Source of the DNA: Desulfovibrio sp. JC010
Lineage (GTDB): Bacteria; Desulfobacterota; Desulfovibrionia; Desulfovibrionales; Desulfovibrionaceae
Direction: 5' to 3'
Length of the DNA: 64,000 nucleotides
Assembly: GCF_010470675.1 (NCBI RefSeq)
Contig: NZ_VOIQ01000001.1
Location: forward strand, 62,001 to 126,000
The notes below the pieces were generated by a model, which made no database searches, was not told the origin of the DNA, and saw nothing but the letters and a program-made list of their open reading frames with translations. Shown here piece after piece: positions 1 through 64,000 of this stretch; position 1 is the first letter of the stretch; each line of letters opens with the position of its first letter. The translations under genes were made by a program, and so were the position numbers.

Positions 1-227
1 ATGAAATCGTACGCATGGTGGAAGCTTCCGCAGACCAGATTGAAGGTATCGCAGCAGCAGCGGAAGAACAGTCCGCATCCAGTGAACAGATCAGCCGCGC
101 AACGGATGAAATCAACGTGATCTCAGCCGAAGCCGCTGAAACCACTGTCCAGTCGGCCATGGCTATTTCCGAAGTTGCCAAACTTGCCGCAAACATCAAG
201 GAACTGATCCGCAACATGCAGTCATAA
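1..227 (+). CDS. Methyl-accepting chemotaxis protein, C-terminal end (partial)
   Basis: The reading frame is open from the left edge (first full codon at position 3), so the gene begins outside the window. The visible 74 residues are the distal helix of a chemoreceptor signalling domain: an alanine- and glutamate-rich heptad pattern containing AAAAEEQSASSEQI, which is typical of the adaptation (methylation) helix that follows the CheA/CheW-contacting hairpin tip. The protein ends in a short KELIRNMQS tail with no NWETF-type CheR/CheB docking pentapeptide. Sensor domain and ligand cannot be inferred from this fragment. A strong hairpin terminator follows directly. Confidence 0.85.
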   Translation, partial: EIVRMVEASADQIEGIAAAAEEQSASSEQISRATDEINVISAEAAETTVQSAMAISEVAKLAANIKELIRNMQS

Positions 228-251
228 AAGCTGCGGACAAGTACAAATAAC

Positions 252-282
252 GGCGGTCTCCCATGCGGGGACCGCCTTTTTT
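252..282 (+). terminator. Rho-independent terminator after the chemoreceptor gene
   Basis: A GC-rich stem (GGCGGTC...GACCGCC, with CCC/GGG pairs inside and an ATGC loop) is followed by a run of six T residues. It lies 25 bases after the chemoreceptor stop codon and separates it from asnB. Confidence 0.85.
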
Positions 283-377
283 CTGCGCTCATGCCCCTTC
301 CTTGACCGGGCAAAAAACTATGTGTAACCAGCTTTCAGACTGAAACATCAACCCTTCGACCCGGCGGTATAAAAAAC

Positions 378-2249
378 ATGTGCGGCATTGCAGGATATTT
401 CCAGCCCGGAAGACAGCCCAAAAGCATCAAACCGATACTCGACCTCCTCACCCACCGGGGACCGGACTTTCAACATATTCACACGCAAGACAGCATCGAA
501 CTGGGGCACACCCGGCTCTCCATCCTCGACCTTTCCGAACATGGCCACCAGCCCATGATCGCCCCGGACAGCGGCAACACCATTGTTTTCAACGGGGAGA
601 TATACAACTTCAAATCCCTGCGCGAAAAGCTGGCCAGCAAAGGACACAGCTTCACTTCATCCGGAGATACGGAAGTACTGCTCAAGCTTTACGCCGAGTA
701 CGGCGAAAAATGCATCTCCATGCTGCGCGGCATGTTCGCATTCGCCATCTGGGATGAGGAAAAGCAGCAACTGCTCATCGCAAGGGACCGACTGGGTAAA
801 AAACCTTTCTACTACGCGCAAAGCGGTAACGGCTTCATTTTCGCGTCCGAAATACGAGCACTCGCCGCCCACCCGGATATTTCCAAAGACATAGACGTAC
901 AGGCCGTTGACCTGTTCATGAGCACCGGATGCGTCCCGGCACCTTTTTCCATTTATTCCGCCATCCGCAAACTTCCGGCTGCGCACTACGGCATAGTAAA
1001 CGCGTCCGGCTTACGCATGCAACGTTACTGGTCCCTTGATTTCACGCAGAAAATTGACTGTTCCGAAGACGAAGCTTTGGACTCCCTGCATACACAACTT
1101 ATGGAGGCGACCCGGATCAGGCTGGAAAGTGACGTCCCGCTGGGTGCACTGCTGTCCGGCGGGGTTGATTCCAGCCTCATCGTGGCCCTCATGGCCGAGT
1201 GCGGCAGTAAATCCATTGATACCTTCACCATCGGATTCCACGAGAAAAAATATGATGAATCCGGCCATGCAGCCAAGGTGGCCAGACATCTAGGCGTGAA
1301 CCACCATGTGGAATATCTGGACCCGTCCCAGTTTGAAAACATGCTCCCGGCGGTAGTCCGCCAATACGGCGAGCCTTTTTCCGATGACGCGGCACTGGCG
1401 ACCATGCTGCTCAGCGAGGCCACCCGCAAACACGTAACCGTGGCCTTAAGCGGTGACGGCGGCGATGAACTGGCCTGCGGATATTCAGCATACACCCACG
1501 TAAAACTAGCCTCCACCCTTGCTCCGCTGATCGGCAAAAAAATATTGCCGGAGCAAAATATCGCCGCCGCCTTCAACAGCAAAACCGCACTGGGTAAATT
1601 GCGCCGCAAAATGATCTGCAAATTCCACCCGGAATTCAAACGCATCCTGCGCAACGAGTACAAAGTATCCCGCTACAAAAATGATGTTTACCGCACCGAT
1701 ATCCGCGAGCAACTGGGAGATTTTAATTTAAAATGGATGTACGAACTTTCCCGGCAGGCCTGCGCCCATGCCCGCACCCCGGCTGAACGGCTGCTCTGGA
1801 TGGACACAGTCCACTTTTTGGCCGATGCCCTGCTGGTCAAGGTGGATATCGCCTCCATGGCCCACAGTCTTGAAGTGCGCTCTCCGCTGCTGGATCATGA
1901 ACTTTTCGACTACATGGCAACCCTGCCCCCGGAACTGAAACTCAAGGGCGGCGAATCAAAATACCTGCTCAAGAAACTGGCCGAACGCTATCTGCCGAAG
2001 GACATCCTCTACCGCCGCAAGCAGGGCTTTTCCATGCCCGTTGCCAAGTGGACCAGCGGCGATTCCGCAGACTTCACCCTTGATGCCGTCAGTCAGGCAA
2101 CCCCGTTCCTGCAGCAGTTCTTTGATATGAACATGCTGAACAGACGCATTAATGAACATGTGTCAGGCCGTAAAAAGCACAAGAATTTTGTCTGGAATAT
2201 CCTGAACCTCGCTCTCTGGGCTGTGGAGCATGGGGCCGGGCGGGTTTAG
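378..2249 (+). CDS. asnB: Asparagine synthase (glutamine-hydrolysing)
   Basis: The 623-residue protein has the class-II amidotransferase N-terminus MCGIAGYF with catalytic Cys2, the FNGEIYN glutamine-binding region near residue 71, and the synthetase PP-loop SGGVDSS at residues 260-266. It should convert aspartate to asparagine (or amidate a related substrate) using glutamine and ATP in the cytoplasm. The length matches AsnB-type enzymes; several paralogues of this family work in cell-surface polysaccharide or peptide modification, so the physiological substrate is not certain. The gene stands alone between a terminator upstream and a spacer downstream. The ATG start is fixed by the obligatory Cys at position 2. 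Confidence 0.9.
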   Translation: MCGIAGYFQPGRQPKSIKPILDLLTHRGPDFQHIHTQDSIELGHTRLSILDLSEHGHQPMIAPDSGNTIVFNGEIYNFKSLREKLASKGHSFTSSGDTEVLLKLYAEYGEKCISMLRGMFAFAIWDEEKQQLLIARDRLGKKPFYYAQSGNGFIFASEIRALAAHPDISKDIDVQAVDLFMSTGCVPAPFSIYSAIRKLPAAHYGIVNASGLRMQRYWSLDFTQKIDCSEDEALDSLHTQLMEATRIRLESDVPLGALLSGGVDSSLIVALMAECGSKSIDTFTIGFHEKKYDESGHAAKVARHLGVNHHVEYLDPSQFENMLPAVVRQYGEPFSDDAALATMLLSEATRKHVTVALSGDGGDELACGYSAYTHVKLASTLAPLIGKKILPEQNIAAAFNSKTALGKLRRKMICKFHPEFKRILRNEYKVSRYKNDVYRTDIREQLGDFNLKWMYELSRQACAHARTPAERLLWMDTVHFLADALLVKVDIASMAHSLEVRSPLLDHELFDYMATLPPELKLKGGESKYLLKKLAERYLPKDILYRRKQGFSMPVAKWTSGDSADFTLDAVSQATPFLQQFFDMNMLNRRINEHVSGRKKHKNFVWNILNLALWAVEHGAGRV

Positions 2250-2284
2250 GCTGAAGGCAACGACACACGAATCCATGTAGATTA

Positions 2285-2303
2285 ATGTTGTCAAAATCAA
2301 CAT
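2285..2303. repeat. Small inverted repeat in the spacer after asnB
   Basis: The arms ATGTTG and CAACAT flank a 7-base AT-rich loop. It lies in the 181-base spacer (2250-2430) that otherwise shows no gene. It could be a weak terminator or a regulator site; there is no T-run, so termination is doubtful. Confidence 0.3.
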
Positions 2304-2423
2304 ACGTGGTTATATTGTATACAGGTAGATTGAACGGGGCTGTTCAGTAATGAGCGGTTTCTACTTGCCGCCATGCAAATGGTCCGAGCCGTGCTGGATA
2401 ATCAAGAGTACCCGCGATTTTTT

Positions 2424-2454
2424 AAAGCCCCTATTTAGGGGCTTTAATTTTTTC
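2424..2454. terminator. Bidirectional hairpin terminator
   Basis: The arms AAAGCCCCTA and TAGGGGCTTT make a perfect 10-bp stem with a 2-base loop. T-rich tracts lie on both sides, so it can act on either strand. The stop codon of the minus-strand gene that starts at 3024 lies inside the stem. Confidence 0.8.
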
Positions 2455-3024
2455 ACCACGATAAGTTTTCCCCAGCAAAACAAAACCTTTTACTTTCTTA
2501 TGCAACTTCATGCTGTGGACGGGCACGTAAGCACTCTCCACATAGATTTCGATTCTACCCTTTCCTTTCTTCCTGATATTGAAAAACACGTGATATTTTT
2601 GGATCTGCCCAAAGTTATCCAGCTGTTCTACAACAATAAAATTCCTATGTTTTCCAAAGTAGCACTGTTTTTCAACAATATCCTTCATAATTACCGGAAG
2701 CGACAACGATAATTTATACCTTTCCTTTGAAAAACACCTTTCCTGCCCACCTTCATCAATAATTGAAGAACACGCTGTAACTCCCTTGCGCAAAAGCCAT
2801 TGTTTACCTTCGGTCACACAATGCGAGCTGTATTTCAAAACCAAGGTCAGCTTAACTTCCGGGTAGCGTCCTTTAGCCGGGATAGTAACAGTATCAACAG
2901 ATGTTTTGAGGTGCTCAAGATCATAATTGACAGCATCAACCTCGATCTTCAAATCCTCTTTAATATAATCCCATTGCATTGCAGACCACGACCAGCGTTT
3001 AAAATTTAAAATAATCCAAATCAA
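2431..3024 (-). CDS. Uncharacterised protein, no family recognised
   Basis: The frame encodes up to 197 residues from a TTG start (3024), or 181 from the internal ATG at 2976. Neither start has a convincing ribosome-binding site. The protein is basic, with many Lys and aromatic residues and predicted beta-type segments (for example VTIPAKGRYPEVKLTLVLKY), and no signal peptide or membrane helix. Base composition is AT-richer than the flanking asnB and znu-type genes, which may indicate acquired DNA. It ends inside a good terminator hairpin, supporting a real minus-strand gene. I do not recognise the family and propose no function. Confidence 0.5.
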   Translation of the reverse strand: MIWIILNFKRWSWSAMQWDYIKEDLKIEVDAVNYDLEHLKTSVDTVTIPAKGRYPEVKLTLVLKYSSHCVTEGKQWLLRKGVTACSSIIDEGGQERCFSKERYKLSLSLPVIMKDIVEKQCYFGKHRNFIVVEQLDNFGQIQKYHVFFNIRKKGKGRIEIYVESAYVPVHSMKLHKKVKGFVLLGKTYRGEKIKAPK

Positions 3025-3084
3025 TTAAGCTGATCTTAGGTATACCAAACCGTCTTATTTTTAAAGAAAATTATAAACGGGTCG

Positions 3085-3894
3085 CTAAATATAACTCCTC
3101 ACCTTCCCCACAACCGCCGATAAAACAAACCCCGCCACGCTCACTCCAATGATGGTGGCCCCGGATGAAAGATTCAGCTGATAGGAAAGCAAAAGTCCGC
3201 TTACGCAGAAGACCATGCTCAGGATTGAAGACAGGACCATCATGGAAAATAGTGATGATGTCCGGCCCTCGGCTATCTGGGGCGGAATGGTTAAAAGAGC
3301 AATGACCAGAATCAGCCCCACCACCCGGATAACCATGACCACACTTAGCGCGATCAAAGCCAGCATGATGAAATACAGCATGGTCACCGGAACGCCCCGC
3401 GCACGGGCAAATTCCTCGTCAAAAGACATGGCCCAGAATCCCTTGTAGCAGGCGAAAACCACCAGCAGCACGAGTGTTGCCATGCCTCCCATAAGCAGCA
3501 GGTCGGACTTGGGAGTGGCAAGAATGCCCCCGAAAAGATAGCTCATCAGATCCACATTATAGCCGGGAGTTATGTCCAGCAGGATAATTCCAAGTGCCAT
3601 GCCCGCAGCCCACATGACCCCGATAAAAGCATCAGCCCGTTCTTTTACCTTCATGGTTACCAACGCCATGAGCAGGGCTGCGCAGACTGCGAATCCGGCT
3701 GTGACCGGCAGCATGGGCAAGCCCAGAAAAAAGGCCAGCCCCACCCCGCCGTACGAAGCGTGAGCAACCCCACCGGCCAGCAGCACCACCCGGTTGACCA
3801 CCACCAGCGCACCGATAACCCCGCAAATGATGGAAGCGAGCACCCCGGCCATAAGGGCATTCTGCATGAATTCATAGCTCAGCATCTCAAGCAT
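3085..3894 (-). CDS. znuB: Metal ABC transporter permease, ABC-3 family (zinc/manganese/iron type)
   Basis: The 269-residue polytopic protein (about eight hydrophobic segments) matches the ABC-3 family of divalent-metal importers. The start at 3894 is preferred over longer frames because AAGGAG lies 6 bases upstream and the longer N-terminus would be unconserved-looking and largely hidden in the preceding gene. It overlaps the end of the ATPase gene by 8 bases, showing translational coupling. It would form the membrane channel for a periplasmically delivered metal. The metal is inferred from family only: Zn, Mn and Fe systems cannot be separated here. No solute-binding protein gene is adjacent. 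Confidence 0.8.
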   Translation of the reverse strand: MLEMLSYEFMQNALMAGVLASIICGVIGALVVVNRVVLLAGGVAHASYGGVGLAFFLGLPMLPVTAGFAVCAALLMALVTMKVKERADAFIGVMWAAGMALGIILLDITPGYNVDLMSYLFGGILATPKSDLLLMGGMATLVLLVVFACYKGFWAMSFDEEFARARGVPVTMLYFIMLALIALSVVMVIRVVGLILVIALLTIPPQIAEGRTSSLFSMMVLSSILSMVFCVSGLLLSYQLNLSSGATIIGVSVAGFVLSAVVGKVRSYI

Positions 3895-4708
3895 TCCAGT
3901 CTCCTTCGTTGTCATCGGATTCAGGATGGAATTCCAGCACCCGGTGCGGCACCTCGCCGTGGGTAACCAGCTCAATGGGGCAGGTTCCCTTGATTGTTTC
4001 ACCGTACGCTTCGCTGAGCAATTCATGGGTAAGCTTGGGCTGGTCGTGGAGGTGTACCTTGCGATTTACGCAGGCGACTGACTTCACACCCTGCCCAAGC
4101 ACGGAAATATCATGGCTGACCATGATGATGGTCATCTCTTCATTAAGCTCCTTAAGCAGGCAGTACAGCCCGCTCTTCCCGGCCTGATCCACGCTGGCCG
4201 CAGGTTCATCCAAAAGCAACAGTTGCGGTTCATCCACAATTGCCCGGGCAATGAACACCCGCTGTTTCTGCCCGCCGGAAAGATCGGAAATACGGCGGTC
4301 GATATGTTCAAGCATGCCTACCCGATCAAGTGCCTTCTCCACATCACCACCGGAGCCGTTACCGAAATTGAGTCCGAAAACACCTTTCAATCCTGAAGCA
4401 ACCTTGCCCATAAGAACGGCATCGCGCACTGTAATGGGAAAACTAGTGGAAACCGTCGTATATTGAGGCATATAGCCGATGCTTCCACCATGTCTGCCCG
4501 GCTCCAGCCCAAGTATTTCAATATTGCCCTGCTGCGGTTCAATAAGCCCCAGCAGCAACTTGAGCAGAGTGGTTTTGCCCCCGCCGTTAGGCCCGATCAC
4601 GGCCAGATAATCTCCGGAGAGAATATCAAAGCTTACGTCATCGAGCACTGTATGCTTTCCGTAACCGAAGCTTACCCCGGCAAAACTTATGACTTTTTCC
4701 TGATTCAT
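3887..4708 (-). CDS. znuC: Metal ABC transporter ATP-binding protein
   Basis: The 273-residue ABC ATPase has Walker A GPNGGGKTT, signature LSGGQKQRV, Walker B LLLLDEP and an H-loop SHD. It pairs with the overlapping ABC-3 permease gene downstream. The C-terminal tail (EFHPESDDNEGDWNA) is acidic and not needed for the ABC fold. The ATG at 4708 is chosen because the fold begins right after it (VISFAGVSFGYG); a 35-residue upstream extension is in frame but carries no recognisable domain. The upstream 247-base spacer toward ltaE must hold divergent promoters. No Zur or Fur box was confidently identified. Confidence 0.85.
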   Translation of the reverse strand: MNQEKVISFAGVSFGYGKHTVLDDVSFDILSGDYLAVIGPNGGGKTTLLKLLLGLIEPQQGNIEILGLEPGRHGGSIGYMPQYTTVSTSFPITVRDAVLMGKVASGLKGVFGLNFGNGSGGDVEKALDRVGMLEHIDRRISDLSGGQKQRVFIARAIVDEPQLLLLDEPAASVDQAGKSGLYCLLKELNEEMTIIMVSHDISVLGQGVKSVACVNRKVHLHDQPKLTHELLSEAYGETIKGTCPIELVTHGEVPHRVLEFHPESDDNEGDWNA

Positions 4709-4912
4709 ATAACTTGCAACCTTTACCGAGTTTAATCTTATTCGGCACCCAAGCTGATATCCCAATTGAGAATGAATTGCACTATCTTTTTGCGACAAGA
4801 TATTTAACGCCATGTAAACCTTGACATATCACGTCCTGACATTAATTCCCACCTGCGGAATGCCAGTTGAAAAGCACTTTTCGCCAAACCACCCACTAAG
4901 AAGACAGCATTC

Positions 4913-4942
4913 GTAATATGAAAATGCCGTCAATAATATTAC
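4913..4942. repeat. Inverted repeat upstream of ltaE
   Basis: Perfect 7-bp arms GTAATAT and ATATTAC are separated by 16 bases, ending 13 bases before the ltaE ATG. It may be an operator, but the match to any known regulator is not evident. Confidence 0.3.
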
Positions 4943-4955
4943 AAGGATATTTCCC

Positions 4956-5972
4956 ATGCGATCATTTGCCAGCGACAACTATTCCGGGGTGCATCCCGAA
5001 ATCATGCAAGCCATTGTAGAAGCCAACGAAGACCACATGTCTTCTTACGGCGCAGATCCTGTTTCCGCAGAAGCGGAAAAACTTTTCAAAGATATTTTCG
5101 GGCAGCAGGCCAAAATTTTCTTCCTGACCACCGGGACCGCCACCAACACCCTGATCCTGCGCCATCTCTGCAAAAGCTGGAACAGCGTTATCTGTTCTCA
5201 CGACGCGCACATCAATGTGGATGAGTGCGGTTCACCGGAAAGTATGGGCATCAAGCTCATGCTGGCAGAAACCGTAAACGGCAAGATCACCGTGGAGACC
5301 ATCAAACCGCTGGTTCCTGCCGAGCCGGACGTACACCGTGCTCAGCCCGCAGTTATCTCCATCACCCAGAACACCGAACTGGGCACCCTTTACTCCGTAG
5401 GCGAAATCAAAGCCATCTGCGATTTCGCGCACAGCAAAGGACTTTACGTACACATGGATGGAGCCAGAATTGCCAACGCTGCAGCTGCTTTGGGGATTAC
5501 TTTCAAAGAAATGACCGTGGATTGCGGAGTAGACGTACTCTCTTTCGGCGGTACCAAAAACGGCTGCATGTGCGCGGAAGCAGCGGTTTTCATCAACCCT
5601 GAAGCGGGCGAAAATTTCGAATACCTGCGCAAGCAGAACATGCAGCTTATCTCCAAGATGCGATACGTGGGCGCGCAGTTCAAAGCCCTGCTCACTGACG
5701 AGCTATGGAAACGCAATGCCGAGCACTCCAACGCACTGGCCCGCAAGCTGGCCGACAAAGCCGCAGCCATCAAAGGCGTAAAAATCACCCGCCCGGTGGA
5801 AGCCAACGGCGTTTTCGCCATCATCCCCGAACATGCCGTGGAAAAACTACAGGAAAGATTCCCCTTCTACGTCTGGGATGAACAGACCGGAGAAGTGCGC
5901 TGGATGACCTCATGGTCTACTACTGAAGAAGATATTGATAATTTTTGTAGTGCGTTGGAAGAATTAGTATAA
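4956..5972 (+). CDS. ltaE: Low-specificity L-threonine aldolase
   Basis: The 338-residue protein is a fold-type I PLP enzyme of the threonine aldolase family: N-terminal SDNYSG motif, an HINVDECG segment near residue 85, HMDGARIANA (PLP-contacting Asp and Arg) and SFGGTKNG with the Schiff-base Lys. It should cleave L-threonine or L-allo-threonine to glycine and acetaldehyde in the cytoplasm. ACAAGGAT provides a ribosome-binding site. The gene is monocistronic and is followed by an unusually long hairpin repeat. Confidence 0.9.
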   Translation: MRSFASDNYSGVHPEIMQAIVEANEDHMSSYGADPVSAEAEKLFKDIFGQQAKIFFLTTGTATNTLILRHLCKSWNSVICSHDAHINVDECGSPESMGIKLMLAETVNGKITVETIKPLVPAEPDVHRAQPAVISITQNTELGTLYSVGEIKAICDFAHSKGLYVHMDGARIANAAAALGITFKEMTVDCGVDVLSFGGTKNGCMCAEAAVFINPEAGENFEYLRKQNMQLISKMRYVGAQFKALLTDELWKRNAEHSNALARKLADKAAAIKGVKITRPVEANGVFAIIPEHAVEKLQERFPFYVWDEQTGEVRWMTSWSTTEEDIDNFCSALEELV

Positions 5973-5974
5973 AT

Positions 5975-6060
5975 GCCTCCGGCGGCTGGGGAAGGGGAGA
6001 GAAAACTTTGCTAACGCCCGAAGATTTTCTCTCCCCTTCCCCAGACCCCATCCCCTCTCT
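5975..6060 (+). repeat. Intergenic repeat copy A with 20-bp inverted repeat
   Basis: The copy opens with GCCTCCGGCGGC and then carries a perfect 20-bp inverted repeat (arms 5986-6005 and 6025-6044) rich in GGGGAAGGGGAGAG, with a 19-base loop. The start is shared with other copies in this window, but the stem sequence is different and the GCTTCGCCGC end is missing. It sits between the convergent ltaE and acyltransferase genes and may terminate both. Confidence 0.75.
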
Positions 6061-6072
6061 TTCAAAGACGTT

Positions 6073-7890
6073 TTAGTTATGCTTCGCCCTGTGAAAATCT
6101 AAATACTTACGTCCCTGTTCCTTACCCATGAACTTGAACAAACTGCGCTCGGAAGTCTCCAGCAGATCGACTACGATCAGACCATCAAGGGCATTGCCGA
6201 AATCAGGATCAACATTGAACCCGGCCAGCCTGCCGCCTATCTTCAGGTAATGACGCAGCAGCACTGGAATTCCGGGGCCGCCTTCAATATCCTGCACTAC
6301 TTTTTCAAGATCACTAGGATCGCAGGATGCGATGCCGGGCATGTACTTTTCCCAGCGTTTCAGCTTCTTGAATTTCAAGGGCCGGGCCGGGGAAATAAGC
6401 TCCGCAAGATCAGCGCGGCCATTATACTTCATGAGTGAATCAGCAATGAATTCGCGGGATATTTTCTTGTAGTCATTGGAAATGCTCACACAGCCGAACA
6501 GGTAACGGTACTGCGGGTTGCGCGCCAGATAAGCAGCGATCCCTTTCCAGAGCATCATCAGAGAATAGAAGTTCTTCTGAAAGCCGGGACGGATAAAAGA
6601 CCTGCCCAACTCAAGGGCTGGGCTAACCTTTTCAAAAAACTCCGGCTTAAAGCGGAAGAAAGAATGACTGTAGACCCCGTTCAACCCGAACCGCTCAATC
6701 TGCTCGTCCGCACGGGCAATACGGTAGGCCCCGGCAATCTCTTTAGTTTCTTTGTGCCAGAGCACCAGATGGATGAAGGTATTGTCAAAACGGTCCACAT
6801 CCACGGCCTGCCCGGTGCCTTCGCCCACCTGCCGAAAAGTTTTTTCACGCAGCCGTCCGATTTCATGGAGCACGAACGGACAGCTCGCGGCATGCACTTC
6901 ATGCACGGCAAATTCGTTATTCTCCACCAATACGGACTCCGGTCCGAGCATGGTCAATTCGGTAATAATCCTGCGCTGTGCGGTCTGGTCACTGATGGGC
7001 TTTTCTTTTTTCTTGAACGCGGGCAGGGCAATTTTTTTCTTCTTGAAACGGGACCGCAGGCTGTAGGTACGAAAACGCAAATACTCCATCAGCTCGCGTT
7101 TATTGTCAAAAGCGTCCATGCGTTCTCCGCTGACAGTGTTACCTACTGCGAATTCCACCGGACCTGATTTCTTCTTCAGGTTCTCGCGAGGCAGCAGCAC
7201 TGTGCGCAGGCTGGGATGAACCATGCCCGCAGCCTGAAACAGCAAGCTGTTCCGACCATGGAAAAACACCGGGGTGGCACTGGCACCGGTGCGCTTGATA
7301 ATCCCGCCCACAGTAGGACTCCAGACCGGATCTTCAACTTTAGCACCCTTGATATTCAGGCTGGCAACTTCCCCGGCGGGAAAAACCGCCAGCATGCCGC
7401 CTCCCTTGACCCACTTCACTGCCTCTTTAAGGCCGGAAATATTTCCGAGATGGGAATCCTTGCGTCCGAAGGGGTCCACTGCGATAAGGTGTTCCTTCAT
7501 TTCCGGGATCAGGCCGAGCATGAAATTTGCCATGATTTTGACATCAGGTCGCACCGCTTTCAGCAGCTGCATCAGAATCAACCCTTCCACAACACCGAAA
7601 GGATGGTTGGCCACCACCACAGAAGGACCGCTTTTGGGTATACGTTTCAACTCCCGGCTATCCAGCTCAACACTCACACCCAGTAAGTTGAGCACTTTGC
7701 TCACAAAATCCTCATGATCCTTTTCAACCCAATGTTCTTCATCATGCACCCGGCTGTACAATGTATTCAACCGCGGCAGGCATAAAAGATGTGACAAGGG
7801 TTTTTCCACCAGAGAGAACAAAGTTTCCCTGAAAGGATCCTCAAATGGAGATTTTAAACTGAACAGTTCAGAACATGTTTCGCGAACCAT
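6073..7890 (-). CDS. Fused two-domain acyltransferase (OlsF-like, PlsC-type plus GNAT-type)
   Basis: The 605-residue protein joins two acyltransferase modules. The first third carries a PlsC/lysophospholipid-acyltransferase core: NHPFG with the catalytic-type His near residue 96 (an HX4D variant), and an FPAGE motif. The second half (from about residue 330) resembles the OlsB/hemolysin-type GNAT fold that N-acylates amino acids, with an ELGRSFIRP motif. This order resembles OlsF, the bifunctional ornithine-lipid synthase, so a membrane-lipid role is likely; whether the acceptor is ornithine is inference. The start at 7890 has GGGAG 6-7 bases upstream; a 20-residue longer frame lacks one. Its 3' end converges with ltaE. 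Confidence 0.75.
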   Translation of the reverse strand: MVRETCSELFSLKSPFEDPFRETLFSLVEKPLSHLLCLPRLNTLYSRVHDEEHWVEKDHEDFVSKVLNLLGVSVELDSRELKRIPKSGPSVVVANHPFGVVEGLILMQLLKAVRPDVKIMANFMLGLIPEMKEHLIAVDPFGRKDSHLGNISGLKEAVKWVKGGGMLAVFPAGEVASLNIKGAKVEDPVWSPTVGGIIKRTGASATPVFFHGRNSLLFQAAGMVHPSLRTVLLPRENLKKKSGPVEFAVGNTVSGERMDAFDNKRELMEYLRFRTYSLRSRFKKKKIALPAFKKKEKPISDQTAQRRIITELTMLGPESVLVENNEFAVHEVHAASCPFVLHEIGRLREKTFRQVGEGTGQAVDVDRFDNTFIHLVLWHKETKEIAGAYRIARADEQIERFGLNGVYSHSFFRFKPEFFEKVSPALELGRSFIRPGFQKNFYSLMMLWKGIAAYLARNPQYRYLFGCVSISNDYKKISREFIADSLMKYNGRADLAELISPARPLKFKKLKRWEKYMPGIASCDPSDLEKVVQDIEGGPGIPVLLRHYLKIGGRLAGFNVDPDFGNALDGLIVVDLLETSERSLFKFMGKEQGRKYLDFHRAKHN

Positions 7891-8029
7891 CGGCAGCTCC
7901 CTGCTATTGATTTTTTTAATTATCAACAATACCGAAGCAGCCGCCCGCATGTGTTACCCTGCAGTGACATGTGTTTTACATTTTTAAACTTTCCAGCCTT
8001 AAACCCGAATAGACAATCCTATACTTGTT

Positions 8030-8066
8030 TAAAAATAAAAAAGCAGACAAATTCTGCCTGCTTTTA
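8030..8066 (-). terminator. Hairpin terminator after the 120-residue protein gene
   Basis: Read on the minus strand, AAAGCAGGCA and TGTCTGCTTT form a stem with one G-U pair around GAATT, followed by a long T-rich tract. It lies 31 bases past the stop at 8097. A T-rich flank on the plus side makes it potentially bidirectional. Confidence 0.7.
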
Positions 8067-8096
8067 TTTAATACTTGTCAAACGTTCAGAAAGGAA

Positions 8097-8459
8097 CTAT
8101 TGAATAGTTCCAAGATCGGCTTTCATATGCCAATGATCCCTTGGGATTGGGATACAGAAACTGCGTTCCGCCACGTCGGCACAAAGAATCAACCCCTTGG
8201 TATCCTGATCCCAAAACACACGATCTATAAAGAAGGCTATAGCTTGTGAATTGGTCAACTTTTCGGGGCGGCTGCCGGGCATGAATCTTTGCATCACTGC
8301 AACGGCAGCTTTTTTCAGGGTTCGTACGGCATTGGTGGAAATTGCCACATCCTGAAAATCCAGTTCGTGGAGAATTGCGCTTTCACCGGCCATGACCTGG
8401 GCGATCTTAACCCGCTCCTCAGACGCTTCACGGTGTTCACGGTGTTCACGGTTATTCAT
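8097..8459 (-). CDS. Uncharacterised 120-residue protein
   Basis: The protein begins with a short charged repeat (three HRE-type units encoded by a tandem GTGAACACC-like 9-base repeat), then a mixed helical segment (KIAQVMAGESAILHELDF) and a C-terminal part rich in Trp, His and Asp. No signal peptide or membrane helix is visible. A perfect AGGAGG ribosome-binding site precedes the ATG, and a terminator follows, so the gene is very likely real. I do not recognise a family. It is transcribed alone, divergent from the TreZ-like gene. Confidence 0.65.
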   Translation of the reverse strand: MNNREHREHREASEERVKIAQVMAGESAILHELDFQDVAISTNAVRTLKKAAVAVMQRFMPGSRPEKLTNSQAIAFFIDRVFWDQDTKGLILCADVAERSFCIPIPRDHWHMKADLGTIQ

Positions 8460-8586
8460 GGTCTGCCTCCTGATGCTGTTACGAGATGCAAGTACTCAAT
8501 CACATGCAAAAGACGAGCCGACTGTTGGTATCAGTATACATTATTACTAGCTCAAAAACAAATTTATTTTTAACACGGGCGCTACT

Positions 8587-10380
8587 ATGCATAAAAATTA
8601 TTTCGGTGCACGGCTTCAGGAAGATGGTAATTGCTCTTTTAGAATCTTTGCCCCTCACGCCCAAGAGGTTAAAATAAAAATACAAAGTCAGCAGGATAGG
8701 GTGGAAAAACTGACTCCGTACAAATACGGTTTTCATGAAACCACCCTTGAAAAAATCCATCCCGGAGACCTTTATTCCTTTGCTCTCGACGGAGGGCCGG
8801 AAATGCCGGACCCGGCATCACAATGGCAGCCCGCAGGGATGGGTGAAGCGTCAACGATCATAAGCCATCATTTTTTTGACTGGGAACGGGACAATTTTGC
8901 CGGCCTGCCCATGAGCGAAATGATTATTTATGAAGCACATGTCGCCACCTTCAGCCCTGAACAGAATTTCACAGGACTGACCTCACGGCTGGCCCACCTG
9001 AAAGAACTGGGAATAAACACCCTGCAACTCATGCCCGTGGCCCAGTTTTCAACTGCACACGGCTGGGGCTACGATACTGTTTACCCCTACGCTGTGCACA
9101 GCAGCTACGGTAAACCAGATGAACTGAAAAAACTGGTCAGAGAGTGCCATCGCAATGGTATCGCGGTAATTCTGGATGTTTCCTTCGGCAACCTGATCCC
9201 GGTAGACCGTCTTGCTCCGGCCTACGCTCCTTTTTTCAGCGACAAATACAACGCCCCCAAAGGCCGCGCCCTGAACTTTGACGAAAAGTACAGTTACGGA
9301 GTCCGCGAATTTTATATCCAGTGCGCCCTTTCATGGCTGCATGACTACCGGGTGGACGGATTGCGCATCAAGGATGCCGACATGATTTTTGATCAGACTC
9401 CGGTCCATTTTCTGGAAGAACTCTCGTCCCGCATCAAATCGTTTGCCGTGGCAAACAACCGTACCTGCGTGCTTATCACCGGCGACAAACGCAATGCCCT
9501 GCGTCCGGTAATGGCCCCGGAACAAGGAGGCTACGGTCTCGATGCCCTCTACAACGATGACTTCTATTGTGCCTTGCAAAACCGCATAACCGGGAACAGC
9601 GAAGGCCATTTCAAAGACTACTCCGACCCGGACCGCATGGTTTCGGCCATGCAATACGGCTTTGCATATCGCGGCGAAGTCTCCGACCACTACCTCAGGC
9701 TTCAGGGACGCAGTCAAGCTGAACTGCGCGGCTGCAAATTCGTGGTTTATTCACAGGGGCATGATGAAAACGACGGGCAAAAATCCAAGTGCCGCATCAT
9801 CGAAAAAGCCGGATTCGAAGCCGCAAAACTCAGTGCCGGAGCCACCCTGCTCTCACCATACGTGCCTATGATTTTCATGGGCGAGGAATATGGCGAGACC
9901 GCACCGTTCAATTTTTTCGATGGCTATGAAAATAAATCCGCCATGGATGAATGCAGACTGAACTGGATGAACATTGAAGACGGACAGGGGAAAGCCATGC
10001 TGGCCCTGTACCGCAAGCTGCTCAAGGTACGCAAAGAGCATCCCACAATCCACGAGCCCTGCCGCAGCAGATGTCAGGTACAGGAAATAGCTCCGGGTGT
10101 TATCCTCATCTTCAGGAACCCCACTTCCGGTGACCGCAAATACGCCGCCGTTGTCTTCAATTTCGGCACCAAAGAAGCGGAATGCAGCGTAGCCCGCCAC
10201 CTGCCGGACGGAGTCTGGACCACGGAAATATACAGCGCGGGCAGTCCTTACGCCGGAACCGCAGCCGCCCTGCCGGGAATCCTGCCGCAGGACGGATCGA
10301 TCAGCATTGCCGGAAAATCCTTTGCCCTTTTCCTGTATTCCGAGCTGATGGTCCGGGCCGAAGATATTTCAATCAGGTAA
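8587..10380 (+). CDS. GH13 protein resembling maltooligosyl-trehalose trehalohydrolase, catalytic residues lost
   Basis: The 597-residue protein aligns along its length with TreZ: N-terminal CBM48/E-set region (1-100), YEAHVATF entry to the barrel, then GLDALYNDDF and a C-terminal beta domain. The GH13 catalytic positions are altered. Region I DVVYNH reads DVSFGN (197-202). The nucleophile Asp in GLRLDAVHAI is Lys262 (GLRIKDADMI). The acid/base Glu of IAESD is Gly299 (ITGDK). Only the third Asp survives (GHDEN, Asp393). These alignments need no gaps. It is therefore unlikely to hydrolyse glycosidic bonds by the GH13 mechanism and may bind glycan or regulate. It lies 103 bases before malQ, same strand. 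The ATG has only a weak ribosome-binding site. Confidence 0.8.
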   Translation: MHKNYFGARLQEDGNCSFRIFAPHAQEVKIKIQSQQDRVEKLTPYKYGFHETTLEKIHPGDLYSFALDGGPEMPDPASQWQPAGMGEASTIISHHFFDWERDNFAGLPMSEMIIYEAHVATFSPEQNFTGLTSRLAHLKELGINTLQLMPVAQFSTAHGWGYDTVYPYAVHSSYGKPDELKKLVRECHRNGIAVILDVSFGNLIPVDRLAPAYAPFFSDKYNAPKGRALNFDEKYSYGVREFYIQCALSWLHDYRVDGLRIKDADMIFDQTPVHFLEELSSRIKSFAVANNRTCVLITGDKRNALRPVMAPEQGGYGLDALYNDDFYCALQNRITGNSEGHFKDYSDPDRMVSAMQYGFAYRGEVSDHYLRLQGRSQAELRGCKFVVYSQGHDENDGQKSKCRIIEKAGFEAAKLSAGATLLSPYVPMIFMGEEYGETAPFNFFDGYENKSAMDECRLNWMNIEDGQGKAMLALYRKLLKVRKEHPTIHEPCRSRCQVQEIAPGVILIFRNPTSGDRKYAAVVFNFGTKEAECSVARHLPDGVWTTEIYSAGSPYAGTAAALPGILPQDGSISIAGKSFALFLYSELMVRAEDISIR

Positions 10381-10483
10381 AAACATCGCTGCCGGACATC
10401 TCCCCTCTTGCCCTGCTTTATGATAATGTTAAAGTCAGTAAATGATTTCAGCATATTTTGCAGAGTAAACAGGAGATCTCCCC

Positions 10484-11995
10484 ATGAAACGTTCCAGCGG
10501 CGTATTATTGCATTTCACTTCCCTGCCTTCCCGGTTCGGCGTCGGCGACCTCGGCCCGGCTGCCTATGATTTCGCGGACTTTCTGGCCGAAGCCGGGCAG
10601 CGGTTCTGGCAGGTGCTGCCTATCACCCCCACAGCCCCGGATCTCTGCAATTCCCCATATTCCGGCTTTTCAGCTTTTGCGGCCAATCCGCTGCTGATCA
10701 GCCCGGAGCTGATGGTGGAACACGGACTCCTCGAATACGAGGACATTCTCCGCCACACCCAACCGGAATCAGACAAAGCTGATTTCGACACGGCCGGACA
10801 GGTCAAGGAAGAGCTGCTGCGTAAAGCCTTTTCAAAAGTAGCCAACACCCTGCTTGATGACGTGGTATTCAACCAGTTCATCTGGGACAACATGCACTGG
10901 GTAAATGATTTCGCCCTGTTCACCGCCCTGAAAAAACACTTCAAAGGTGAAAGCTGGCTCAACTGGCCGGATGATATCCGCAACCGTACCGAAGACGGCT
11001 TGCGCCACTGGGGTGAAAAGCTTTACCGCGAAATCCTTTACGTAAAATTCTGCCAGTGGACCTTCTTCCGCCAGTGGGGGCAGCTCAAGGATCATCTTGA
11101 TGAAATCGGGGTGGAACTTATCGGAGATGTGCCCATTTACGTGACTCACGATAGTGCCGATGTCTGGGCCAACCGGAGAATTTTCAAGCTGGACGAGCAA
11201 GGCGAAGCATATTGCGTGGCCGGAGTTCCGCCGGACTACTTCAGTGAGGACGGCCAGCTCTGGGGCAACCCGGTCTACAATTGGGAAGTGCTCCAAAGCG
11301 ACGGCTTCGGCTGGTGGATCAGCCGTATGAAGCACAATCTCGGCCTTTACCACTGGGTGCGACTCGACCATTTTCGAGGTTTTTCGGCCTACTGGGAAGT
11401 TCCCGCCGATGCTGAAACAGCCATCGAAGGCTACTGGGTACCCGCGCCCGGCCACCAGCTATTTGAAAAGCTCACTGACGAAATTGGATGCCTGCGGGTA
11501 ATTGCTGAAGACCTTGGTCACATCACCCCGGACGTCATCTGGCTCAAAGACCGTTTCCAGCTGCCGGGTATGAACATCCTGCAATTTTCCTTCGGCGATG
11601 ACATCGGCTATTGCGGCGATGCCCTGCACAATCATAAACGAAATTCCGTAGTCTACACCGGAACCCACGACAACAACACCAACCGGGGCTGGTTCCTTGA
11701 CGACGCGGACGAAATCAGCCGCAAGAATCTGCTTGCCTATCTAGGTTACAACTGGATCGACGATGCCAAGATTTCATGGGAGTTGATCCGGCTGCTCATG
11801 TCCAGCGTAGGTTGCCTGTGCGTCATTCAAGCGCAGGATCTGCTCAGCCTCGACGGAAGCGCACGCATGAACATTCCCGGAGAAGCTGACGGCAACTGGG
11901 GCTGGAAGCTTACCCCCGGCCAGTTGACCCCGCTCATCCGTGAGCGATTAGGTGAAATGACAGAACTTTTCGGGCGGACCAGTAAAATTGATTAA
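10484..11995 (+). CDS. malQ: 4-alpha-glucanotransferase (amylomaltase)
   Basis: The 503-residue GH77 enzyme begins with the typical SGVLLHFTSLPSRFGVGDLG. The catalytic positions are intact: nucleophile Asp in VRLDHFRGF, acid/base Glu in VIAEDLG, and the third Asp in GTHDNNT. It should transfer maltooligosaccharide units between alpha-1,4-glucans in the cytoplasm, in glycogen or maltodextrin turnover. An ACAGGAG site lies 8 bases before the ATG. It follows the degenerate TreZ-like gene and is probably cotranscribed with it; other glycogen genes are not in the window. Confidence 0.92.
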   Translation: MKRSSGVLLHFTSLPSRFGVGDLGPAAYDFADFLAEAGQRFWQVLPITPTAPDLCNSPYSGFSAFAANPLLISPELMVEHGLLEYEDILRHTQPESDKADFDTAGQVKEELLRKAFSKVANTLLDDVVFNQFIWDNMHWVNDFALFTALKKHFKGESWLNWPDDIRNRTEDGLRHWGEKLYREILYVKFCQWTFFRQWGQLKDHLDEIGVELIGDVPIYVTHDSADVWANRRIFKLDEQGEAYCVAGVPPDYFSEDGQLWGNPVYNWEVLQSDGFGWWISRMKHNLGLYHWVRLDHFRGFSAYWEVPADAETAIEGYWVPAPGHQLFEKLTDEIGCLRVIAEDLGHITPDVIWLKDRFQLPGMNILQFSFGDDIGYCGDALHNHKRNSVVYTGTHDNNTNRGWFLDDADEISRKNLLAYLGYNWIDDAKISWELIRLLMSSVGCLCVIQAQDLLSLDGSARMNIPGEADGNWGWKLTPGQLTPLIRERLGEMTELFGRTSKID

Positions 11996-12158
11996 TTTCA
12001 GTACGGAAAATCTCCGATATTTTTAGACTTTTTATAGCGTTATAAAATTGTCTCTCCTCCGTAACAGGAATGCGATTTTTTCCGGGACCGGGAGACGTAT
12101 AAGCCTCACAGTCAAAGGATTTAATAATCAATTCCACAACTGAAGTCGGAGGTTTATT

Positions 12159-12509
12159 ATGAATTCTTCTCAGAGGACCAGCATCAGAAAACATCTTGAA
12201 GAAAAGCTTGCTGAACTCATCCAACGCACTCAGGCCCGTGACACTGCCGTTGAAAGCTGCGCAGACGATAACGAATACGCGTCCCGCATCAGCGAACAAA
12301 AAATCAACCTTGCGCTGCACGTGCGTGAAGCTGAACTGATCACAGCACTTGAAGAAACTCTCGGACGTGTCGATCACTGGGATTTCGGTATCTGCGAAGA
12401 TTGCGGTAAAGAAATCGCCATCGCCCGCATCAAAGCCAACCCGACCACCCGCTTCTGCGTGTCCTGCCAGTCACGCATGGAAGAAGACCAGCTCGGCCGC
12501 GTTGGATAA
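12159..12509 (+). CDS. DksA/TraR-family zinc-finger protein
   Basis: The 116-residue protein has an N-terminal coiled-coil (residues 1-80) and a C-terminal four-Cys zinc finger (CEDCG...CVSCQ). The coiled-coil tip reads DDNEYA, close to the DXXDXA motif through which DksA acts in the RNA polymerase secondary channel, with Glu replacing the second Asp. It probably modulates transcription with or without ppGpp; many Desulfovibrio genomes carry several such paralogues, so equivalence to E. coli DksA is not claimed. GGAGG lies 6 bases before the ATG. An intergenic repeat copy follows immediately. Confidence 0.85.
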   Translation: MNSSQRTSIRKHLEEKLAELIQRTQARDTAVESCADDNEYASRISEQKINLALHVREAELITALEETLGRVDHWDFGICEDCGKEIAIARIKANPTTRFCVSCQSRMEEDQLGRVG

Positions 12510-12512
12510 AGA

Positions 12513-12613
12513 ATGCCTCCGGCGGTGCTACCGCGGGTCCCTCCGGGGGCCAAAGAACCCTTTTGCAAAAGGGTTCTCTGGACACTCCCAAAACCTTTTA
12601 TTTGGCTTCGCCG
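12513..12613 (+). repeat. Intergenic repeat copy B
   Basis: A full-length copy of about 101 bp: GCCTCCGGCGG start, GGGCCAAAGAACCC, central self-complementary AACCCTTTTGCAAAAGGGTT, then CTCTGG, AAAACCTTTTAT and a GGCTTCGCCGC end. It begins 3 bases after the DksA-type gene. Confidence 0.85.
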
Positions 12614-12671
12614 CTGGTAACTTAAAAAAATTCCCTTTATCGGGCTTGAGGAAAAGGATAGTTATCTATCC

Positions 12672-13376
12672 ATGTCATCAAGCTTGAAAATATCTGTCAT
12701 CATTCCGGTGTATGATGAGGCGGAGACTATTCGCTCCTGCATCGCGAATGTGCAGGAATGTTGCGGGGAAAATTCTGAGATAATAATCGTCGACGGTTCC
12801 GCTGACGAGTCCACCCTGTCCGCTGTTGACGATGACGGGGTGATGCTGCTTGCATCGCCTCCCGGACGTGCGGTCCAGATGAATTGCGGCGCGCAAAAAG
12901 CCGCAGGTGATATCCTGCTCTTTCTGCATGCCGACACCACCCTGCCGCCCGCTGCGGGCAGCCTTGTCCGCAAAGCACTTAGCGCGCCTTGCGCCACTGC
13001 CGGTGCATTCAAACTCAGCTTCGACGCTCCCTCACGGACCATAAAAGTTATCGCTTTTCTCGCCGACCTGCGTTGCCGCGTTGAGCGCGTCCCCTACGGG
13101 GATCAGGCCATTTTTATTTCCAAATCCAAATTTCACGAACTCGGCGGATTCCCTGAAATACAGCTCATGGAAGATGTTGAATTTTTCCAGAACATCAAAA
13201 GAAGACGGCTGGAAATCATCATCCTCAAAGAATCCATCAGCACTTCCGCCCGCCGCTATCTGGCTACAGGTCCTTTGCGCTGCGGACTTCGCAATACTTT
13301 CCTGCGCTTGCTACACCTCTGCGGGGTAAAGCACGCCACACTTAAAAATATGTACCGCAGACGGGAAAAGCAATAA
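12672..13376 (+). CDS. Family 2 glycosyltransferase, TIGR04283 type
   Basis: The 234-residue protein has a GT-A fold with the N-terminal ISVIIPVYDEAETI motif, IIVDGSADES, and LFLHADT (DXD-like metal site). It lacks membrane helices. This matches the small glycosyltransferase family NCBI names TIGR04283 (rSAM/selenodomain-associated, or arsenosugar biosynthesis). Its stop overlaps the start of the next gene (TAATG), so the two are translationally coupled. The acceptor is not deducible from sequence. No radical SAM partner is adjacent. Confidence 0.8.
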   Translation: MSSSLKISVIIPVYDEAETIRSCIANVQECCGENSEIIIVDGSADESTLSAVDDDGVMLLASPPGRAVQMNCGAQKAAGDILLFLHADTTLPPAAGSLVRKALSAPCATAGAFKLSFDAPSRTIKVIAFLADLRCRVERVPYGDQAIFISKSKFHELGGFPEIQLMEDVEFFQNIKRRRLEIIILKESISTSARRYLATGPLRCGLRNTFLRLLHLCGVKHATLKNMYRRREKQ

Positions 13377-14035
13377 TGAAATGCGCACTCATAGTTTTCG
13401 TTAAATTCCCGGAACCGGGCAAAGTCAAAACCCGTCTTGGAAAAGATATCGGCTATGAAAAAGCTGCCGAACTATACACAGCCTTTGTGGAAGATATGCT
13501 GGATAATCTTGACCAAGCCGGGCTCTACCCGGTCATCGCTTACGATCCATTTCAGCCTCTAGATAAATATCAGGAATGGCTTGGAGATAGAACTTACATA
13601 TCTCAACAGGGAGCCGACCTCGGCCAACGCATGTTCAATGCCCTGCAATCCGCCTTCAACCTTAACTTTGATTCCTGCATCCTCACCGGAAGCGATTTGC
13701 CAGACCTCGACCCGCAATTAATTCTTCAAGCCCGCCAATCCATACAAAAATCCCCCGCCTGCATCGGACCTGCAAATGACGGGGGCTATTACCTGGTCGG
13801 TTTTCAGAAAGAATCTTTAACTGATTCCATCTTCAAAAATATGGAATGGAGCACGAAGAGAGTTTTTGGGACAACTATTTCCCGACTGGAAAAATTAGAG
13901 ATTCAGCCAGCCATTCTTCCGGAGCATCAAGACATGGATACAATGGAAGATTTAGAAAGACTTCATAACAATCCCAGAACACAGACTTTATGTCCCAAGA
14001 GTTTTACTATCTTAAGGACAATATTGCCGCACTAG
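13376..14035 (+). CDS. GT-A superfamily transferase, TIGR04282/DUF2064 type
   Basis: The 219-residue protein starts ALIVFVKFPEPGKVKTRLG, a nucleotidyltransferase-like P-loop region, followed by GADLGQRM and ILTGSDLPDLD, then GPANDGGYYLVGF. These are hallmarks of the DUF2064 family that pairs with TIGR04283 proteins. NCBI links both families to arsenosugar biosynthesis; the link here is only by family. It overlaps the upstream glycosyltransferase by one base. The last about 30 residues are low-complexity and end beside a repeat element. Confidence 0.8.
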   Translation: MKCALIVFVKFPEPGKVKTRLGKDIGYEKAAELYTAFVEDMLDNLDQAGLYPVIAYDPFQPLDKYQEWLGDRTYISQQGADLGQRMFNALQSAFNLNFDSCILTGSDLPDLDPQLILQARQSIQKSPACIGPANDGGYYLVGFQKESLTDSIFKNMEWSTKRVFGTTISRLEKLEIQPAILPEHQDMDTMEDLERLHNNPRTQTLCPKSFTILRTILPH

Positions 14036-14051
14036 CTCAGTCCAAAACCAA

Positions 14052-14137
14052 TAAAAGGTTTTGGGAGAGTCCAGAGAACCCTTTTGCAAAAGGGTTCTTT
14101 GGCCCCCGGAGGGACTCCCGGTAGGGCCGCCGGAGGC
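14052..14137 (-). repeat. Intergenic repeat copy C
   Basis: This inverted copy ends in GCCGCCGGAGGC (14126-14137) and contains the central AACCCTTTTGCAAAAGGGTT plus ATAAAAGGTTTTGGGAGAGTCCAGAG. The distal GCGAAGC end is missing. It sits between the converging DUF2064 and 85-residue protein genes. Confidence 0.85.
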
Positions 14138-14145
14138 TAATCTAT

Positions 14146-14403
14146 CTAATACTCTACAATATTCAAGCGGTCTTCATTAGAATCTTTACGGCGGGTGAAG
14201 CGCAGACGGTCGCAGCCGAGATCGTCTAATACTTCTATATCCCAGTTCCCGCCTGAGCCGAATCCGCTGATGATTTCCTCACGGATGTTGAGCCGTACCT
14301 GAAATTCCACAACCGGATTGGAAGTGGTATCCAGATGGTTCACGATGATGGGCACGAGGCCGCAGGTAACGCCTTTGAGATCAACAAATTTACTGTCTTC
14401 CAT
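14146..14403 (-). CDS. Small uncharacterised protein downstream of mnmE
   Basis: The 85-residue frame starts at the ATG one base after the mnmE stop codon (TAAAATGG context), with GGAAAA inside the mnmE end acting as ribosome-binding site. The protein has alternating beta-type segments, no Cys pairs beyond isolated residues and no signal peptide. Its tight placement implies cotranscription and coupling with mnmE. I do not recognise the family. Confidence 0.6.
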   Translation of the reverse strand: MEDSKFVDLKGVTCGLVPIIVNHLDTTSNPVVEFQVRLNIREEIISGFGSGGNWDIEVLDDLGCDRLRFTRRKDSNEDRLNIVEY

Positions 14404-14404
14404 T

Positions 14405-15790
14405 TTATTTTCCAACGCAAAAATTTTCAAAAATTGAGTTCAAAACTTCCTGCGGAGTGATCTCCCCGGTTATTTCGGAAAGGGCACTGCAGGCCGATTC
14501 AAGACGCACGCCGAGCAGATCGTAAGGAACCTGCATTTCAATGTCACCCATAAGCTCCTCAAGCTCCGCATGAGCCTTCTTGAGGGTGGCAGCCTGACGC
14601 GAGTTGGGCACCAGCTCGTCGGGATCTGGTTCGCCTGCTCCTTTGAGAATATGCTCACGGATCAGTGCGGCCAAACGCTCAATACCTTGGCCCTTTTTGG
14701 CCGAAATTTCAACAACCTCATACCCGGCATCACGCATGATTTCTGCAGGGGCCGGAGCAGCCTGATCAAGATCGGACTTGTTGATTACTGCCAGACACTT
14801 GGCAGACATATCAGCAAATTGCGGGTCAAGATCAGCTAGGGCAAAAGGCTTGGAACCGTCAATGATGAGTAGCACCAAATCTGCTTGGGCAGCCAGATCG
14901 CGGCCCATGTCCAGACCGGCCTGCTCCACGGCATCGGAGGTTTCGCGCAAACCGGCAGTATCGACCACGCGAACCTGCAAACCGTCAAGATTCAGGGTTT
15001 CCTCAATAAAATCACGGGTGGTGCCGGGAATATCGGTGACAATGGCCCGGTTGCGTCCGAGCAGGGCGTTAAGCAGGCTGGATTTCCCGGCATTGACCTT
15101 GCCGGAAAGAACGGCCAACCCGCCCTCACGCCATGCTTTGGTGCGCTCCACGCCGGAAAGGATTTCAGCGATATTTTTCGCTGCATCCCCTACTTCTGAC
15201 TGCATCTGCTCAAGAGGCAGACATTCAAGCTCGTCTTCGGGAAAATCAACAGCCACGCAAAGCTGGGCCCGAAGCTCCTCAAGACGGGCGCGAAGTCCGC
15301 TAATCCGTTCGCCGAGCACACCGGAAAGCTTAACCTTGGCCAGCTGGGCTGCACCACGTGAGGGGGCGTGGATCATTTCAGCGACAGCCTCGGCCTGAGT
15401 GAGGTCCATACGTCCGTTGAGGAAAGCCCGCAAGGTGAATTCGCCAGCGTTAGCCAGTCGTGCGCCTCTGGAAAGCACTTCACCGAGAACGGCAGAGAGA
15501 ATAGCCCGCCCGCCATGGCAGTTCAGCTCCACGGTATCTTCTCCGGTGTAGGAATTGGGACCGGGCATGAATACAGCCAGCACGTCATCAATCTCTACAG
15601 ATTCGGAGTCATGGATAGTACCGTAATGCATGGTGTAAGGCTTGAATCCGAAAAAAGAATCTTTGGCCGGACGAAAAATATCATTGGCTATGGACAGGGC
15701 CTTTCCTCCGCTGATGCGGATAATCCCTACCCCGCCGTCACCCGGAGGAGTGGCGATTGCGGCAATGGTTCCGGTAGAAGTTATGGACAT
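14405..15790 (-). CDS. mnmE: tRNA uridine-5-carboxymethylaminomethyl modification GTPase
   Basis: The 461-residue protein begins with STGTIAAIATPPGDGGVGIIRISG (TrmE N-terminal, folate-binding domain), has a central helical domain and an inserted Ras-like G domain with GKVNAGKSS (P-loop), GTTRD and NKSD motifs. It ends in FCVGK, the C-(I/L/V)-GK motif essential for the modification reaction. With MnmG it modifies U34 of tRNAs reading split codon boxes. It is the last large gene of the rpmH-rnpA-yidD-yidC-jag cluster, the order found in many bacteria. Confidence 0.95.
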   Translation of the reverse strand: MSITSTGTIAAIATPPGDGGVGIIRISGGKALSIANDIFRPAKDSFFGFKPYTMHYGTIHDSESVEIDDVLAVFMPGPNSYTGEDTVELNCHGGRAILSAVLGEVLSRGARLANAGEFTLRAFLNGRMDLTQAEAVAEMIHAPSRGAAQLAKVKLSGVLGERISGLRARLEELRAQLCVAVDFPEDELECLPLEQMQSEVGDAAKNIAEILSGVERTKAWREGGLAVLSGKVNAGKSSLLNALLGRNRAIVTDIPGTTRDFIEETLNLDGLQVRVVDTAGLRETSDAVEQAGLDMGRDLAAQADLVLLIIDGSKPFALADLDPQFADMSAKCLAVINKSDLDQAAPAPAEIMRDAGYEVVEISAKKGQGIERLAALIREHILKGAGEPDPDELVPNSRQAATLKKAHAELEELMGDIEMQVPYDLLGVRLESACSALSEITGEITPQEVLNSIFENFCVGK

Positions 15791-15811
15791 ATGAATTCTC
15801 CCTGAAAGGAT

Positions 15812-15842
15812 AAACCCCGCAGACCTGAGTCCACGGGGTTTT
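15812..15842 (-). terminator. Hairpin between jag and mnmE
   Basis: AAACCCCG and CGGGGTTT pair around a loop that holds a further GAC/GTC pairing. The T-tract on the minus strand is weak, so it may attenuate rather than stop transcription into mnmE. Confidence 0.6.
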
Positions 15843-15871
15843 CAAAATCATTATTCACCGCGCGTGAACAA

Positions 15872-16350
15872 TTAATAACGGTTGTAGCGCTCGCTGTTAT
15901 AGTTAGTGCTGTTACCGTCTTTATTGCGGTCATTATTGCGGTCATTACGGCGATTGTTATTGTAGCGGGACTGACGGTTACCGAAGTTGTCGTCTCGCTG
16001 GTAACGGTTGCCGTAATTATCATCAAAAGGAGCCGGACGGTTGAATTCTTCGCGGTTGCCGAAGTTCTCGTCACGACTTCTGTTATTATAATTGTCGTTA
16101 CGGTCATTGCGGCGACCGCGATTGTAATTGTCATTGCGGTCATTACGACGACCGCGATAATTGTCATTACGCTCGGTGCGTTCATTACGATCATTACGCT
16201 CAGTACGCTCGTTGCGACGACCACGGAAGTTGTCGTTGCGATCATTACGATCGTTGCGGCGGCCTCTGCTGCGGTCATTGGAGCGGGAATCGTAACGGTC
16301 ATTTCCGCGGCTGTAATTATCGTTGCGTCTACCGGGACCTCCGCTGCGAC
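15872..16350. repeat. Degenerate tandem repeats encoding the Jag tail
   Basis: Repeated units of CGG/TCATTACG/TTGCG type encode Arg-Asn-Asp motifs. The repeat keeps several other frames open across this stretch, giving spurious antisense and shifted open frames. Confidence 0.7.
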
Positions 16351-17362
16351 TGCGACGGGGCAGGATCAGCACCCGCTTCATGGGGCCTTCACCCTTGCTG
16401 CGGGTATTGACGTGCTTGTCTTCCTGCAGGGCCATGTGCACAACCCTGCGGTGGTAAGAACTGAGAGGCTTGGTGGACTGAACACGTCCGGTATGCATGG
16501 CTTTATCGGCAAGATGCCAGGCCAGCTGACGCAGTTTTTCGTCCTGACGCTCACGGTAGTCGCCGGTGTCAATCTGCACACGCACGGAGGTCTGCAATTT
16601 CTTGGAGACCATACGGTTGCAGAGATATTGCAGAGAAGACAAAGTCTGTCCCTCGCGACCGATAATCAGGCCGGAGTTTTCTTCATCGTTAACCAGAACG
16701 TTGACGCGGTCTTCACCCACTTCAACTTCAAGGTTGGGCTTATCCTGAATGATGGGTTCAATCATCATTTCAAGGGCTTCACGCACAGCGGCGGCAATCT
16801 CTTCAGGATCACCTTCCATAATGCTGCGCGGTTCGCGGCGTTCACGCTGTTCTTCAGCGCGCTCTTCCCTGACTTCGTCCTGCGGAGCATCGGAGCTTTC
16901 AGCAACAGCCGGAGCCGGAGCATCTTCTCTTACAGCCACTTCGCTATCAGGTTTAACAGCAACTTCGCCTTCTTCCTTCACCGCTAAGTCAGCATCAGGC
17001 TTGACTGCGGGAACTTCAGGCTCAGTGCGCGGCGCGGGAGCATTTTCTTCTTTAGCAGCCGGAACCTGCTCTTCGCGGCGACGGTCACCTCTGGGTGCTC
17101 TCTGTTCAGATTCCCTTCTCTGCTGACGACCTCTTCCTCTTCTGGAATCATCGTTTGCAGAACGGTTGTCCGCGCTTCTATCACCGCCTCTGGGACGTGC
17201 TTTGACTTTAGCGTTTTTCTTGCCCACCAGACCGAAAACCCCGGTGGAACCTCCGCTGATAATCTCAATTTCAAGTTTGTCGCGATTCAGACCAAAATGA
17301 TCACAGGCGGTATTGATCGCCTCGTCCAAATTCTTCCCCTGGAATTCCATGAATTCGCTCAT
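15872..17362 (-). CDS. jag: Jag/KhpB-type RNA-binding protein with long Arg-Asn-Asp-rich tail
   Basis: The 496-residue protein has a Jag_N domain (1-50, FGLVGKKNAKV), a charged Pro/Ala/Glu linker (to about 190), a KH domain with the GxxG loop GREG at 235-238 and an R3H domain with R305 and H309. From about residue 337 it carries a 160-residue low-complexity tail made of repeats such as RGRRNDRNDNYN. Jag binds RNA and is linked to cell-envelope control in several bacteria; the yidC neighbourhood is conserved. The tail is unusually long and basic and looks intrinsically disordered. AGGAG lies 5 bases before the ATG. Confidence 0.9.
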   Translation of the reverse strand: MSEFMEFQGKNLDEAINTACDHFGLNRDKLEIEIISGGSTGVFGLVGKKNAKVKARPRGGDRSADNRSANDDSRRGRGRQQRRESEQRAPRGDRRREEQVPAAKEENAPAPRTEPEVPAVKPDADLAVKEEGEVAVKPDSEVAVREDAPAPAVAESSDAPQDEVREERAEEQRERREPRSIMEGDPEEIAAAVREALEMMIEPIIQDKPNLEVEVGEDRVNVLVNDEENSGLIIGREGQTLSSLQYLCNRMVSKKLQTSVRVQIDTGDYRERQDEKLRQLAWHLADKAMHTGRVQSTKPLSSYHRRVVHMALQEDKHVNTRSKGEGPMKRVLILPRRSRSGGPGRRNDNYSRGNDRYDSRSNDRSRGRRNDRNDRNDNFRGRRNERTERNDRNERTERNDNYRGRRNDRNDNYNRGRRNDRNDNYNNRSRDENFGNREEFNRPAPFDDNYGNRYQRDDNFGNRQSRYNNNRRNDRNNDRNKDGNSTNYNSERYNRY

Positions 17363-17413
17363 TCTATCTCCTGATTGTTCTTCACTCCATTAAATACGAT
17401 CAGCTTTTACGCG

Positions 17414-19033
17414 CTAATTCTTTACTTTGCGCATCATCATCCACTGCTGTGCAATTGAAAGTACGTTGTTCACCATCCAGTATACAACCAGCCCGGAGGG
17501 GAAGTTGAGGAACATGAAAGTAAACACGAGGGGCAGAAACATCATGATTTTCTGCTGGGTCGGGTCGCCTGCGGAAGGAGTCATCTTCTGCTGCAGGAAC
17601 ATAGTCGCACCCATCACGATAGGAGTGATGTAAAGCGGGTCTTTTGCCGAAAGGTCGGCCAGCCAGACAATATCAGTAAAAGGCAGGTAGTGGACAAAAT
17701 CAGCATGCCTGAGGGCTACTGTTCCCATCAACGCCTTGTACAGTCCGAAAAATACAGGAATCTGCAGCACCATAGGCAGGCAACCGCCGGCCGGGTTGAC
17801 ATTGTATGTCTTGTAGAGCTGCATCATCTCTTTGTTAAGGGCTTCCCTGTCGTCGCCATGCTTCTCACGCAGCTTGGCCATCATGGGCTGCAGACGTTTC
17901 ATCTGCTCCATGGACTTGTAGCTCTTGTGGGACAGGGGCCAGAAAATAATCTTGATTACGATGGTCAGCAGGATGATCGCGATACCGTAGTTGTGGGTAT
18001 ACTGGTGGAACCATTCAAGAGCCACAACAAGGGGCTTGGCGATGATATCAAACCAGCCGAAGTCAACAGCTTTGGAAAGTTCGCCGGGAACTTTAGCCAT
18101 GAGCTGTGCATCCATAGGACCGAAATAGTAGGAACAGGCCAGCTTGCGCTCAATGTCCTTGTCCAAGGAAACATTCTGCTCTGCTGCGATGCGGAAAATA
18201 TTATCCTGCAGTTTACCCTTCATGGTCACGGAATCGGCACCGGGAACAAGGGCAAGGATAAAGTAGTTGGAATCAATGGCCGCCCATTCGATCTGGCCGG
18301 ATTCGCTCACGCCGGTTTCGGTAAGTTCCTCGCGGTCATTTTCCTCGACCAGACCTTCAGCATTGTACCATGCGATTCTGGTGGGGTTGTAGCGATCGTC
18401 TTCCGCGGTCAGGCTTTTGGTGGCGGTGGTAAATGCGACGCGTCCCATGCCGCTGGGATTGGATTTGTTGATAACCCTCACATCTTCATCGATGAGGTAG
18501 TTGTCGGCATGGAAAGTGAGACGACGCTCAACTCTGAAGCCTTCTACATCGCCACGGAAAATAAGTGTGCCGAGCTTGTCGCCCTCGAGACTGAGGTTTC
18601 CGCCCTCATAACCCCAGACACCGTTTACCCAGGTGGGGATGCCGTTGACGATCAGTCCCATGGGAGCTTTGTTCAGGGCATTGGCACCGACCATGTCCAC
18701 ATTGGAGGAATCGGCATCAATGGTTGCCTTGAATTTTTTCAGCTCGAAGCTTTCAAGAAGTCCGCCCTGTGAGTTGATCACAGCGGAATAGAGGGGGGTG
18801 TCCACAGTGAGTTTTGTTCCTTTGGCGGAAACAATGGCACTTGTGGAAGCGGGATCAGGCAGCTGGTTTGACTCAGGCCCGGCGACAATGGAATCAACGG
18901 CCTGATTTGGTTGAGCGGTTTGCTCCTGCTGGGCAGGCGCGGGCTGCTGCGGCTGGGGAGGGAAAAGGAACTGCCAGCCGAGAAGAACTGCAAACGAAAG
19001 GGCTACAGCCAAAATAACGCGTTTATTTTCCAT
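17414..19033 (-). CDS. yidC: Membrane protein insertase
   Basis: The 539-residue protein has an N-terminal anchor (residues 5-22), a large periplasmic P1-type beta domain (about 60-330) and the conserved five-helix core beginning near HQYTHNYGIAIILLTIVIK, with FWPLSHKSYKSMEQM and a basic C-terminal end. It inserts and folds inner-membrane proteins alone or with SecYEG. The Gram-negative long form fits the proposed host. It is placed between yidD and jag in the same transcript. Confidence 0.95.
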   Translation of the reverse strand: MENKRVILAVALSFAVLLGWQFLFPPQPQQPAPAQQEQTAQPNQAVDSIVAGPESNQLPDPASTSAIVSAKGTKLTVDTPLYSAVINSQGGLLESFELKKFKATIDADSSNVDMVGANALNKAPMGLIVNGIPTWVNGVWGYEGGNLSLEGDKLGTLIFRGDVEGFRVERRLTFHADNYLIDEDVRVINKSNPSGMGRVAFTTATKSLTAEDDRYNPTRIAWYNAEGLVEENDREELTETGVSESGQIEWAAIDSNYFILALVPGADSVTMKGKLQDNIFRIAAEQNVSLDKDIERKLACSYYFGPMDAQLMAKVPGELSKAVDFGWFDIIAKPLVVALEWFHQYTHNYGIAIILLTIVIKIIFWPLSHKSYKSMEQMKRLQPMMAKLREKHGDDREALNKEMMQLYKTYNVNPAGGCLPMVLQIPVFFGLYKALMGTVALRHADFVHYLPFTDIVWLADLSAKDPLYITPIVMGATMFLQQKMTPSAGDPTQQKIMMFLPLVFTFMFLNFPSGLVVYWMVNNVLSIAQQWMMMRKVKN

Positions 19034-19063
19034 GTCTTTTTTTTCTCACTAAAAATTGGTCCC

Positions 19064-19327
19064 TCAGATCAAGCCGGGACTGCGCGGTGGTACTTTTTTA
19101 TGGGCGGGAACGGGATCATATCCGCCCTTGCATAGCGGATTACAACGCATCAGACGCCACAAAGCATACATCCCTCCTTTCAGTACTCCATGAAGGGATA
19201 TAGCCTCTATGGCGTATTGCGAGCAGGTTGGATGAAAGCGGCAACACCCCGGAAACAACGGGGATATAAACTTCTGATAAAAGCGTATCGGATAAAGAAA
19301 CAGAGTCCGCATTCCCTGATTTCTCAC
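19064..19327 (-). CDS. yidD: Membrane protein insertion efficiency factor
   Basis: The 87-residue protein has the YidD signature [26 protein letters not shown] and an [19 protein letters not shown] segment. The likely start is GTG at 19327, which overlaps the rnpA stop (TAGTG), with GAGGGGGAG upstream; an internal ATG five codons later is the alternative. It assists YidC-dependent insertion at the inner membrane. Confidence 0.9.
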
Positions 19328-19797
19328 TACTCCCCCTCTGCAAAAAGCTTGTTAATCTTTCCGATCATCGGGAGAAGTTCTTTTTCGGCAAGGGCATAGG
19401 TTATGGTCCTGCCGTCCAGCGCGCGCTTGGGCACAATGATAATGTCCGCACGCACCTGAAAATTTTCCTGATTGAGCCTGAAGAAACTGCGCAGAATCCT
19501 TTTAATCCGGTTTCTGACTACCGCAGGCCCTTTCTTTCTGCTCACGGTAAGGCCCAAACGGACCCCGCCGGGGCCGCTACCATGACACAGCACAAAGAGT
19601 ATAAAACTCCTTGTGAAGAGCTTTTTTCCCTGCTCATAGCAGAGATCAAATTCAGGCTTTCTGAGGAGCTTATGCTCCTTTGTCCAACTTAAACGGCTAA
19701 TCTTTTGCGACCCTTTGCACGACGTCTTGCGATAACTGCACGACCGTTTTTGCTGCGGGAGCGAACGAGAAAACCGTGGGTTCTTTTTCTTCTGCAT
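19327..19797 (-). CDS. rnpA: Ribonuclease P protein component, start unresolved
   Basis: The body is clearly Rnp[47 protein letters not shown] (the RNR signature) and [11 protein letters not shown]. It binds the RNase P RNA for tRNA 5' maturation. No ATG, GTG or TTG exists in frame between the rpmH stop and this conserved part. The only ordinary start is ATG at 19797, deep inside rpmH in another frame, giving 156 residues with a basic extension. The alternative is a rare ATT at 19701, with AAAGGG upstream, giving 124 residues. The given coordinates follow the ATG. Its TAG stop overlaps the yidD GTG. Confidence 0.85.
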
Positions 19798-19823
19798 TTA
19801 CTGGGCTGGTAAGTTCTTTTCAT
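19689..19823 (-). CDS. rpmH: Ribosomal protein bL34
   Basis: The 44-residue reading frame begins [18 protein letters not shown] and ends [12 protein letters not shown], the canonical bL34 sequence (a Cys replaces the usual Thr at position 10). TTTGGAGAAATAGAAA precedes the ATG. Its last 109 bases overlap the longest rnpA frame. It is a basic protein of the large ribosomal subunit and leads the minus-strand cluster to mnmE. Confidence 0.97.
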
Positions 19824-19856
19824 TTTCTATTTCTCCAAAAATTAATAACGTTATAA

Positions 19857-19879
19857 AGCCGGGCAACAAAATTCCGGCT
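19857..19879 (-). promoter_or_regulatory. Leader hairpin upstream of rpmH
   Basis: AGCCGG and CCGGCT pair around an 11-base loop in the predicted untranslated leader of rpmH. It may affect mRNA stability or translation; there is no T-run, so it is not a terminator. Confidence 0.4.
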
Positions 19880-19893
19880 ACGAGGAACGGGAA

Positions 19894-19922
19894 CATATAT
19901 CCCTAACTTCTGGTATCGTCAA
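19894..19922 (-). promoter_or_regulatory. Sigma-70-type promoter for rpmH operon
   Basis: On the minus strand, TTGACG (19917-19922) and TATATG (19894-19899) are separated by exactly 17 bases, about 70 bases before the rpmH ATG. The remaining spacer (to 20191) shows no gene, no DnaA-box cluster and no RNA gene that I can recognise. Confidence 0.7.
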
Positions 19923-20191
19923 GAAATGTTTTCAATGTGACCGTGCAGCTAAGTGCTTTTAATCTCACTCTGAATAATCTATGCTGCTGCAAAACGAAAA
20001 CAAGTCCGCATAACCCGATGCGGCCATACTGTCAAAGTTAATTCATACATAATGCTGACGAGAATCGCTATTCAGTAGTCTAGACTTATCACGTACGCAT
20101 TTTTTTTTCACCGCTTTTTTCACACATTTTCAAGCGGCAACATTTTAACAGCTCCACTCCCATGGGCTGAAATAATTTCAAGGAGAAACCA

Positions 20192-20842
20192 ATGAAACCC
20201 GTACAAACATTCTGGGACATCAAACTTGGTGAAATAAAAGAAGTCTTCGAAGATAACGGCTACGAGACTTCCGTAGTCAAAAGCCAGAAAGCAGCGGCTT
20301 CACTCGTTCTGGATAAAATCATCCCCAAGCTGAAACCCAAATCCATCAGCTTCGGCGGTTCCATGACCGTGGTTGATTCCGGCATCTACGATCAGGTCAA
20401 AAAACTTCAGAAGGTAAAGGTAATCGACACCTACGACACCCAGCCGCCCATGGCTGAAAAAATCGAACGCCGCCGTCAGGCCCTGCTGACCGACCTGTTC
20501 ATCACCAGCGCCAACGCTTTCACCGAAGAAGGCGAGCTGGTCAACCTCGACGGCACCGGAAACCGTGTGGCCGCCATGGCTTTCGGTCCCCGCAACGTCA
20601 TCGTACTCGTGGGTCGCAACAAGCTTTGTCCCGACCTCGACGCCGCTGTCAGCCGCGTGAAAGAATACGCCGCCCCGGTCAATGCCATGCGCCTCAAGCG
20701 CAAGACTCCCTGCGCAGTTACCGGTAAGTGTCAGGACTGTAATTCCAAGGACCGGATTTGTAATGTCTGGGCTATTACTGAAAAGTCCTCGCCCAAAGGC
20801 CGTATCCACGTAGTATTTATTAATGAAGATCTGGGATTCTAA
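20192..20842 (+). CDS. LUD-domain protein (lactate-utilisation LutC/YkgG-like)
   Basis: The 216-residue protein fits the LUD family: SFGGSMTVVDSGI, LFITSANAFTEEGELVNLDGTGNR and the VGRNKLCPDLDAA segment, followed by a short Cys cluster (CAVTGKCQDCNSKDRIC) near the C-terminus. LUD proteins include LutB/LutC components of lactate oxidation, but stand-alone members with this Cys cluster have no assigned reaction. An AAGGAG site precedes the ATG. No lutA or lutB is adjacent, so a lactate role is only possible. A repeat copy follows 6 bases after the stop. Confidence 0.8.
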   Translation: MKPVQTFWDIKLGEIKEVFEDNGYETSVVKSQKAAASLVLDKIIPKLKPKSISFGGSMTVVDSGIYDQVKKLQKVKVIDTYDTQPPMAEKIERRRQALLTDLFITSANAFTEEGELVNLDGTGNRVAAMAFGPRNVIVLVGRNKLCPDLDAAVSRVKEYAAPVNAMRLKRKTPCAVTGKCQDCNSKDRICNVWAITEKSSPKGRIHVVFINEDLGF

Positions 20843-20848
20843 TTAGTT

Positions 20849-20939
20849 GCCTTCGGCGTCCAGAGGGGGAAACCCTTTTGCAAAAGGGTTTCCCCCTCTG
20901 GACTCCCCCTTCCCAAAACCTTTTAATTTGCTTCGCCGC
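20849..20939 (+). repeat. Intergenic repeat copy D
   Basis: GCCTTCGGCG start, then a 24-bp-class inverted repeat (CCAGAGGGGGAAACCC...GGGTTTCCCCCTCTGG) around TTTTGCAAAA, then CCCAAAACCTTTTAATTT and a GCTTCGCCGC end. It lies between the LUD and UPF0280 genes. Confidence 0.85.
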
Positions 20940-20978
20940 TTTCTCTTTAAATATTTTGCAAAATTTCGAGATCCTACC

Positions 20979-21725
20979 TTGAGCAAGAAAATTCACACAG
21001 ATCATACCCGTGGCTATCGCGACAGCATTGCCTCATCTGAAAACGAAACATCATTTCAGGTTATTGTTGAGCAGACTGATTTATTTATTGTTGCGGAGCA
21101 GGATTTAAGTAAGCAGGCCCTTGATGCAATTCACGAAATCAGGGGGATTCTGCAAGCTCATTTTGTACTTAATCCTGATTTCGCCACCAGCCTTGTCCCT
21201 GTTGCCGTGCCTGAGAATGTTCATCCGGTAATCAAGGCCATGGCCGACGGTGCACTCGCCTGCGGAGTCGGTCCTATGGCTGCCGTTGCCGGAGCTGTGG
21301 CCCAGTATGTAGCGGAAAAGCTGCTGCAGTTTTCTTCTAATGTCATTGTTGAGAACGGCGGCGATATTTACATGCACTCCACTCGCCAACGAAAAATCGG
21401 GTTGCTTTCCGAGCCTGATTCAGGGACCAGAATCGGACTGGCTGTGGAAGCAGAAGACTTTCCTCTTTCCATCTGTTCCTCCTCAGGGACTATCGGACAT
21501 TCCTTAAGTCTCGGCAGCGGTGATCTGGTCACTGTCCGCGCTCAAGACGCACGATTTGCGGACGCCGCAGCCACCTCACTCGCCAACCTGCTCAAATCCC
21601 CTGCCGATGTTCCACTGGTCATAGAAAAAGCCCGCGCTCTTTCAGAACACGGGCTTGATGGTGTTTTCGTACAGTACGATTCAAAAATCGGAGCATGGGG
21701 CGATCTGGAACTATTAGCACTCTAA
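20979..21725 (+). CDS. UPF0280 family protein
   Basis: From a TTG start at 20979 the protein has 248 residues and matches UPF0280: HVIKAMADGALACGVGPMAAVAGAVAQ-like core, IVENGGDIYMHS and SICSSSGTIGHSLSLG. The family resembles ApbE-type and related folds, but its reaction is unknown. The frame remains open upstream through the repeat element to 20847; that extension is repeat sequence and should not be translated. The ribosome-binding site is weak (CGAG). It follows the LUD gene and may be cotranscribed. Confidence 0.75.
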   Translation: MSKKIHTDHTRGYRDSIASSENETSFQVIVEQTDLFIVAEQDLSKQALDAIHEIRGILQAHFVLNPDFATSLVPVAVPENVHPVIKAMADGALACGVGPMAAVAGAVAQYVAEKLLQFSSNVIVENGGDIYMHSTRQRKIGLLSEPDSGTRIGLAVEAEDFPLSICSSSGTIGHSLSLGSGDLVTVRAQDARFADAAATSLANLLKSPADVPLVIEKARALSEHGLDGVFVQYDSKIGAWGDLELLAL

Positions 21726-21754
21726 AAAACTTCAGTCATTTAGAACTCAAAGCT

Positions 21755-21826
21755 GCGAAGCATAATAAAAGTTTTTGAAGAGTCCAGAGAAACTTTTTCC
21801 AAAAAGTTTCTTTGGCCGCCGGAGGC
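21755..21826 (-). repeat. Intergenic repeat copy E
   Basis: Inverted orientation: GCGAAGC start, AATAAAAGTTTTTGAAGAGTCCAGAG, central AAACTTTTTCCAAAAAGTTT, and a GCCGCCGGAGGC end. It sits between the convergent UPF0280 and lipoprotein genes. Confidence 0.85.
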
Positions 21827-21861
21827 GAAATCCTATCATTAAAAATGCCAAGCGCATCAAA

Positions 21862-22353
21862 TTAATGACTTACAGCACGCTCAATAGCCATAAACGGCGG
21901 GCCGTTGTTATCCTCACGGCTTTTGTAGAGGGCCATGCGATATCCGAATGAAATATAAAGCGGCCCGGAATCAAGCTGCTCCGGCCTCAGTTCGAAATCA
22001 AAGGGAATGCCCTTGCCTTCCTCAAGCTTTTCCGGGGAAAAGACCTGCAAGCCCTGCGCTAATACCTCGCCGTCCATATCGGACAGATAACCCTGAATCC
22101 AGAGTTCCCCGATCCAGCCGGCCCACATGGGCACGCTGTTCTTTTTCACGTAGGCCATGCCCCGCAACCCGAAACTGTCCTTGCGCGGCACAATTTCATA
22201 ATCAAAAGTCATGAACTCCATCTGCATGGTCCGCGGAGTCTCCAGCTTCCATGACTGACGCTTGAGATGCGACACTCCCAGATGGGCACAGCCGGACACA
22301 GCAAAAAGCAGAAACAGCAATCCTGCACAAACAACGGGCTTTAAAATTTTCAT
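21862..22353 (-). CDS. Uncharacterised lipoprotein
   Basis: The 163-residue protein has a signal peptide ending in a lipobox (AVSGC, Cys22) and so is probably acylated and exported. The mature part is beta-rich with aromatic residues (WAGWIGELWIQGYL, LYISFGYRMALY), suggesting an envelope domain, but no family is recognised. AGGAG precedes the ATG by 7 bases. It is followed on the same strand by nothing and preceded by the MTH1187-type gene 23 bases upstream, so the two may form an operon. Confidence 0.7.
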   Translation of the reverse strand: MKILKPVVCAGLLFLLFAVSGCAHLGVSHLKRQSWKLETPRTMQMEFMTFDYEIVPRKDSFGLRGMAYVKKNSVPMWAGWIGELWIQGYLSDMDGEVLAQGLQVFSPEKLEEGKGIPFDFELRPEQLDSGPLYISFGYRMALYKSREDNNGPPFMAIERAVSH

Positions 22354-22376
22354 TAAATTCTCCTAACCGACCCCGG

Positions 22377-22670
22377 CTAGAGTTTGGATTCCACGGATTT
22401 CACCTTACCGTGCAGCCTGTCCACCGCACCTTTGCGGCAGTCGGCTTTCATCAACATATAAATGCGCTCGCAATCAGTTTCAAGGGCCTGATAACATTTT
22501 GTTACCACAGCCATGACCTCATTCCACTCCCCTTCAATGCAGGTACCCATGGGACCGAGCTGGCAGGGCAGCCCGCATTCGCGAATAATTTTCACAACCC
22601 GTGCCACATAAGGGCTGACGCTTTCGCCTTTGTCTGTAGGAAAAATTGTAAGTTCAACAAGAACACTCAT
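22377..22670 (-). CDS. MTH1187/YkoF-type thiamine-binding-like protein
   Basis: The 97-residue protein (start at 22670, MSVLVELTIFPTDKGES) matches the UPF0045/MTH1187 family: ferredoxin-like fold with SPYVARVVKII and LGPMGTCIEGEW. Members bind thiamine or related small molecules in some cases. A 9-codon longer start exists (22697), but GGAG 9 bases before the chosen ATG and family lengths favour the short one. It lies divergent from the radical SAM gene. Confidence 0.8.
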   Translation of the reverse strand: MSVLVELTIFPTDKGESVSPYVARVVKIIRECGLPCQLGPMGTCIEGEWNEVMAVVTKCYQALETDCERIYMLMKADCRKGAVDRLHGKVKSVESKL

Positions 22671-22781
22671 CTCCTGATTCTCCATACACGTTGACACTGC
22701 TCGTCAACTCATTATAAGTTCGGCCTCCCGAATATTGACACTTAAATTACCCGCTATAAATTTTACAAGGAGTAAAATCAC

Positions 22782-23705
22782 ATGGGTGAATATTATATGC
22801 CTGCGGAAAACGAAGGTAAATTTAATCAATTGATGACCTGGATCAAGGACAAAAAGCGTCCCCGTCCCTCATTTCCGCGCGCCATCCAAATTCAGACTAC
22901 AAGCTACTGTAATGCCATGTGTTTATTCTGCGGCTGGAAACACACACATAATACACAGCCTCAGGGCCATATGGAAGATGATCTTTTCAAAAAAATCATC
23001 GATGAGACCAGCCGGCATTTCATCGGCCGGGTCAGCCCATACTTAATGAATGAACCGCTCATGGATAAAAAGCTGCCTGAACGCATTGCTTACATAGAGA
23101 AAAATAAAAAGCCCTTTACCAAGACCAAGATCAATACCAACGGCGCGCTGCTCACCGAAGATATGAGTGAAAGACTCATCGATTCCGGCCTGCGACACCT
23201 ATGGGTTTCCGTACAGGGCTACTCTGCCGAGACCTATACGGAGTCCATGGGCATCAAGAAATTCAACATTCTCGATAACATCGACAGATTTCTCGATATC
23301 CGGGACAAAAAAGGTGCTAAACGCCCCAAACTGTCCATCACCACCCTTGATACCACCATCGTTCACGATGAGCTGGAATACGCTAAAAAGCATTGGGCCA
23401 AACGTGATGTCACTTTCAAAATCCACAATGTCGACAACCGCGCAGGAGACGACATCAGTGAACTCAGAACTCACAAGCCCAAGGTCAAACGCAACTGTGA
23501 TCTCTTCCTCAAGCAGGCTTATGTACTCTTCAACGGGGATGTGATCATCTGTTGTCACGACTGGCGCAGGACCGTGGTTCTCGGCAACCTCTACAAGAAT
23601 ACCCTGAAGGAAATCTGGAACTCGGATCATTTTATTTCCCTGATCCGCCAGTATTATGCCGGAGATTTCACAAATTTAAAAATCTGTAAGACCTGCACAG
23701 GTTAA
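22782..23705 (+). CDS. Radical SAM protein with SPASM-like C-terminus
   Basis: The 307-residue protein carries the radical SAM cluster motif CNAMCLFC (CX3CX2C) near residue 45 and a C-terminal region with CDLFLKQAYVLFNGDVIICCHDW and KICKTC, which fits a SPASM/auxiliary cluster domain. It should use S-adenosylmethionine and a 4Fe-4S cluster for radical chemistry. No peptide substrate or partner is encoded next to it, except the methyltransferase gene 79 bases downstream. AAGGAG lies 9 bases before the ATG. The product cannot be predicted. Confidence 0.8.
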   Translation: MGEYYMPAENEGKFNQLMTWIKDKKRPRPSFPRAIQIQTTSYCNAMCLFCGWKHTHNTQPQGHMEDDLFKKIIDETSRHFIGRVSPYLMNEPLMDKKLPERIAYIEKNKKPFTKTKINTNGALLTEDMSERLIDSGLRHLWVSVQGYSAETYTESMGIKKFNILDNIDRFLDIRDKKGAKRPKLSITTLDTTIVHDELEYAKKHWAKRDVTFKIHNVDNRAGDDISELRTHKPKVKRNCDLFLKQAYVLFNGDVIICCHDWRRTVVLGNLYKNTLKEIWNSDHFISLIRQYYAGDFTNLKICKTCTG

Positions 23706-23784
23706 TAATCAAGATTAATACCTGTTTATGCGTGGCAGAATTAATTAAACACTGCACATAATCAAAACATAGCCAGAGGGAAGC

Positions 23785-24360
23785 ATGCCCCTAAGCGAAA
23801 CAGAAGGAAAAGACTGGATTTTTAAGAGATTTTACACTCTTGCCCAGATGAAAACAATCAATTCCGTTCTGGATATAGGTCCCGGCTGCGGAACGTACTC
23901 TGACCTTTTGCGGGAGCATGCCCCCGATGTGTACTGGACCGGCGTAGAAATATGGGGTCCATACATAAAAGAATACAATCTGGAACAGAAATATGACCAG
24001 ATTATTGTGGCCGACTTGCGCTACCTTGATTATTCCAAAATCAAACATCCGGACTGCATAATAGCCGGTGATGTTCTGGAACACATAAGTGAAGATGAGA
24101 TGCGTGAGATTTTGTTGGAACTTCTGCGAATAACAAAGGTAATCTTTGTCTCAATACCGATAGTACACATGCCGCAGGACGAGTGGGGAGGAAATCCCTT
24201 TGAAAAACATGTGGAAGACTCATACACCCACGAGAGACTCATGGAGATATTGCCTAGTGTCTGCGACTTTCGTCAGGGAAACAGAATCGGCACTTACATA
24301 TTAAGCAGGGACGTTCAAACACGCAACATATTAAAACAACTAAACAAAACTCAACAATAA
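23785..24360 (+). CDS. Class I SAM-dependent methyltransferase
   Basis: The 191-residue protein has the Rossmann motif SVLDIGPGCGTYSDLL, an acidic motif II (VEIWG) and IIAGDVLEHI. No signal peptide or membrane helix is present. It follows the radical SAM gene on the same strand and shares the terminator, so joint action is possible but unproven. The substrate is unknown. Confidence 0.8.
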   Translation: MPLSETEGKDWIFKRFYTLAQMKTINSVLDIGPGCGTYSDLLREHAPDVYWTGVEIWGPYIKEYNLEQKYDQIIVADLRYLDYSKIKHPDCIIAGDVLEHISEDEMREILLELLRITKVIFVSIPIVHMPQDEWGGNPFEKHVEDSYTHERLMEILPSVCDFRQGNRIGTYILSRDVQTRNILKQLNKTQQ

Positions 24361-24362
24361 AA

Positions 24363-24390
24363 AATGGCCGACACTTAGGTGTCGGCCATT
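24363..24390. terminator. Bidirectional terminator between methyltransferase and aroC
   Basis: A perfect 12-bp stem AATGGCCGACAC/GTGTCGGCCATT with a TTAG loop, flanked by A-rich and T-rich runs, lies between two converging genes. Confidence 0.9.
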
Positions 24391-24397
24391 TCTATTT

Positions 24398-25450
24398 TCA
24401 GCCCATACGCCTTTGTAATAAAATAAAATCCGCCACGGTGAGCATGGCCATGGATTTGAGCACCGGAACAATACGCGGAATGGCACAGATATCATGTCTG
24501 CCGCCGATCTTGATTTCTGTAGGCTTGCCGTCACGGTCAACGGTCTGCTGCGGCTTGCTGATGGACGGGATGGGTTTTACGTATGCACGCACAATAATAT
24601 CCTGCCCGCTGGAAATTCCGCCCAGTATGCCGCCCGCATTGTTGCTGTGAAAACCATTCCCATCCATAAAATCATTATTATCACTGCCCAGCATGTCTGC
24701 AGCCTCAAACCCGGAACCGATTTCAACGCCCTTCACAGCCCCTACTGACATGAGCGCGTAAGCCAGACGGGCATCGATCTTATCAAAAACAGGCTCGCCC
24801 AGTCCGGCCGGTACGTTTTTGATGCACACTTCTACCACTCCGCCGAGGGTATCCCCCTGTGAACGGACTTCCTTGACCCGCTCTTCCCAGCGGGGAATGA
24901 CCTCAGGATCGGCAGCAAAAAACGGGGTTTCATAAGCTTTTGCCGGATCTTTAACTTCAGCATCTATGCCGCCGATACGCACAGTGTATGCCTGACAGGA
25001 AATTTCCTGCTGGCGCAAGAACTCCTGTGCCACCGCCCCTCCGGCTACGCGCGATACTGTCTCACGGCCGGATGAACGCCCGCCGCCACGGTAATCACGA
25101 AAACCGTACTTAGCGTCAAAGGTGCAGTCGGCATGGCCGGGCCGATAAACATTCATGATTTTGGAATAGTCACGGGAACGCTGGTCGGTATTTTCAATAT
25201 GAAATCCGATGGAAGTCCCGGTGGTGCGCCCTTCAAAGACCCCGGAAAGAATTTTGACCCGGTCGGCCTCTTTACGGGCGGTGGAGGCGATGCCCTGTCC
25301 GGGCTTGCGGCGGTCCAGCTCCAGCTGGATAATTTCCTCGCTGAGTTCGATGCCCGCCGGGCAGCCGTCAATAACCCCGCCAAGTCCGGGACCGTGGGAT
25401 TCACCGTAAGTGGTCAATTTGAAAATCTGGCCGAATGTATTGCCGCTCAT
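24398..25450 (-). CDS. aroC: Chorismate synthase
   Basis: The 350-residue protein starts SGNTFGQIFKLTTYGESHG and shows GCPAGIELSEE, RPGHADCTFDAKYGFRDYRGGGRSSGRET and the C-terminal AICRIVPV-like region, all typical of AroC. It converts 5-enolpyruvylshikimate-3-phosphate to chorismate with reduced FMN, in the cytoplasm. AAGGAG precedes the ATG. The shikimate kinase gene ends one base upstream, forming an aromatic-biosynthesis pair. Confidence 0.96.
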   Translation of the reverse strand: MSGNTFGQIFKLTTYGESHGPGLGGVIDGCPAGIELSEEIIQLELDRRKPGQGIASTARKEADRVKILSGVFEGRTTGTSIGFHIENTDQRSRDYSKIMNVYRPGHADCTFDAKYGFRDYRGGGRSSGRETVSRVAGGAVAQEFLRQQEISCQAYTVRIGGIDAEVKDPAKAYETPFFAADPEVIPRWEERVKEVRSQGDTLGGVVEVCIKNVPAGLGEPVFDKIDARLAYALMSVGAVKGVEIGSGFEAADMLGSDNNDFMDGNGFHSNNAGGILGGISSGQDIIVRAYVKPIPSISKPQQTVDRDGKPTEIKIGGRHDICAIPRIVPVLKSMAMLTVADFILLQRRMG

Positions 25451-25451
25451 A

Positions 25452-25979
25452 TTATTTATCTCCTTTGCTGCCTTGGTAACTTTCTAGAATTGTGTGGCAT
25501 ATTTCTTCAATGGTTCCTGCTCCGTCCGCAACCAGACTTGCGCACCCGGAATAAAGTTCTTCCCGCGCTTCCAGCACTTCCCGGATCTCATCCACAATGG
25601 ACTTTCCGGTAAGCGACGGACGCTGATCGTGGTTTGGATCAAGCTGCAGACGATTGGCGAGGGTCTGCACATCCGTCTTGATATAGACAGTAAAACTGCT
25701 GCCCAGCACTAGTCTGTTTTCCTCGCGGAGCACGATGCCGCCGCCGCAGGAAATAACCGCACCGTCTTTTTCCGACAATTCACGAAGCACTTGCGCTTCC
25801 AGATCACGGAAGGAATCCCAGCCGTTCTTTTCAACAAACTCTGCAATTTCGCAGCCGGCTTTCCGGACCAAAACTTCGTCGCTGTCGAAAAAATCAAGCC
25901 GCAGCTTACGGGCAAGCAGCTTTCCCACGCTGGTCTTGCCACAGGCTCTGGGACCTATCAGGTAAATATTGGATGGCAT
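25452..25979 (-). CDS. aroK: Shikimate kinase
   Basis: The 175-residue protein has P-loop GPRACGKTSVGK, the DSDEVL shikimate-binding Asp motif, GGGIVL and RPSLTGKS (lid). It phosphorylates shikimate with ATP. The ATG at 25979 starts directly before the P-loop strand; a longer in-frame start adds 25 residues without domain. It is coupled to aroC, two bases apart. Assignment to the AroK versus AroL type is arbitrary. Confidence 0.9.
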   Translation of the reverse strand: MPSNIYLIGPRACGKTSVGKLLARKLRLDFFDSDEVLVRKAGCEIAEFVEKNGWDSFRDLEAQVLRELSEKDGAVISCGGGIVLREENRLVLGSSFTVYIKTDVQTLANRLQLDPNHDQRPSLTGKSIVDEIREVLEAREELYSGCASLVADGAGTIEEICHTILESYQGSKGDK

Positions 25980-26217
25980 AATAACCCCGATGATATTCGG
26001 ATGTAAAAAGAGTTTAATTTGTCCGGCACATTTAGTACAAACAAATTTATACAATGATTAAAAAGAAATGACGACTGCACCGAAGTAAGGTGCGGGCAGA
26101 ATTTTCAAGAAATAAAAGGTCACAGGCAGGACTGTGAAGAAACGGACTGAAAAGCAGTCTGCGGTTGAAGACAATTAACCGGAAAAACAGCAGGCTTGTC
26201 AAGCCTTGGAGACAACC

Positions 26218-28719
26218 ATGCCACGATGCGCACACAAAGGACTGACCCTCATCCTCTTTATTTTGCTGTTCAGTTTTTCCACTACCCCGGAATCACAGGC
26301 AGAAACGGCCACTGAAACACTACTTAACATGGTCAATACCCTTGAAGCGGATATTCAGCACCAGGAACAGATTGTCACGGAGATCAACAAGAACAGCCCC
26401 TCCATGACAGCCAGATATGAACAGCGGCTGCATAAAGCGCAAGTCCGTATGGATCAGCTGAAGATGCTGCGTGGAATGGCCAAACAAACTCCGTGGTCCT
26501 ACCGCACGGTTCTCATGCAGCTGCATGATCTGGGCTCATATGTGCGGCTGGCAAAAGCCGATCTGCTTATTGAAAAAAACAGACTGAAAAAAATAAAAGC
26601 CGGTTTTGACGTAATCAATGAAATTCATTTCAAAACAAAAATCACAGACCCTCTGCTCAAACAAAAACTCATTGAAACCAAAACTGAATACGAAAGAGTC
26701 CGCGACGATGCCTCTGCGGTGAAAAGAAATCTTGATGCAGAGCTTGAAAAGTCAGACCGGCTGATGGAGTACATAACAGAGGCAACCAAGGTCACTGAAA
26801 AATTCTATGCATCCACCCTGAAACGGTTTTACTTCCAGCCGCACCTGATTCTGTTTTTTCCACAGGCCTGGAAAGATATTTCATATTCATTTGCTGAATG
26901 GCAGGAAAGTTATACCAAATTTTATCACCCGCTCATTGTCTGGGTTGAATGGGGAAATTTCCTGCTCATCATGTCCGGCATAACTGTCTTTCTCTGGCTG
27001 ACCCTGCGCTATCTGGTGAAAAAAATGCTGCGCCGCCCCATGTTCAGCAAGCATCAGCTTTCATTTTATAATAAAGGTTTGTTCCTGATCTCACTTGGCG
27101 CAGCAATCCTCTTTGCCCGCTTCTTCACCCTGTTTACCGCCAATCAGGTTACCGGGCTGGTCTGGACCGAGATCATCACCCTCGGGGCAATCATATGCAC
27201 CCGCAATTTCCTCTGGGCGCGGGAAAAAGTTCAGCCCGCCCCGTTGATTTACACGCCCATGTTCATCCTCTGGAGCCTGATGACCGCCGGGGATATAATG
27301 CACATGCTGACCCTTCCGGCGGAATGCCTATCCGTAATCTGGTTTGTACTCAGCCTGAGCGGACTGGCCGCCCTGCACTTTAACCGCAGAAGATACGTAC
27401 TTCCGATCACGCAGGCCACATCACAGGCAAACAAAGTAATACTCGGCAGCGGAGCACTGCTCACACTGGTCGGTTTCGGTACTCAGGCCATGATCCTGAC
27501 CCAGATCTGGTTTCTCTTTCTGGTGACCATGAAAATATGCACTGCTCTGAAAACCATTATGATCACCGACCTGCCGCAGCCGGAATATCTGCCCCCGGAA
27601 GAAGAACCTGATGCTGAGCAGCAGGTAAAAATGGAACAGGCATACCGGCAGGCCCGGCACCATAACCAGATGGTCCAGCTCTTCTACCCGCTTTCCATTT
27701 CAATCATAATCTTCCTGTTTATCGGCTGGGCTACAGCCTATATGGGCGGCATTCCCTTTGCCCACTTTGTATTCCGGCATCTGGACATGAATATTGCCGG
27801 GGTGGATATATCGGTAAAAAACATCTCTTATATCCTGATCCTCTTTTTTGCCGCACGACTGGCCCTGTTTTGGCTCAAGTCATTTGTCAGCAATGCTTCC
27901 ATTAACGGGCAGCGCATTGAATCGGCACTGGCCCACACCCTTTCCACCATCGGATCGTACATCGTCTGGGTGGTCTTCCTGCTGACCTCATTCTTCCTGC
28001 TGGGCATTCCCATGTCCGCTCTGACATGGATCGCCAGCGGCCTCTCCATCGGTATCGGTTTCGGCATGAAGGATATTGTCAGCAACTTTGTCAGCGGACT
28101 GATCATCCTCTTCGGCGGTTCCATAAAAAAAGGCGACACCCTGCAACACAAGAAGATTATCGGCACTGTGGCTGATGTCTCCATCCGCAACACCACCATC
28201 AAGGCGTTGGATAACAGCATGGTCATCATCCCCAACTCCAGCTTCCTGAAAGGGGAAATTGTCAACCTCAACTATCAGGACACCCGCATCAGGGCGACCA
28301 TTCCCCTAACCCTTGTCCCCGGTTCAAAGGTCAAGAAAGCCAAGAAAATCATGATGAAAGTGGTTAAAAAGCATCCCAAGGTACTCAAAGATCCTGCCCC
28401 CAATATCCTTTTCAAAAGGTTCGGCACCTTAGGCCTTGATTTTGAGATACTTTTCTGGGTCAGCCACTTTGAGGATAAATTCCCCACGGAATCAGATATC
28501 GTGGATGAGCTTGACCAGAAATTCCAAGGCAAGAAAATCAAAGTCGCCTTCCGGGGAGTCAAGACCAAGTACAAACCTAAAGGCGACGAAGCGGCCCAGA
28601 TTGCGGCCAGGCGAGAAGCACTCAAAGAAAAGCGAAAGCTGGTCAGCAAATGTTTCAGGTCGGCAGCACTGCGCAAGCACAGGTTTCTGAACAAAATCGA
28701 AATGGATAAGCCTGAATAA
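26218..28719 (+). CDS. Large mechanosensitive channel, MscS/MscK type
   Basis: The 833-residue protein has a signal peptide, a periplasmic coiled-coil-rich N-terminal domain (about 25-230, like the DUF3772/MscK sensor), several membrane segments and a C-terminal MscS core with GIGFGMKDIVSNFVSGLIILF (pore-lining helix) and a beta domain (VADVSIRNTTIKALDNSMVIIPNS). It should release solutes under hypo-osmotic stress. The ATG at 26218 has GGAG 6 bases upstream; a TTG four codons earlier is less likely. It is monocistronic and ends at a strong terminator. Confidence 0.88.
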   Translation: MPRCAHKGLTLILFILLFSFSTTPESQAETATETLLNMVNTLEADIQHQEQIVTEINKNSPSMTARYEQRLHKAQVRMDQLKMLRGMAKQTPWSYRTVLMQLHDLGSYVRLAKADLLIEKNRLKKIKAGFDVINEIHFKTKITDPLLKQKLIETKTEYERVRDDASAVKRNLDAELEKSDRLMEYITEATKVTEKFYASTLKRFYFQPHLILFFPQAWKDISYSFAEWQESYTKFYHPLIVWVEWGNFLLIMSGITVFLWLTLRYLVKKMLRRPMFSKHQLSFYNKGLFLISLGAAILFARFFTLFTANQVTGLVWTEIITLGAIICTRNFLWAREKVQPAPLIYTPMFILWSLMTAGDIMHMLTLPAECLSVIWFVLSLSGLAALHFNRRRYVLPITQATSQANKVILGSGALLTLVGFGTQAMILTQIWFLFLVTMKICTALKTIMITDLPQPEYLPPEEEPDAEQQVKMEQAYRQARHHNQMVQLFYPLSISIIIFLFIGWATAYMGGIPFAHFVFRHLDMNIAGVDISVKNISYILILFFAARLALFWLKSFVSNASINGQRIESALAHTLSTIGSYIVWVVFLLTSFFLLGIPMSALTWIASGLSIGIGFGMKDIVSNFVSGLIILFGGSIKKGDTLQHKKIIGTVADVSIRNTTIKALDNSMVIIPNSSFLKGEIVNLNYQDTRIRATIPLTLVPGSKVKKAKKIMMKVVKKHPKVLKDPAPNILFKRFGTLGLDFEILFWVSHFEDKFPTESDIVDELDQKFQGKKIKVAFRGVKTKYKPKGDEAAQIAARREALKEKRKLVSKCFRSAALRKHRFLNKIEMDKPE

Positions 28720-28720
28720 A

Positions 28721-28752
28721 AAAGGGGGATTGCCTGAGCAATCCCCCTTTCA
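28721..28752. terminator. Terminator between channel gene and rhodanese gene
   Basis: AAAGGGGGATTGC pairs with GCAATCCCCCTTT around CTGA, flanked by A-rich and T-rich tracts. It serves the channel gene and the converging minus-strand rhodanese gene, whose extended stop codon (28757-28759) lies 5 bases away. Confidence 0.9.
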
Positions 28753-28756
28753 CTTT

Positions 28757-29167
28757 TCACTTTGATTCAACGGGATAATCGAACCTGTGCCACTGGTGCC
28801 AGCCCCCCAGAAGCGCGTTCACATTGCTGAAACCCAGCTTCTTCAACTTTCGCCCCACACGGGAGCTTGTGTATTCGCTGGGTCAGGCACAGTAGATGAT
28901 GATCTCCGCATCCTTGGGCAGGTCGGCAGACCATTCCTTTTCCTTACCCGGCTTGCCGCGTATGGCGCCCTTGATCTTCAATTGGCTGCCCCGCCAGTCG
29001 GAACCGGAACGGGAATCTACCACCACAACCCCTTCCGACCCGAGCTTGCGTTCCAGATAATCCGCAGAAACCCGGAGAACATCTGCCGCATTTGCGCAGA
29101 CAGGAAAGACCATGAAACTCGCCGCAGCAACAACAGCAACGGCAAGTAATATCAAACGGTTACCCAT
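28757..29167 (-). CDS. Exported rhodanese-like protein with in-frame TGA at catalytic Cys (probable selenoprotein)
   Basis: The 136-codon frame has a signal peptide (MGNRLILLAVAV...CANA, cut near 27), a single rhodanese domain (VVVVDSRSGSDW, IKGAI) and the active-site strand IIIYCA followed by TGA (28883-28885). After the TGA the same frame continues PSEYTSSRVGRKLKKLGF, SNVNALLGGWHQW and ends at TGA 28757-28759. Related rhodaneses read YCACPxE with the catalytic second Cys where the TGA lies, so selenocysteine (residue 95) is the natural reading. If TGA were a stop, the protein would lose its catalytic loop and last helix. It lies downstream of the sequence's GGGAGG site and would act in the periplasm on sulfur or selenium transfer. 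A nonsense mutation is the alternative. Confidence 0.75.
28833..28882 (-). promoter_or_regulatory. Candidate bacterial SECIS element
   Basis: Directly after the UGA, CCCAGC (28882-28877) can pair with GCUGGG (28838-28833). Inside it, UACAC (28873-28869) pairs with GUGUG (28860-28856) around the loop AAGCUCCC. Position next to the UGA and size (50 nt) suit a SelB-binding hairpin; the fold was derived by eye only. Confidence 0.45.
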
Positions 29168-29198
29168 TATTACCTCCCGGTATTTTGATAAACAAAAA

Positions 29199-29224
29199 GA
29201 AAGCGAACCCTGAGGCTCGCTTTC
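29199..29224 (-). terminator. Terminator after the polytopic membrane protein gene
   Basis: GAAAGCGA and TCGCTTTC form an 8-bp stem with an inner CC/GG pairing; on the minus strand a TTTTT tract follows. Confidence 0.8.
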
Positions 29225-29274
29225 ATAATATCAGATCAAAATGGTAGGACAAGTAAAAAACGGCAATAGCCGGA

Positions 29275-30624
29275 TTATTTATAACTGACGATGTTCAAAT
29301 CTTCGTCTTCAGGATCGTCCTGCACAGGATCACTCTGTTCCTTCTCGATAATTTCCCCGGTCTCAGGGTCAAAGACAGGCTCGGCTTCAGCTTCTTCGGC
29401 TTCTTCCAAGGGAGGATAGTTGCAATACTCCTTCATACTGAAACCAAGGGCAATACCGGCCACGGCCATGCAGCCCACAGCGTAAAGGAAGTAATTGGTA
29501 AATTCAATATGCAGACAGCAGACTGCCGCAGCGATTGCATGCAGAGCCAGAGTAAGCAGACGGGGCAGGTAAAAGCGTCCGGCCTTGCGCATGGCGATGA
29601 TGCCCAACAGATCGATAAGTGCGTAGGAACCGAACCAGAAACAGAGTCCTGCGGAAATCAGGGATTCAAGTTCATCTTTTCCGGCCCAGCCTTTGGCAAG
29701 CATGACAGCGATCACGCCACCGATAAAAACAGCGGCCCCCCCGGCGGCATAACGGGAATAATTTTCAGCAACAACCCCGCGCACCCGCTGCCCGAAAAGC
29801 TGGAATAGACCGAAAATAGCTGCAAAGGTTGCCAGAATAATTGTTCCGCCCATAAGCAGACGCCCTTTGCCCTCAAGTACATGGCCGGCGACTTTGAGAT
29901 GGGGAACGGTGGTTCCGAGCAGACCTTCGGGAGTTTCAACCAGCAGGGCCGCCCAGCTGAAAAGGGCAAAGGCAACCAGAATCAGAAAAATAGCAGGATA
30001 GGCCCGTGAACTCTTATTTTCAAAAACCAGCGGCAGATCAAAGCCGATGAAAACCAGCACAGCCAGAAAGACCAGCTGCATCCAGCCCACGGGACCGGCT
30101 TCCAGCAGCCCGGCAGGAAACAGCGGAGTGAAAAATTCCGGCAATGACGTCGGATAGCCCATTCCCCCGGCAACAGGCTGATTAACCATAACCGCTACAT
30201 ATACAAAAGAAAGAAAAGCCAGAGTCAGACTGCCCCCGAAAAGGTCCCCGGCATACTTATCATTCAGAAAACAGGCCCAGACGGCGACAGCAAGTATGGT
30301 GAAGGACGCCGCGAGATTGGGAAATGAACTGAGAAAAATTTCGTTGAGTCCGTACCCTGCAATCCCCAGCCAGGAAACAGCCAGAACGGTCAGGGTAAAA
30401 AAACGAGCTGCATCAAGAAATCCGAAGGCCACACGGTCCACAGGGGTTGCCCGCAGTTCCCCGGAATTAAGTTTATCAATGCTACGCGCGGTGCAGACAG
30501 ACACAAGCGCGGCCAGAACCAGCAATCCCATAAAAACAGCTCCGCCCAGCCCGGCACCGTGCCCGACAGCTTCAAGCCCTCTGGGGGACAGCATCACTGC
30601 GAGTGATGTAAATATTCCGCTCAT
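29275..30624 (-). CDS. Uncharacterised polytopic membrane protein (transporter-like)
   Basis: The 449-residue protein contains about 12 hydrophobic segments and a C-terminal acidic cytoplasmic tail of about 50 residues (PPLEEAEEAEAEPVFDPETGEIIEKE). The helix layout and Gly-rich first helices recall amino-acid/polyamine permeases (APC superfamily), but no diagnostic motif is visible to me. GGAGG lies 5 bases before the ATG. It is transcribed alone, with a terminator after it. Confidence 0.7.
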   Translation of the reverse strand: MSGIFTSLAVMLSPRGLEAVGHGAGLGGAVFMGLLVLAALVSVCTARSIDKLNSGELRATPVDRVAFGFLDAARFFTLTVLAVSWLGIAGYGLNEIFLSSFPNLAASFTILAVAVWACFLNDKYAGDLFGGSLTLAFLSFVYVAVMVNQPVAGGMGYPTSLPEFFTPLFPAGLLEAGPVGWMQLVFLAVLVFIGFDLPLVFENKSSRAYPAIFLILVAFALFSWAALLVETPEGLLGTTVPHLKVAGHVLEGKGRLLMGGTIILATFAAIFGLFQLFGQRVRGVVAENYSRYAAGGAAVFIGGVIAVMLAKGWAGKDELESLISAGLCFWFGSYALIDLLGIIAMRKAGRFYLPRLLTLALHAIAAAVCCLHIEFTNYFLYAVGCMAVAGIALGFSMKEYCNYPPLEEAEEAEAEPVFDPETGEIIEKEQSDPVQDDPEDEDLNIVSYK

Positions 30625-30696
30625 TTTTTCCTCCGCTGTATATGAAAAGCACTCCGGCTATTATAGCAATAAACAAACACAGTTTCAAAAAACAAA

Positions 30697-30726
30697 CTTC
30701 CTGTCCGCAGGATAGCGCACAGGAAG
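30697..30726 (-). terminator. Terminator after the STAS-domain gene
   Basis: CTTCCTGT and ACAGGAAG pair around a 14-base loop; read on the minus strand the stem is followed by TTTGTTTTTT. Confidence 0.85.
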
Positions 30727-30772
30727 CAGTTCATATATAAAGGCATATTATGGCCTGATTATCCTGAAATGT

Positions 30773-31111
30773 CTAGAAAGCGGCCAGACACTCATCCTTA
30801 GTATTGTAGATAGGCAGAAAAGAGACAAAACCGGACAGATCAAAAACTTCCCGAATGTAATCTTTAAGAGCACAAAGCACGAGTTTCCCGTCTCCGCCCT
30901 TAAGCTCCCTTGCGGCTTTGAGCAGCACACGAAGCCCGGCACTGGAAATATATTCAAGATTTTCGAAATCCAGAATAATCTTGCTTTCCCCGCCCTGAAT
31001 AGAATTCAGAAGTCTTTCTTCAAAATCATTGGATGTATTGGAATCAAGACGTCCTTTTAATTGAAAGGTAATAACTCCGTCATTTTTGATTTCACCAACT
31101 TCAAGACCCAT
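30773..31111 (-). CDS. STAS-domain anti-sigma-factor antagonist
   Basis: The 112-residue protein matches RsbV/SpoIIAA-type STAS proteins: VITFQLKGRLDSNTS, ILDFENLEYISSAGLRVLLKAA with Ser at the usual phosphorylation position. It should be switched by phosphorylation from an RsbW-like kinase and sequester it. GGAGG lies 5 bases before the chosen ATG at 31111. The HATPase gene lies 108 bases upstream on the same strand, its probable partner. No sigma factor gene is nearby. Confidence 0.85.
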   Translation of the reverse strand: MGLEVGEIKNDGVITFQLKGRLDSNTSNDFEERLLNSIQGGESKIILDFENLEYISSAGLRVLLKAARELKGGDGKLVLCALKDYIREVFDLSGFVSFLPIYNTKDECLAAF

Positions 31112-31219
31112 CTTTTCCTCCGTTTTTCCCATTTTTACCGCCAGAAATGCGGTTTGCATCATTCACCGTTAATATAAAAATCCGCCCAGCGGACTGGTTA
31201 TCTATATTGCATCATATGA

Positions 31220-31651
31220 TTATTGAATATTTTTGGTCAACTTCAATTTGTTTTTGCCGTCTTCCCAAGCATATTCAATGCTGTCCATTATCTTGCGCAT
31301 AAAATGGATTCCGAGTCCTCCGATTTTACGCTCCTCGCAAGCGCACTCCATATCAGGCTCCGGGGCATCAAGAGGATTGAACCTGTGCCCGTCATCCTCA
31401 ATCAGCAGAGTCAGGAGACCGTCAGCAAGATTCATGATGATTTCAAAATTGTGTTTATCAGACTGGCAACCGTAACTTACAAGATTAGTAAACAACTCAT
31501 CCAGAACAAGATTGAGCTCGAATACAGTCTTATCTGAGATACCGTTATCATGTCCGAATTTCTCAATATTTTCAGCGAGAACCCGGAGCTCAGCAATATC
31601 TGATTTCAGCGAGAAGGAAGATGTGACGCCGCTGTCTAACTGCGACTCCAT
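31220..31651 (-). CDS. RsbW/SpoIIAB-like ATP-binding anti-sigma kinase
   Basis: The 143-residue protein has a GHKL/HATPase_c fold: LNLVLDELFTNLVSYG (N box), LLIEDDGHRFNP (G1) and GGLGIHFMRKIMD (G2). It probably phosphorylates the neighbouring STAS protein and may bind a sigma factor or another target. The start at 31651 is not backed by a strong ribosome-binding site; an upstream frame to 31747 exists. It is divergent from the ABC exporter across a 143-base promoter region. Confidence 0.8.
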   Translation of the reverse strand: MESQLDSGVTSSFSLKSDIAELRVLAENIEKFGHDNGISDKTVFELNLVLDELFTNLVSYGCQSDKHNFEIIMNLADGLLTLLIEDDGHRFNPLDAPEPDMECACEERKIGGLGIHFMRKIMDSIEYAWEDGKNKLKLTKNIQ

Positions 31652-31794
31652 ATTATTTACCAAAGCCTTATCCTCAATTTTCTCATTATGGACAGAAAAT
31701 ACGATTACCACACATAAGTTAGAAAACCCTTGTCGCTGCGTCAACAAAAAGGTAATAAATTTTTGTTAGATATATAGACCAACAGGAGTACTTA

Positions 31795-34290
31795 ATGATC
31801 ACCAAGCGTCCGCTAACCTACTGGGTGAAAAACAGTAATATGAAGTTGCAGCTCATATTGCTTGTTGTCATCTTTTTCACAGTAGCAGTCAGACTGATTC
31901 CGCTGGAAATGCAGAAGAAAATCATCAACCAGGCCATCAGTATGCGCAAGGTTGACCTGCTTTTCATGTATTGTGGATTCTACATTGCATCGGTAGTCTC
32001 CGCCAGCCTGCTTAAATACCTGATTACAGTCCTGCAGACTTATATCGGTCAGGAAGCACTGGCAAAGATGCGTAAGGAACTCTACGCTCACATCCTGACC
32101 CTGCCGCTGGGTTATTTCCGAAAAGCCAATCCGGGCATGGTGGTCTCCTCGCTGGTGACCGAGCTGGCTCCGGCAGGTGAATATGTAGGTCAGTCCGTGG
32201 CCGTTCCGGTGACCAACCTGCTCACGCTCATCGCTTTTGCAGGGTATATGTTCTATCTGAACCCGATCATGGCCGGTATCTCCATCGCCCTCTACCCCTT
32301 TGTGATTTATCTGGTTCCCAAGCTCCAGAAAAGATCAAACAAAGCAAACAAGAAAAGGGTTGATACCACCAGATACCTCTCCAGCCATATCAACGAAACA
32401 ATTTCCGGTATCCACGAAATCCACGGTAACGGTTCTTACCGCATCGAGAACCGCAAGTACGGTGCTTTTGTGGACAAACTGTTTAAGATCAGAATCACCT
32501 GGATTCTCTATAAGCAGGGCATCAAGGTCCTGAACAACTTTTTCCAGAATCTGGGACCGTTCCTGCTCTTTATTGTCGGCGGTTACCTTGCCATTCAGGG
32601 ACGCTTCGACCTTGGTGCGCTGGTCGCCTTCCTTTCCGCTTATGAAAAAATTTACGATCCGTGGAAAGAGCTTATGGACTTTTATCAGGTCCACAATGAT
32701 GCCGGAGTCCGCTACAAAAGGGTCATGGAATATTTCGACACCAAGCCCGAATTCGAGCTTGAACCGAAAGACCGTGCTCCTGTGAAACTGAAAGGAGATA
32801 TCGAAGTCCAGAACCTCGGTTTCACTGTTTCCGGCAACATCAGGCTGCTCAAACAAATCAACATGCAGCTTAAACCCGGCGAGCAAATGGCTCTTGTGGG
32901 ATTCTCGGGCAGCGGTAAAAGTACGCTGGCCCAATGCATTTCCCAATTATATAAATACACGGGCGGCTCGGTAAAAATAGACGGTTACGAGGTCGGGGAA
33001 CTGACCAAGGCCGATATGGTCCACAACATGGGAATAGTGGCCCAGTCACCGTTTATCTTTTCAGGAACCATCAAGGACAACCTGCTCTACTCCTGCACGG
33101 CTGTTCTTGAAGGCGATCCCGATGCCGAGAAAAAAATGCCCAGTCGCGACAACATGATTGAAGCCGTACAGCAGGCCGGAATCTTTGTGGATGTGCTCCG
33201 CTTCGGCCTGAACACCCTGCTCGACCCTGATAAAAAGGTCGAACTTTCCGAACGGCTGGTCAGGGTGCGCAAAAACTTCCATGCCGACTTCGGAGACAAG
33301 CTTGCCGAACATGTGGAATTCTACCGCGACGGCGAATATCTGGAATACTCCAGCGTGGCCGGAAACATTACTTTCGGCCATGCCAATGACGAAAGCTTCT
33401 CCGGGCGGAAGCTGGTCAGCAACGAATACTTCCTGACCTTCCTCAAAGAAGCACAACTTGAGACACCGCTGCTGAGCCTCGGACGCGAACTGGCCAAGCA
33501 GACTGTCGATATTCTGGGCAATCTCCCGCCAGACGAAGTCTTCTTTGAACAAAGCCCCATTCCTTCCGAGGAATTCGAAGACTACAAGCAGCTGACTGCC
33601 CGTATTGATGATATTCCGCTGCAGGAACTTGAGGGCAAGGACCGCGAGATGCTACTGCACCTCGCCCTTGGATTTGTTCCCGGCAAGCACAAGATTGTTG
33701 CCCTTCCGGCAGTGCTGCAGGGACTCATCCTTGACGGACGCAAGATGTTCAATAGCAAGGTTACCGAAGAAAGGCCGGAGACTTTCAGCTTCTATCAGAT
33801 GACTGAATTCATCCCCTCCCAGACAATTCTGGACAACATCCTTTTCGGTAAACCCAAGACTGACCATCCCAAGGTGCAGGATACCATCAACCAGTCCATG
33901 ATTCAGCTGCTCATTGAGGAAGACCTGCTTGAAACAGTGGTCGAACTGGGTATGGAATTCCAGGTTGGCACCAAGGGTGATAAGCTTTCCGGCGGACAGT
34001 GCCAGAAGCTGGCCATCGCCCGGACCTTCCTCAAGAATCCACCGATTATGATCATGGATGAGGCAACCTCCGCACTGGACAACAGGTCGCAGAACCGCAT
34101 TCAGGGATTGCTGGAAACCAAGTGGAAAGGAAAAGCAACGCTTATCTCGGTTATCCACAGGCTGGATACCATTAAAAACTACGATAAAGTGGCAGTCATG
34201 AAGGCTGGTAAATTAATGGAAGTAGGTCCCTATGACGAGCTGATGGCTAAAAAGGGACTGCTTTATGAACTCGTACACGGAGCACATTAG
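31795..34290 (+). CDS. ABC exporter (permease-ATPase fusion) with enlarged nucleotide-binding domain
   Basis: The 831-residue protein has an exporter-type membrane domain (residues 20-310, six helices) fused to an ABC ATPase: Walker A GFSGSGKS (369-376), Q-loop Q417, signature LSGGQ (731-735), Walker B IMIMDE (751-756), H-loop H788. About 314 residues separate Q417 from the signature, against about 85 in ordinary exporters, so roughly 230 residues are inserted into the helical subdomain. The insert carries two further copies resembling the post-Q-loop strand (EYSSVAGNITFG 517-528; FIPSQTILDNILFG 672-685) besides FIFSGTIKDNLL at 420-431. AGGAG precedes the ATG. A cNMP-binding gene follows 2 bases after the stop. 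Confidence 0.88.
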   Translation: MITKRPLTYWVKNSNMKLQLILLVVIFFTVAVRLIPLEMQKKIINQAISMRKVDLLFMYCGFYIASVVSASLLKYLITVLQTYIGQEALAKMRKELYAHILTLPLGYFRKANPGMVVSSLVTELAPAGEYVGQSVAVPVTNLLTLIAFAGYMFYLNPIMAGISIALYPFVIYLVPKLQKRSNKANKKRVDTTRYLSSHINETISGIHEIHGNGSYRIENRKYGAFVDKLFKIRITWILYKQGIKVLNNFFQNLGPFLLFIVGGYLAIQGRFDLGALVAFLSAYEKIYDPWKELMDFYQVHNDAGVRYKRVMEYFDTKPEFELEPKDRAPVKLKGDIEVQNLGFTVSGNIRLLKQINMQLKPGEQMALVGFSGSGKSTLAQCISQLYKYTGGSVKIDGYEVGELTKADMVHNMGIVAQSPFIFSGTIKDNLLYSCTAVLEGDPDAEKKMPSRDNMIEAVQQAGIFVDVLRFGLNTLLDPDKKVELSERLVRVRKNFHADFGDKLAEHVEFYRDGEYLEYSSVAGNITFGHANDESFSGRKLVSNEYFLTFLKEAQLETPLLSLGRELAKQTVDILGNLPPDEVFFEQSPIPSEEFEDYKQLTARIDDIPLQELEGKDREMLLHLALGFVPGKHKIVALPAVLQGLILDGRKMFNSKVTEERPETFSFYQMTEFIPSQTILDNILFGKPKTDHPKVQDTINQSMIQLLIEEDLLETVVELGMEFQVGTKGDKLSGGQCQKLAIARTFLKNPPIMIMDEATSALDNRSQNRIQGLLETKWKGKATLISVIHRLDTIKNYDKVAVMKAGKLMEVGPYDELMAKKGLLYELVHGAH

Positions 34291-34292
34291 TC

Positions 34293-34790
34293 ATGGCAGC
34301 AGAAACAAGTGAATATCAGGAGCATTTGGAAATAATGCGGGAAATCCCGTACTTTTCAGGACTGGACCTTGAAGCTCAGAAACTGATCGCCTACCTTTGT
34401 GTTCGCGAAAAATTCTCCGAGGGTGACGAAGTTTTCGCCAACGGTGATCTGGACCAGTCCGCCTACTTCATCATCCATGGAACCATGGAAGCCTATCTGG
34501 ATAACGGACCGACCAAAATCCAGTCCTTTAAGGACGGTGATTTTGTAGGTGCACTTTCACTCATCGGTGACTCCAAACGGTTGTTCACCCTGAAGGCAAC
34601 TTCCGACTGCGTATGCATCCGGCTGACCAGTGAAAAATTCAAAAAAGCTCAGGAGCAGTATCCTGAAATCAGCAAAAAATTCTTGAAAGCCACAGTTGAC
34701 ATGATCAGCAACTGGGAAGAAAGATTTATAAGTAACTACAATTCAGGTTGTTCCGGATGTTCCGCCGGAATCGGACTGACTCTCATTTAG
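34293..34790 (+). CDS. Cyclic-nucleotide-binding-domain protein
   Basis: The 165-residue protein consists of one cNMP-binding (Crp-like) beta-roll domain: FSGLDLEAQKLIAYL, GDEVFANGDLDQSAYFIIHGTMEAYL, FVGALSLIG. No helix-turn-helix DNA-binding domain follows, and the C-terminus ends in a Cys/Gly-rich tail (NSGCSGCSAGIG). It starts 2 bases after the ABC exporter stop and is presumably cotranscribed, so it may regulate or scaffold that transporter. Canonical phosphate-binding residues are not clearly all present, so ligand binding is uncertain. Confidence 0.8.
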   Translation: MAAETSEYQEHLEIMREIPYFSGLDLEAQKLIAYLCVREKFSEGDEVFANGDLDQSAYFIIHGTMEAYLDNGPTKIQSFKDGDFVGALSLIGDSKRLFTLKATSDCVCIRLTSEKFKKAQEQYPEISKKFLKATVDMISNWEERFISNYNSGCSGCSAGIGLTLI

Positions 34791-34821
34791 AAAAGCCTTT
34801 ACGGCTTACAGGATAGATCAA

Positions 34822-35424
34822 ATGAAAAAGATTATCTTTATGACTTTGGCCGCATGCATGCTCTTTGCCTCCAGTGCCCTTGCCGCTCAGAATGCCCCTG
34901 AATCCGTTGCAGGCATTACCATCGGCAACAACTACTCCACCGTCCGTTCCCTGCTGGAAACAGCTTCTGAGACCTCCCCCTGGCAGGAAGAATATATCAG
35001 GCGGATCGGTTTGAAGGATATGGAAGGCTACAAAGGCGGCTACATCGTAGTCGGCAATTGCAAACGCAAAGACATCATCCTGCGCATGAAGCTCAAATAC
35101 AAAGACCCCAGTATGAGTTTTTTCAACAAGCTCTACAGCAAGATTGAAAAAAGGTTCGGCAAGCCTAATGACTGGCGCGGCAATCCTTTCGGAACCCTCA
35201 AGGTCTGGAAGTGGTCGCTGGGCGACGCTGACGGCAATGTAAGCCTCATCCTGCAACATTTCAGCGGAGATGATGATTCTATCACCAAAGGAAACTCCAT
35301 CCGCCTTTCCCGTCCTTCATGGATTGAGCAGGAAATGGAATGCTGGGATAAAATGCACCCTCCTGTTAACGAAAAGCCCATCCCTGCAAAGATGGAAGGC
35401 ATGAAATGGTTTCTGCCGTACTAG
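34822..35424 (+). CDS. Uncharacterised exported protein
   Basis: The 200-residue protein has an N-terminal signal peptide (MKKIIFMTLAACMLFASSALA, cut near 21) and a periplasmic mature part with mixed charged and aromatic residues (for example GNCKRKDIILRMKLKYKD and a WKWSLGDADGN segment). No family recognised. It follows the cNMP-binding gene by 31 bases on the same strand, with AGGAT as ribosome-binding site, and ends at a terminator, so it is probably the last gene of that operon. Confidence 0.7.
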   Translation: MKKIIFMTLAACMLFASSALAAQNAPESVAGITIGNNYSTVRSLLETASETSPWQEEYIRRIGLKDMEGYKGGYIVVGNCKRKDIILRMKLKYKDPSMSFFNKLYSKIEKRFGKPNDWRGNPFGTLKVWKWSLGDADGNVSLILQHFSGDDDSITKGNSIRLSRPSWIEQEMECWDKMHPPVNEKPIPAKMEGMKWFLPY

Positions 35425-35450
35425 GTTGATATTGGATAGCACGAAAGAGA

Positions 35451-35482
35451 AAGCCTCCCTGCGTTTGCGGGGAGGCTTTTTT
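35451..35482 (+). terminator. Terminator after the exported protein gene
   Basis: AAGCCTCCC and GGGAGGCTT pair around a 10-base loop, followed by TTTTT. Confidence 0.85.
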
Positions 35483-35524
35483 AATTTGATTGAATATACA
35501 TCTGGAAGCAGATAAAATGAAATT

Positions 35525-35947
35525 ATGAACAAACAACTAATCGAAGACAAAATAGCACTCCTTCATCAATCTTTAAACCGTATTCGTCTCAAGACACCCT
35601 CCGATGTTTCTAAACTGCTTCATAACGAAGATATTCAAGATATCGTTATCTTTAATTTGCAACGAGCAGTACAGCGAGAAGCTAACATTGCCACACAAAT
35701 ATTGTGCTCTAAGTCAGATATTCCGTCATCGCTTGAAGATTCCTTCAGAAAACTTGAAAAGCATAAAATTATCTCTCTAAATATCACTGCGACTATGATT
35801 ACAAGTGTCAAGATTCGCTCTGTTGCTGTTCACGACTTCACTAATTTAGACTGGAGACACATTCATTCATTTTGCAGGAATAATTTAGAGGACTTCTATC
35901 ACCTTGGTGATTCAATCAGCAATTGGAATCATCACACAACACGCTGA
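35525..35947 (+). CDS. HepT-like ribonuclease/DUF86 protein without MntA partner
   Basis: The 140-residue helical protein carries the DUF86/HepT motif IRSVAVHDFTNLDW, with the RX4H pair (Arg, His) that forms the HEPN ribonuclease active site. HepT toxins are normally paired with the nucleotidyltransferase MntA, which AMPylates them. No MntA-type gene lies on either side, so this is an orphan. The gene is AT-rich relative to its neighbours and sits between two terminators, consistent with recent gain. The ATG has only a weak ribosome-binding site. Confidence 0.75.
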   Translation: MNKQLIEDKIALLHQSLNRIRLKTPSDVSKLLHNEDIQDIVIFNLQRAVQREANIATQILCSKSDIPSSLEDSFRKLEKHKIISLNITATMITSVKIRSVAVHDFTNLDWRHIHSFCRNNLEDFYHLGDSISNWNHHTTR

Positions 35948-35977
35948 ACCTCTCACTTTCACCAAAATTTAAACAAG

Positions 35978-36009
35978 AAAAGGCCCCACTCTCGCGAGCG
36001 GGGCCTTTT
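35978..36009. terminator. Bidirectional terminator between HepT-like gene and qrcD
   Basis: AAAAGGCCCC pairs with GGGGCCTTTT around a GC-rich loop holding the palindrome CTCGCGAG; T-runs lie on both strands. Confidence 0.9.
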
Positions 36010-36036
36010 GACTTAACTTGTGTAATCAGCCGTAGA

Positions 36037-37269
36037 CTACTTCTTGTTCAGCTTCAGTTCCTGAGGGAACATAGGCAGGTAGCGGTAGCAGAGGCTGAGT
36101 ACCAGAGCACCGTATGCGCAGATCATCAGGGTGGTGGCCCATTCTGCCCAGTTCGGTACATAGATCTCCCAGTTATCAAAAGGCATAACCGGAAGAGCGA
36201 TGGTCTGGACAGTGAATACGTAACGGTTGATGGATACGCCGATGCAGTCCAGAATTGCTGCGGAATACAGCAGTGTGGGGTTGTTTCTGATGGAAGGAGT
36301 GATCAGCATGATTGCGGGAACGATGCCGCAAAGCACGAGCTCAGTCCAGAGCAGCCACTGGCCGTAGACATTACCGTAGAACATCTGTTCGAAGGTCAGG
36401 CCGACGGTAGGCAGGTAACCAACAGCCCAGGCCCAGGTGTCAATGATCTTGAAGAACATGTACACGCAGAGCATGGTACCGGCGATTTTACCCATCAGGG
36501 CTTTAACTTTGTATTCCACCAGTTTCTTACCTGTCATTTTCTCGATGAGGGTACAAACCAGAACGGTGAAGACCGGACCGGAACCCACAGCGGAGAGAAC
36601 GAAGAGGAAGAAAGTCCAGGGCCAGATGAAGAAACCTTCACGGAAGGCGTAAGGACGACCGAACATAACGCCGTACATACCGCCGAGAGAACCCTGGTGG
36701 AAGGTGGACAGGAAGGTTCCGATACCTGCGAACAGAGCCATATTCACGTGCAGGTGATGGGCAAAGTGGTGCAGAAAAGGAATCTTGTTCAGCTGCTTCT
36801 GCTCGAGAATCAGCGGAATGAATTCAATGATCAGAACGGTGCAGTAGCAGGTAATACAGAAGATAACTTCTGTGAGCATGGAGTGCACGTTGGGGTGCCA
36901 GTAACCGAACCATGCGCGGATGGGCTGCCCGATATCCATGGTCAGAATGAGCATGGCACCGGAGTAGCACAGGAATCCTAAGACTACTGCAAGGTTAATT
37001 ATATTTTTTAATTGATCGATCTTGAGGATGTACTTGAGAAAACCGGTGAAAAATGCACCGGCACCAAGTGCGATAACCGCAAGGTCGAAAGTAATCCAGA
37101 GGCCGAACCCGAAGTAGTTATCAAGGCCGGTTACGCCGATGCCGTAATAGAAAATCTGTCCGGCAGCGTAGACGCCCCAGAGCAGAATGGCAGCAGGAAA
37201 AGCCATCCACAGCAGGAACTTGGCCAATCCGCAGCGTTTTGTGCCTTCGGGGAAGAGATTGCTATCCAT
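36037..37269 (-). CDS. qrcD: Menaquinone reductase complex, NrfD-like membrane subunit QrcD
   Basis: The 410-residue protein has about ten membrane helices in the NrfD/PsrC pattern. In the Qrc complex it binds menaquinone in the inner membrane, and electrons from periplasmic hydrogenase and formate dehydrogenase (via cytochrome c3) reach it through QrcA, QrcB and QrcC. The order qrcA-qrcB-qrcC-qrcD on the minus strand is the known one. GGAGGTTTACC precedes the ATG. A terminator follows the operon. Confidence 0.93.
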   Translation of the reverse strand: MDSNLFPEGTKRCGLAKFLLWMAFPAAILLWGVYAAGQIFYYGIGVTGLDNYFGFGLWITFDLAVIALGAGAFFTGFLKYILKIDQLKNIINLAVVLGFLCYSGAMLILTMDIGQPIRAWFGYWHPNVHSMLTEVIFCITCYCTVLIIEFIPLILEQKQLNKIPFLHHFAHHLHVNMALFAGIGTFLSTFHQGSLGGMYGVMFGRPYAFREGFFIWPWTFFLFVLSAVGSGPVFTVLVCTLIEKMTGKKLVEYKVKALMGKIAGTMLCVYMFFKIIDTWAWAVGYLPTVGLTFEQMFYGNVYGQWLLWTELVLCGIVPAIMLITPSIRNNPTLLYSAAILDCIGVSINRYVFTVQTIALPVMPFDNWEIYVPNWAEWATTLMICAYGALVLSLCYRYLPMFPQELKLNKK

Positions 37270-37283
37270 GGTAAACCTCCCTC

Positions 37284-38042
37284 CTAGTGCTTGTCTTCAG
37301 CGACGTGGTTATCACTCTGCTCACGGACCCAGTCACGACGGCTGATGTAGTAAACCTGAGGATCCATGCCGATAGACTCCAGAATGCGGAAAGCATTGGG
37401 GCTCTTAACCAGCTCATGAACTTTGTGCTCAGGGTTCTTGATATCACCGAAAGAGATTGCGCCGGTGGGGCAGGCTTCCAGACAGGCAGGCTGGTACCAG
37501 CCGTCGGGCAGCTTATTGGGATCCAGACCTTCGTTACGGGCACGCTGACGCGCGTCCAGCAGTCTGGAGTGGCAGAAGTTACACTTCTCAACAACACCGC
37601 GCGGGCGGACAGAGGTTGAGGGTGAAAGAGCCTTGTCCATACCGCCCGGGAAGACCGGATCAAACCATCCGAAGTAACGAGCGTGGTAAGGACATGCCGC
37701 CATGCAGTACCTGCAACCGATGCAACGGGGGTAAATCTGGCTGACGATTCCGCCTTCTTCGTCCTTGGTAGTAGCAACTACGGGACAGACGGGAACGCAG
37801 GCAGGGTGTCCGCACTGCATGCAGGGTCTGGGCAGGTAGGCAACTTCCCTGTTGGGGAATTCCTTACCGTTGTTGAGTTCGTAAACAAGCATCCAGGTGA
37901 GGGTCTTAAGCTTGTTGGACCCTTCCTCCATGGGAGCTATGTTATTTTCAGCCTGGCAGGACACCATACAAGCACCGCAACCGGTACACTTGTCGACATC
38001 GACTACCATGGTCCATTTAGTATCAAATTCCATTTGTTGCAT
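37284..38042 (-). CDS. qrcC: Menaquinone reductase complex, iron-sulfur subunit QrcC
   Basis: The 252-residue protein has four Cys clusters of the 4Fe-4S ferredoxin type: CTGCGACMVSC, CMQCGHPACVPVCP, CIGCRYCMAACP, and CNFC with CLEACP near residue 190. It links QrcB/QrcA to the membrane subunit QrcD. The stop is 14 bases before qrcD. AGGGGA lies 8 bases before the ATG. Confidence 0.93.
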   Translation of the reverse strand: MQQMEFDTKWTMVVDVDKCTGCGACMVSCQAENNIAPMEEGSNKLKTLTWMLVYELNNGKEFPNREVAYLPRPCMQCGHPACVPVCPVVATTKDEEGGIVSQIYPRCIGCRYCMAACPYHARYFGWFDPVFPGGMDKALSPSTSVRPRGVVEKCNFCHSRLLDARQRARNEGLDPNKLPDGWYQPACLEACPTGAISFGDIKNPEHKVHELVKSPNAFRILESIGMDPQVYYISRRDWVREQSDNHVAEDKH

Positions 38043-38065
38043 AACGTGAATCCCCTGACTTTAAT

Positions 38066-40135
38066 TTAGGCGATGCTCACGAAAGAACTGGCCCACACGG
38101 ACAAACCGGTGCCGGACTCAGTGCCAACGGTGAGAAGTTTGGAGATGTTTTCGCCTTTACCGCTGGAGTATGCATCCCATGCGGTGTGACCGAATCCAAG
38201 AGGTGCGGCGATAACATCATTCATTACGCCTTCATTAATGTGGATTCTTACGGCGCACTCTCCGCCTGCTCCGGCAAGCTTGACCTTGGAACCTTCAGAC
38301 ACGCCGAGTTTCTTGGCGGTCTTGGAGTTGACCTGAACCACGGTGTCTTTACCCAGAAGCTCAAACTTGCTGATGGCAACCACGTTCAGCGGCGGAATAG
38401 CCGTGGTGGGGGTTCCGAAGATGAGCTTGGAGTAAGGAGCGAGAGCAATCTCGCCGCCCTTGGGCATAGCCACTGCCTTGGACAGGACAGAAGCTGCGAA
38501 CTTGATGGAACCGGATTCAGTGGAATCGGATACATAAGCAGCACCTTCAACAAGGGAATCCCAGTCTGCGCCTGCTTTTTCGGCTTTCGCCTGATAAACA
38601 GCGTCTGCGGATTCAAATCCAAGGTCGATACCCAGTCCGGAAGCCACGCCGAGAATTACGTCTACAGTGGGCTTGCTGTTGTAGAGAGGCTCTGCAACAG
38701 GAGCACTGGCTGCGAGCATTGCTGCGCCGACACCGTAAGGAGTCTGGGCATCTTCATAACGCTCGTAGCTGGTGGGGTTGGGCATAATCAGGTCAGCTTT
38801 GGAAGCTGTTTCATCCATGTAAGTGCTGAAGCTTACGAGGAAACCCGCTTTTTCAAACGCCGGAGCCAGAGCTGTATTCTGGGGCAGGGCGTAAACCGGG
38901 TTGGCTTCGTAGGCCATCATTACTGCGGGAGCTGCAACCTTGCCTGCGGCAATACCTGCGAGGTAGCCGACAAAGTCTTTAGCTGCCAGTTCGGAACGGC
39001 CGGCAGCGGCTTCAACAGCCACGGGCAGTTCAGGGAGAATCTTCATTCCGCCTTCTTCGTTAACACGGCCGAGCAGCATGTTCACTGCAGCAGCGGCAAT
39101 AACGTCTGCTGCGCCTGCGCCCTGAGCGAACTCGGAACCGGCAACAACAACGGGAGCGGAAGATTTCATAAGGCTCTTGGCGATTGCGGCCATTTCCGCG
39201 CCAGCTACGCCGGTAGCTTTCTCCACTTTATCGGGAGAGAATCTGGACATGACCAGAGTCTTGAAATCGGCGAAGTCGGAGGCGGAAGCGGAAGCTCCGG
39301 CCTTGAGCATGTGATAAGCAAGACCGAGGCAGAAGATTGCGCCGGTGCCGGGAGCTACCGGAACCCACTTGTCTGCTGCGGCTGCTGTGCTGTTCTGGAA
39401 GGAACCGGCGTATACATAAGTAGTTTTCACTTCTTCGCCGGTGGGACGGCTGGCGGAGTAAACACACTGGTTTCTCACAACCGAACCCCATGAATCCATA
39501 GCGTCTGCGCCTACAAAAAGGACAAAGTCGGAATTTTCCAGATCATAACCGATCTGACCTTTTCCGCCCATGCTTGCCAGTGCTGCGGCTGCGCCCTGCT
39601 CTTCAGAGGGCATCAGGTAGCAATCAGCACCCATTTCTGCGGCGAAACCGGACAGAACCTCAGTTGCACTGCCGGTGGTATCACCGGAAACAACAGCGAG
39701 TTTGCCTTTCTGTCCTTTAACTGCGGCGAGTTTCTCAGAGAGGAGCTTTTCAGCCTCTTCCCAGGAGATGGACTCGTATTTGCCTTCCGCGGTCTTCTTC
39801 ATAGGACCGTTGATGCGGGAAGGGCTGTACATGAGCTGCGGGCCGCAGGCGCTGACAGAGTCTACGCCGCCCTTGCTCATTTCGTTTTCAGCATTTCCTC
39901 TGGTGAGGTAAGGGCTTCCGCCCACGGATTTTACAATCTCCGCACAGGGAGCCGCGCCGAACTTGGCGACAGAAGCCTGTTCTGTGATTGCACCGTATTT
40001 CAGTCTGGGAATCCAGGGCCAGTTCTGAGACCAGATGGAAGCGTCATCCAGAGTTTTCCAAATTACAGGGGTGAAGAGTGAACCAACGACACCACCTGTT
40101 ACCAATTGAATAAAAGTTCTGCGATCAATACCCAT
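38066..40135 (-). CDS. qrcB: Menaquinone reductase complex, molybdopterin-oxidoreductase-like subunit QrcB
   Basis: The 689-residue protein starts MGIDRRTFIQLVTGG, a twin-arginine (RRxF) signal. It has the DMSO-reductase-family fold without the usual N-terminal CxxC 4Fe-4S ligands; few Cys are present in the first 120 residues. Studied QrcB proteins have no molybdenum cofactor, and nothing here suggests otherwise. It is exported folded with QrcC and sits on the periplasmic face. GAGGGA precedes the ATG. Confidence 0.92.
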   Translation of the reverse strand: MGIDRRTFIQLVTGGVVGSLFTPVIWKTLDDASIWSQNWPWIPRLKYGAITEQASVAKFGAAPCAEIVKSVGGSPYLTRGNAENEMSKGGVDSVSACGPQLMYSPSRINGPMKKTAEGKYESISWEEAEKLLSEKLAAVKGQKGKLAVVSGDTTGSATEVLSGFAAEMGADCYLMPSEEQGAAAALASMGGKGQIGYDLENSDFVLFVGADAMDSWGSVVRNQCVYSASRPTGEEVKTTYVYAGSFQNSTAAAADKWVPVAPGTGAIFCLGLAYHMLKAGASASASDFADFKTLVMSRFSPDKVEKATGVAGAEMAAIAKSLMKSSAPVVVAGSEFAQGAGAADVIAAAAVNMLLGRVNEEGGMKILPELPVAVEAAAGRSELAAKDFVGYLAGIAAGKVAAPAVMMAYEANPVYALPQNTALAPAFEKAGFLVSFSTYMDETASKADLIMPNPTSYERYEDAQTPYGVGAAMLAASAPVAEPLYNSKPTVDVILGVASGLGIDLGFESADAVYQAKAEKAGADWDSLVEGAAYVSDSTESGSIKFAASVLSKAVAMPKGGEIALAPYSKLIFGTPTTAIPPLNVVAISKFELLGKDTVVQVNSKTAKKLGVSEGSKVKLAGAGGECAVRIHINEGVMNDVIAAPLGFGHTAWDAYSSGKGENISKLLTVGTESGTGLSVWASSFVSIA

Positions 40136-40148
40136 TGCAGTCCCTCAC

Positions 40149-40700
40149 TTACTTATGGCAGACGTAACATGCGTTGCTGGTACCAACTTCCGCATGACAG
40201 CGTTCACACTGCCACATCTTCATGGTCTGCTTGCTGTAACCGCTGATTCTGTTTTCGTAATACGTCGGCAGCGTGTCGCTGTTGCCTACGTCGGGATGGC
40301 AATCCGTACACTCGAAGCCTTGGTGTGCCATGTGCGAAAAGTAAACATTATCGGGCTGATACTGATATACCAGCCAGGGTACTTCCACACCCTTCTGCAG
40401 ATACTCGGTCACGTAAATTTCCTCGGCTTTGGTTTCACCGAGAATGTCTTCGTGACACTCAGCACACTGCTCGTTGGAAGGCAGTCCTGCAAAGGAACCG
40501 TCTTCCAAAAACATGTGACATGACTCACAGTCCATACCTTCACCTTCAACATGAACCTTGTGACTGAAATCGATCGGCTGAGTCTTCTGGCTATAAATAA
40601 CCTGCGGGAAAACCCACCAGCCGACGATCAGGCTCGCAAGGACACCGATGAAGAAAGGAAGAACTCCTCCACACTGCTTCGATGTTCTTTTTTCCTCCAT
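40149..40700 (-). CDS. qrcA: Menaquinone reductase complex, multihaem cytochrome c QrcA
   Basis: The 183-residue protein has an N-terminal membrane anchor (14-34) and a periplasmic part with five CXXCH motifs: CESCH, CAECH, CTDCH, CERCH and CYVCH at the very end. QrcA receives electrons from periplasmic cytochrome c3. Qrc has been described as having six haems c; only five canonical motifs are visible here, so a non-canonical sixth site or a true difference is possible. It is the first gene of the operon, with a promoter 61 bases upstream. Confidence 0.92.
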   Translation of the reverse strand: MEEKRTSKQCGGVLPFFIGVLASLIVGWWVFPQVIYSQKTQPIDFSHKVHVEGEGMDCESCHMFLEDGSFAGLPSNEQCAECHEDILGETKAEEIYVTEYLQKGVEVPWLVYQYQPDNVYFSHMAHQGFECTDCHPDVGNSDTLPTYYENRISGYSKQTMKMWQCERCHAEVGTSNACYVCHK

Positions 40701-40760
40701 AACCTCGCCCCACTACTCCTTAAGTTTTGTGAAACATAAACAACCAATTAACGCCATTTC

Positions 40761-40789
40761 TTCTAAAATAGAGTATCTTTCTCTGTCAA
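40761..40789 (-). promoter_or_regulatory. Sigma-70-type promoter for qrcABCD
   Basis: On the minus strand, a perfect -35 TTGACA (40784-40789) and TTAGAA (40761-40766) are 17 bases apart, about 60 bases before the qrcA ATG. Confidence 0.7.
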
Positions 40790-40892
40790 GAGAATATGAA
40801 ACTTTTCACAAACTCCCGAAAAACAGAAAAAGCCTCTATTTTTTAACAAAGGGGTGCGGAAAAGCCTTTGCCAAGCACTTCCCGCAAATCAG

Positions 40893-41444
40893 TTAAAACT
40901 GGAACGGTGAGTCAAACTCAGCCAGAAACGGAAGCTCACGGTCCTTATCGGAAAGTACCGGATTTTCAGTCTTCCAGTCTATTTCAAGTTCCGGATCATC
41001 CCACCTGATCCCGGCCTCACTGCCGGGGGCGTACCCGCAATCTACCTTGTACATGAACTCGTTTTCTTCAGTCAGGGTCTCATATCCATGGGCAAACCCC
41101 TTGGGGATGAACAGTCTGAGAAAATTTTCCGCAGATAGTTCAATTTTGAACGATCTCCGATAGGTCGGTGAACCCTTGCGCAGATCCACCACCACATCAT
41201 TGACCGCTCCCCTAGTGACCCAGACAAGCTTGGCCTGAGCATGCGGCGGCATCTGCAGATGCAAGCCGCGTACAACGCCGAGACCGGATGAATAAGCATG
41301 ATTATCTTGAACAAAATCAGTAGGCAATCCCTTTTCCGCAAAGACATTTTTATTAAAGCTTTCCAGAAAAAAGCCCCTTCGATCCCTGAAAACCTTGGGT
41401 TCAACAACCAAAAGTCCGGGAAATTCTGTTTCAATCAACTTCAC
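40893..41444 (-). CDS. rfbC: dTDP-4-dehydrorhamnose 3,5-epimerase
   Basis: The 183-residue cupin-type enzyme shows KVFRDRRGFFLESFNK, FVQDNHAYSSGLGVVRGLHLQ (active-site His) and LFIPKGFAHGYETL. It converts dTDP-4-keto-6-deoxyglucose to the rhamnose precursor. The start is GTG at 41444 with GGAGG 6 bases upstream; a longer upstream frame is not translated. rfbA, rfbB and rfbD are not in the window. The gene is alone. Confidence 0.9.
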   Translation of the reverse strand: MKLIETEFPGLLVVEPKVFRDRRGFFLESFNKNVFAEKGLPTDFVQDNHAYSSGLGVVRGLHLQMPPHAQAKLVWVTRGAVNDVVVDLRKGSPTYRRSFKIELSAENFLRLFIPKGFAHGYETLTEENEFMYKVDCGYAPGSEAGIRWDDPELEIDWKTENPVLSDKDRELPFLAEFDSPFQF

Positions 41445-41706
41445 GCATATCCTCCAAGCATGAACAATGAGGTTCCTGACATCAAAAAACCGTTCCCCCA
41501 AAATTAATCGAGAATTACCTGAGATCACGAAATGACACAACCTCATTTTTCACTTGATTGTCATATTTTTTATTATTTTATGGGAGGTTCATGATATTCA
41601 CTTTTCCCTTGGGGTCTGCTACGCTTCCGCTGACTCTTTTAAAGATCAGGACACATGCGACGATCGCGCATTTTTTCACAAACTCTATCATTTAACGGAT
41701 TTCAGT

Positions 41707-42267
41707 ATGCAAACAACCGGTTTAGCCCTTAACGCGCTGGATATAATTTTGATCGTAATTGCCGGGGGGTTGATTTTCAGGGGACTGCTGCGCGGGATAG
41801 TCAGGGAGGCTATTTCCGTTTTTTCCCTGATTTTCGGTTTTTATCTGGCTGCAAAATATCATTATAAGCTGGCACCTTACTTTGAGACTTTTTTTGACGG
41901 CCCCGGCACAGTCAAAGCTTTCAGCTATCTTTCCATCATTGTGGCCACACTCTTTGTGGCTTTCCTTATCGGGGTTGCCATCAAAAAGATTCTGACCGTT
42001 ACCATGCTCAGCTGGGCGGATCAGGTCCTCGGCGGAATTCTCGGATTTGTTGAAGCGATCATTGTAGGCGGCATTATCATTGTGGTCCTGAACAGCTTTA
42101 CCCCCAATTCCGAATTCCTGACCAAATCCAAGCTGGCCCCGAAAGTAATGTCCACGGCAAGCTTTTTCATCAGCTTCGCACCGGACGATGTGCTGGATTC
42201 ACTGGACATCAAATCAATGTTTCCCGACCACTCAGAACTCACTAACCCTTTAAGCGACACCATTTAA
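41707..42267 (+). CDS. CvpA family membrane protein
   Basis: The 186-residue protein has four hydrophobic segments in the CvpA pattern: ALNALDIILIVIAGGLIFRGLLRGIVREAISVF is the typical first portion. CvpA proteins help in colicin V release or envelope and osmotic traits; the molecular role is unclear. The ATG at 41707 (MQTTGLALN) is chosen by family length. The mazG ATG follows one base after its stop. Confidence 0.85.
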   Translation: MQTTGLALNALDIILIVIAGGLIFRGLLRGIVREAISVFSLIFGFYLAAKYHYKLAPYFETFFDGPGTVKAFSYLSIIVATLFVAFLIGVAIKKILTVTMLSWADQVLGGILGFVEAIIVGGIIIVVLNSFTPNSEFLTKSKLAPKVMSTASFFISFAPDDVLDSLDIKSMFPDHSELTNPLSDTI

Positions 42268-42268
42268 A

Positions 42269-43036
42269 ATGAACTCAAAATCAATCGAAAAACTGAAAGA
42301 TGTAGTTTCTACTCTGGTCGGCCCCGGCGGCTGCCCGTGGGATCAGGACCAAACCCCGCTCTCCATGTGCGATTATCTCATTGAAGAAGCTTTCGAACTG
42401 GTGGAAGCCATCCGCGCCGACGACAAACAGGAAGCCATGGAAGAACTGGGCGACGTCATGTTTCTGCTGCTCTTTATTGCCCATCGCTATGAAGAGGAAG
42501 GAGCTTTCACCTTCGCCGATGCTGTTGACTCCGGCGCTGCAAAGATGATCCGCCGCCACCCGCACGTTTTCGCTGACACCAAGGTTGAGGATCAGGAAGA
42601 ACTGCTTCGCAACTGGGAAAAAATCAAACGCAGCGAAAAGAAAGACGACAAAAAAATCTTCGATTCCCTGCCCAAGGGACTGCCGCCCATGCTCAAGGCA
42701 TACCGCATCAACTCCAAGGCAGCTCGCAGCGGCTTCACCTTTGAATCCGACGAGCAATGTCTCGGTCAGCTGGATAACGAATGGAAGGAATGGAACTCCG
42801 CCCTTGAATCAGGAGACCAGGAAGCCATTAACGAAGAGTTCGGCGATTACCTGTTCACCCTGATTGAACTGGGCCGCCGCAAAGGCATCAAAGCCAACAC
42901 CGCCCTTGATATCACCAACAACAAATTCCTTGAGCGTTTCGCCAAAATGGAAGACCTCGCCAAAGCACAGGGCAAGGATATTTCCGAGATGAACCTCATT
43001 GAACAGAACGAACTCTGGGAGCAGGTGAAAAAATAA
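42269..43036 (+). CDS. mazG: Nucleoside triphosphate pyrophosphohydrolase
   Basis: The 255-residue protein has two MazG domains: CPWDQDQTPLSM, EEAFELVEAI and EELGDVMFLLLF in the first; EEFGDYLFTLIELGR in the second. The EEXXE + EXXD pattern marks the metal sites. It hydrolyses NTPs or dNTPs to monophosphate and pyrophosphate, in housecleaning or ppGpp-linked stress. It follows cvpA by one base and is followed by a terminator. Confidence 0.92.
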   Translation: MNSKSIEKLKDVVSTLVGPGGCPWDQDQTPLSMCDYLIEEAFELVEAIRADDKQEAMEELGDVMFLLLFIAHRYEEEGAFTFADAVDSGAAKMIRRHPHVFADTKVEDQEELLRNWEKIKRSEKKDDKKIFDSLPKGLPPMLKAYRINSKAARSGFTFESDEQCLGQLDNEWKEWNSALESGDQEAINEEFGDYLFTLIELGRRKGIKANTALDITNNKFLERFAKMEDLAKAQGKDISEMNLIEQNELWEQVKK

Positions 43037-43060
43037 ATCTGCCGCCATACGATCAGCAAA

Positions 43061-43097
43061 AATCCCGTCGTAATTACTTGCGACGGGATTTTTTTTG
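43061..43097 (+). terminator. Terminator after mazG
   Basis: AATCCCGTCG and CGACGGGATT pair around a 10-base loop, followed by a run of eight T residues. Confidence 0.9.
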
Positions 43098-43160
43098 ATC
43101 TTTTTAGTTAAACATTATCAATATTTGATTAAGCAAAATTAATTTATCTTATTTTTACCC

Positions 43161-43187
43161 TAAAGATTTTCAAGTTTTGGCCGATTC
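43161..43187 (+). promoter_or_regulatory. Sigma-28 (FliA)-type promoter
   Basis: TAAAGATT, 11 bases, GCCGATTC: an almost exact match to the FliA consensus TAAAGTTT-N11-GCCGATAA. It lies 42 bases before the ATG of the 69-residue protein, so a flagellar-class gene is indicated. Confidence 0.75.
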
Positions 43188-43229
43188 ACCAGATAGGCGC
43201 GTATATTGCCCTTTTACGGGAGGGGTTTT

Positions 43230-43439
43230 ATGGACGTATCAGCAATCAGTTCAGCCATGGATACCGCGCGAGTGGTAAGTGACAAGCAGCTTTTCGGAGC
43301 TCAGGTTGTAACCAAGACCCTTGATTACATGAACTCCGATCAGTTCAGTGGATCAACCAATAGCGATTATGATTTCCAGAAAAGTGTACTCAGTGCCGCT
43401 TATTCCGGCGTTGGGACCATTGCCAACACTAAAGCCTAA
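43230..43439 (+). CDS. Small motility-type protein (YjfB-like)
   Basis: The 69-residue protein begins MDVSAISSAMDTARVV and continues as a helical, Ser/Gly-rich short protein. This N-terminal pattern resembles the YjfB-type small putative motility proteins; the call is tentative. GGGAGG lies 7 bases before the chosen ATG; an upstream ATG at 43206 lacks this. It has its own FliA-type promoter and terminator, which strongly suggests coexpression with late flagellar genes. Confidence 0.7.
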   Translation: MDVSAISSAMDTARVVSDKQLFGAQVVTKTLDYMNSDQFSGSTNSDYDFQKSVLSAAYSGVGTIANTKA

Positions 43440-43465
43440 ACGGGCAGTCTGTGCGCCTGATATGT

Positions 43466-43493
43466 AAAACCCGGCTCTTTAGAGCCGGGTTTT
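43466..43493. terminator. Terminator after the small motility-type gene
   Basis: AAAACCCGGCTC and GAGCCGGGTTTT pair around a short TTTA-type loop; it faces the converging Sel1 gene and can act on both strands. Confidence 0.9.
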
Positions 43494-43514
43494 ATTGTGG
43501 GATTTTATAGAGTA

Positions 43515-44603
43515 TTAATTTTCTTTTATTTCAAGTTTAGATAAAAATTCTTCAGCATCTTCATCGCCATTACCAGATGCTCTTTGCAACAATTTAATTG
43601 CTTCAACTTTATTTTTTTCTGCATCTTCTTCTAAAAGTTTTTTAGCAAATTCAAATTGTGCATACGAAACATCAAGATTATCTAATTCATTATAAATTAA
43701 CTTTGCTTTTAAAACATCTTTTTCGATTCCAATTCCCCGATAAAAATAATCTGCGATCATTATTTTGCTAGCTATGTCCCCTTTAGATGCACCTATCTTT
43801 GCCCATTTATATGCTAGGCCAAAATCCTTAACATTACACATTCCCGTATAGTAATAAAAAGAAAGCACTCCCATAGACTGAACATATCCTTTGTGTGCAG
43901 CCTCCTTAAACAAAGAAAAAGACAAACTACAGTTTTTAAGAACTCCCGTCCCTTTTCTATAGAGCAATCCAAGTTCATATGCTGCTTTCGCTGACCCGAG
44001 CTTCTCGGCCATAGCATACCACTCAGCAGACTTCCTATAGTCAACATCGCCACCCAGTCCTTCCTTGCACAAATACCCAAGTCTCAATTGAGCAGGAATA
44101 TTTCCCTCAAGAGCTATCTCCTCCAACGAATCACGTTCGGCAGAATAGTTAGAAACAAAATCGTAAAAACCACCACGTGTATAAAATACAAACTTGCCAT
44201 ATGAAAAATCTAAAGCAACACCGATTAAAATTAGAATACATAAAACATTAATTACTAAAGAGACTATCGGTCGAGGCTTTTTCAAACTGGAAGGTTCATA
44301 ATCAAACTTCAAAAATAATCGGAAAGAAGTCTTATACTTTCCGATTAAAAAACTCAGCCTTGTTGAGATATTCCTTTTTTGTCTATCTGCATCAACTATT
44401 TCAGAAACAAAGATACAATAGTCAGTCAACATACCAAGTAAAGGAAAAAACAAAGCAATTACGCTATAGCTGATTTCATCTACCCCGACAAAAAACAACA
44501 AAAAGATTACTAATCCTTGTATTGTATAAAGAAATCGGTTGATCAATTTCAAAACAAACACCCCTTCCCCCCTTACCAAACAACAAACAAAGGAGACAAG
44601 CAT
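43515..44603 (-). CDS. Membrane-anchored Sel1-repeat protein
   Basis: The 362-residue protein has hydrophobic segments at residues 20-60 and 115-135 and then Sel1-like/TPR repeats (about 160-360), for example AQLRLGYLCKEGLGG, AKAAYELGLLYRKGTGV, YVQSMGVLSFYYYTGM and ASKIMIADYFYRGIGI. Such repeats mediate protein contacts. The start at 44603 has AAGGAG 8 bases upstream; a GTG at 44561 with a G-rich tract is the alternative. The gene is markedly AT-richer than its neighbours, suggesting transfer. Confidence 0.8.
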   Translation of the reverse strand: MLVSFVCCLVRGEGVFVLKLINRFLYTIQGLVIFLLFFVGVDEISYSVIALFFPLLGMLTDYCIFVSEIVDADRQKRNISTRLSFLIGKYKTSFRLFLKFDYEPSSLKKPRPIVSLVINVLCILILIGVALDFSYGKFVFYTRGGFYDFVSNYSAERDSLEEIALEGNIPAQLRLGYLCKEGLGGDVDYRKSAEWYAMAEKLGSAKAAYELGLLYRKGTGVLKNCSLSFSLFKEAAHKGYVQSMGVLSFYYYTGMCNVKDFGLAYKWAKIGASKGDIASKIMIADYFYRGIGIEKDVLKAKLIYNELDNLDVSYAQFEFAKKLLEEDAEKNKVEAIKLLQRASGNGDEDAEEFLSKLEIKEN

Positions 44604-44662
44604 ACGCCCATCTCCTTCGTTCCATTAATCAACAAACCTTACACGCCAGACAGCACAATAAC

Positions 44663-45649
44663 CTACTCCAAAGTAAACCCGAACTCGCCCTGCCCTTCCT
44701 GCTTTTTAGAACCCTTGGCAGCCCCACCGTTTCCCTTAACCTTGCCGTAAACACTCATGGCTGTACCGACCATAGAGGCTACATCACCTGCTTCGGCGGG
44801 CAGAATCAGAGTTGTTGATTCCTTGGCAAGTCCTTCAAAGGCTTCTACGTAGCGTTCAGCCACACGCAGTGAAGCAGCGTCCGCACCGCCTTCTGTTTGA
44901 AGGGTTTCCCCCACAACTGTCAGGGCCTTGGCTTTAGCTGTAGCAACCATGGTTATGGCTCCGGCCTTACCGCGGGCTTCGTTCACCAGCCGTTCACGTT
45001 CACCCTCACTCTTGAGCACCTCATCGAGCTTGGCGGCCTCGGCTTTGTTGATGGTAGCCTGCTTTTCACCTTCACTGCGGGCAATGTCAGCACGCTTCTG
45101 GCGTTCGGCGATCATCTGGGTTTCCATGGCCGCTTTCACGCTGTCCGGCGGAGTGATGTCCTTGATTTCGTAGCGCAGGACCTTGATTCCCCAAGAAGCG
45201 GCGGCAGCATCGATAGCTTCGACAACCTGAGCGTTGATGGAGTCACGTTCCTCAAATGTTTTATCCAGCGCAAGCTTACCGACACAGGACCTCAGCGCAG
45301 TCTGGGCCAGCTGGGAGGCCGCATATCGATAATTGTCGATACCGTAAGCCGCAGCTTTGGCATCCTGCACCTGTATAAAGATAAGCCCGTCAACCACCAC
45401 GCTGACGTTATCGCTGGTGATGCAGGTCTGGGGCAGGGTATCGAGAGCTTCCTCCTTAAGGGAAAACTGATAGGCCACACTGTCAATGAACGGAAAAAGA
45501 AAATGAAACCCGGCACCGAGGGTAACCCGGTATTTGCCGAGCCGCTCTACAATAATCTCGGTTTTCTGGGGAACAATGCGTACGGATTTAATAATAATTA
45601 CAATCAAAACCAGTGCAGCAAAAATTACTGCGATCAATCCGGGAGCCAT
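44663..45649 (-). CDS. SPFH/stomatin-family protein (QmcA-like)
   Basis: The 328-residue protein has an N-terminal membrane anchor (5-25) and an SPFH domain (VPQKTEIIVERLGKY, YQFSLKEEALDTLPQTCIT) followed by a coiled coil rich in Ala/Glu (EAAKLDEVLKSEGERERLV). SPFH proteins form ring- or microdomain-type scaffolds in membranes and typically pair with NfeD proteins, as here. AGGAG precedes the ATG. The NfeD gene lies 15 bases upstream and the pair is cotranscribed. Confidence 0.9.
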   Translation of the reverse strand: MAPGLIAVIFAALVLIVIIIKSVRIVPQKTEIIVERLGKYRVTLGAGFHFLFPFIDSVAYQFSLKEEALDTLPQTCITSDNVSVVVDGLIFIQVQDAKAAAYGIDNYRYAASQLAQTALRSCVGKLALDKTFEERDSINAQVVEAIDAAAASWGIKVLRYEIKDITPPDSVKAAMETQMIAERQKRADIARSEGEKQATINKAEAAKLDEVLKSEGERERLVNEARGKAGAITMVATAKAKALTVVGETLQTEGGADAASLRVAERYVEAFEGLAKESTTLILPAEAGDVASMVGTAMSVYGKVKGNGGAAKGSKKQEGQGEFGFTLE

Positions 45650-45664
45650 ATAGCCACTCTCCTT

Positions 45665-46119
45665 TTATATTTTTTCCACAAAGAATGATGTTTTACTTTT
45701 ATCGGTCCAGTTGACTATGCGGACCTGATCACCAACTACAAAATTATGTTTTGACTGGGAAACAGCCTTCCAGAAGGAGCCCCGGTACCTGATCTGACCG
45801 TAGCCTTCAGCATTGAAATCCTTACAGACCTCAGCCAGCGCACCTTCGGGTGAATCATCATAACCGTCCTCGGCTGTGTCGGAAACCTGCCCCTGAAACC
45901 ATCCCATAAAGGACTTGCGCAGGAGCAGCAGACTTGCCACCGAGATAATACAGAAAACAACGACCTGCATAATCAGCGCGTCGCTTGAAAAGTATGCGGC
46001 AACTGCGGCAGCGAAACATCCGAAACCGAAAAAGATCAAAATCATCCCCGGTGCTGCGAGCTCAAGCAATGCCAGCACCAGTCCGGCACCCAGCCAGATC
46101 AACCAGAGTGGAAGTCCAT
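45665..46119 (-). CDS. NfeD-family protein
   Basis: The short NfeD form starts with GTG at 46123 (about 152 residues), with GGAG 6 bases before; the given end may be extended to that codon. It has three membrane helices (LPLWLIWLGAGLVLALLELAAPGMI ... VVFCIISVASLLLL) and a C-terminal OB-fold (GYGQIRYRGSFWKAV, VGDQVRIVNW). It acts with the SPFH partner in membrane quality control or microdomain assembly. No serine-protease domain is fused, so it is the 1b type. Confidence 0.85.
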
Positions 46120-46221
46120 CCACGTGTAACTCCTTGGATCAATTCATTTAAATCAGCACAACCTACACAACGAGAGAATTAAATACATAATAAAATCAAT
46201 TCTTTCAACACCCTAAAAAAA

Positions 46222-47958
46222 TCATCGAAAGCCCGGATGTCCGCTATGCTCTGGAACCGGAGGGACCTCCTTGTGCGAAACGGAAATTGCTTTGACCGCC
46301 CGGAGAACCGTCAAAGCCGCCAGAAGCAGCAACACAATGGAGATAATCCCCAGATCATATGAAGGCTCGGGTCCAGTCAGGTAGCCGCTCTTGGGGGCGA
46401 AAGCCTCCCACCCCAGTGCTGCCGCCGAAGTCAGCAGCATGAACAGGGCCGGAATAAGCGTGTAAAGACGGGGTTTCTTTTGTGAGGACAGATATGCTGT
46501 CACCGTGGTCAGCGCAATTGCGGCGATGAGCTGGTTTGATGCCCCGAAAAGCTTCCAGACGCTTTCCCATGAATTGGTCACCGCCAGAAGATATCCCGGA
46601 ACCAGCATGACCAGAGTTGCCGCCAGCCTGTTTTTCTTCAACAGCGGAATCTTTTCGCCGAGGGTTTCCGCCACCAGAAAACGCCCCAGTCTTGTGCCGG
46701 AATCCAGAGTGGTCAGGATAAAGGACTTGACCATCACCGCCCCCAGCAATCCGGCTATAGGCAGGGTCAGATAGGGAATGTTCATACCGCTGACCAGTTT
46801 GCCGAAACCGTTGCCGAAAGCTACGATCCAGCCTTCTTTCAAGGCACTGCCGAACCACATTCCCGCTGCGGCGGCAGGAGTTCCTTCCGGGGCGGTCCCC
46901 CACTTCAACCCGGCCCCGACGACCATGATTACCATCACCGCCAGCGCACCTTCAACCAGCATTCCGCCGAAAGCCACCGGCTTGCCTGAAGATTCGCGTT
47001 CCAGCTGCCGGGAAGATGTTCCGGTGGAAACCAGGGAATGGAATCCGCTGATGGCCCCGCAGGCTACGATAATAAATAAAATCGGCCAGATGGGCTTATC
47101 CCCTGAGAAGAATTCCCCACGGTGGAACGGAGCATTTATGGTCGGATGCATAACCATGATACTTAGAAACCCAAGCCCCATGCCCACAAACAACTTAACA
47201 GAGGAGATAAAATCACGCGGCTGCAGAATCAGCCAGATGGGTGAGATGGAAGCCAGCAGGCAGTAAAGAGTCAAACAGGTACACCAGAATATGAGGACCG
47301 CCTCTTTGCCCCACGATTCAGGCAGGGCCACTGGAAGGGCATTTCCTACCCAGAGCAGTGCGTAGGCCGCGATGATTCCCAGAGCCATGACGAAAGTCTC
47401 ATTCAGCCCCAAGCGGGTTACGGAGTAGCCCATAACCATGGCAATAACCACCAGACCAAAAGTGGGAATAACCAGCTCCGGCCTGCTCACAAAGGCATCG
47501 GCCACTGAAACCATGAACACTGTCACGACCAGTGTCAGCATCATAAAAACCAATGCCGAGACCAGCCCCTTCCCCACCTGCCCAAGCATGGGTTCGGCCA
47601 AATCATAAATGCCCCGCCCTTTATTGCGCACACTGATCATCATGGTCAGGTAATCGTGAACCGCGCCCATGAAAACCGCACCGATGGCAACCCAGAGCAA
47701 AGTGTATCCCCAACCGAAAATGGATACCGCCAGAATCGGCCCGATGATCGGCCCGGCCCCGGCAATGGAAGCAAAATGGTTGCCCCAGAGCATATGGGTT
47801 TTGCTGGGGTGGTAGTCCACCCCGTCTTCAAGCTCATAAGCGGGTGTTCGCCGGGAATCATCCGGTTCCACCAGTTTTTTCTCAATAAACCGGCCATAAT
47901 AAATATAGCCGAGAACAAACCAGACCAAAGCCGCAATGGTAACCACAAGACTGTTCAT
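46222..47958 (-). CDS. cstA: CstA-family carbon-starvation transporter
   Basis: The 578-residue protein has 15 or so membrane helices and the CstA signatures VDYHPSKTHMLWGNHFASIAGAGPIIGPILA and GFHSLVSTGTSSRQL. CstA/YjiY/BtsT members import peptides or pyruvate during carbon shortage; the substrate here is not fixed. GGAG lies 6 bases before the ATG. The exported nitrilase-family gene ends 17 bases upstream, so they are probably cotranscribed. Confidence 0.88.
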   Translation of the reverse strand: MNSLVVTIAALVWFVLGYIYYGRFIEKKLVEPDDSRRTPAYELEDGVDYHPSKTHMLWGNHFASIAGAGPIIGPILAVSIFGWGYTLLWVAIGAVFMGAVHDYLTMMISVRNKGRGIYDLAEPMLGQVGKGLVSALVFMMLTLVVTVFMVSVADAFVSRPELVIPTFGLVVIAMVMGYSVTRLGLNETFVMALGIIAAYALLWVGNALPVALPESWGKEAVLIFWCTCLTLYCLLASISPIWLILQPRDFISSVKLFVGMGLGFLSIMVMHPTINAPFHRGEFFSGDKPIWPILFIIVACGAISGFHSLVSTGTSSRQLERESSGKPVAFGGMLVEGALAVMVIMVVGAGLKWGTAPEGTPAAAAGMWFGSALKEGWIVAFGNGFGKLVSGMNIPYLTLPIAGLLGAVMVKSFILTTLDSGTRLGRFLVAETLGEKIPLLKKNRLAATLVMLVPGYLLAVTNSWESVWKLFGASNQLIAAIALTTVTAYLSSQKKPRLYTLIPALFMLLTSAAALGWEAFAPKSGYLTGPEPSYDLGIISIVLLLLAALTVLRAVKAISVSHKEVPPVPEHSGHPGFR

Positions 47959-47975
47959 GCTTCACTCCACTCAAG

Positions 47976-49094
47976 TTAACGCGGTATTTCCTTACCATCC
48001 TTATGAACCGGATATTCATACCCGCCCTTCAGGAAATCGACTTTGGTTTTGAGCAGTTCATTGTAAAGATCAGGTCTGCGGTCCTTCAGATAATAGTAAT
48101 CCTGTTCAGGATGAGTCGGGCCGTAATATTCAGGAATGATGTCGGCTATGAGCATGGTATCCTGCTGGTGCCCGGCCTTGACGATGATATCCCCGTGGGG
48201 ACCGATGATTATGCTGTTGCCCCGGTAATGCCACTCCCCGGTTTCCCGCTTCTCGTACCCGGCGCGGTTGCTGTAGGCGTAAAAGACGTTATTTGCGTAG
48301 GCAAAGGCAGGCAGCAGCAGAGTCGAAATGTCAGGATAGGGAACATCGCTGCGTTTGCCGTTGGGCATGGTGTAATAACAGTCAGCGGCAGTAGGACCGA
48401 CGATGAGCTTCGCACCCTGCAAGGCGAGGGAACGGACCAGTTCCGGGAATTCATTTTCATAGCAATTGAGCACACCCACCGGAAAACCGAACACCTTAAA
48501 CATTTTGGGCGGAGTGTCACCGAATGACCAGTTAGCCCGCTCCTGCCCGGCATAAAGCTGCACCTTGCGATAACTGTCCAAAAGCTCGCCATGCTCATTA
48601 ATGATGGCGATGGAATCAAAATACTGCATGCCCGCCTTGGTTTTGGCCTTTTCCGCATAAGGCACGATCAAAGCCATATTCAGTTTTTTGGCAACACCAC
48701 GAGCCCGGCTGATACTGGGACCGTCCTTAAACTCTGCAACTTTTTTGGCCTGCTCCGGGCTTAATGTGTACCCGGTCACATAGAGCTCAGGAAAGGAAAG
48801 CAGCTGCACTCCGCGCTTTTTGGCCAGCCCGGCCACCTTTTCCAACCGATCCATATTTTTAACGGAAGCACCGGGTCCGCAATCGGCCTGTGCCTGATAA
48901 ACACCAAGCCTGATCCCCTTCCCCTCTTCCGGCAACTCACCGTAGACCGAATCCTTAAACATCAGCTTACGGTAGCTGTCCATAACAGTATTCCCATATT
49001 CCGGGGAACAGCAATCCGGACACGGCGGCCCGGCCCACACTGCAGATGCCAGAGCAAACAGAATCATCAGACTAAAGCCGGATATCTTTTTCAT
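47976..49094 (-). CDS. Exported carbon-nitrogen hydrolase (nitrilase superfamily)
   Basis: The 372-residue protein has the nitrilase triad: Glu in SFPELYVTGY, Lys in YRKVQLY and Cys in GVLNCYENEFPE. A signal peptide (MKKISGFSLMILFALASAVWA) precedes a Cys-rich short segment (CPDCC), so it should be exported, unlike most family members. GGAGG 5 bases before the ATG at 49094 fixes the start. It probably hydrolyses an amide or nitrile in the periplasm, supplying a carbon or nitrogen source for CstA uptake; this link is inference. No conventional lipobox is present. Confidence 0.8.
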   Translation of the reverse strand: MKKISGFSLMILFALASAVWAGPPCPDCCSPEYGNTVMDSYRKLMFKDSVYGELPEEGKGIRLGVYQAQADCGPGASVKNMDRLEKVAGLAKKRGVQLLSFPELYVTGYTLSPEQAKKVAEFKDGPSISRARGVAKKLNMALIVPYAEKAKTKAGMQYFDSIAIINEHGELLDSYRKVQLYAGQERANWSFGDTPPKMFKVFGFPVGVLNCYENEFPELVRSLALQGAKLIVGPTAADCYYTMPNGKRSDVPYPDISTLLLPAFAYANNVFYAYSNRAGYEKRETGEWHYRGNSIIIGPHGDIIVKAGHQQDTMLIADIIPEYYGPTHPEQDYYYLKDRRPDLYNELLKTKVDFLKGGYEYPVHKDGKEIPR

Positions 49095-49315
49095 ATTGTC
49101 CTCCAAAACGGGTTTTCAGCTGCCGGGATAGACAGATACTGAGGAAGAATAACAGAAATCATTTAGAGAGGCACGGGGAAACCGGATTACGAAAGGACTA
49201 AAAAAATACTGACAGCAAAACTAATATATCTCTTACAATACATATTTTCGTTGGAATAATTTAAACCTTTCGGCTATACTCCCGGATAAATTTATTTTCA
49301 TAAAGTTGAGGATTC

Positions 49316-50389
49316 ATGACCTTTAATAAAAGCAAGTCCACCCCCTGTACAAGTAAAGATATATTACCCTGCAACCATAAAAACTGTATATTCTCCGGCA
49401 ACAGACCCATGTGTGTTGACCTGGAACGGGCCGGTGTTCCGAATCAGGGAAAATGGAGATCCCTGATTTTATACTTCAGAAGTCTGGGAGATCAGGCCCA
49501 TCTGGAACAAGACCAGCAAAAAGACCTGCAACAACTTGTCATCCGCACAATTCAAGCCCGTGACTATTCAGACCAATGCTACCGGGACCTGATTCAGAAC
49601 ATGCAGGACATCATTAACACCCCGCTGCAACGCAAACTGCAAGAGGCGTTACTGGAGACAATGAGCATTGCAAACGAATACAGCAGTGTCCTGAGTAAAA
49701 ACAAGAACCGGGTTTCCGACCTCGGCGAAAACACCGTACGCGACATTGAATCCGGGGTTGATCCTGAAACCATGATCGAGAATATCCGTTCTTCTTTCCG
49801 GGAGGTTGTAGCGGGAATGGAAGCGGACATCGCATCCCTGCGGGCAATCACTGACACGGACGGCCTGACCGGTCTCTTCAACCGCCGTGCTCTGGATGCC
49901 TTTCTTTCAGAAATGCTGGACAAAAACGGACCGGAAAACCACAGGCTGCAATTTTTCCTGCTGGATCTGGATCACTTCAAAAAGGTCAATGACACTTTTG
50001 GGCACCCGGTTGGCGATTATGTACTCAAAACCGTGGCTGAAATTTTGAAACAGCCGGGCGAAGCATTTGCAGATCAGAGCGAGCGGGTCTATTTCCCGGC
50101 ACGCTACGGTGGTGAGGAATTTGCCATTTGTCTCAGCGGCTTTACTTTTGACGAGGGAGTTGAGCTTATAGAGAAATTACGAGAGACAATTAAAAGCACA
50201 TATCTGTCAGCAGAAGCAGACAATGGCAAACAGATGCAGATCCAATTAACTGTCAGCGCAGGCATGGCTGAAGGCAATCCTCAATCAGAAAACCCTGCAT
50301 CAGACATTCTGCACCGGGCAGATAAAGCCCTTTATAAAGCCAAACGTAACGGTCGCGACCAGCTGGCAATAGAGAATACCCGCAGCTAA
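49316..50389 (+). CDS. GGDEF-domain diguanylate cyclase
   Basis: The 357-residue protein has an N-terminal Cys-containing segment (CNHKNCIFSGNRPMC), a helical region (about 50-170) and a GGDEF domain (DTDGLTGLFNRRALD; active site GGEEF; DKALYKAKRNGRDQL). It makes c-di-GMP. A canonical I-site RxxD is not evident. GAGGATTC precedes the ATG. It is a single gene between the nitrilase gene (divergent) and the oxidoreductase. Confidence 0.88.
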   Translation: MTFNKSKSTPCTSKDILPCNHKNCIFSGNRPMCVDLERAGVPNQGKWRSLILYFRSLGDQAHLEQDQQKDLQQLVIRTIQARDYSDQCYRDLIQNMQDIINTPLQRKLQEALLETMSIANEYSSVLSKNKNRVSDLGENTVRDIESGVDPETMIENIRSSFREVVAGMEADIASLRAITDTDGLTGLFNRRALDAFLSEMLDKNGPENHRLQFFLLDLDHFKKVNDTFGHPVGDYVLKTVAEILKQPGEAFADQSERVYFPARYGGEEFAICLSGFTFDEGVELIEKLRETIKSTYLSAEADNGKQMQIQLTVSAGMAEGNPQSENPASDILHRADKALYKAKRNGRDQLAIENTRS

Positions 50390-50531
50390 AGTAAGCTCAA
50401 AGCACAACCTGCCCTGATTATCCATTCATAGTGTATCTTTATCGATTTGATTGGTGTATACCTTTTAAAAGACTTTTGTCTTTGTTTCTCGCGTATTGCA
50501 CAAACATTTGCTGTATTTATTTGGGGGACTT

Positions 50532-52712
50532 ATGAAACAGGTTGTACAAACTTTGAAAACAGGTGTTGTTGAAGTAGTGGATGTTCCTGTCCCGACTCTG
50601 CATGACTCATTTGTTTTGGTTCAGACAAAAAAATCCCTGATAAGTGCCGGGACCGAGAAGACTAAGATTGATATAGGCAAAAAAAATTTACTGCAAAAGG
50701 CGAAGGCTCGCCCTGATTTAGTACGCCAAGTGCTGCAAAAGGTTAAATCAGTGGGACTGACGAAGACAATACAAATGGTTAAAACCCGTCTTGGTGCCCC
50801 GAATCCTCTTGGATACAGTCTGGCGGGAGAAGTTATTGCTGTGGGAGGGCTCGTTCAGGGGCTTAAACCGGGAGACCGTGTTGCCTGCGCCGGGGCAGGA
50901 TATGCCAATCATGCTGAGTTCAATTCAATTCCCAAAAATCTGGTATCTCAAATTCCCAAAGGCGTGAGCGATGAAGAGGCTGCCTTCACCACAATGGGGG
51001 CGATAGCTTTGCAGGGAATCCGCTTGGCTGATCCGAAGCTTGGCGAAACTTTTCTTGTTTTGGGTCTGGGCCTTGTAGGGCAACTGACAGTGCAGATGCT
51101 CAAGGCAAACGGTTGTAATGTTATCGGATATGACCTTGTCCGCAATAAGGTGGATTTAGCTGAAGAATATGGCGCAATCGGGGTCAGCGGTAAAACGGAT
51201 CTGGTGCAGGCGTGCCGTGCTTTGACAAAAGAGCGTGGTGTTGATGGTGTTATTGTTTGCGCAGGAACCTCAAGCAATACCCCCATAGAGCAATGCGGCG
51301 TGGTGACTCGTGAGAAGGGACGTGTGGTGGTCGTCGGCGCGGTAAGGATGGATATTCCGAGGGAAGATTATTTTAAAAAAGAAATAAGCGTCGTGATCTC
51401 CAGATCATATGGTCCCGGCAGGTATGATCCATTCTATGAGGAGTCGGGAAATGATTATCCTATAGGTTTTGTACGCTTTACCGAGCAGCGGAATATGGAA
51501 TCATTCTTAGATCTTCTGGCTCAGAAAAAAATAGATGTCACAAAACTCATTACGCACCGATTTATGATTGATGAAGCCTTGGAAGCATACTCGGTGATCG
51601 AAGGCAAAACAAAAGAACCATATCTGGGCATCATAATGGACTATGATGCAAACGTTTCGGTGGAGACCGACCACTCTGTCAGGCGTCATTTTCAGAATGT
51701 CGAAAATGACGCTCTGGGTTTGTCATTATTCGGAGCCGGTAATTACGCAACCGGAACCTTACTACCTCTGCTCCGGGAGATTGACCTTGTTGATTTTGTA
51801 GGGATAGCCACAGCAACAGGAAAGAGTGCCCAGAACGTCGGCGGGAAATATAATTTCAGGTTTTGCGGCGGCGATATTGATTCGCTGCTCTCCCCGGAAG
51901 CAAATGCGGTCATGGTCACAACAAGGCATGACACACATGCTTCTTCCGTAAGGAGGATTCTTGAAGCAAATAAGAGCGTCTATGTTGAAAAACCCCTGGC
52001 TATGACAGTTGCTGAACTCAGCGGGATACACAAGTCTTATCAAAATAGCGAGGGGCAACTCATGGTTGGCTATAACCGGAGATATTCGCCGCTTACTATT
52101 TATATTCAGGACCACTTTAAGGATGTATATGGCCCAAAAATCGTTAATATACGAGTAAATGCCGGATTTATCCCTGACACCCACTGGATTCAGGATCCGA
52201 AAAAAGGCGGGGGAAGGATTATCGGAGAAGCCTGCCACTTCATTGATCTGGCAATGGCATTGGTTGGGGCAAAGCCGATCTCAGTGTATTCAGCAGCAAC
52301 GGCCAAGGATAATAAGTCGCCGCTTTTGAATGATAACGTCATTATTTCGGTTACCTTCGATAATGGCTCCATTGCTTCAATTGTTTATACCGCTGACGGC
52401 TCAAAGGCTATGTCCAAAGAACTTGTGGAAGTATTCGGTGGCGGAAAATCTGCCGTACTAAATGACTTTAAAGATGCGATATGCTTTTCCAGTGCCACAA
52501 AAAGGTCGCAAAAAAAATTGCGCAGTCAGGATAAAGGCCAGCGCAACATGCTAAACTCATGGGTTAACGGCGTCTTGTCCGGCACTCCGGTACTTGATTA
52601 TGAAAGTATCATGTTCAGCAGTCTTGCGACTGTTTTAGCCGTCGAATCACTGACTGTCGGTATGCCCCTAGAAATCGATATGAAGCTTCTGGAACCCGCT
52701 GGGGAGGAATAA
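50532..52712 (+). CDS. Fused zinc-type alcohol dehydrogenase and Gfo/Idh/MocA oxidoreductase
   Basis: The 726-residue protein joins an MDR dehydrogenase (residues 1-370; SAGTEKTKIDIGK, LVLGLGLVGQLTVQ Rossmann motif) to a Gfo/Idh/MocA domain (about 385-720; SLFGAGNYATGTLLPLLREI, EKPLAMT with the conserved Lys). Such bi-domain proteins occur in surface-polysaccharide clusters, often beside heparinase-like and amino-sugar genes; none is adjacent here. GGGGGA lies 5 bases before the ATG. Codon use is more AT-rich than in neighbours such as der and gatB, hinting at transfer. Substrate unknown. Confidence 0.85.
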   Translation: MKQVVQTLKTGVVEVVDVPVPTLHDSFVLVQTKKSLISAGTEKTKIDIGKKNLLQKAKARPDLVRQVLQKVKSVGLTKTIQMVKTRLGAPNPLGYSLAGEVIAVGGLVQGLKPGDRVACAGAGYANHAEFNSIPKNLVSQIPKGVSDEEAAFTTMGAIALQGIRLADPKLGETFLVLGLGLVGQLTVQMLKANGCNVIGYDLVRNKVDLAEEYGAIGVSGKTDLVQACRALTKERGVDGVIVCAGTSSNTPIEQCGVVTREKGRVVVVGAVRMDIPREDYFKKEISVVISRSYGPGRYDPFYEESGNDYPIGFVRFTEQRNMESFLDLLAQKKIDVTKLITHRFMIDEALEAYSVIEGKTKEPYLGIIMDYDANVSVETDHSVRRHFQNVENDALGLSLFGAGNYATGTLLPLLREIDLVDFVGIATATGKSAQNVGGKYNFRFCGGDIDSLLSPEANAVMVTTRHDTHASSVRRILEANKSVYVEKPLAMTVAELSGIHKSYQNSEGQLMVGYNRRYSPLTIYIQDHFKDVYGPKIVNIRVNAGFIPDTHWIQDPKKGGGRIIGEACHFIDLAMALVGAKPISVYSAATAKDNKSPLLNDNVIISVTFDNGSIASIVYTADGSKAMSKELVEVFGGGKSAVLNDFKDAICFSSATKRSQKKLRSQDKGQRNMLNSWVNGVLSGTPVLDYESIMFSSLATVLAVESLTVGMPLEIDMKLLEPAGEE

Positions 52713-52774
52713 ACTGGACGCCATACAACTCTCCAGTCAGACAAAAAGAAATATTGCCATCTTCTTCAAGTCCA

Positions 52775-54463
52775 TCAAATCTGGTACTTATCCAGAAAGC
52801 GTCGTTCGTCATCGGCCGCACCGATAACAAGCAGCGATGCCCCCTTGTCCAGCGGAAGCATCGGATCCGGGTTGATTTCCATATCATCACCACGAGAGAC
52901 CGCTATAATGCTGCATCCGGTTTCGTCACGAATATTGCTCTCCATAAGTGTTTTACCGGCAAGTGAGCGACCTACCTCGACCCGGAAGATGTTCAGACCT
53001 TCGGTCAGGGTCATCACCTTGCCCGGGCTTAACAGATTGATAATCGTATTGGCCGCCATGGAGGCGTAGGACATGACCAGATCGGCACCGGCCTTGTGCA
53101 GGACCGTGACATTCCTGTCGAACGTTGCCCGGCTGATAATCTGAATATCCGGTCTGAGTCGTCTGCAGTAAATCGTCAGGTAGATATTCAGGTCATCGGT
53201 ATGTGTAGTAACGAACACCGAGGGCGCGCTATCAATACCTGCAGCCTTCAGCACATCGATATCAGAAGCACTGCCATGAATGTAATGCCCGTCGTCACCG
53301 ATGAGATTGGGATTCTTTTCCACTATCTTGTAGTCGACACCTCGTTCCCTGAGTAATTTTGCTGCAGACTGCCCCACTCGCCCACCGCCAAGGATAAGCA
53401 CCGGAGCCTCCATGGAAGGAGCTTCGCCGACAAAGTCGTCAAAAGCTTTCAGCTGATCCTCAGAACCGGCAAGAATCATAGCCATTTTTGAAGTGATAAC
53501 AGTATCCGGGCGGGCAGAGACCAACCGACCCTGCTCCCAGAGACCAACTATGTTCATACCGGTGGCATCGCGCACCCCGCTATCTTTGACAGTTCTCCCC
53601 ACAAGCAATGTGTCCGAGACCGGGGCCTCGGCAATATTGAGTGTGTTGATGTTACCTATGATGTTGCTCCGGGTACCGGTTCCAAGGGTGCGCCGTGCGA
53701 GATTTTCCCCGAGCATGTCCATGAACTGGAACACATGACTTGAGCCTGCCAGCTCCAGAATATCCACCGACTCTTCGGAGTCGGCATTGGCCACCACCGG
53801 CACATCCGGTGCCACTTCACGAATGGTGAAGGCCGCATTGGTATTTTTCATATCATCGCTCAGCAACACCACCATGGCCGCCTTATCGGTACGCAAAAGC
53901 TGGAAGGTATGCGGATTGTCAGATTCGCCCACCACGGCATTGTACCCCTGATCCACCAGATCTAAGGCATGGTTCACCTCGTTGGCCAGAATGCAATACT
54001 TATAGTTGAATTGTCTGACACGCGAAGCCAGACTCAGGGCGACCTGATCGGAACCAATGATGATCAGGTGGTCGGATGTTTCCTCAGGTAATTCCCGGGC
54101 AGCCCTCGACTTGGTCTGCGCTTCGAGAAACGGCGCGTAAAAAAACTGAATAAACGTAAAGGGCAACATGACCAACAGAAAAACGATACCCGACATAAGG
54201 ACGCACAAAGAGAACACCTTTCCGAGATCTGACGTAAAGGTGATATCGCCGAAACCAAGGGTGGACATGACTGTCAAGGTCCAATAAAAACCTGTAACCC
54301 ATGAATAATGTTGCCCTTCCATTTCCATGAGTACGTGAAATAAAACACTGTAGACAACAATAAAAAAACACAAAAACAGGATAAATCTTATAAGGGAGTG
54401 CAGGTTGCGTTGTGCGCGACGGTCCTGAAAGAAGTACAGCAGTTGTGAAGGAATGAATTTCAT
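52775..54463 (-). CDS. Potassium channel with two TrkA-N/RCK-type domains
   Basis: The 562-residue protein has two helices flanking a pore loop with selectivity filter GFGD (70-73; TM 24-46 and 85-110), then a Rossmann RCK domain (HLIIIGSDQVALS near 132), and a second TrkA-N domain (PVLILGGGRVGQS near 352) followed by a TrkA-C module (residues 480-562). It is a ligand-gated K+ channel or transporter component controlled by nucleotide binding. The filter GFGD is a variant of GYGD. It is a single gene with a weak ribosome-binding site. Confidence 0.88.
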   Translation of the reverse strand: MKFIPSQLLYFFQDRRAQRNLHSLIRFILFLCFFIVVYSVLFHVLMEMEGQHYSWVTGFYWTLTVMSTLGFGDITFTSDLGKVFSLCVLMSGIVFLLVMLPFTFIQFFYAPFLEAQTKSRAARELPEETSDHLIIIGSDQVALSLASRVRQFNYKYCILANEVNHALDLVDQGYNAVVGESDNPHTFQLLRTDKAAMVVLLSDDMKNTNAAFTIREVAPDVPVVANADSEESVDILELAGSSHVFQFMDMLGENLARRTLGTGTRSNIIGNINTLNIAEAPVSDTLLVGRTVKDSGVRDATGMNIVGLWEQGRLVSARPDTVITSKMAMILAGSEDQLKAFDDFVGEAPSMEAPVLILGGGRVGQSAAKLLRERGVDYKIVEKNPNLIGDDGHYIHGSASDIDVLKAAGIDSAPSVFVTTHTDDLNIYLTIYCRRLRPDIQIISRATFDRNVTVLHKAGADLVMSYASMAANTIINLLSPGKVMTLTEGLNIFRVEVGRSLAGKTLMESNIRDETGCSIIAVSRGDDMEINPDPMLPLDKGASLLVIGAADDERRFLDKYQI

Positions 54464-54521
54464 TATTCAAACTCGTCTTAGTTTAGGTTCATCCGGCTCA
54501 AGCGTACCTTTGACAAAATAT

Positions 54522-54797
54522 TTACGGATACATCCGGGCAGCATGCAAAATTCTCAAAATAGTAATCTGAACAGAATCTTCGGAATAAACCACGATATAA
54601 TTGGAAGACAGAACCATCTCACGTGTCCCGGAAACCCGGCCAACCTTGTACGCTTTCGGAAAATTGACCAGCCCGTCAATTCTTGATTCCAATTCATCTT
54701 TCATCTTCCGCGCAGCGTCTGGATTATCTTCACCGATAAATCCCAGTATGGATAAAAAATCTACTCTGGCGTCCTCTTTCCAGTGGATCTGCAACAT
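54522..54797 (-). CDS. RelE/ParE-family toxin
   Basis: The 91-residue protein has the ParE/RelE fold pattern (IHWKEDARVDFLSILGFI, KVGRVSGTREMVLSSNYIVVY, ILRILHAARMYP). The VLRVLHxxR-type C-terminal Arg/His segment is typical. Translation starts one base after the antitoxin stop (TAGGATG), so it is coupled. The gyrase-inhibitor (ParE) and mRNase (RelE) activities cannot be told apart. Confidence 0.88.
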   Translation of the reverse strand: MLQIHWKEDARVDFLSILGFIGEDNPDAARKMKDELESRIDGLVNFPKAYKVGRVSGTREMVLSSNYIVVYSEDSVQITILRILHAARMYP

Positions 54798-54798
54798 C

Positions 54799-55095
54799 CT
54801 ATTTGTCCTTACTCAACAACGATAACAACTCTTCAGCCTCGTCCATAACCTGATTGTGTTCTGAGGTGGGCCTCTCATCTTTCAGGGCAGCATGGACCTT
54901 GGCCTTAAACCAGCGGTCATGCTCTTTCTCTGTGCAGGTGAGTCCCGCAGGCAATCCGCCCTCTCTCGCTATTCTGGTCAATAATATTCTTACAGCATCG
55001 GACAGACTAAGCCCGACTCCTGACAAAGCTTCTGCTGCCTCTGCTTTTACTGCGGGGTCAACCCGGACATGAAGCATGGATGATTTTGGTGGCAT
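54799..55095 (-). CDS. RelB/DinJ-family antitoxin
   Basis: The 98-residue protein has an N-terminal ribbon-helix-helix (MLHVRVDPAVKAEAAEALSGVGLSLSDAVRILLTRI) for DNA binding and a C-terminal toxin-binding helix (DEAEELLSLLSKDK). AGGAGG precedes the ATG. It should repress its own promoter at the palindrome at 55118-55137. Confidence 0.88.
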   Translation of the reverse strand: MPPKSSMLHVRVDPAVKAEAAEALSGVGLSLSDAVRILLTRIAREGGLPAGLTCTEKEHDRWFKAKVHAALKDERPTSEHNQVMDEAEELLSLLSKDK

Positions 55096-55117
55096 AATTT
55101 TATCCTCCTGAAAGGAG

Positions 55118-55137
55118 TGTATCTCATTTGAGACACA
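55118..55137. promoter_or_regulatory. Palindromic operator candidate of the toxin-antitoxin operon
   Basis: TGTATCTCA TT TGAGACACA forms a near-perfect inverted repeat (one mismatch) 23 bases upstream of the antitoxin ATG, where a ribbon-helix-helix repressor usually binds. Confidence 0.6.
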
Positions 55138-55180
55138 AGCACAACTCTGAGGGTAAGCTTCGTCAGACTATAGACATAAG

Positions 55181-55210
55181 AAAAGACCCCAACTTATCAG
55201 TCAGGGCCTT
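55181..55210 (-). terminator. Terminator after tRNA-Ser(UGA)
   Basis: On the minus strand AAGGCCC pairs with GGGTCTT (one G-U) and is followed by TTTTC. Confidence 0.65.
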
Positions 55211-55220
55211 ACTTATATTC

Positions 55221-55312
55221 TGGCGGAGAGGGAGGGATTCGAACCCCCGGAGGGCTCGCACCCTCAATAGTTTTCAAGACTACCGCGTTCAACCGGACTC
55301 TGCCACCTCTCC
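55221..55312 (-). tRNA. tRNA-Ser (anticodon UGA)
   Basis: A 92-nt gene with encoded CCA. The acceptor GGAGAGG pairs with CCTCTCC, the long variable arm is typical of serine tRNA, and the anticodon loop reads CTTGAAA (anticodon TGA). T-arm: GGGTTCGAATCCC. Confidence 0.95.
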
Positions 55313-55386
55313 AAAACGTGAGACAAGAATTTTCCCGAACTCGCCTCTAATGTCAACCTTTTTTTAAATATAACTTCTGCACGGTG

Positions 55387-56043
55387 TTACAAAAAAACAC
55401 CCTTCTCTTTCAATTCCTCGCCGTAAGCCATGAGTTCTGCCTTTGAGCGCAGGCCGAGCTTCTTCATCAGGTTGGAACGGTGCTTCTCTACGGTCTTGAT
55501 GCTGATCACCAACAGATCGGCTATTTCCCGATTTTTATACCCGGCAAGGACCTGCTTTAAAATTTCACGCTCGCGGTCAGTGAGAGAATCGAGACTGTCG
55601 CTGCTCCTGCTGCGTTCCTTTTGCAGAAAACCTTTGGCTACTTCTGCGGAAATATCCGGCGCGAGGTAAACTTTACCTTCCATGACCGTCTCAATGGCCA
55701 TGACCAGCTCTTTGCTGGATGAAGTTTTAAGCACATACCCGCTGGCCCCGGCATCGAGAGCGGAAAAGATATGGTCCGGCTCCACGTGTGCGGTCAAAGC
55801 CAGAAATTTTGTTCGACCTTCCCCGGAGAGTTCCTGAATGGCCTGCACTCCGCTCTTAACGGGCATGGAAAGATCCATAAGCGCAACATCAGGATTGAGC
55901 CGCCTGCAAAGACGTACCGCCTCCTCTCCATTCTCAGCCATACCGAGCACACTTATTCCGGGCTGAGACTTGAGGATTGTCTTCAGCCCCTCCCTGACCA
56001 GAGCATGGTCATCAGCAATAACGACTTTAACCAGATTTAGCAT
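55387..56043 (-). CDS. NarL/FixJ-family response regulator
   Basis: The 218-residue protein has a receiver domain (VVIADDHALVREGLK; phosphoacceptor Asp in VALMDLSMP; TAH; K in VLKTSSS) and a LuxR-type HTH (LTDREREILKQVLAGYKNREIADLLVISIKTVEKHRSNLMKKLGL). The start at 56043 has AGGTG upstream. No histidine kinase gene is adjacent, so its signal is unknown. It lies between two tRNA-Ser genes, all on the minus strand. Confidence 0.9.
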   Translation of the reverse strand: MLNLVKVVIADDHALVREGLKTILKSQPGISVLGMAENGEEAVRLCRRLNPDVALMDLSMPVKSGVQAIQELSGEGRTKFLALTAHVEPDHIFSALDAGASGYVLKTSSSKELVMAIETVMEGKVYLAPDISAEVAKGFLQKERSRSSDSLDSLTDREREILKQVLAGYKNREIADLLVISIKTVEKHRSNLMKKLGLRSKAELMAYGEELKEKGVFL

Positions 56044-56167
56044 TAAGCACCTGAATAGCAGATAAAAGAATTCCAATTGAGACAATAGATACTAATTCTT
56101 AGCAGCAAAGCAGCATATATTGCAACAACTCTTAGAGAGTCTTCGCGACGATTAATCCCTTATGCAA

Positions 56168-56202
56168 ACAAAAAGGCAGCCGGATTTCTCCAGCTGCCTT
56201 CT
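56168..56202 (-). terminator. Terminator after tRNA-Ser(GCU)
   Basis: On the minus strand AAGGCAGC pairs with GCTGCCTT around a 12-base loop, followed by TTTTT. Confidence 0.85.
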
Positions 56203-56212
56203 GACTTTCATG

Positions 56213-56307
56213 TGGCGGAGAGGGAGGGATTTGAACCCTCGATAGAGTTTTAAGCCCTATACTCGCTTAGCAGGCGAGCGCCTTCAGCCGTGCTCGGCCA
56301 CCTCTCC
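56213..56307 (-). tRNA. tRNA-Ser (anticodon GCU)
   Basis: A 95-nt gene with encoded CCA; acceptor GGAGAGG/CCTCTCC, long variable arm and anticodon loop CTGCTAA (anticodon GCT). Its acceptor and much of the T-arm are identical to the other tRNA-Ser gene about 900 bases away. Confidence 0.95.
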
Positions 56308-56409
56308 GTATATGTGGTGAAGAAGCGTGATCCGCTTCACTCACTCAGGAAGCGTTGTAATATCTCCACACCCCCTGATTGTCAACTACATTTTTAAACT
56401 TTTCTACAA

Positions 56410-57762
56410 TTATTTATGAACTATGTCTTCTTTAGCCCGGAATGTTGAGCGGAACACAATATTAAGCGGTGCATGCTTCACATTCAGGATTTTGCGCAGC
56501 CTGTTTTCCAAAAAACGATGGTACGTAGCCTTAATCAATTTTTCATCGTTGATGAAGAAAATAAAGGTCGGCGGCTCATCGTCAGCCTGAGTCATATACT
56601 TGAACTTGGCTCTTCTGCGCTTAACAACAGGAGGCTGATGCTTCTCAATAATTTCCTTCATGATGCGGTTCAGCTGCCCGGTGGAAATGCGCAGGGAGCA
56701 TTCTTTTTTCAGCTTGCTGGCAAGGGGCAGAATCCCGCCCAGCCCGGACTTTGAAATGCAGGAAGTATAGACCACCGGCACATGGTGCGCCATACGCAAG
56801 GCCCTTTCGAATCCTTCGCGCAATGCGGCGCGTTCCTTCTTGGAAACAAGATCAATCTTATTTACAGTAATCATAAAAGGAACGGCTTCACGCAACAGGT
56901 ATTCCAGTAAACGCTTATCCTGCTTGGTGATTCCGGCCAGCGCATCCACGACCATTACAGTGATATCAGCCTTTGTGCTGCTCTTAAGAGCGCGCACTAC
57001 ACTGAACCGCTCAATGGTATCGGTGATGTTGGTCCGGCGGCGCACCCCGGCGGTATCGACAAAGGTGTAAGTTTTTCCACCGCTTTCAAAGGTAACGTCC
57101 ACGCTATCGCGAGTAGTTCCGGCTATATCGCTGACGATAACCCGCTCTTCCCCGGTCAAAGCGTTGACCATGGAAGATTTACCCGCATTGGGACGGCCGA
57201 GCATGGCGATCTTGAGACCGAGGGCCTCCTCGTCTTCTTCCTCATATTCGATGCCGGTGGCAAGGGCCATATCAGCAACCTTTTCACGCAGCTCAAGCAG
57301 GTTAAAGCCGTGCTCTGCGGAAACAGCCATCATCTCGAAACCAAGGGCATGAAAATCAGCAGTGGCAGTGGCTTCCAGCTCAGAACCGTCAACTTTGTTG
57401 ACCAGCAGCAGGATAGGCTTGTTGCTCTGGCGGATGTATGCGGCCACCTGCTCATCAAGCTGGGTGATTCCGGCACGTCCGTCCACAACAAGTATAAGGG
57501 CCTGGGACTCTTCGATGGCTTCACGGGCCTGTTCGAAGATATCACCCTGAAATTCCTCTGAATCATTATCACTTTCCATGACCAGACCGCCGGTATCGAT
57601 CAGGGCGTAATGAATGCCGTTGTAATGACCTTCGGCGTAAATACGGTCACGGGTAATACCGGGCATATCATGGGTGATAGCCCTTTTTTTTCTCAACAAC
57701 CTGTTGAATAAGGTGGACTTTCCTACATTGGGACGTCCGATAAGTGCAATAGTTGGCAGCAT
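56410..57762 (-). CDS. der: Ribosome biogenesis GTPase Der
   Basis: The 450-residue protein has two tandem GTPase domains (GRPNVGKSTLFNRLL, MPGITRDR and NKVD; then GRPNAGKSSMVNAL, GTTRDSVD, NKIDL) and a C-terminal KH-like domain. It is essential for 50S subunit assembly. The ATG at 57762 has GGAGG 6 bases upstream; longer frames are not needed. Confidence 0.96.
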   Translation of the reverse strand: MLPTIALIGRPNVGKSTLFNRLLRKKRAITHDMPGITRDRIYAEGHYNGIHYALIDTGGLVMESDNDSEEFQGDIFEQAREAIEESQALILVVDGRAGITQLDEQVAAYIRQSNKPILLLVNKVDGSELEATATADFHALGFEMMAVSAEHGFNLLELREKVADMALATGIEYEEEDEEALGLKIAMLGRPNAGKSSMVNALTGEERVIVSDIAGTTRDSVDVTFESGGKTYTFVDTAGVRRRTNITDTIERFSVVRALKSSTKADITVMVVDALAGITKQDKRLLEYLLREAVPFMITVNKIDLVSKKERAALREGFERALRMAHHVPVVYTSCISKSGLGGILPLASKLKKECSLRISTGQLNRIMKEIIEKHQPPVVKRRRAKFKYMTQADDEPPTFIFFINDEKLIKATYHRFLENRLRKILNVKHAPLNIVFRSTFRAKEDIVHK

Positions 57763-57830
57763 CGCTGGCCTCCGAAATATGAGCATGCGTTCCCGGAAAA
57801 TTCCTGTATCCGAGGAGAGCATTATATATC

Positions 57831-57861
57831 AAAAAAAGCGGGAAGACATCTGCTTCCCGCT
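57831..57861 (-). terminator. Terminator upstream of der
   Basis: AGCGGGAAG pairs with CTTCCCGCT around an 8-base loop; on the minus strand it is followed by a TTTTTTT run. It stops transcripts from the mtnA side before der. Confidence 0.85.
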
Positions 57862-57931
57862 ATTAAAATCTCCTTAAAGGAGTTCTATGTCATAAGGTCT
57901 GTGAGCCTGTAAAGTAATTTATTACACTACC

Positions 57932-58004
57932 CGGCGAAGCCCTATTAAAAGATTTTGAAGAGTCCAGAGAAACTTTTTCAAAAGTTTCTTTGGCCGCCGG
58001 AGGC
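57932..58004 (-). repeat. Intergenic repeat copy F
   Basis: GGCGAAGC start, TATTAAAAGATTTTGAAGAGTCCAGAG, central AAACTTTTTCAAAAGTTT, GCCGCCGGAGGC end. Very similar to copy E. It lies downstream of mtnA. Confidence 0.85.
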
Positions 58005-58042
58005 AAACTCAATTCACTCTTAGTGCGCGAAAGCGCATCAAC

Positions 58043-59083
58043 TTATTCTTCCGCAAAAAGCTTCTTGATAGCCTCAGTGTAAGGAGGTCTCAGAACACCC
58101 TTTTCGGTGATGATCCCGGCAATGAGTTCGTTGGGAGTCGGGTCGAAGGCGAAGTTGAAAACTTCCACGCCTTCGGGGGTGATGCGATGATCTCCCACGT
58201 GGGTTACTTCGGTGGGAGTGCGGTCTTCAATGGGCACATCGTCACCGGTGGGTGTTTCGGGATCGATGGTGTAGACCGGAGCGGCAACGTAGAACGGAAT
58301 GCCGAATTCGCGGGCCAGCAGGGCCACGCCGTAGGTTCCGATCTTGTTCACGGCATCACCGTTGGCGGTAACGCGGTCCGCGCCCACAACAACCTTCTGC
58401 ACCAGACCTTTTTTCATCAGCAGTGCACAGGCGTTATCGCAGGCAACCTTTACCGGGATGCCGTCGCGATGCAGTTCGTATGCGGTGAGACGTGCGCCCT
58501 GAAGAAATGGACGGGTTTCGTTGGCAATAACGGAAACCTTCTTGCCCTGATCAACCGCGCCGCGCACAACACCCAGCGCGGTACCGTAACCAGCGGTAGC
58601 CAGTGCGCCTGCGTTGCAGTGGGTCATGATGGTGTCGCCGTCGTCCATGAGCGCGCCGCCGAACTTACCGATGTCTTCACACATACGGATGTCATCCACG
58701 TGGATTTCTTTCGCACGCTTGAGCCAGATGTCGCAGAGTTCATCAAGGGAAACATCGCCAGCTTCAGCCCAGATGCGTTTCATTTCGCGCACGGCCCAGC
58801 GCAGGTTCACTGCGGTAGGACGGGCATTTTCGATTTTATCAAGATTCTTTTCCAGATCGGCTTTCCAGTCCGCGCTGCCGGAAACTTCACGGCCTGCAAG
58901 GTAGCAGCCGTATGCAGCGGTTACGCCGATGGCCGGAGCACCGCGCACGACCATAACCACGAGAGCTTCACAAATATCTTCGGTGGTCTTGCAATCGAAC
59001 CAGTCCTCGCGTGTGGGCAGGTAACGCTGGTCCAGCAGTACGAGGGCATCTTTTTCTGCGGAAAACTGAATATGTTCGGTCAT
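58043..59083 (-). CDS. mtnA: S-methyl-5-thioribose-1-phosphate isomerase
   Basis: The 346-residue protein has [13 protein letters not shown], the active-site Cys in [27 protein letters not shown] and the Asp in [21 protein letters not shown]. It isomerises the aldose to the ketose in the methionine salvage pathway. Other salvage genes are not adjacent. Start ATG with a weak GCGAGA site. Confidence 0.95.
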
Positions 59084-59152
59084 TTTTTATCTCGCTTTGT
59101 TAATCTAGGAATTTATTTGAAGCGCTTCGCGCGATTTAGATAATCGCATTTC

Positions 59153-59188
59153 GCCTCCGGCGGCCAAAGGGGATAATCTCCTTTGGAA
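59153..59188 (+). repeat. Intergenic repeat copy G (short)
   Basis: GCCTCCGGCGGC followed by CCAAAGG...CCTTTGG as a small hairpin; the rest of the element is missing. Lies between gatB and mtnA. Confidence 0.7.
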
Positions 59189-59199
59189 TCCCTAATAGT

Positions 59200-60645
59200 T
59201 TAGGATAATTTCTGGGAAATCATCTTGCTGACCATGCCGGGGTTGGCTTTCCCCTTGGTCTCACGCATGATCTGGCCCATGAAGAAGCTCATCAGCTTTT
59301 TCTTGCCGCCCTTGAATGCTTCAACTTCATCGGGGTTGTCGGCCAGAACTTTGTCGACCACGGCTTCAAGTGAAGAGCTGTCGGAAATCTGAACCAGTCC
59401 CTTGTCCTTGACGTACTTTTCAGGATCAAGGCCTTCAGCAAAGATATCGGCAAAAATGTCCTTACCGATCTTGATGCTGATGGTATCCTTATCAACAAGC
59501 TGGATCAGCTTAGCCATCATTTCCGGTTTAAACTTGCACTCAGCCACTGTCATTTCAGACTGGTGAAGTTCACGTAAAAAGTCGCCTTTAATCCAGTTGA
59601 CGACCTTCTTGGGATCGTTCTGAATTTCGAGAACGTCTTCAAAATAATCGGCAATATCTTTTTCAGAGCTGATCAGTTCAGCATCGTCTTCGCTAAGGCT
59701 CATATCATCAATGAAACGGGCTTTGCGCTCAGCGGGCAGTTCGGGCAGGGATGCCTGCCATTCGCCCATCCATTCGTCAGCAATTACCAGCGGGACAAGA
59801 TCCGGGTCCGGATAGTAGCGGTAATCGTGGGCTTCTTCCTTGCCGCGCATGGAGTGGGTGGTACCCTTGTCCGCATCATAGAGGCGGGTCTCCTGCACCA
59901 CTTTTTCGCCGTCTTCGATAAGGTCGATCTGACGGGCAACTTCGTAGCGGATGGCCTTGTGAATGTTGCGGAAGGAGTTGATGTTCTTCAGCTCCGCGCG
60001 GGTGCCGAATTCTTTCTGCCCAAACGGACGCACGGAAATGTTGGCGTCACAACGGAAAGAGCCTTCTTCAAGGTTGCCGTCGCAGATGCCGAGGTAAAGC
60101 AGGATAGAACGCAGGGCCTTGAGATAAGCAACAGCTTCATCCGCACTGCGCATGTCCGGCTCACTGACGATCTCGATGAGCGGCACGCCGGTACGGTTCA
60201 GGTCCACAAAGCTTGCGTTTTCCGCAGCGGAGTGGATATTTTTCCCGGCGTCTTCCTCCATATGAATACGGGTGATGCCGATACGTTTACTCTGCTTTTC
60301 GCCGTCAACATCTTCCCATGAAATATCAAGGTGGCCGTGCTCACAGATGGGCAGGTCAAACTGGGAAATCTGGTAACCCTTGGGCAGGTCGGGATAGAAG
60401 TAGTTTTTACGGGCGAAGATGGATTTCTGGTTCACGGTGCAATTGGTGGCCAGCCCCATTTTGGCGGCGTATTCCATAACCTTTTCATTGAGAACCGGAA
60501 GCACACCGGGCATGCCGGAGCAGACTTCACAAACGTTCTCGTTGGGGTCTTTGCCGAATTCAGTGGAACAACCGCAGAAAATTTTAGTCTTGGTCTTAAG
60601 CTGGGCGTGAACCTCAAGCCCGATTACTGTTTCAAACATAGTCAT
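59200..60645 (-). CDS. gatB: Asp-tRNA(Asn)/Glu-tRNA(Gln) amidotransferase subunit B
   Basis: The 481-residue protein has the GatB core ([23 protein letters not shown], CxxCSG pair near residue 40, [28 protein letters not shown]) and the C-terminal YqeY-like tail domain ([27 protein letters not shown]). It recognises the tRNA and amidates misacylated Asp-tRNA(Asn) or Glu-tRNA(Gln) with GatA and GatC, which are elsewhere. AAGGAG lies 10 bases before the ATG. Confidence 0.96.
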
Positions 60646-60663
60646 TATATATAAGCTCCTTAT

Positions 60664-60749
60664 GCCTCCGGCGGCCCTGCCGGGGGCCTTAAACCCTTTT
60701 TGTAAAAAGGGTTTAAGAATCCCAAAAACTTTTATTAGGGCTTCGCCGG
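60664..60749 (+). repeat. Intergenic repeat copy H
   Basis: GCCTCCGGCGGC start, AAACCCTTTTTGTAAAAAGGGTTT central hairpin, CCCAAAAACTTTTATTAGG and a GCTTCGCCG end. It lies between mltA and gatB. Confidence 0.85.
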
Positions 60750-60780
60750 GGTTGGCGTTTAATTTTCTTTAAATACTGCT

Positions 60781-62061
60781 CTATCTGCGTAAGGCAGACT
60801 TACTTATCAATAAATATACTGGTACATGCGTCTTTAAATGATGCGCCGGGTATTTGAACTGGTTCCCGGTCCCGATATAGTAATCGAGGCGCGTTCCCTT
60901 GATTGCTTTCCCGGTATCCTGTGCCAGCCCGATGCCGTTTACCCGGCGGGAGGGCTTGCCTTTTTTCGGGTAGATATCCGTACGGAAACCGACGATGGAA
61001 CCAAGCGGAATCAGCTTCGGGTCTGTGGCAAGGCTGACCATGGATTTTAAGGATTTGCCGATGGCAGCCTGCGGCTGTCCACGGGTTACCTTGAAAAATA
61101 TGTAGCTTTCGTTCTTGGCCATCAGCTCCCACATCTGCTTGGGATGCTTGAGCAGCCATGCTTTTATTTTTTCACGGGAAAGCTGGCTTTTCTTGAGAAC
61201 TCCGCTATGCAGCATGATACTGCCCAGTCCCTTGAAGGAGCGTCCGTTGCTGCCGCTGAAAACTGCGGTGCGCAGACGTCCGTCAGGCAGACGCAGCACT
61301 CCCCCGCCCTGTACGTGCATATAGAACAGGTCAACCGGGTCTTTAAGCCATGCCACTTCCAGCCCCCGCCCGGCGAGAACCTTCTTGACATCAATATCAC
61401 GGCGGGAATGATACGGGAGTATCTTGCCGTTTTCAACCCGGTAAGCCTTGCGCAGCTGCTCCGACCACGGATGGGTCTGGCCCGGACGCGCTTTGCGTAG
61501 ATCGGGCGGCAGCCTGTAGACCGGATATTTGTACGGTCCTTTTTTGGTCAGGCTGGCCTCGATAACAGGGGTGTAATACCCGGTCATCTCCGCGCCGGAC
61601 TGGAGTTCATACCAGACAAAATACTTGCCAAGCAACTCCGGATTGCGGTCAAGTCTCGGCAGCAGTCTTTCAAGATCTTCCAGTGATTTACGCAACTGTC
61701 CCCATGTGAGACGGAGTTCTTTGCGCCTGAGCGCAAGACCGCCGGACGGATTACGCTGCACGTATTCAATGGATTTCCTGATCTGCAGACCGAGATCACG
61801 CCATGTGCGCATGCTCTGACTCTGTGCGGAAAGACGGCGTGCGGCAGTGGTTGAACTTTGTTCCGGTAATCTGGAATAGCGCACCGGGCCGGAAATAAAC
61901 TTTCCGCTGGCCTTTTTGCTTTTCCAGACCTTGGTCTGAGTGCGCTGTTTAACAACCCGCTTCTTGGGCACAGTGCTGACCTTGGCCGCACAGCCGCAAA
62001 GCAGGATTGAAAACAGGCAGATAACCGCCAGTAATCTGATGGTGGAAATATTTTTTTTCAT
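60781..62061 (-). CDS. mltA: Membrane-bound lytic murein transglycosylase A
   Basis: The 426-residue protein has a lipoprotein signal (LLAVICLFSILLCGC; Cys24) and an MltA catalytic domain: GYYTPVIEAS, YRLPPDLRKARPGQTH, VQGGGVLRLPDGR and the 3D-type AQDTGKAIKGTRLDYYIG with the catalytic Asp. It cleaves peptidoglycan to 1,6-anhydro products at the outer membrane. It is coupled to the upstream DUF89-like gene, 8 bases away. Confidence 0.92.
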   Translation of the reverse strand: MKKNISTIRLLAVICLFSILLCGCAAKVSTVPKKRVVKQRTQTKVWKSKKASGKFISGPVRYSRLPEQSSTTAARRLSAQSQSMRTWRDLGLQIRKSIEYVQRNPSGGLALRRKELRLTWGQLRKSLEDLERLLPRLDRNPELLGKYFVWYELQSGAEMTGYYTPVIEASLTKKGPYKYPVYRLPPDLRKARPGQTHPWSEQLRKAYRVENGKILPYHSRRDIDVKKVLAGRGLEVAWLKDPVDLFYMHVQGGGVLRLPDGRLRTAVFSGSNGRSFKGLGSIMLHSGVLKKSQLSREKIKAWLLKHPKQMWELMAKNESYIFFKVTRGQPQAAIGKSLKSMVSLATDPKLIPLGSIVGFRTDIYPKKGKPSRRVNGIGLAQDTGKAIKGTRLDYYIGTGNQFKYPAHHLKTHVPVYLLISKSALRR

Positions 62062-62069
62062 TATTTTTT

Positions 62070-63815
62070 TTAAGGCTCAATGACCACGTCGCTGAAACGC
62101 CCTACTCCGTACTCGCGTCTTCTGAGGAATTTATCCGGGCCGGGACCGATAATCTGCAGTTCACGATGGCGACGCTGCACGTCCTGGGCAATGTGCATTT
62201 CCTTGGTACAACCTGTGGAGTAGGTAGCATCCTTACCAGCCCAGACCGGGGGAACTTTTTCGCCCATTAATTCAAAACTGGCTTCAATATCGGCATAGGT
62301 CTGAAAACGCCAGATGGTAATAAACCCGCTGCGCTGTACCTTTTCCCACATGAACATGAGATCGTCAGCATCCATGCCTTCTTCAAAATGTTCCGCCGGG
62401 TTGATGATGTAGGTATCGGCCAGCCTGTCACGCAGATGGCCCACAAAAGTGTTGAGCACCTTGATGGCCGTATCCACCTGACCGGGAATACTTCCCACGA
62501 TGGCACTGTAAAACATGACCGCCTTGCGTTCACTGCGGGCCTGCTGCATCTCGGCGATGATTTCATTGGCCTTGGCGGAAATCCCCGCTTCGGTGAACTT
62601 GCTGACCTTGGGCGACTTGGGTTTGAATTCAAGTTTAAACTCACCTTCAAGGTTACGGTAAAAACTGATGATGTCGCGGGTGAACAGGTTGCTGTTGCCG
62701 ATAAGCCTGCGCCGATTGCCCCAGCCCTTAGCCAGAATAAGGTCCGACTCTTTCCAGGCCCGGGCAAAAGTCACACTGCAGCGGATCAGGTTCAACCGCT
62801 CCCTTGTACCGTCGGAAATTACGACAAAAGGATTCTCCCGCAGGTTGGCAAGCAGATCATTTTTGGAAATACGTTCTTCAGAAATAAACAGCGCGTCCTT
62901 GAGGGCCTCGGCCAGCAGATGGTTATTTTCCCGGTCCCAGAAGGTCGGTGAATCAAACCAGAAACCTTCCTTCAAGGCGAGGACAACACTGTGTCCCTGC
63001 CGCAGCAGGGATTTGATCATCAAAAGATCGGCCATCAGCCCCCCGGTTTCATCCGGGATGAACAGGATTTTCAACCCACCGCCATTGCCATGAAAAACAT
63101 CGCGTACGGCCCTGAAATCAACCTCATCGCGTCCATACATCTTTGAATAAAGCTTGTAATCCTCGCTGAACAGGGCCTGACTCCACTGATCGGGCAGACT
63201 GGAAAGGCGAAAGATGCGCTCCAGCTCAATCATATCCAATTCAAAACGCATGTCCGCAAGATTTTCACAATCCGGCACCGGATAAGGGCAGGACTCCATG
63301 GCCTGCTTGAAGAAATCACTTTCCACGTAAGCCTTGCCCCTGCTGAAAAGAAGTTCCTTGCGATTGCGATAGGGGTCATCCAGACCGCTGCGGGAAAGAA
63401 ATATGGTGATCATGTTCTTAAGCAGACGCAAAGGAATCATGATGGAAGAATCAAGGGCCTGCTTGAATTTGTGGCGGCAGAGATTAAGAATCAGCCTGCG
63501 CTGGTAGCGGTCGGAAACGTGGTTCTTGACCAGCTTGACCAAAGCCCGCCAGACAAAAACATAAACATCCAGCAGGTCCTGCTCCAGTCCCGGAGTAACC
63601 AGCCTGTTGAACTGCCAATCCGAACAAGGCGCGAAAACCTGATTCTCATCCAGCGCAACCATAAACCGCAACTGCTCAGGCGATGCATTCTTGACCGGAT
63701 CGATAATGGATTCCAGATGATTGGCTGTCATGAAATGAAGAAGCCAGGCGTCAAAAACCGGGTCTTCACCGTACTTGAGATCTTTAATGGATGTAAAATC
63801 AGGCAGGTTGCTCAC
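62070..63815 (-). CDS. Large protein with DUF89/ARMT1-like domain
   Basis: The 581-residue protein starts with GTG at 63815 (GGAG 10 bases upstream). The N-terminal half (1-230) is helical and of unknown type. Residues about 240-395 read ILFIPDETGGLMADLLMIKSLLR...VVLALK, VVISDGT and SDLILAKGWGN, which fits the DUF89 (ARMT1-type) phosphatase pattern, although a DNAGE-type motif reads DETGG. The C-terminal third (395-581) is unrecognised, with a CTKEM motif. It follows the NAD-kinase end by 7 bases and precedes mltA, so it is in an operon. Function remains unknown. Confidence 0.65.
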   Translation of the reverse strand: MSNLPDFTSIKDLKYGEDPVFDAWLLHFMTANHLESIIDPVKNASPEQLRFMVALDENQVFAPCSDWQFNRLVTPGLEQDLLDVYVFVWRALVKLVKNHVSDRYQRRLILNLCRHKFKQALDSSIMIPLRLLKNMITIFLSRSGLDDPYRNRKELLFSRGKAYVESDFFKQAMESCPYPVPDCENLADMRFELDMIELERIFRLSSLPDQWSQALFSEDYKLYSKMYGRDEVDFRAVRDVFHGNGGGLKILFIPDETGGLMADLLMIKSLLRQGHSVVLALKEGFWFDSPTFWDRENNHLLAEALKDALFISEERISKNDLLANLRENPFVVISDGTRERLNLIRCSVTFARAWKESDLILAKGWGNRRRLIGNSNLFTRDIISFYRNLEGEFKLEFKPKSPKVSKFTEAGISAKANEIIAEMQQARSERKAVMFYSAIVGSIPGQVDTAIKVLNTFVGHLRDRLADTYIINPAEHFEEGMDADDLMFMWEKVQRSGFITIWRFQTYADIEASFELMGEKVPPVWAGKDATYSTGCTKEMHIAQDVQRRHRELQIIGPGPDKFLRRREYGVGRFSDVVIEP

Positions 63816-63822
63816 TGGTGTG

Positions 63823-64000
63823 CTACTCCGTAAGGAAGCCCTTGCTTCTTAATTTTTCAAAAAAAGTATTGCTGCGGATGCGGGCCAGCATAAGATCATT
63901 TTTATGACGGGAAATAACAACGCGGTAGCCTTCACTCAAAGGATAGGGAACCCGCCCGTCTTCGGTGAGATACACATCCCCTGAAGCCTCGCCGACGTCG
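63823..64000 (-). CDS. nadK: NAD kinase, C-terminal end (partial)
   Basis: The frame enters from the right edge and ends with TAG at 63823-63825. The visible 58 residues (GDVYLTEDGRVPYPLSEGYRV, NTFFEKLRSKGF) match the C-terminus of bacterial NAD kinases, where the last strand and FFxxLRxK helix complete the fold. With only this fragment, another family with the same end cannot be excluded. Confidence 0.7.
   Translation of the reverse strand, partial: DVGEASGDVYLTEDGRVPYPLSEGYRVVISRHKNDLMLARIRSNTFFEKLRSKGFLTE

Follow-up and report, generated by a model that had tools for sequence, protein, structure and literature searches.

A putative exported rhodanese of Desulfovibrio sp. JC010 with a predicted selenocysteine in a C-x-U motif, encoded next to an APC-fold membrane protein

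A family of rhodanese-like proteins with selenocysteine (Sec) predicted in a CxU motif has already been catalogued. In its table of selenoproteins, a 2026 review (PMC13188914) lists NF041203 as 'Rhodanese-like domain-containing protein form 3, CxU', predicted, with accession TKB26178.1, and the corresponding table of PMC9312934 gives the same family as COG0607 form 2, with motif CxU and accession TKB26178.1. Sec likewise occurs in a rhodanese-like protein in TsoB (NF045694), a rhodanese/DsbD fusion-like selenoprotein, for which the table of PMC13188914 gives the motif UxxxxU, whereas the protein described here carries CxU and scores 17.3 bits against the TsoB model (cut-off 805). Among proteins of known structure, a profile search matched the small rhodanese 1qxn ('sulfide dehydrogenase') with an E value of 1.3e-7. 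We take 1qxn to be the periplasmic Sud polysulfide-sulfur transferase of Wolinella, a protein with one cysteine and no Sec; a common substrate for Sud and the protein described here would be an analogy at most. E. coli GlpE (1gmx) and the classical rhodaneses have the same fold (Pfam Rhodanese) and, to our knowledge, neither Sec nor a C/U-x-U pair.

The window analysed here, a stretch of 64,000 nucleotides, contains a gene of the NF041203 family (Table 1). Its coordinates had been given correctly in the preliminary description, which named no strand; the gene lies on the minus strand and runs from 29167 to 28757, and reading 28757-29167 on the plus strand revealed no rhodanese. The read-through translation comprises 136 residues, with U95 in IIIYCAUPSEYTSSRVGRKLKKLGF...LGGWHQW followed by a TGA stop, and agrees with the earlier observation of an in-frame TGA after IIIYCA, 41 further codons and an LGGWHQW end. 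With the UGA read as Cys, the protein matched Pfam Rhodanese (PF00581) with 42.1 bits (gathering cut-off 22.2). The read-through protein reached 147 bits with the NCBIfam equivalog model NF041203, rhodanese_LYCAU or 'rhodanese-related (seleno)protein' (cut-off 115), and a six-frame search of the genome with this model gave one match above the cut-off, with 139.5 bits. A search of a plasmid collection returned two poor matches and was uninformative. Very probably the product is a small selenoprotein of family NF041203 with a rhodanese fold, whose export to the periplasm we infer from the sequence. The family, catalogued with its Sec as a prediction, is thereby joined by a member that nothing sets apart, with Sec in the same Y-C-A-U motif. 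The preliminary description had noted that rhodanese selenoproteins were proposed from metagenomes; this understates what is known, given the curated NF041203 model and the table entry in PMC13188914.

Table 1. Features of the rhodanese locus, in window coordinates
Feature	Position	Strand	Basis and remarks
Sec rhodanese gene	28757..29167	-	ATG at 29167, 136 codons, UGA as codon 95, stop TGA at 28759-28757
Putative N-terminal signal peptide	29090..29167	-	Hydrophobic, ending ...ANA/AD; peptide and cleavage site called by eye; helix 2-18 in the model
In-frame UGA, predicted selenocysteine 95	28883..28885	-	Motif Y-C93-A-U95-P-x-E98; read-through translation and aligned relatives
TGT codon of Cys93, putative partner residue	28889..28891	-	TGA in the 12 phylum-sample rows with two TGA and no other stop
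Predicted apical SECIS stem-loop GCUCC-CGUGU-GGGGC	28852..28866	-	Nucleotides 17-31 past the UGA; covariation and fold
Larger hairpin, outer stem ACCCAGC/GCUGGGU	28832..28883	-	Fold of this genome's sequence; outer part unconserved in relatives
Terminator-like hairpin between membrane-protein and rhodanese genes	29199..29224	-	Consensus scan: 2 hits against 1.0 expected from shuffling
Weak sigma-70-like promoter match	29225..29252	-	9/12, consensus match only
APC-fold membrane protein	29275..30624	-	449 aa, about 11 hydrophobic segments; next gene upstream, same strand as the rhodanese

A search of the source genome (4.39 Mb, 64 contigs) revealed selA (612 bits), selB (392 bits), selD (332 bits, with one internal TGA) and a tRNA-Sec (82.5 bits), which ARAGORN also called as tRNA-SeC with anticodon tca. 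The genes selA, selB, selC and selD, for which the preliminary description had proposed a search, taking a lack of selB or selC as refuting its reading, are thus all found. Across the host family, selA was above its cut-off in 227 of 288 genomes, including all 33 that carry the Sec rhodanese. The ability to use Sec is therefore widespread in the family, and the rhodanese, found in 33 genomes against 227 with selA, is one optional client of this machinery.

Searching the same 288 genomes (E 1e-8 or better) gave matches in 40 of them and 41 match rows, of which 33 contained exactly one TGA and eight none. The TGA falls in the same aligned column in all 33 TGA-bearing rows. The eight TGA-free rows comprise two orthologues with Cys (YCTCYDE; L047 and L049) and six weaker matches (E 1.8e-10 or worse), three of which were examined and are distant rhodaneses. 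At residue 95, where it had been proposed to look for Cys in homologues, close relatives thus share the TGA and two orthologues of the family have Cys. Within the host genus the Sec rhodanese is present in 9 of 17 genomes.

Beyond the family, 91 of 395 genomes of a phylum sample gave a match at E 1e-10. The 133 resulting rows consist of the window sequence, 81 examined rows and 51 mostly weaker rows that were left out; the set of 82 contains all 12 rows with two TGA and only part of those with one, so that the 12 are over-represented in it. In addition, contigs were scanned with a pattern requiring Tyr-Cys-Ala-UGA, Glu98, Thr100 and Ser101 (AGY). This detected at least 119 stretches, from which at least 123 Sec rhodanese rows were aligned; among the matches listed were Desulfobacterota-type sequences, Acidobacteria, Gemmatimonadetes, Chloroflexi, Nitrospirae, one Planctomycetota and others. 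Pattern-found stretches were excluded from the 105-sequence covariation set, the tree and the motif frequencies described below. Alignment A2 (42 members, pattern-selected rows) shows no variation at Asp51, Gly121, Gly122 and Trp126; its invariance at Tyr-Cys-Ala-UGA, Glu98, Thr100 and Ser101 is built in by the selection pattern and uninformative. More than one Sec rhodanese copy was found near each other on one contig in each of L104, L152 and L055. A further relative (L238) has its UGA one codon further on (YCCSUSGNNS) and shows four of the five stem pairs described next.

A hairpin directly after the UGA had been proposed, with an outer stem CCCAGC/GCUGGG and an inner stem UACAC/GUGUG. The outer stem is present in the minimum-energy fold, as ACCCAGC/GCUGGGU; the inner stem is absent from it and pairs in 67.4% of cells among 105 relatives, against 99.2% for the alternative stem GCUCC/GGGGC. 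Fold z scores were -2.94 for a 54-nt stretch, -0.06 for 42 nt, in which the outer stem is incomplete, and -1.49 for 81 nt. An Rfam search of 28600-29400 gave two matches far under the gathering scores, which were put down to chance.

Covariation was analysed in the 48 nt after the Sec codon in 105 unique sequences, of which the family contributed 32 and the phylum sample 73, stacked without gaps on the Sec codon; eight SECIS stretches aligned with MAFFT came out of register, and that alignment was set aside. The stacked sequences revealed a stem of five pairs between nucleotides 17-21 and 27-31, whose loop contains an invariant G. Versions of this stem slid along the sequence paired in 24-62% of cells, and none of 500 shuffles equalled it. 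Two-sided changes numbered 63, whereas the 500 shuffles averaged 20 and never exceeded 32. The strongest signal among all column pairs was that of 18-30, the third positions of a Ser AGY and an Ala GCN codon; in the 89 sequences with those codons the pair is C-G in 43, U-A in 44, U-G in one and C-A in one (Fisher p 4e-23). No protein constraint accounts for this pattern, and the persistence of covariation at purely synonymous positions argues for selection on the stem at the RNA level. The residues encoded at pair 19-29 mostly change along with the RNA: of the 105 sequences, 83 have Ala/Ala, seven Ser/Gly as in the window, six Val/Ala, three Thr/Val and six other combinations.

The stem also follows the residue encoded at position 95. 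Of the 94 C-x-U rows, 90 have all five pairs and the other four have four; all 12 U-x-U rows have five, compared with none of five C-x-C rows, which keep one to three pairs; this small control includes the near-copies L047 and L049, and one row (L148) that comes from the pattern-selected set and whose register is off by one residue. Where residue 95 is Ser or Ala, two to three pairs are left. These data support the prediction of a bacterial SECIS after the UGA. The conserved TGA column, the NF041203 score, the Sec machinery and the covarying stem bear out the original suggestion of a Sec rhodanese; the evidence for Sec is strong, and an exported rhodanese that contains Sec explains the sequence far better than any alternative.

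For the membrane protein encoded directly upstream, neither Pfam nor NCBIfam gave a match at E 0.01. A profile built from 22 such upstream neighbours reached the APC transporters 3gi8 (MJ0609; presumably ApcT), 6f2g and 3ncy (AdiC), the match to 3gi8 having an E value of 4.5e-8 over most of the length, and five of the 22 aligned members matched AA_permease_2. Residues P14, G21, G25, N94-E95 and P102-N103 are invariant among the 22. Among loci whose upstream ORF was retrieved, a homologue of this permease lies directly upstream of the rhodanese in 18 of 34 from the family, 11 of 73 from the phylum sample and 5 of 90 found by the pattern; three members of the permease cluster that do not adjoin a rhodanese (L141, L146, L236) were left out of these counts. 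In the 288 genomes of the family the permease profile found 42 rows. Of these, 23 score more than 220 bits; the remaining 19, at 43-205 bits, of which three were examined (L269-L271), were taken as other transporters of the fold. Of the 23 permease genomes, 19 also have the Sec rhodanese, and the two genes are adjacent and on the same strand in 19 of 19, a result partly favoured by the profile, which was built from rhodanese neighbours and includes 10 of the 19.

We consider it probable that this APC-fold protein is the partner of the rhodanese. The alternative, that it is a chance neighbour held in place by synteny, is less likely and keeps appreciable weight. The linkage is patchy in the phylum and pattern-found loci, and in 14 of the 33 family genomes with the Sec rhodanese no permease match was found anywhere at E 1e-10, so that the permease is not obligatory. 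In the window, a terminator-like hairpin between the two genes weakens the operon reading for this genome and is in line with a chance neighbour; inspection of loci L018-L021 by eye revealed no T-tailed hairpin. Against mere synteny, order and strand remain the same although identity to the permease of the window ranges from 18 to 79%, with gaps of 5-173 nt and one of 493 nt. Four genomes (G208, G209, G210 and G146) have the permease without a rhodanese at the locus, or elsewhere at E 1e-8. Three of these four break N103 and G315, residues common to all 22 paired permeases, in columns that were picked from the paired set; such breaks would fit relaxed selection once the partner was lost. The unpaired permease of G210, which breaks no conserved column, speaks for the chance neighbour. 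Its gene abuts, as judged by eye, a mechanosensitive channel gene that in the window sits beyond the rhodanese. This MscS/MscK-type gene (26206-28719, plus strand) is convergent with the rhodanese gene in the window, and a homologue is the next gene in eight family loci.

To describe the active site, an AlphaFold2 model with Cys at position 95 was used (pLDDT 93.1), which shows a strand at 88-92, a loop at 93-98 and a helix at 99-110; rhodaneses were on top of its PDB matches. The preliminary description had placed the UGA at the catalytic cysteine. This agrees with 6mxv, whose cysteine is in register with U95 by profile and by single sequence, whereas the cysteines of 3nhv and 6pfz are in register with C93, which directly follows the model strand. 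The active-site loop seems to be about two residues longer than usual. U95 is probably catalytic, and we read C93 and U95 as one active site.

In the mechanism that we propose, SelB and Sec-tRNA would bind the apical stem-loop, leading to Sec insertion at the UGA, and the protein would be secreted to the periplasm. The selenolate of U95 would take up sulfane sulfur, whether from a persulfide, polysulfide or thiosulfate, and the Se-S adduct would be resolved by the nearby C93, two positions before it, so that the pair would act as a selenenylsulfide redox couple with electrons supplied by another envelope protein. The APC-fold protein may carry a sulfur compound across the inner membrane or relay thiols; its part in this scheme, as the electron partner or as a carrier of substrate or product, has less weight than the preceding steps. 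For the C93-U95 redox couple itself we see about even chances. Less probable, though to be taken seriously, is that Sec is inserted into a single-nucleophile sulfurtransferase in which C93, structural or surplus, takes no part in a redox couple with U95. The rhodanese fold is compatible with this, and known single-domain rhodaneses work with one cysteine. Against it, residue 93 is C in 68, U in 12 and another residue in two of the 82 phylum rows, in which two-TGA rows are over-represented. Its repeated change from Cys to Sec argues for chemistry at this position.

The 12 phylum-sample rows with two TGA and no other stop (L199, L211-L221) all read Y-U-x-U, with UGA also at the codon of Cys93, in the arrangement UGA-NCC-UGA followed by one stem. 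L199 and L222 represent the same place, and a further U-x-U copy was found in L104, from the pattern-found set. All nine U-x-U rows that were scanned (eight and L219) are above the NF041203 cut-off. For NF041203, the table in PMC13188914 gives one Sec, compared with two in these members. A quick tree of 115 rows (rows with C-U, U-U, C-C, C-S or C-A at 93/95 and at least 85 residues) requires nine changes for the U-x-U state, at least five of them forced by starred branches; being based on few columns, it gives a rough number of origins. The distance of the stem from the second UGA is unchanged in the U-x-U rows, and one stem would therefore serve two UGA codons six bases apart.

Redox work rather than a single nucleophile is also indicated by fusions to cytochromes. 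The rhodanese frame continues into a CxxCH-rich protein in three U-x-U members (L218, L219, L221) and one C-x-U member (L223); L218 and L219 match NF041203 over their first 135 residues, and Pfam multi-haem cytochrome models were hit in L219 and L221. Since attachment of haem c takes place outside the cytoplasm, the fusion to multihaem cytochrome c supports an envelope site and a redox role. Two of the fusions, searched at E 0.001, gave no match to TIGR04315, the octahaem cytochrome selenoprotein listed in PMC13188914. Outside the window, the same genome encodes a second rhodanese with an in-frame TGA (L224:6531-7553; contig C3, about 218.5-219.6 kb), a Sec candidate with the motif CRSFRU-LRS (C-x4-U). 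It lies downstream of genes for a PhsA-like molybdopterin reductase, an iron-sulfur protein and a triple rhodanese with CxxxxC motifs, and its N-terminal part resembles TsoB (95 bits, cut-off 805).

Two further explanations deny Sec altogether. That the TGA is a plain stop, the gene being truncated or a pseudogene and the remaining frame a relic, is very improbable. Gene calling with UGA as a stop does yield only a 94-residue ORF (78.3 bits with NF041203), as the preliminary description had expected of automated annotation. The 41 sense codons after it would stay open by chance with a probability of about 0.14 at this composition; taken alone, the open frame past the UGA is poor evidence, and that the observation is real follows from homology and conservation and not from the open frame by itself. 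Against a plain stop stand the identical TGA column in 33 of 33 rows, the conservation of the downstream positions Glu98, Thr100 and Ser101 (each about 98% by codon in the 105-sequence set, which was not pattern-selected) and the covarying stem. A sequencing error is still more improbable, as the TGA, although one base away from TGC or TGT, recurs in separately assembled genomes of several phyla, and the stem, which Cys homologues lack, is intact here.

Within the sections of the literature accessible to us (including PMC13188914, PMC9312934, PMC1088965, PMC2398784, PMC8318568, PMC5029168 and PMC1794560), which was queried by terms other than permease and cytochrome, we found no U-x-U rhodaneses, permease pair or cytochrome fusion. 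The permease neighbour, the U-x-U members and the cytochrome fusions suggest an envelope redox enzyme for sulfane sulfur. More tentatively, and with somewhat less confidence than for the redox couple alone, the rhodanese and the APC-fold protein may form a two-part envelope module for the traffic of sulfane sulfur (or selenium), in which C-x-U would cycle via a selenenylsulfide, while several lineages would have turned to a U-x-U diselenide couple served by one SECIS, or to wiring to multihaem cytochromes.

The CxU rhodanese selenoprotein has so far been a prediction in the review tables of PMC9312934 and PMC13188914. The locus offers handles on it: the adjoining permease gene, for knockout jointly with the rhodanese; C93, a second residue that has naturally been turned into Sec; and the synonymous covariation (43 C-G and 44 U-A of 89), which opens the SECIS to silent mutations. 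The twin-UGA members (UGA-NCC-UGA) would provide a compact natural case of one SECIS for two Sec codons.
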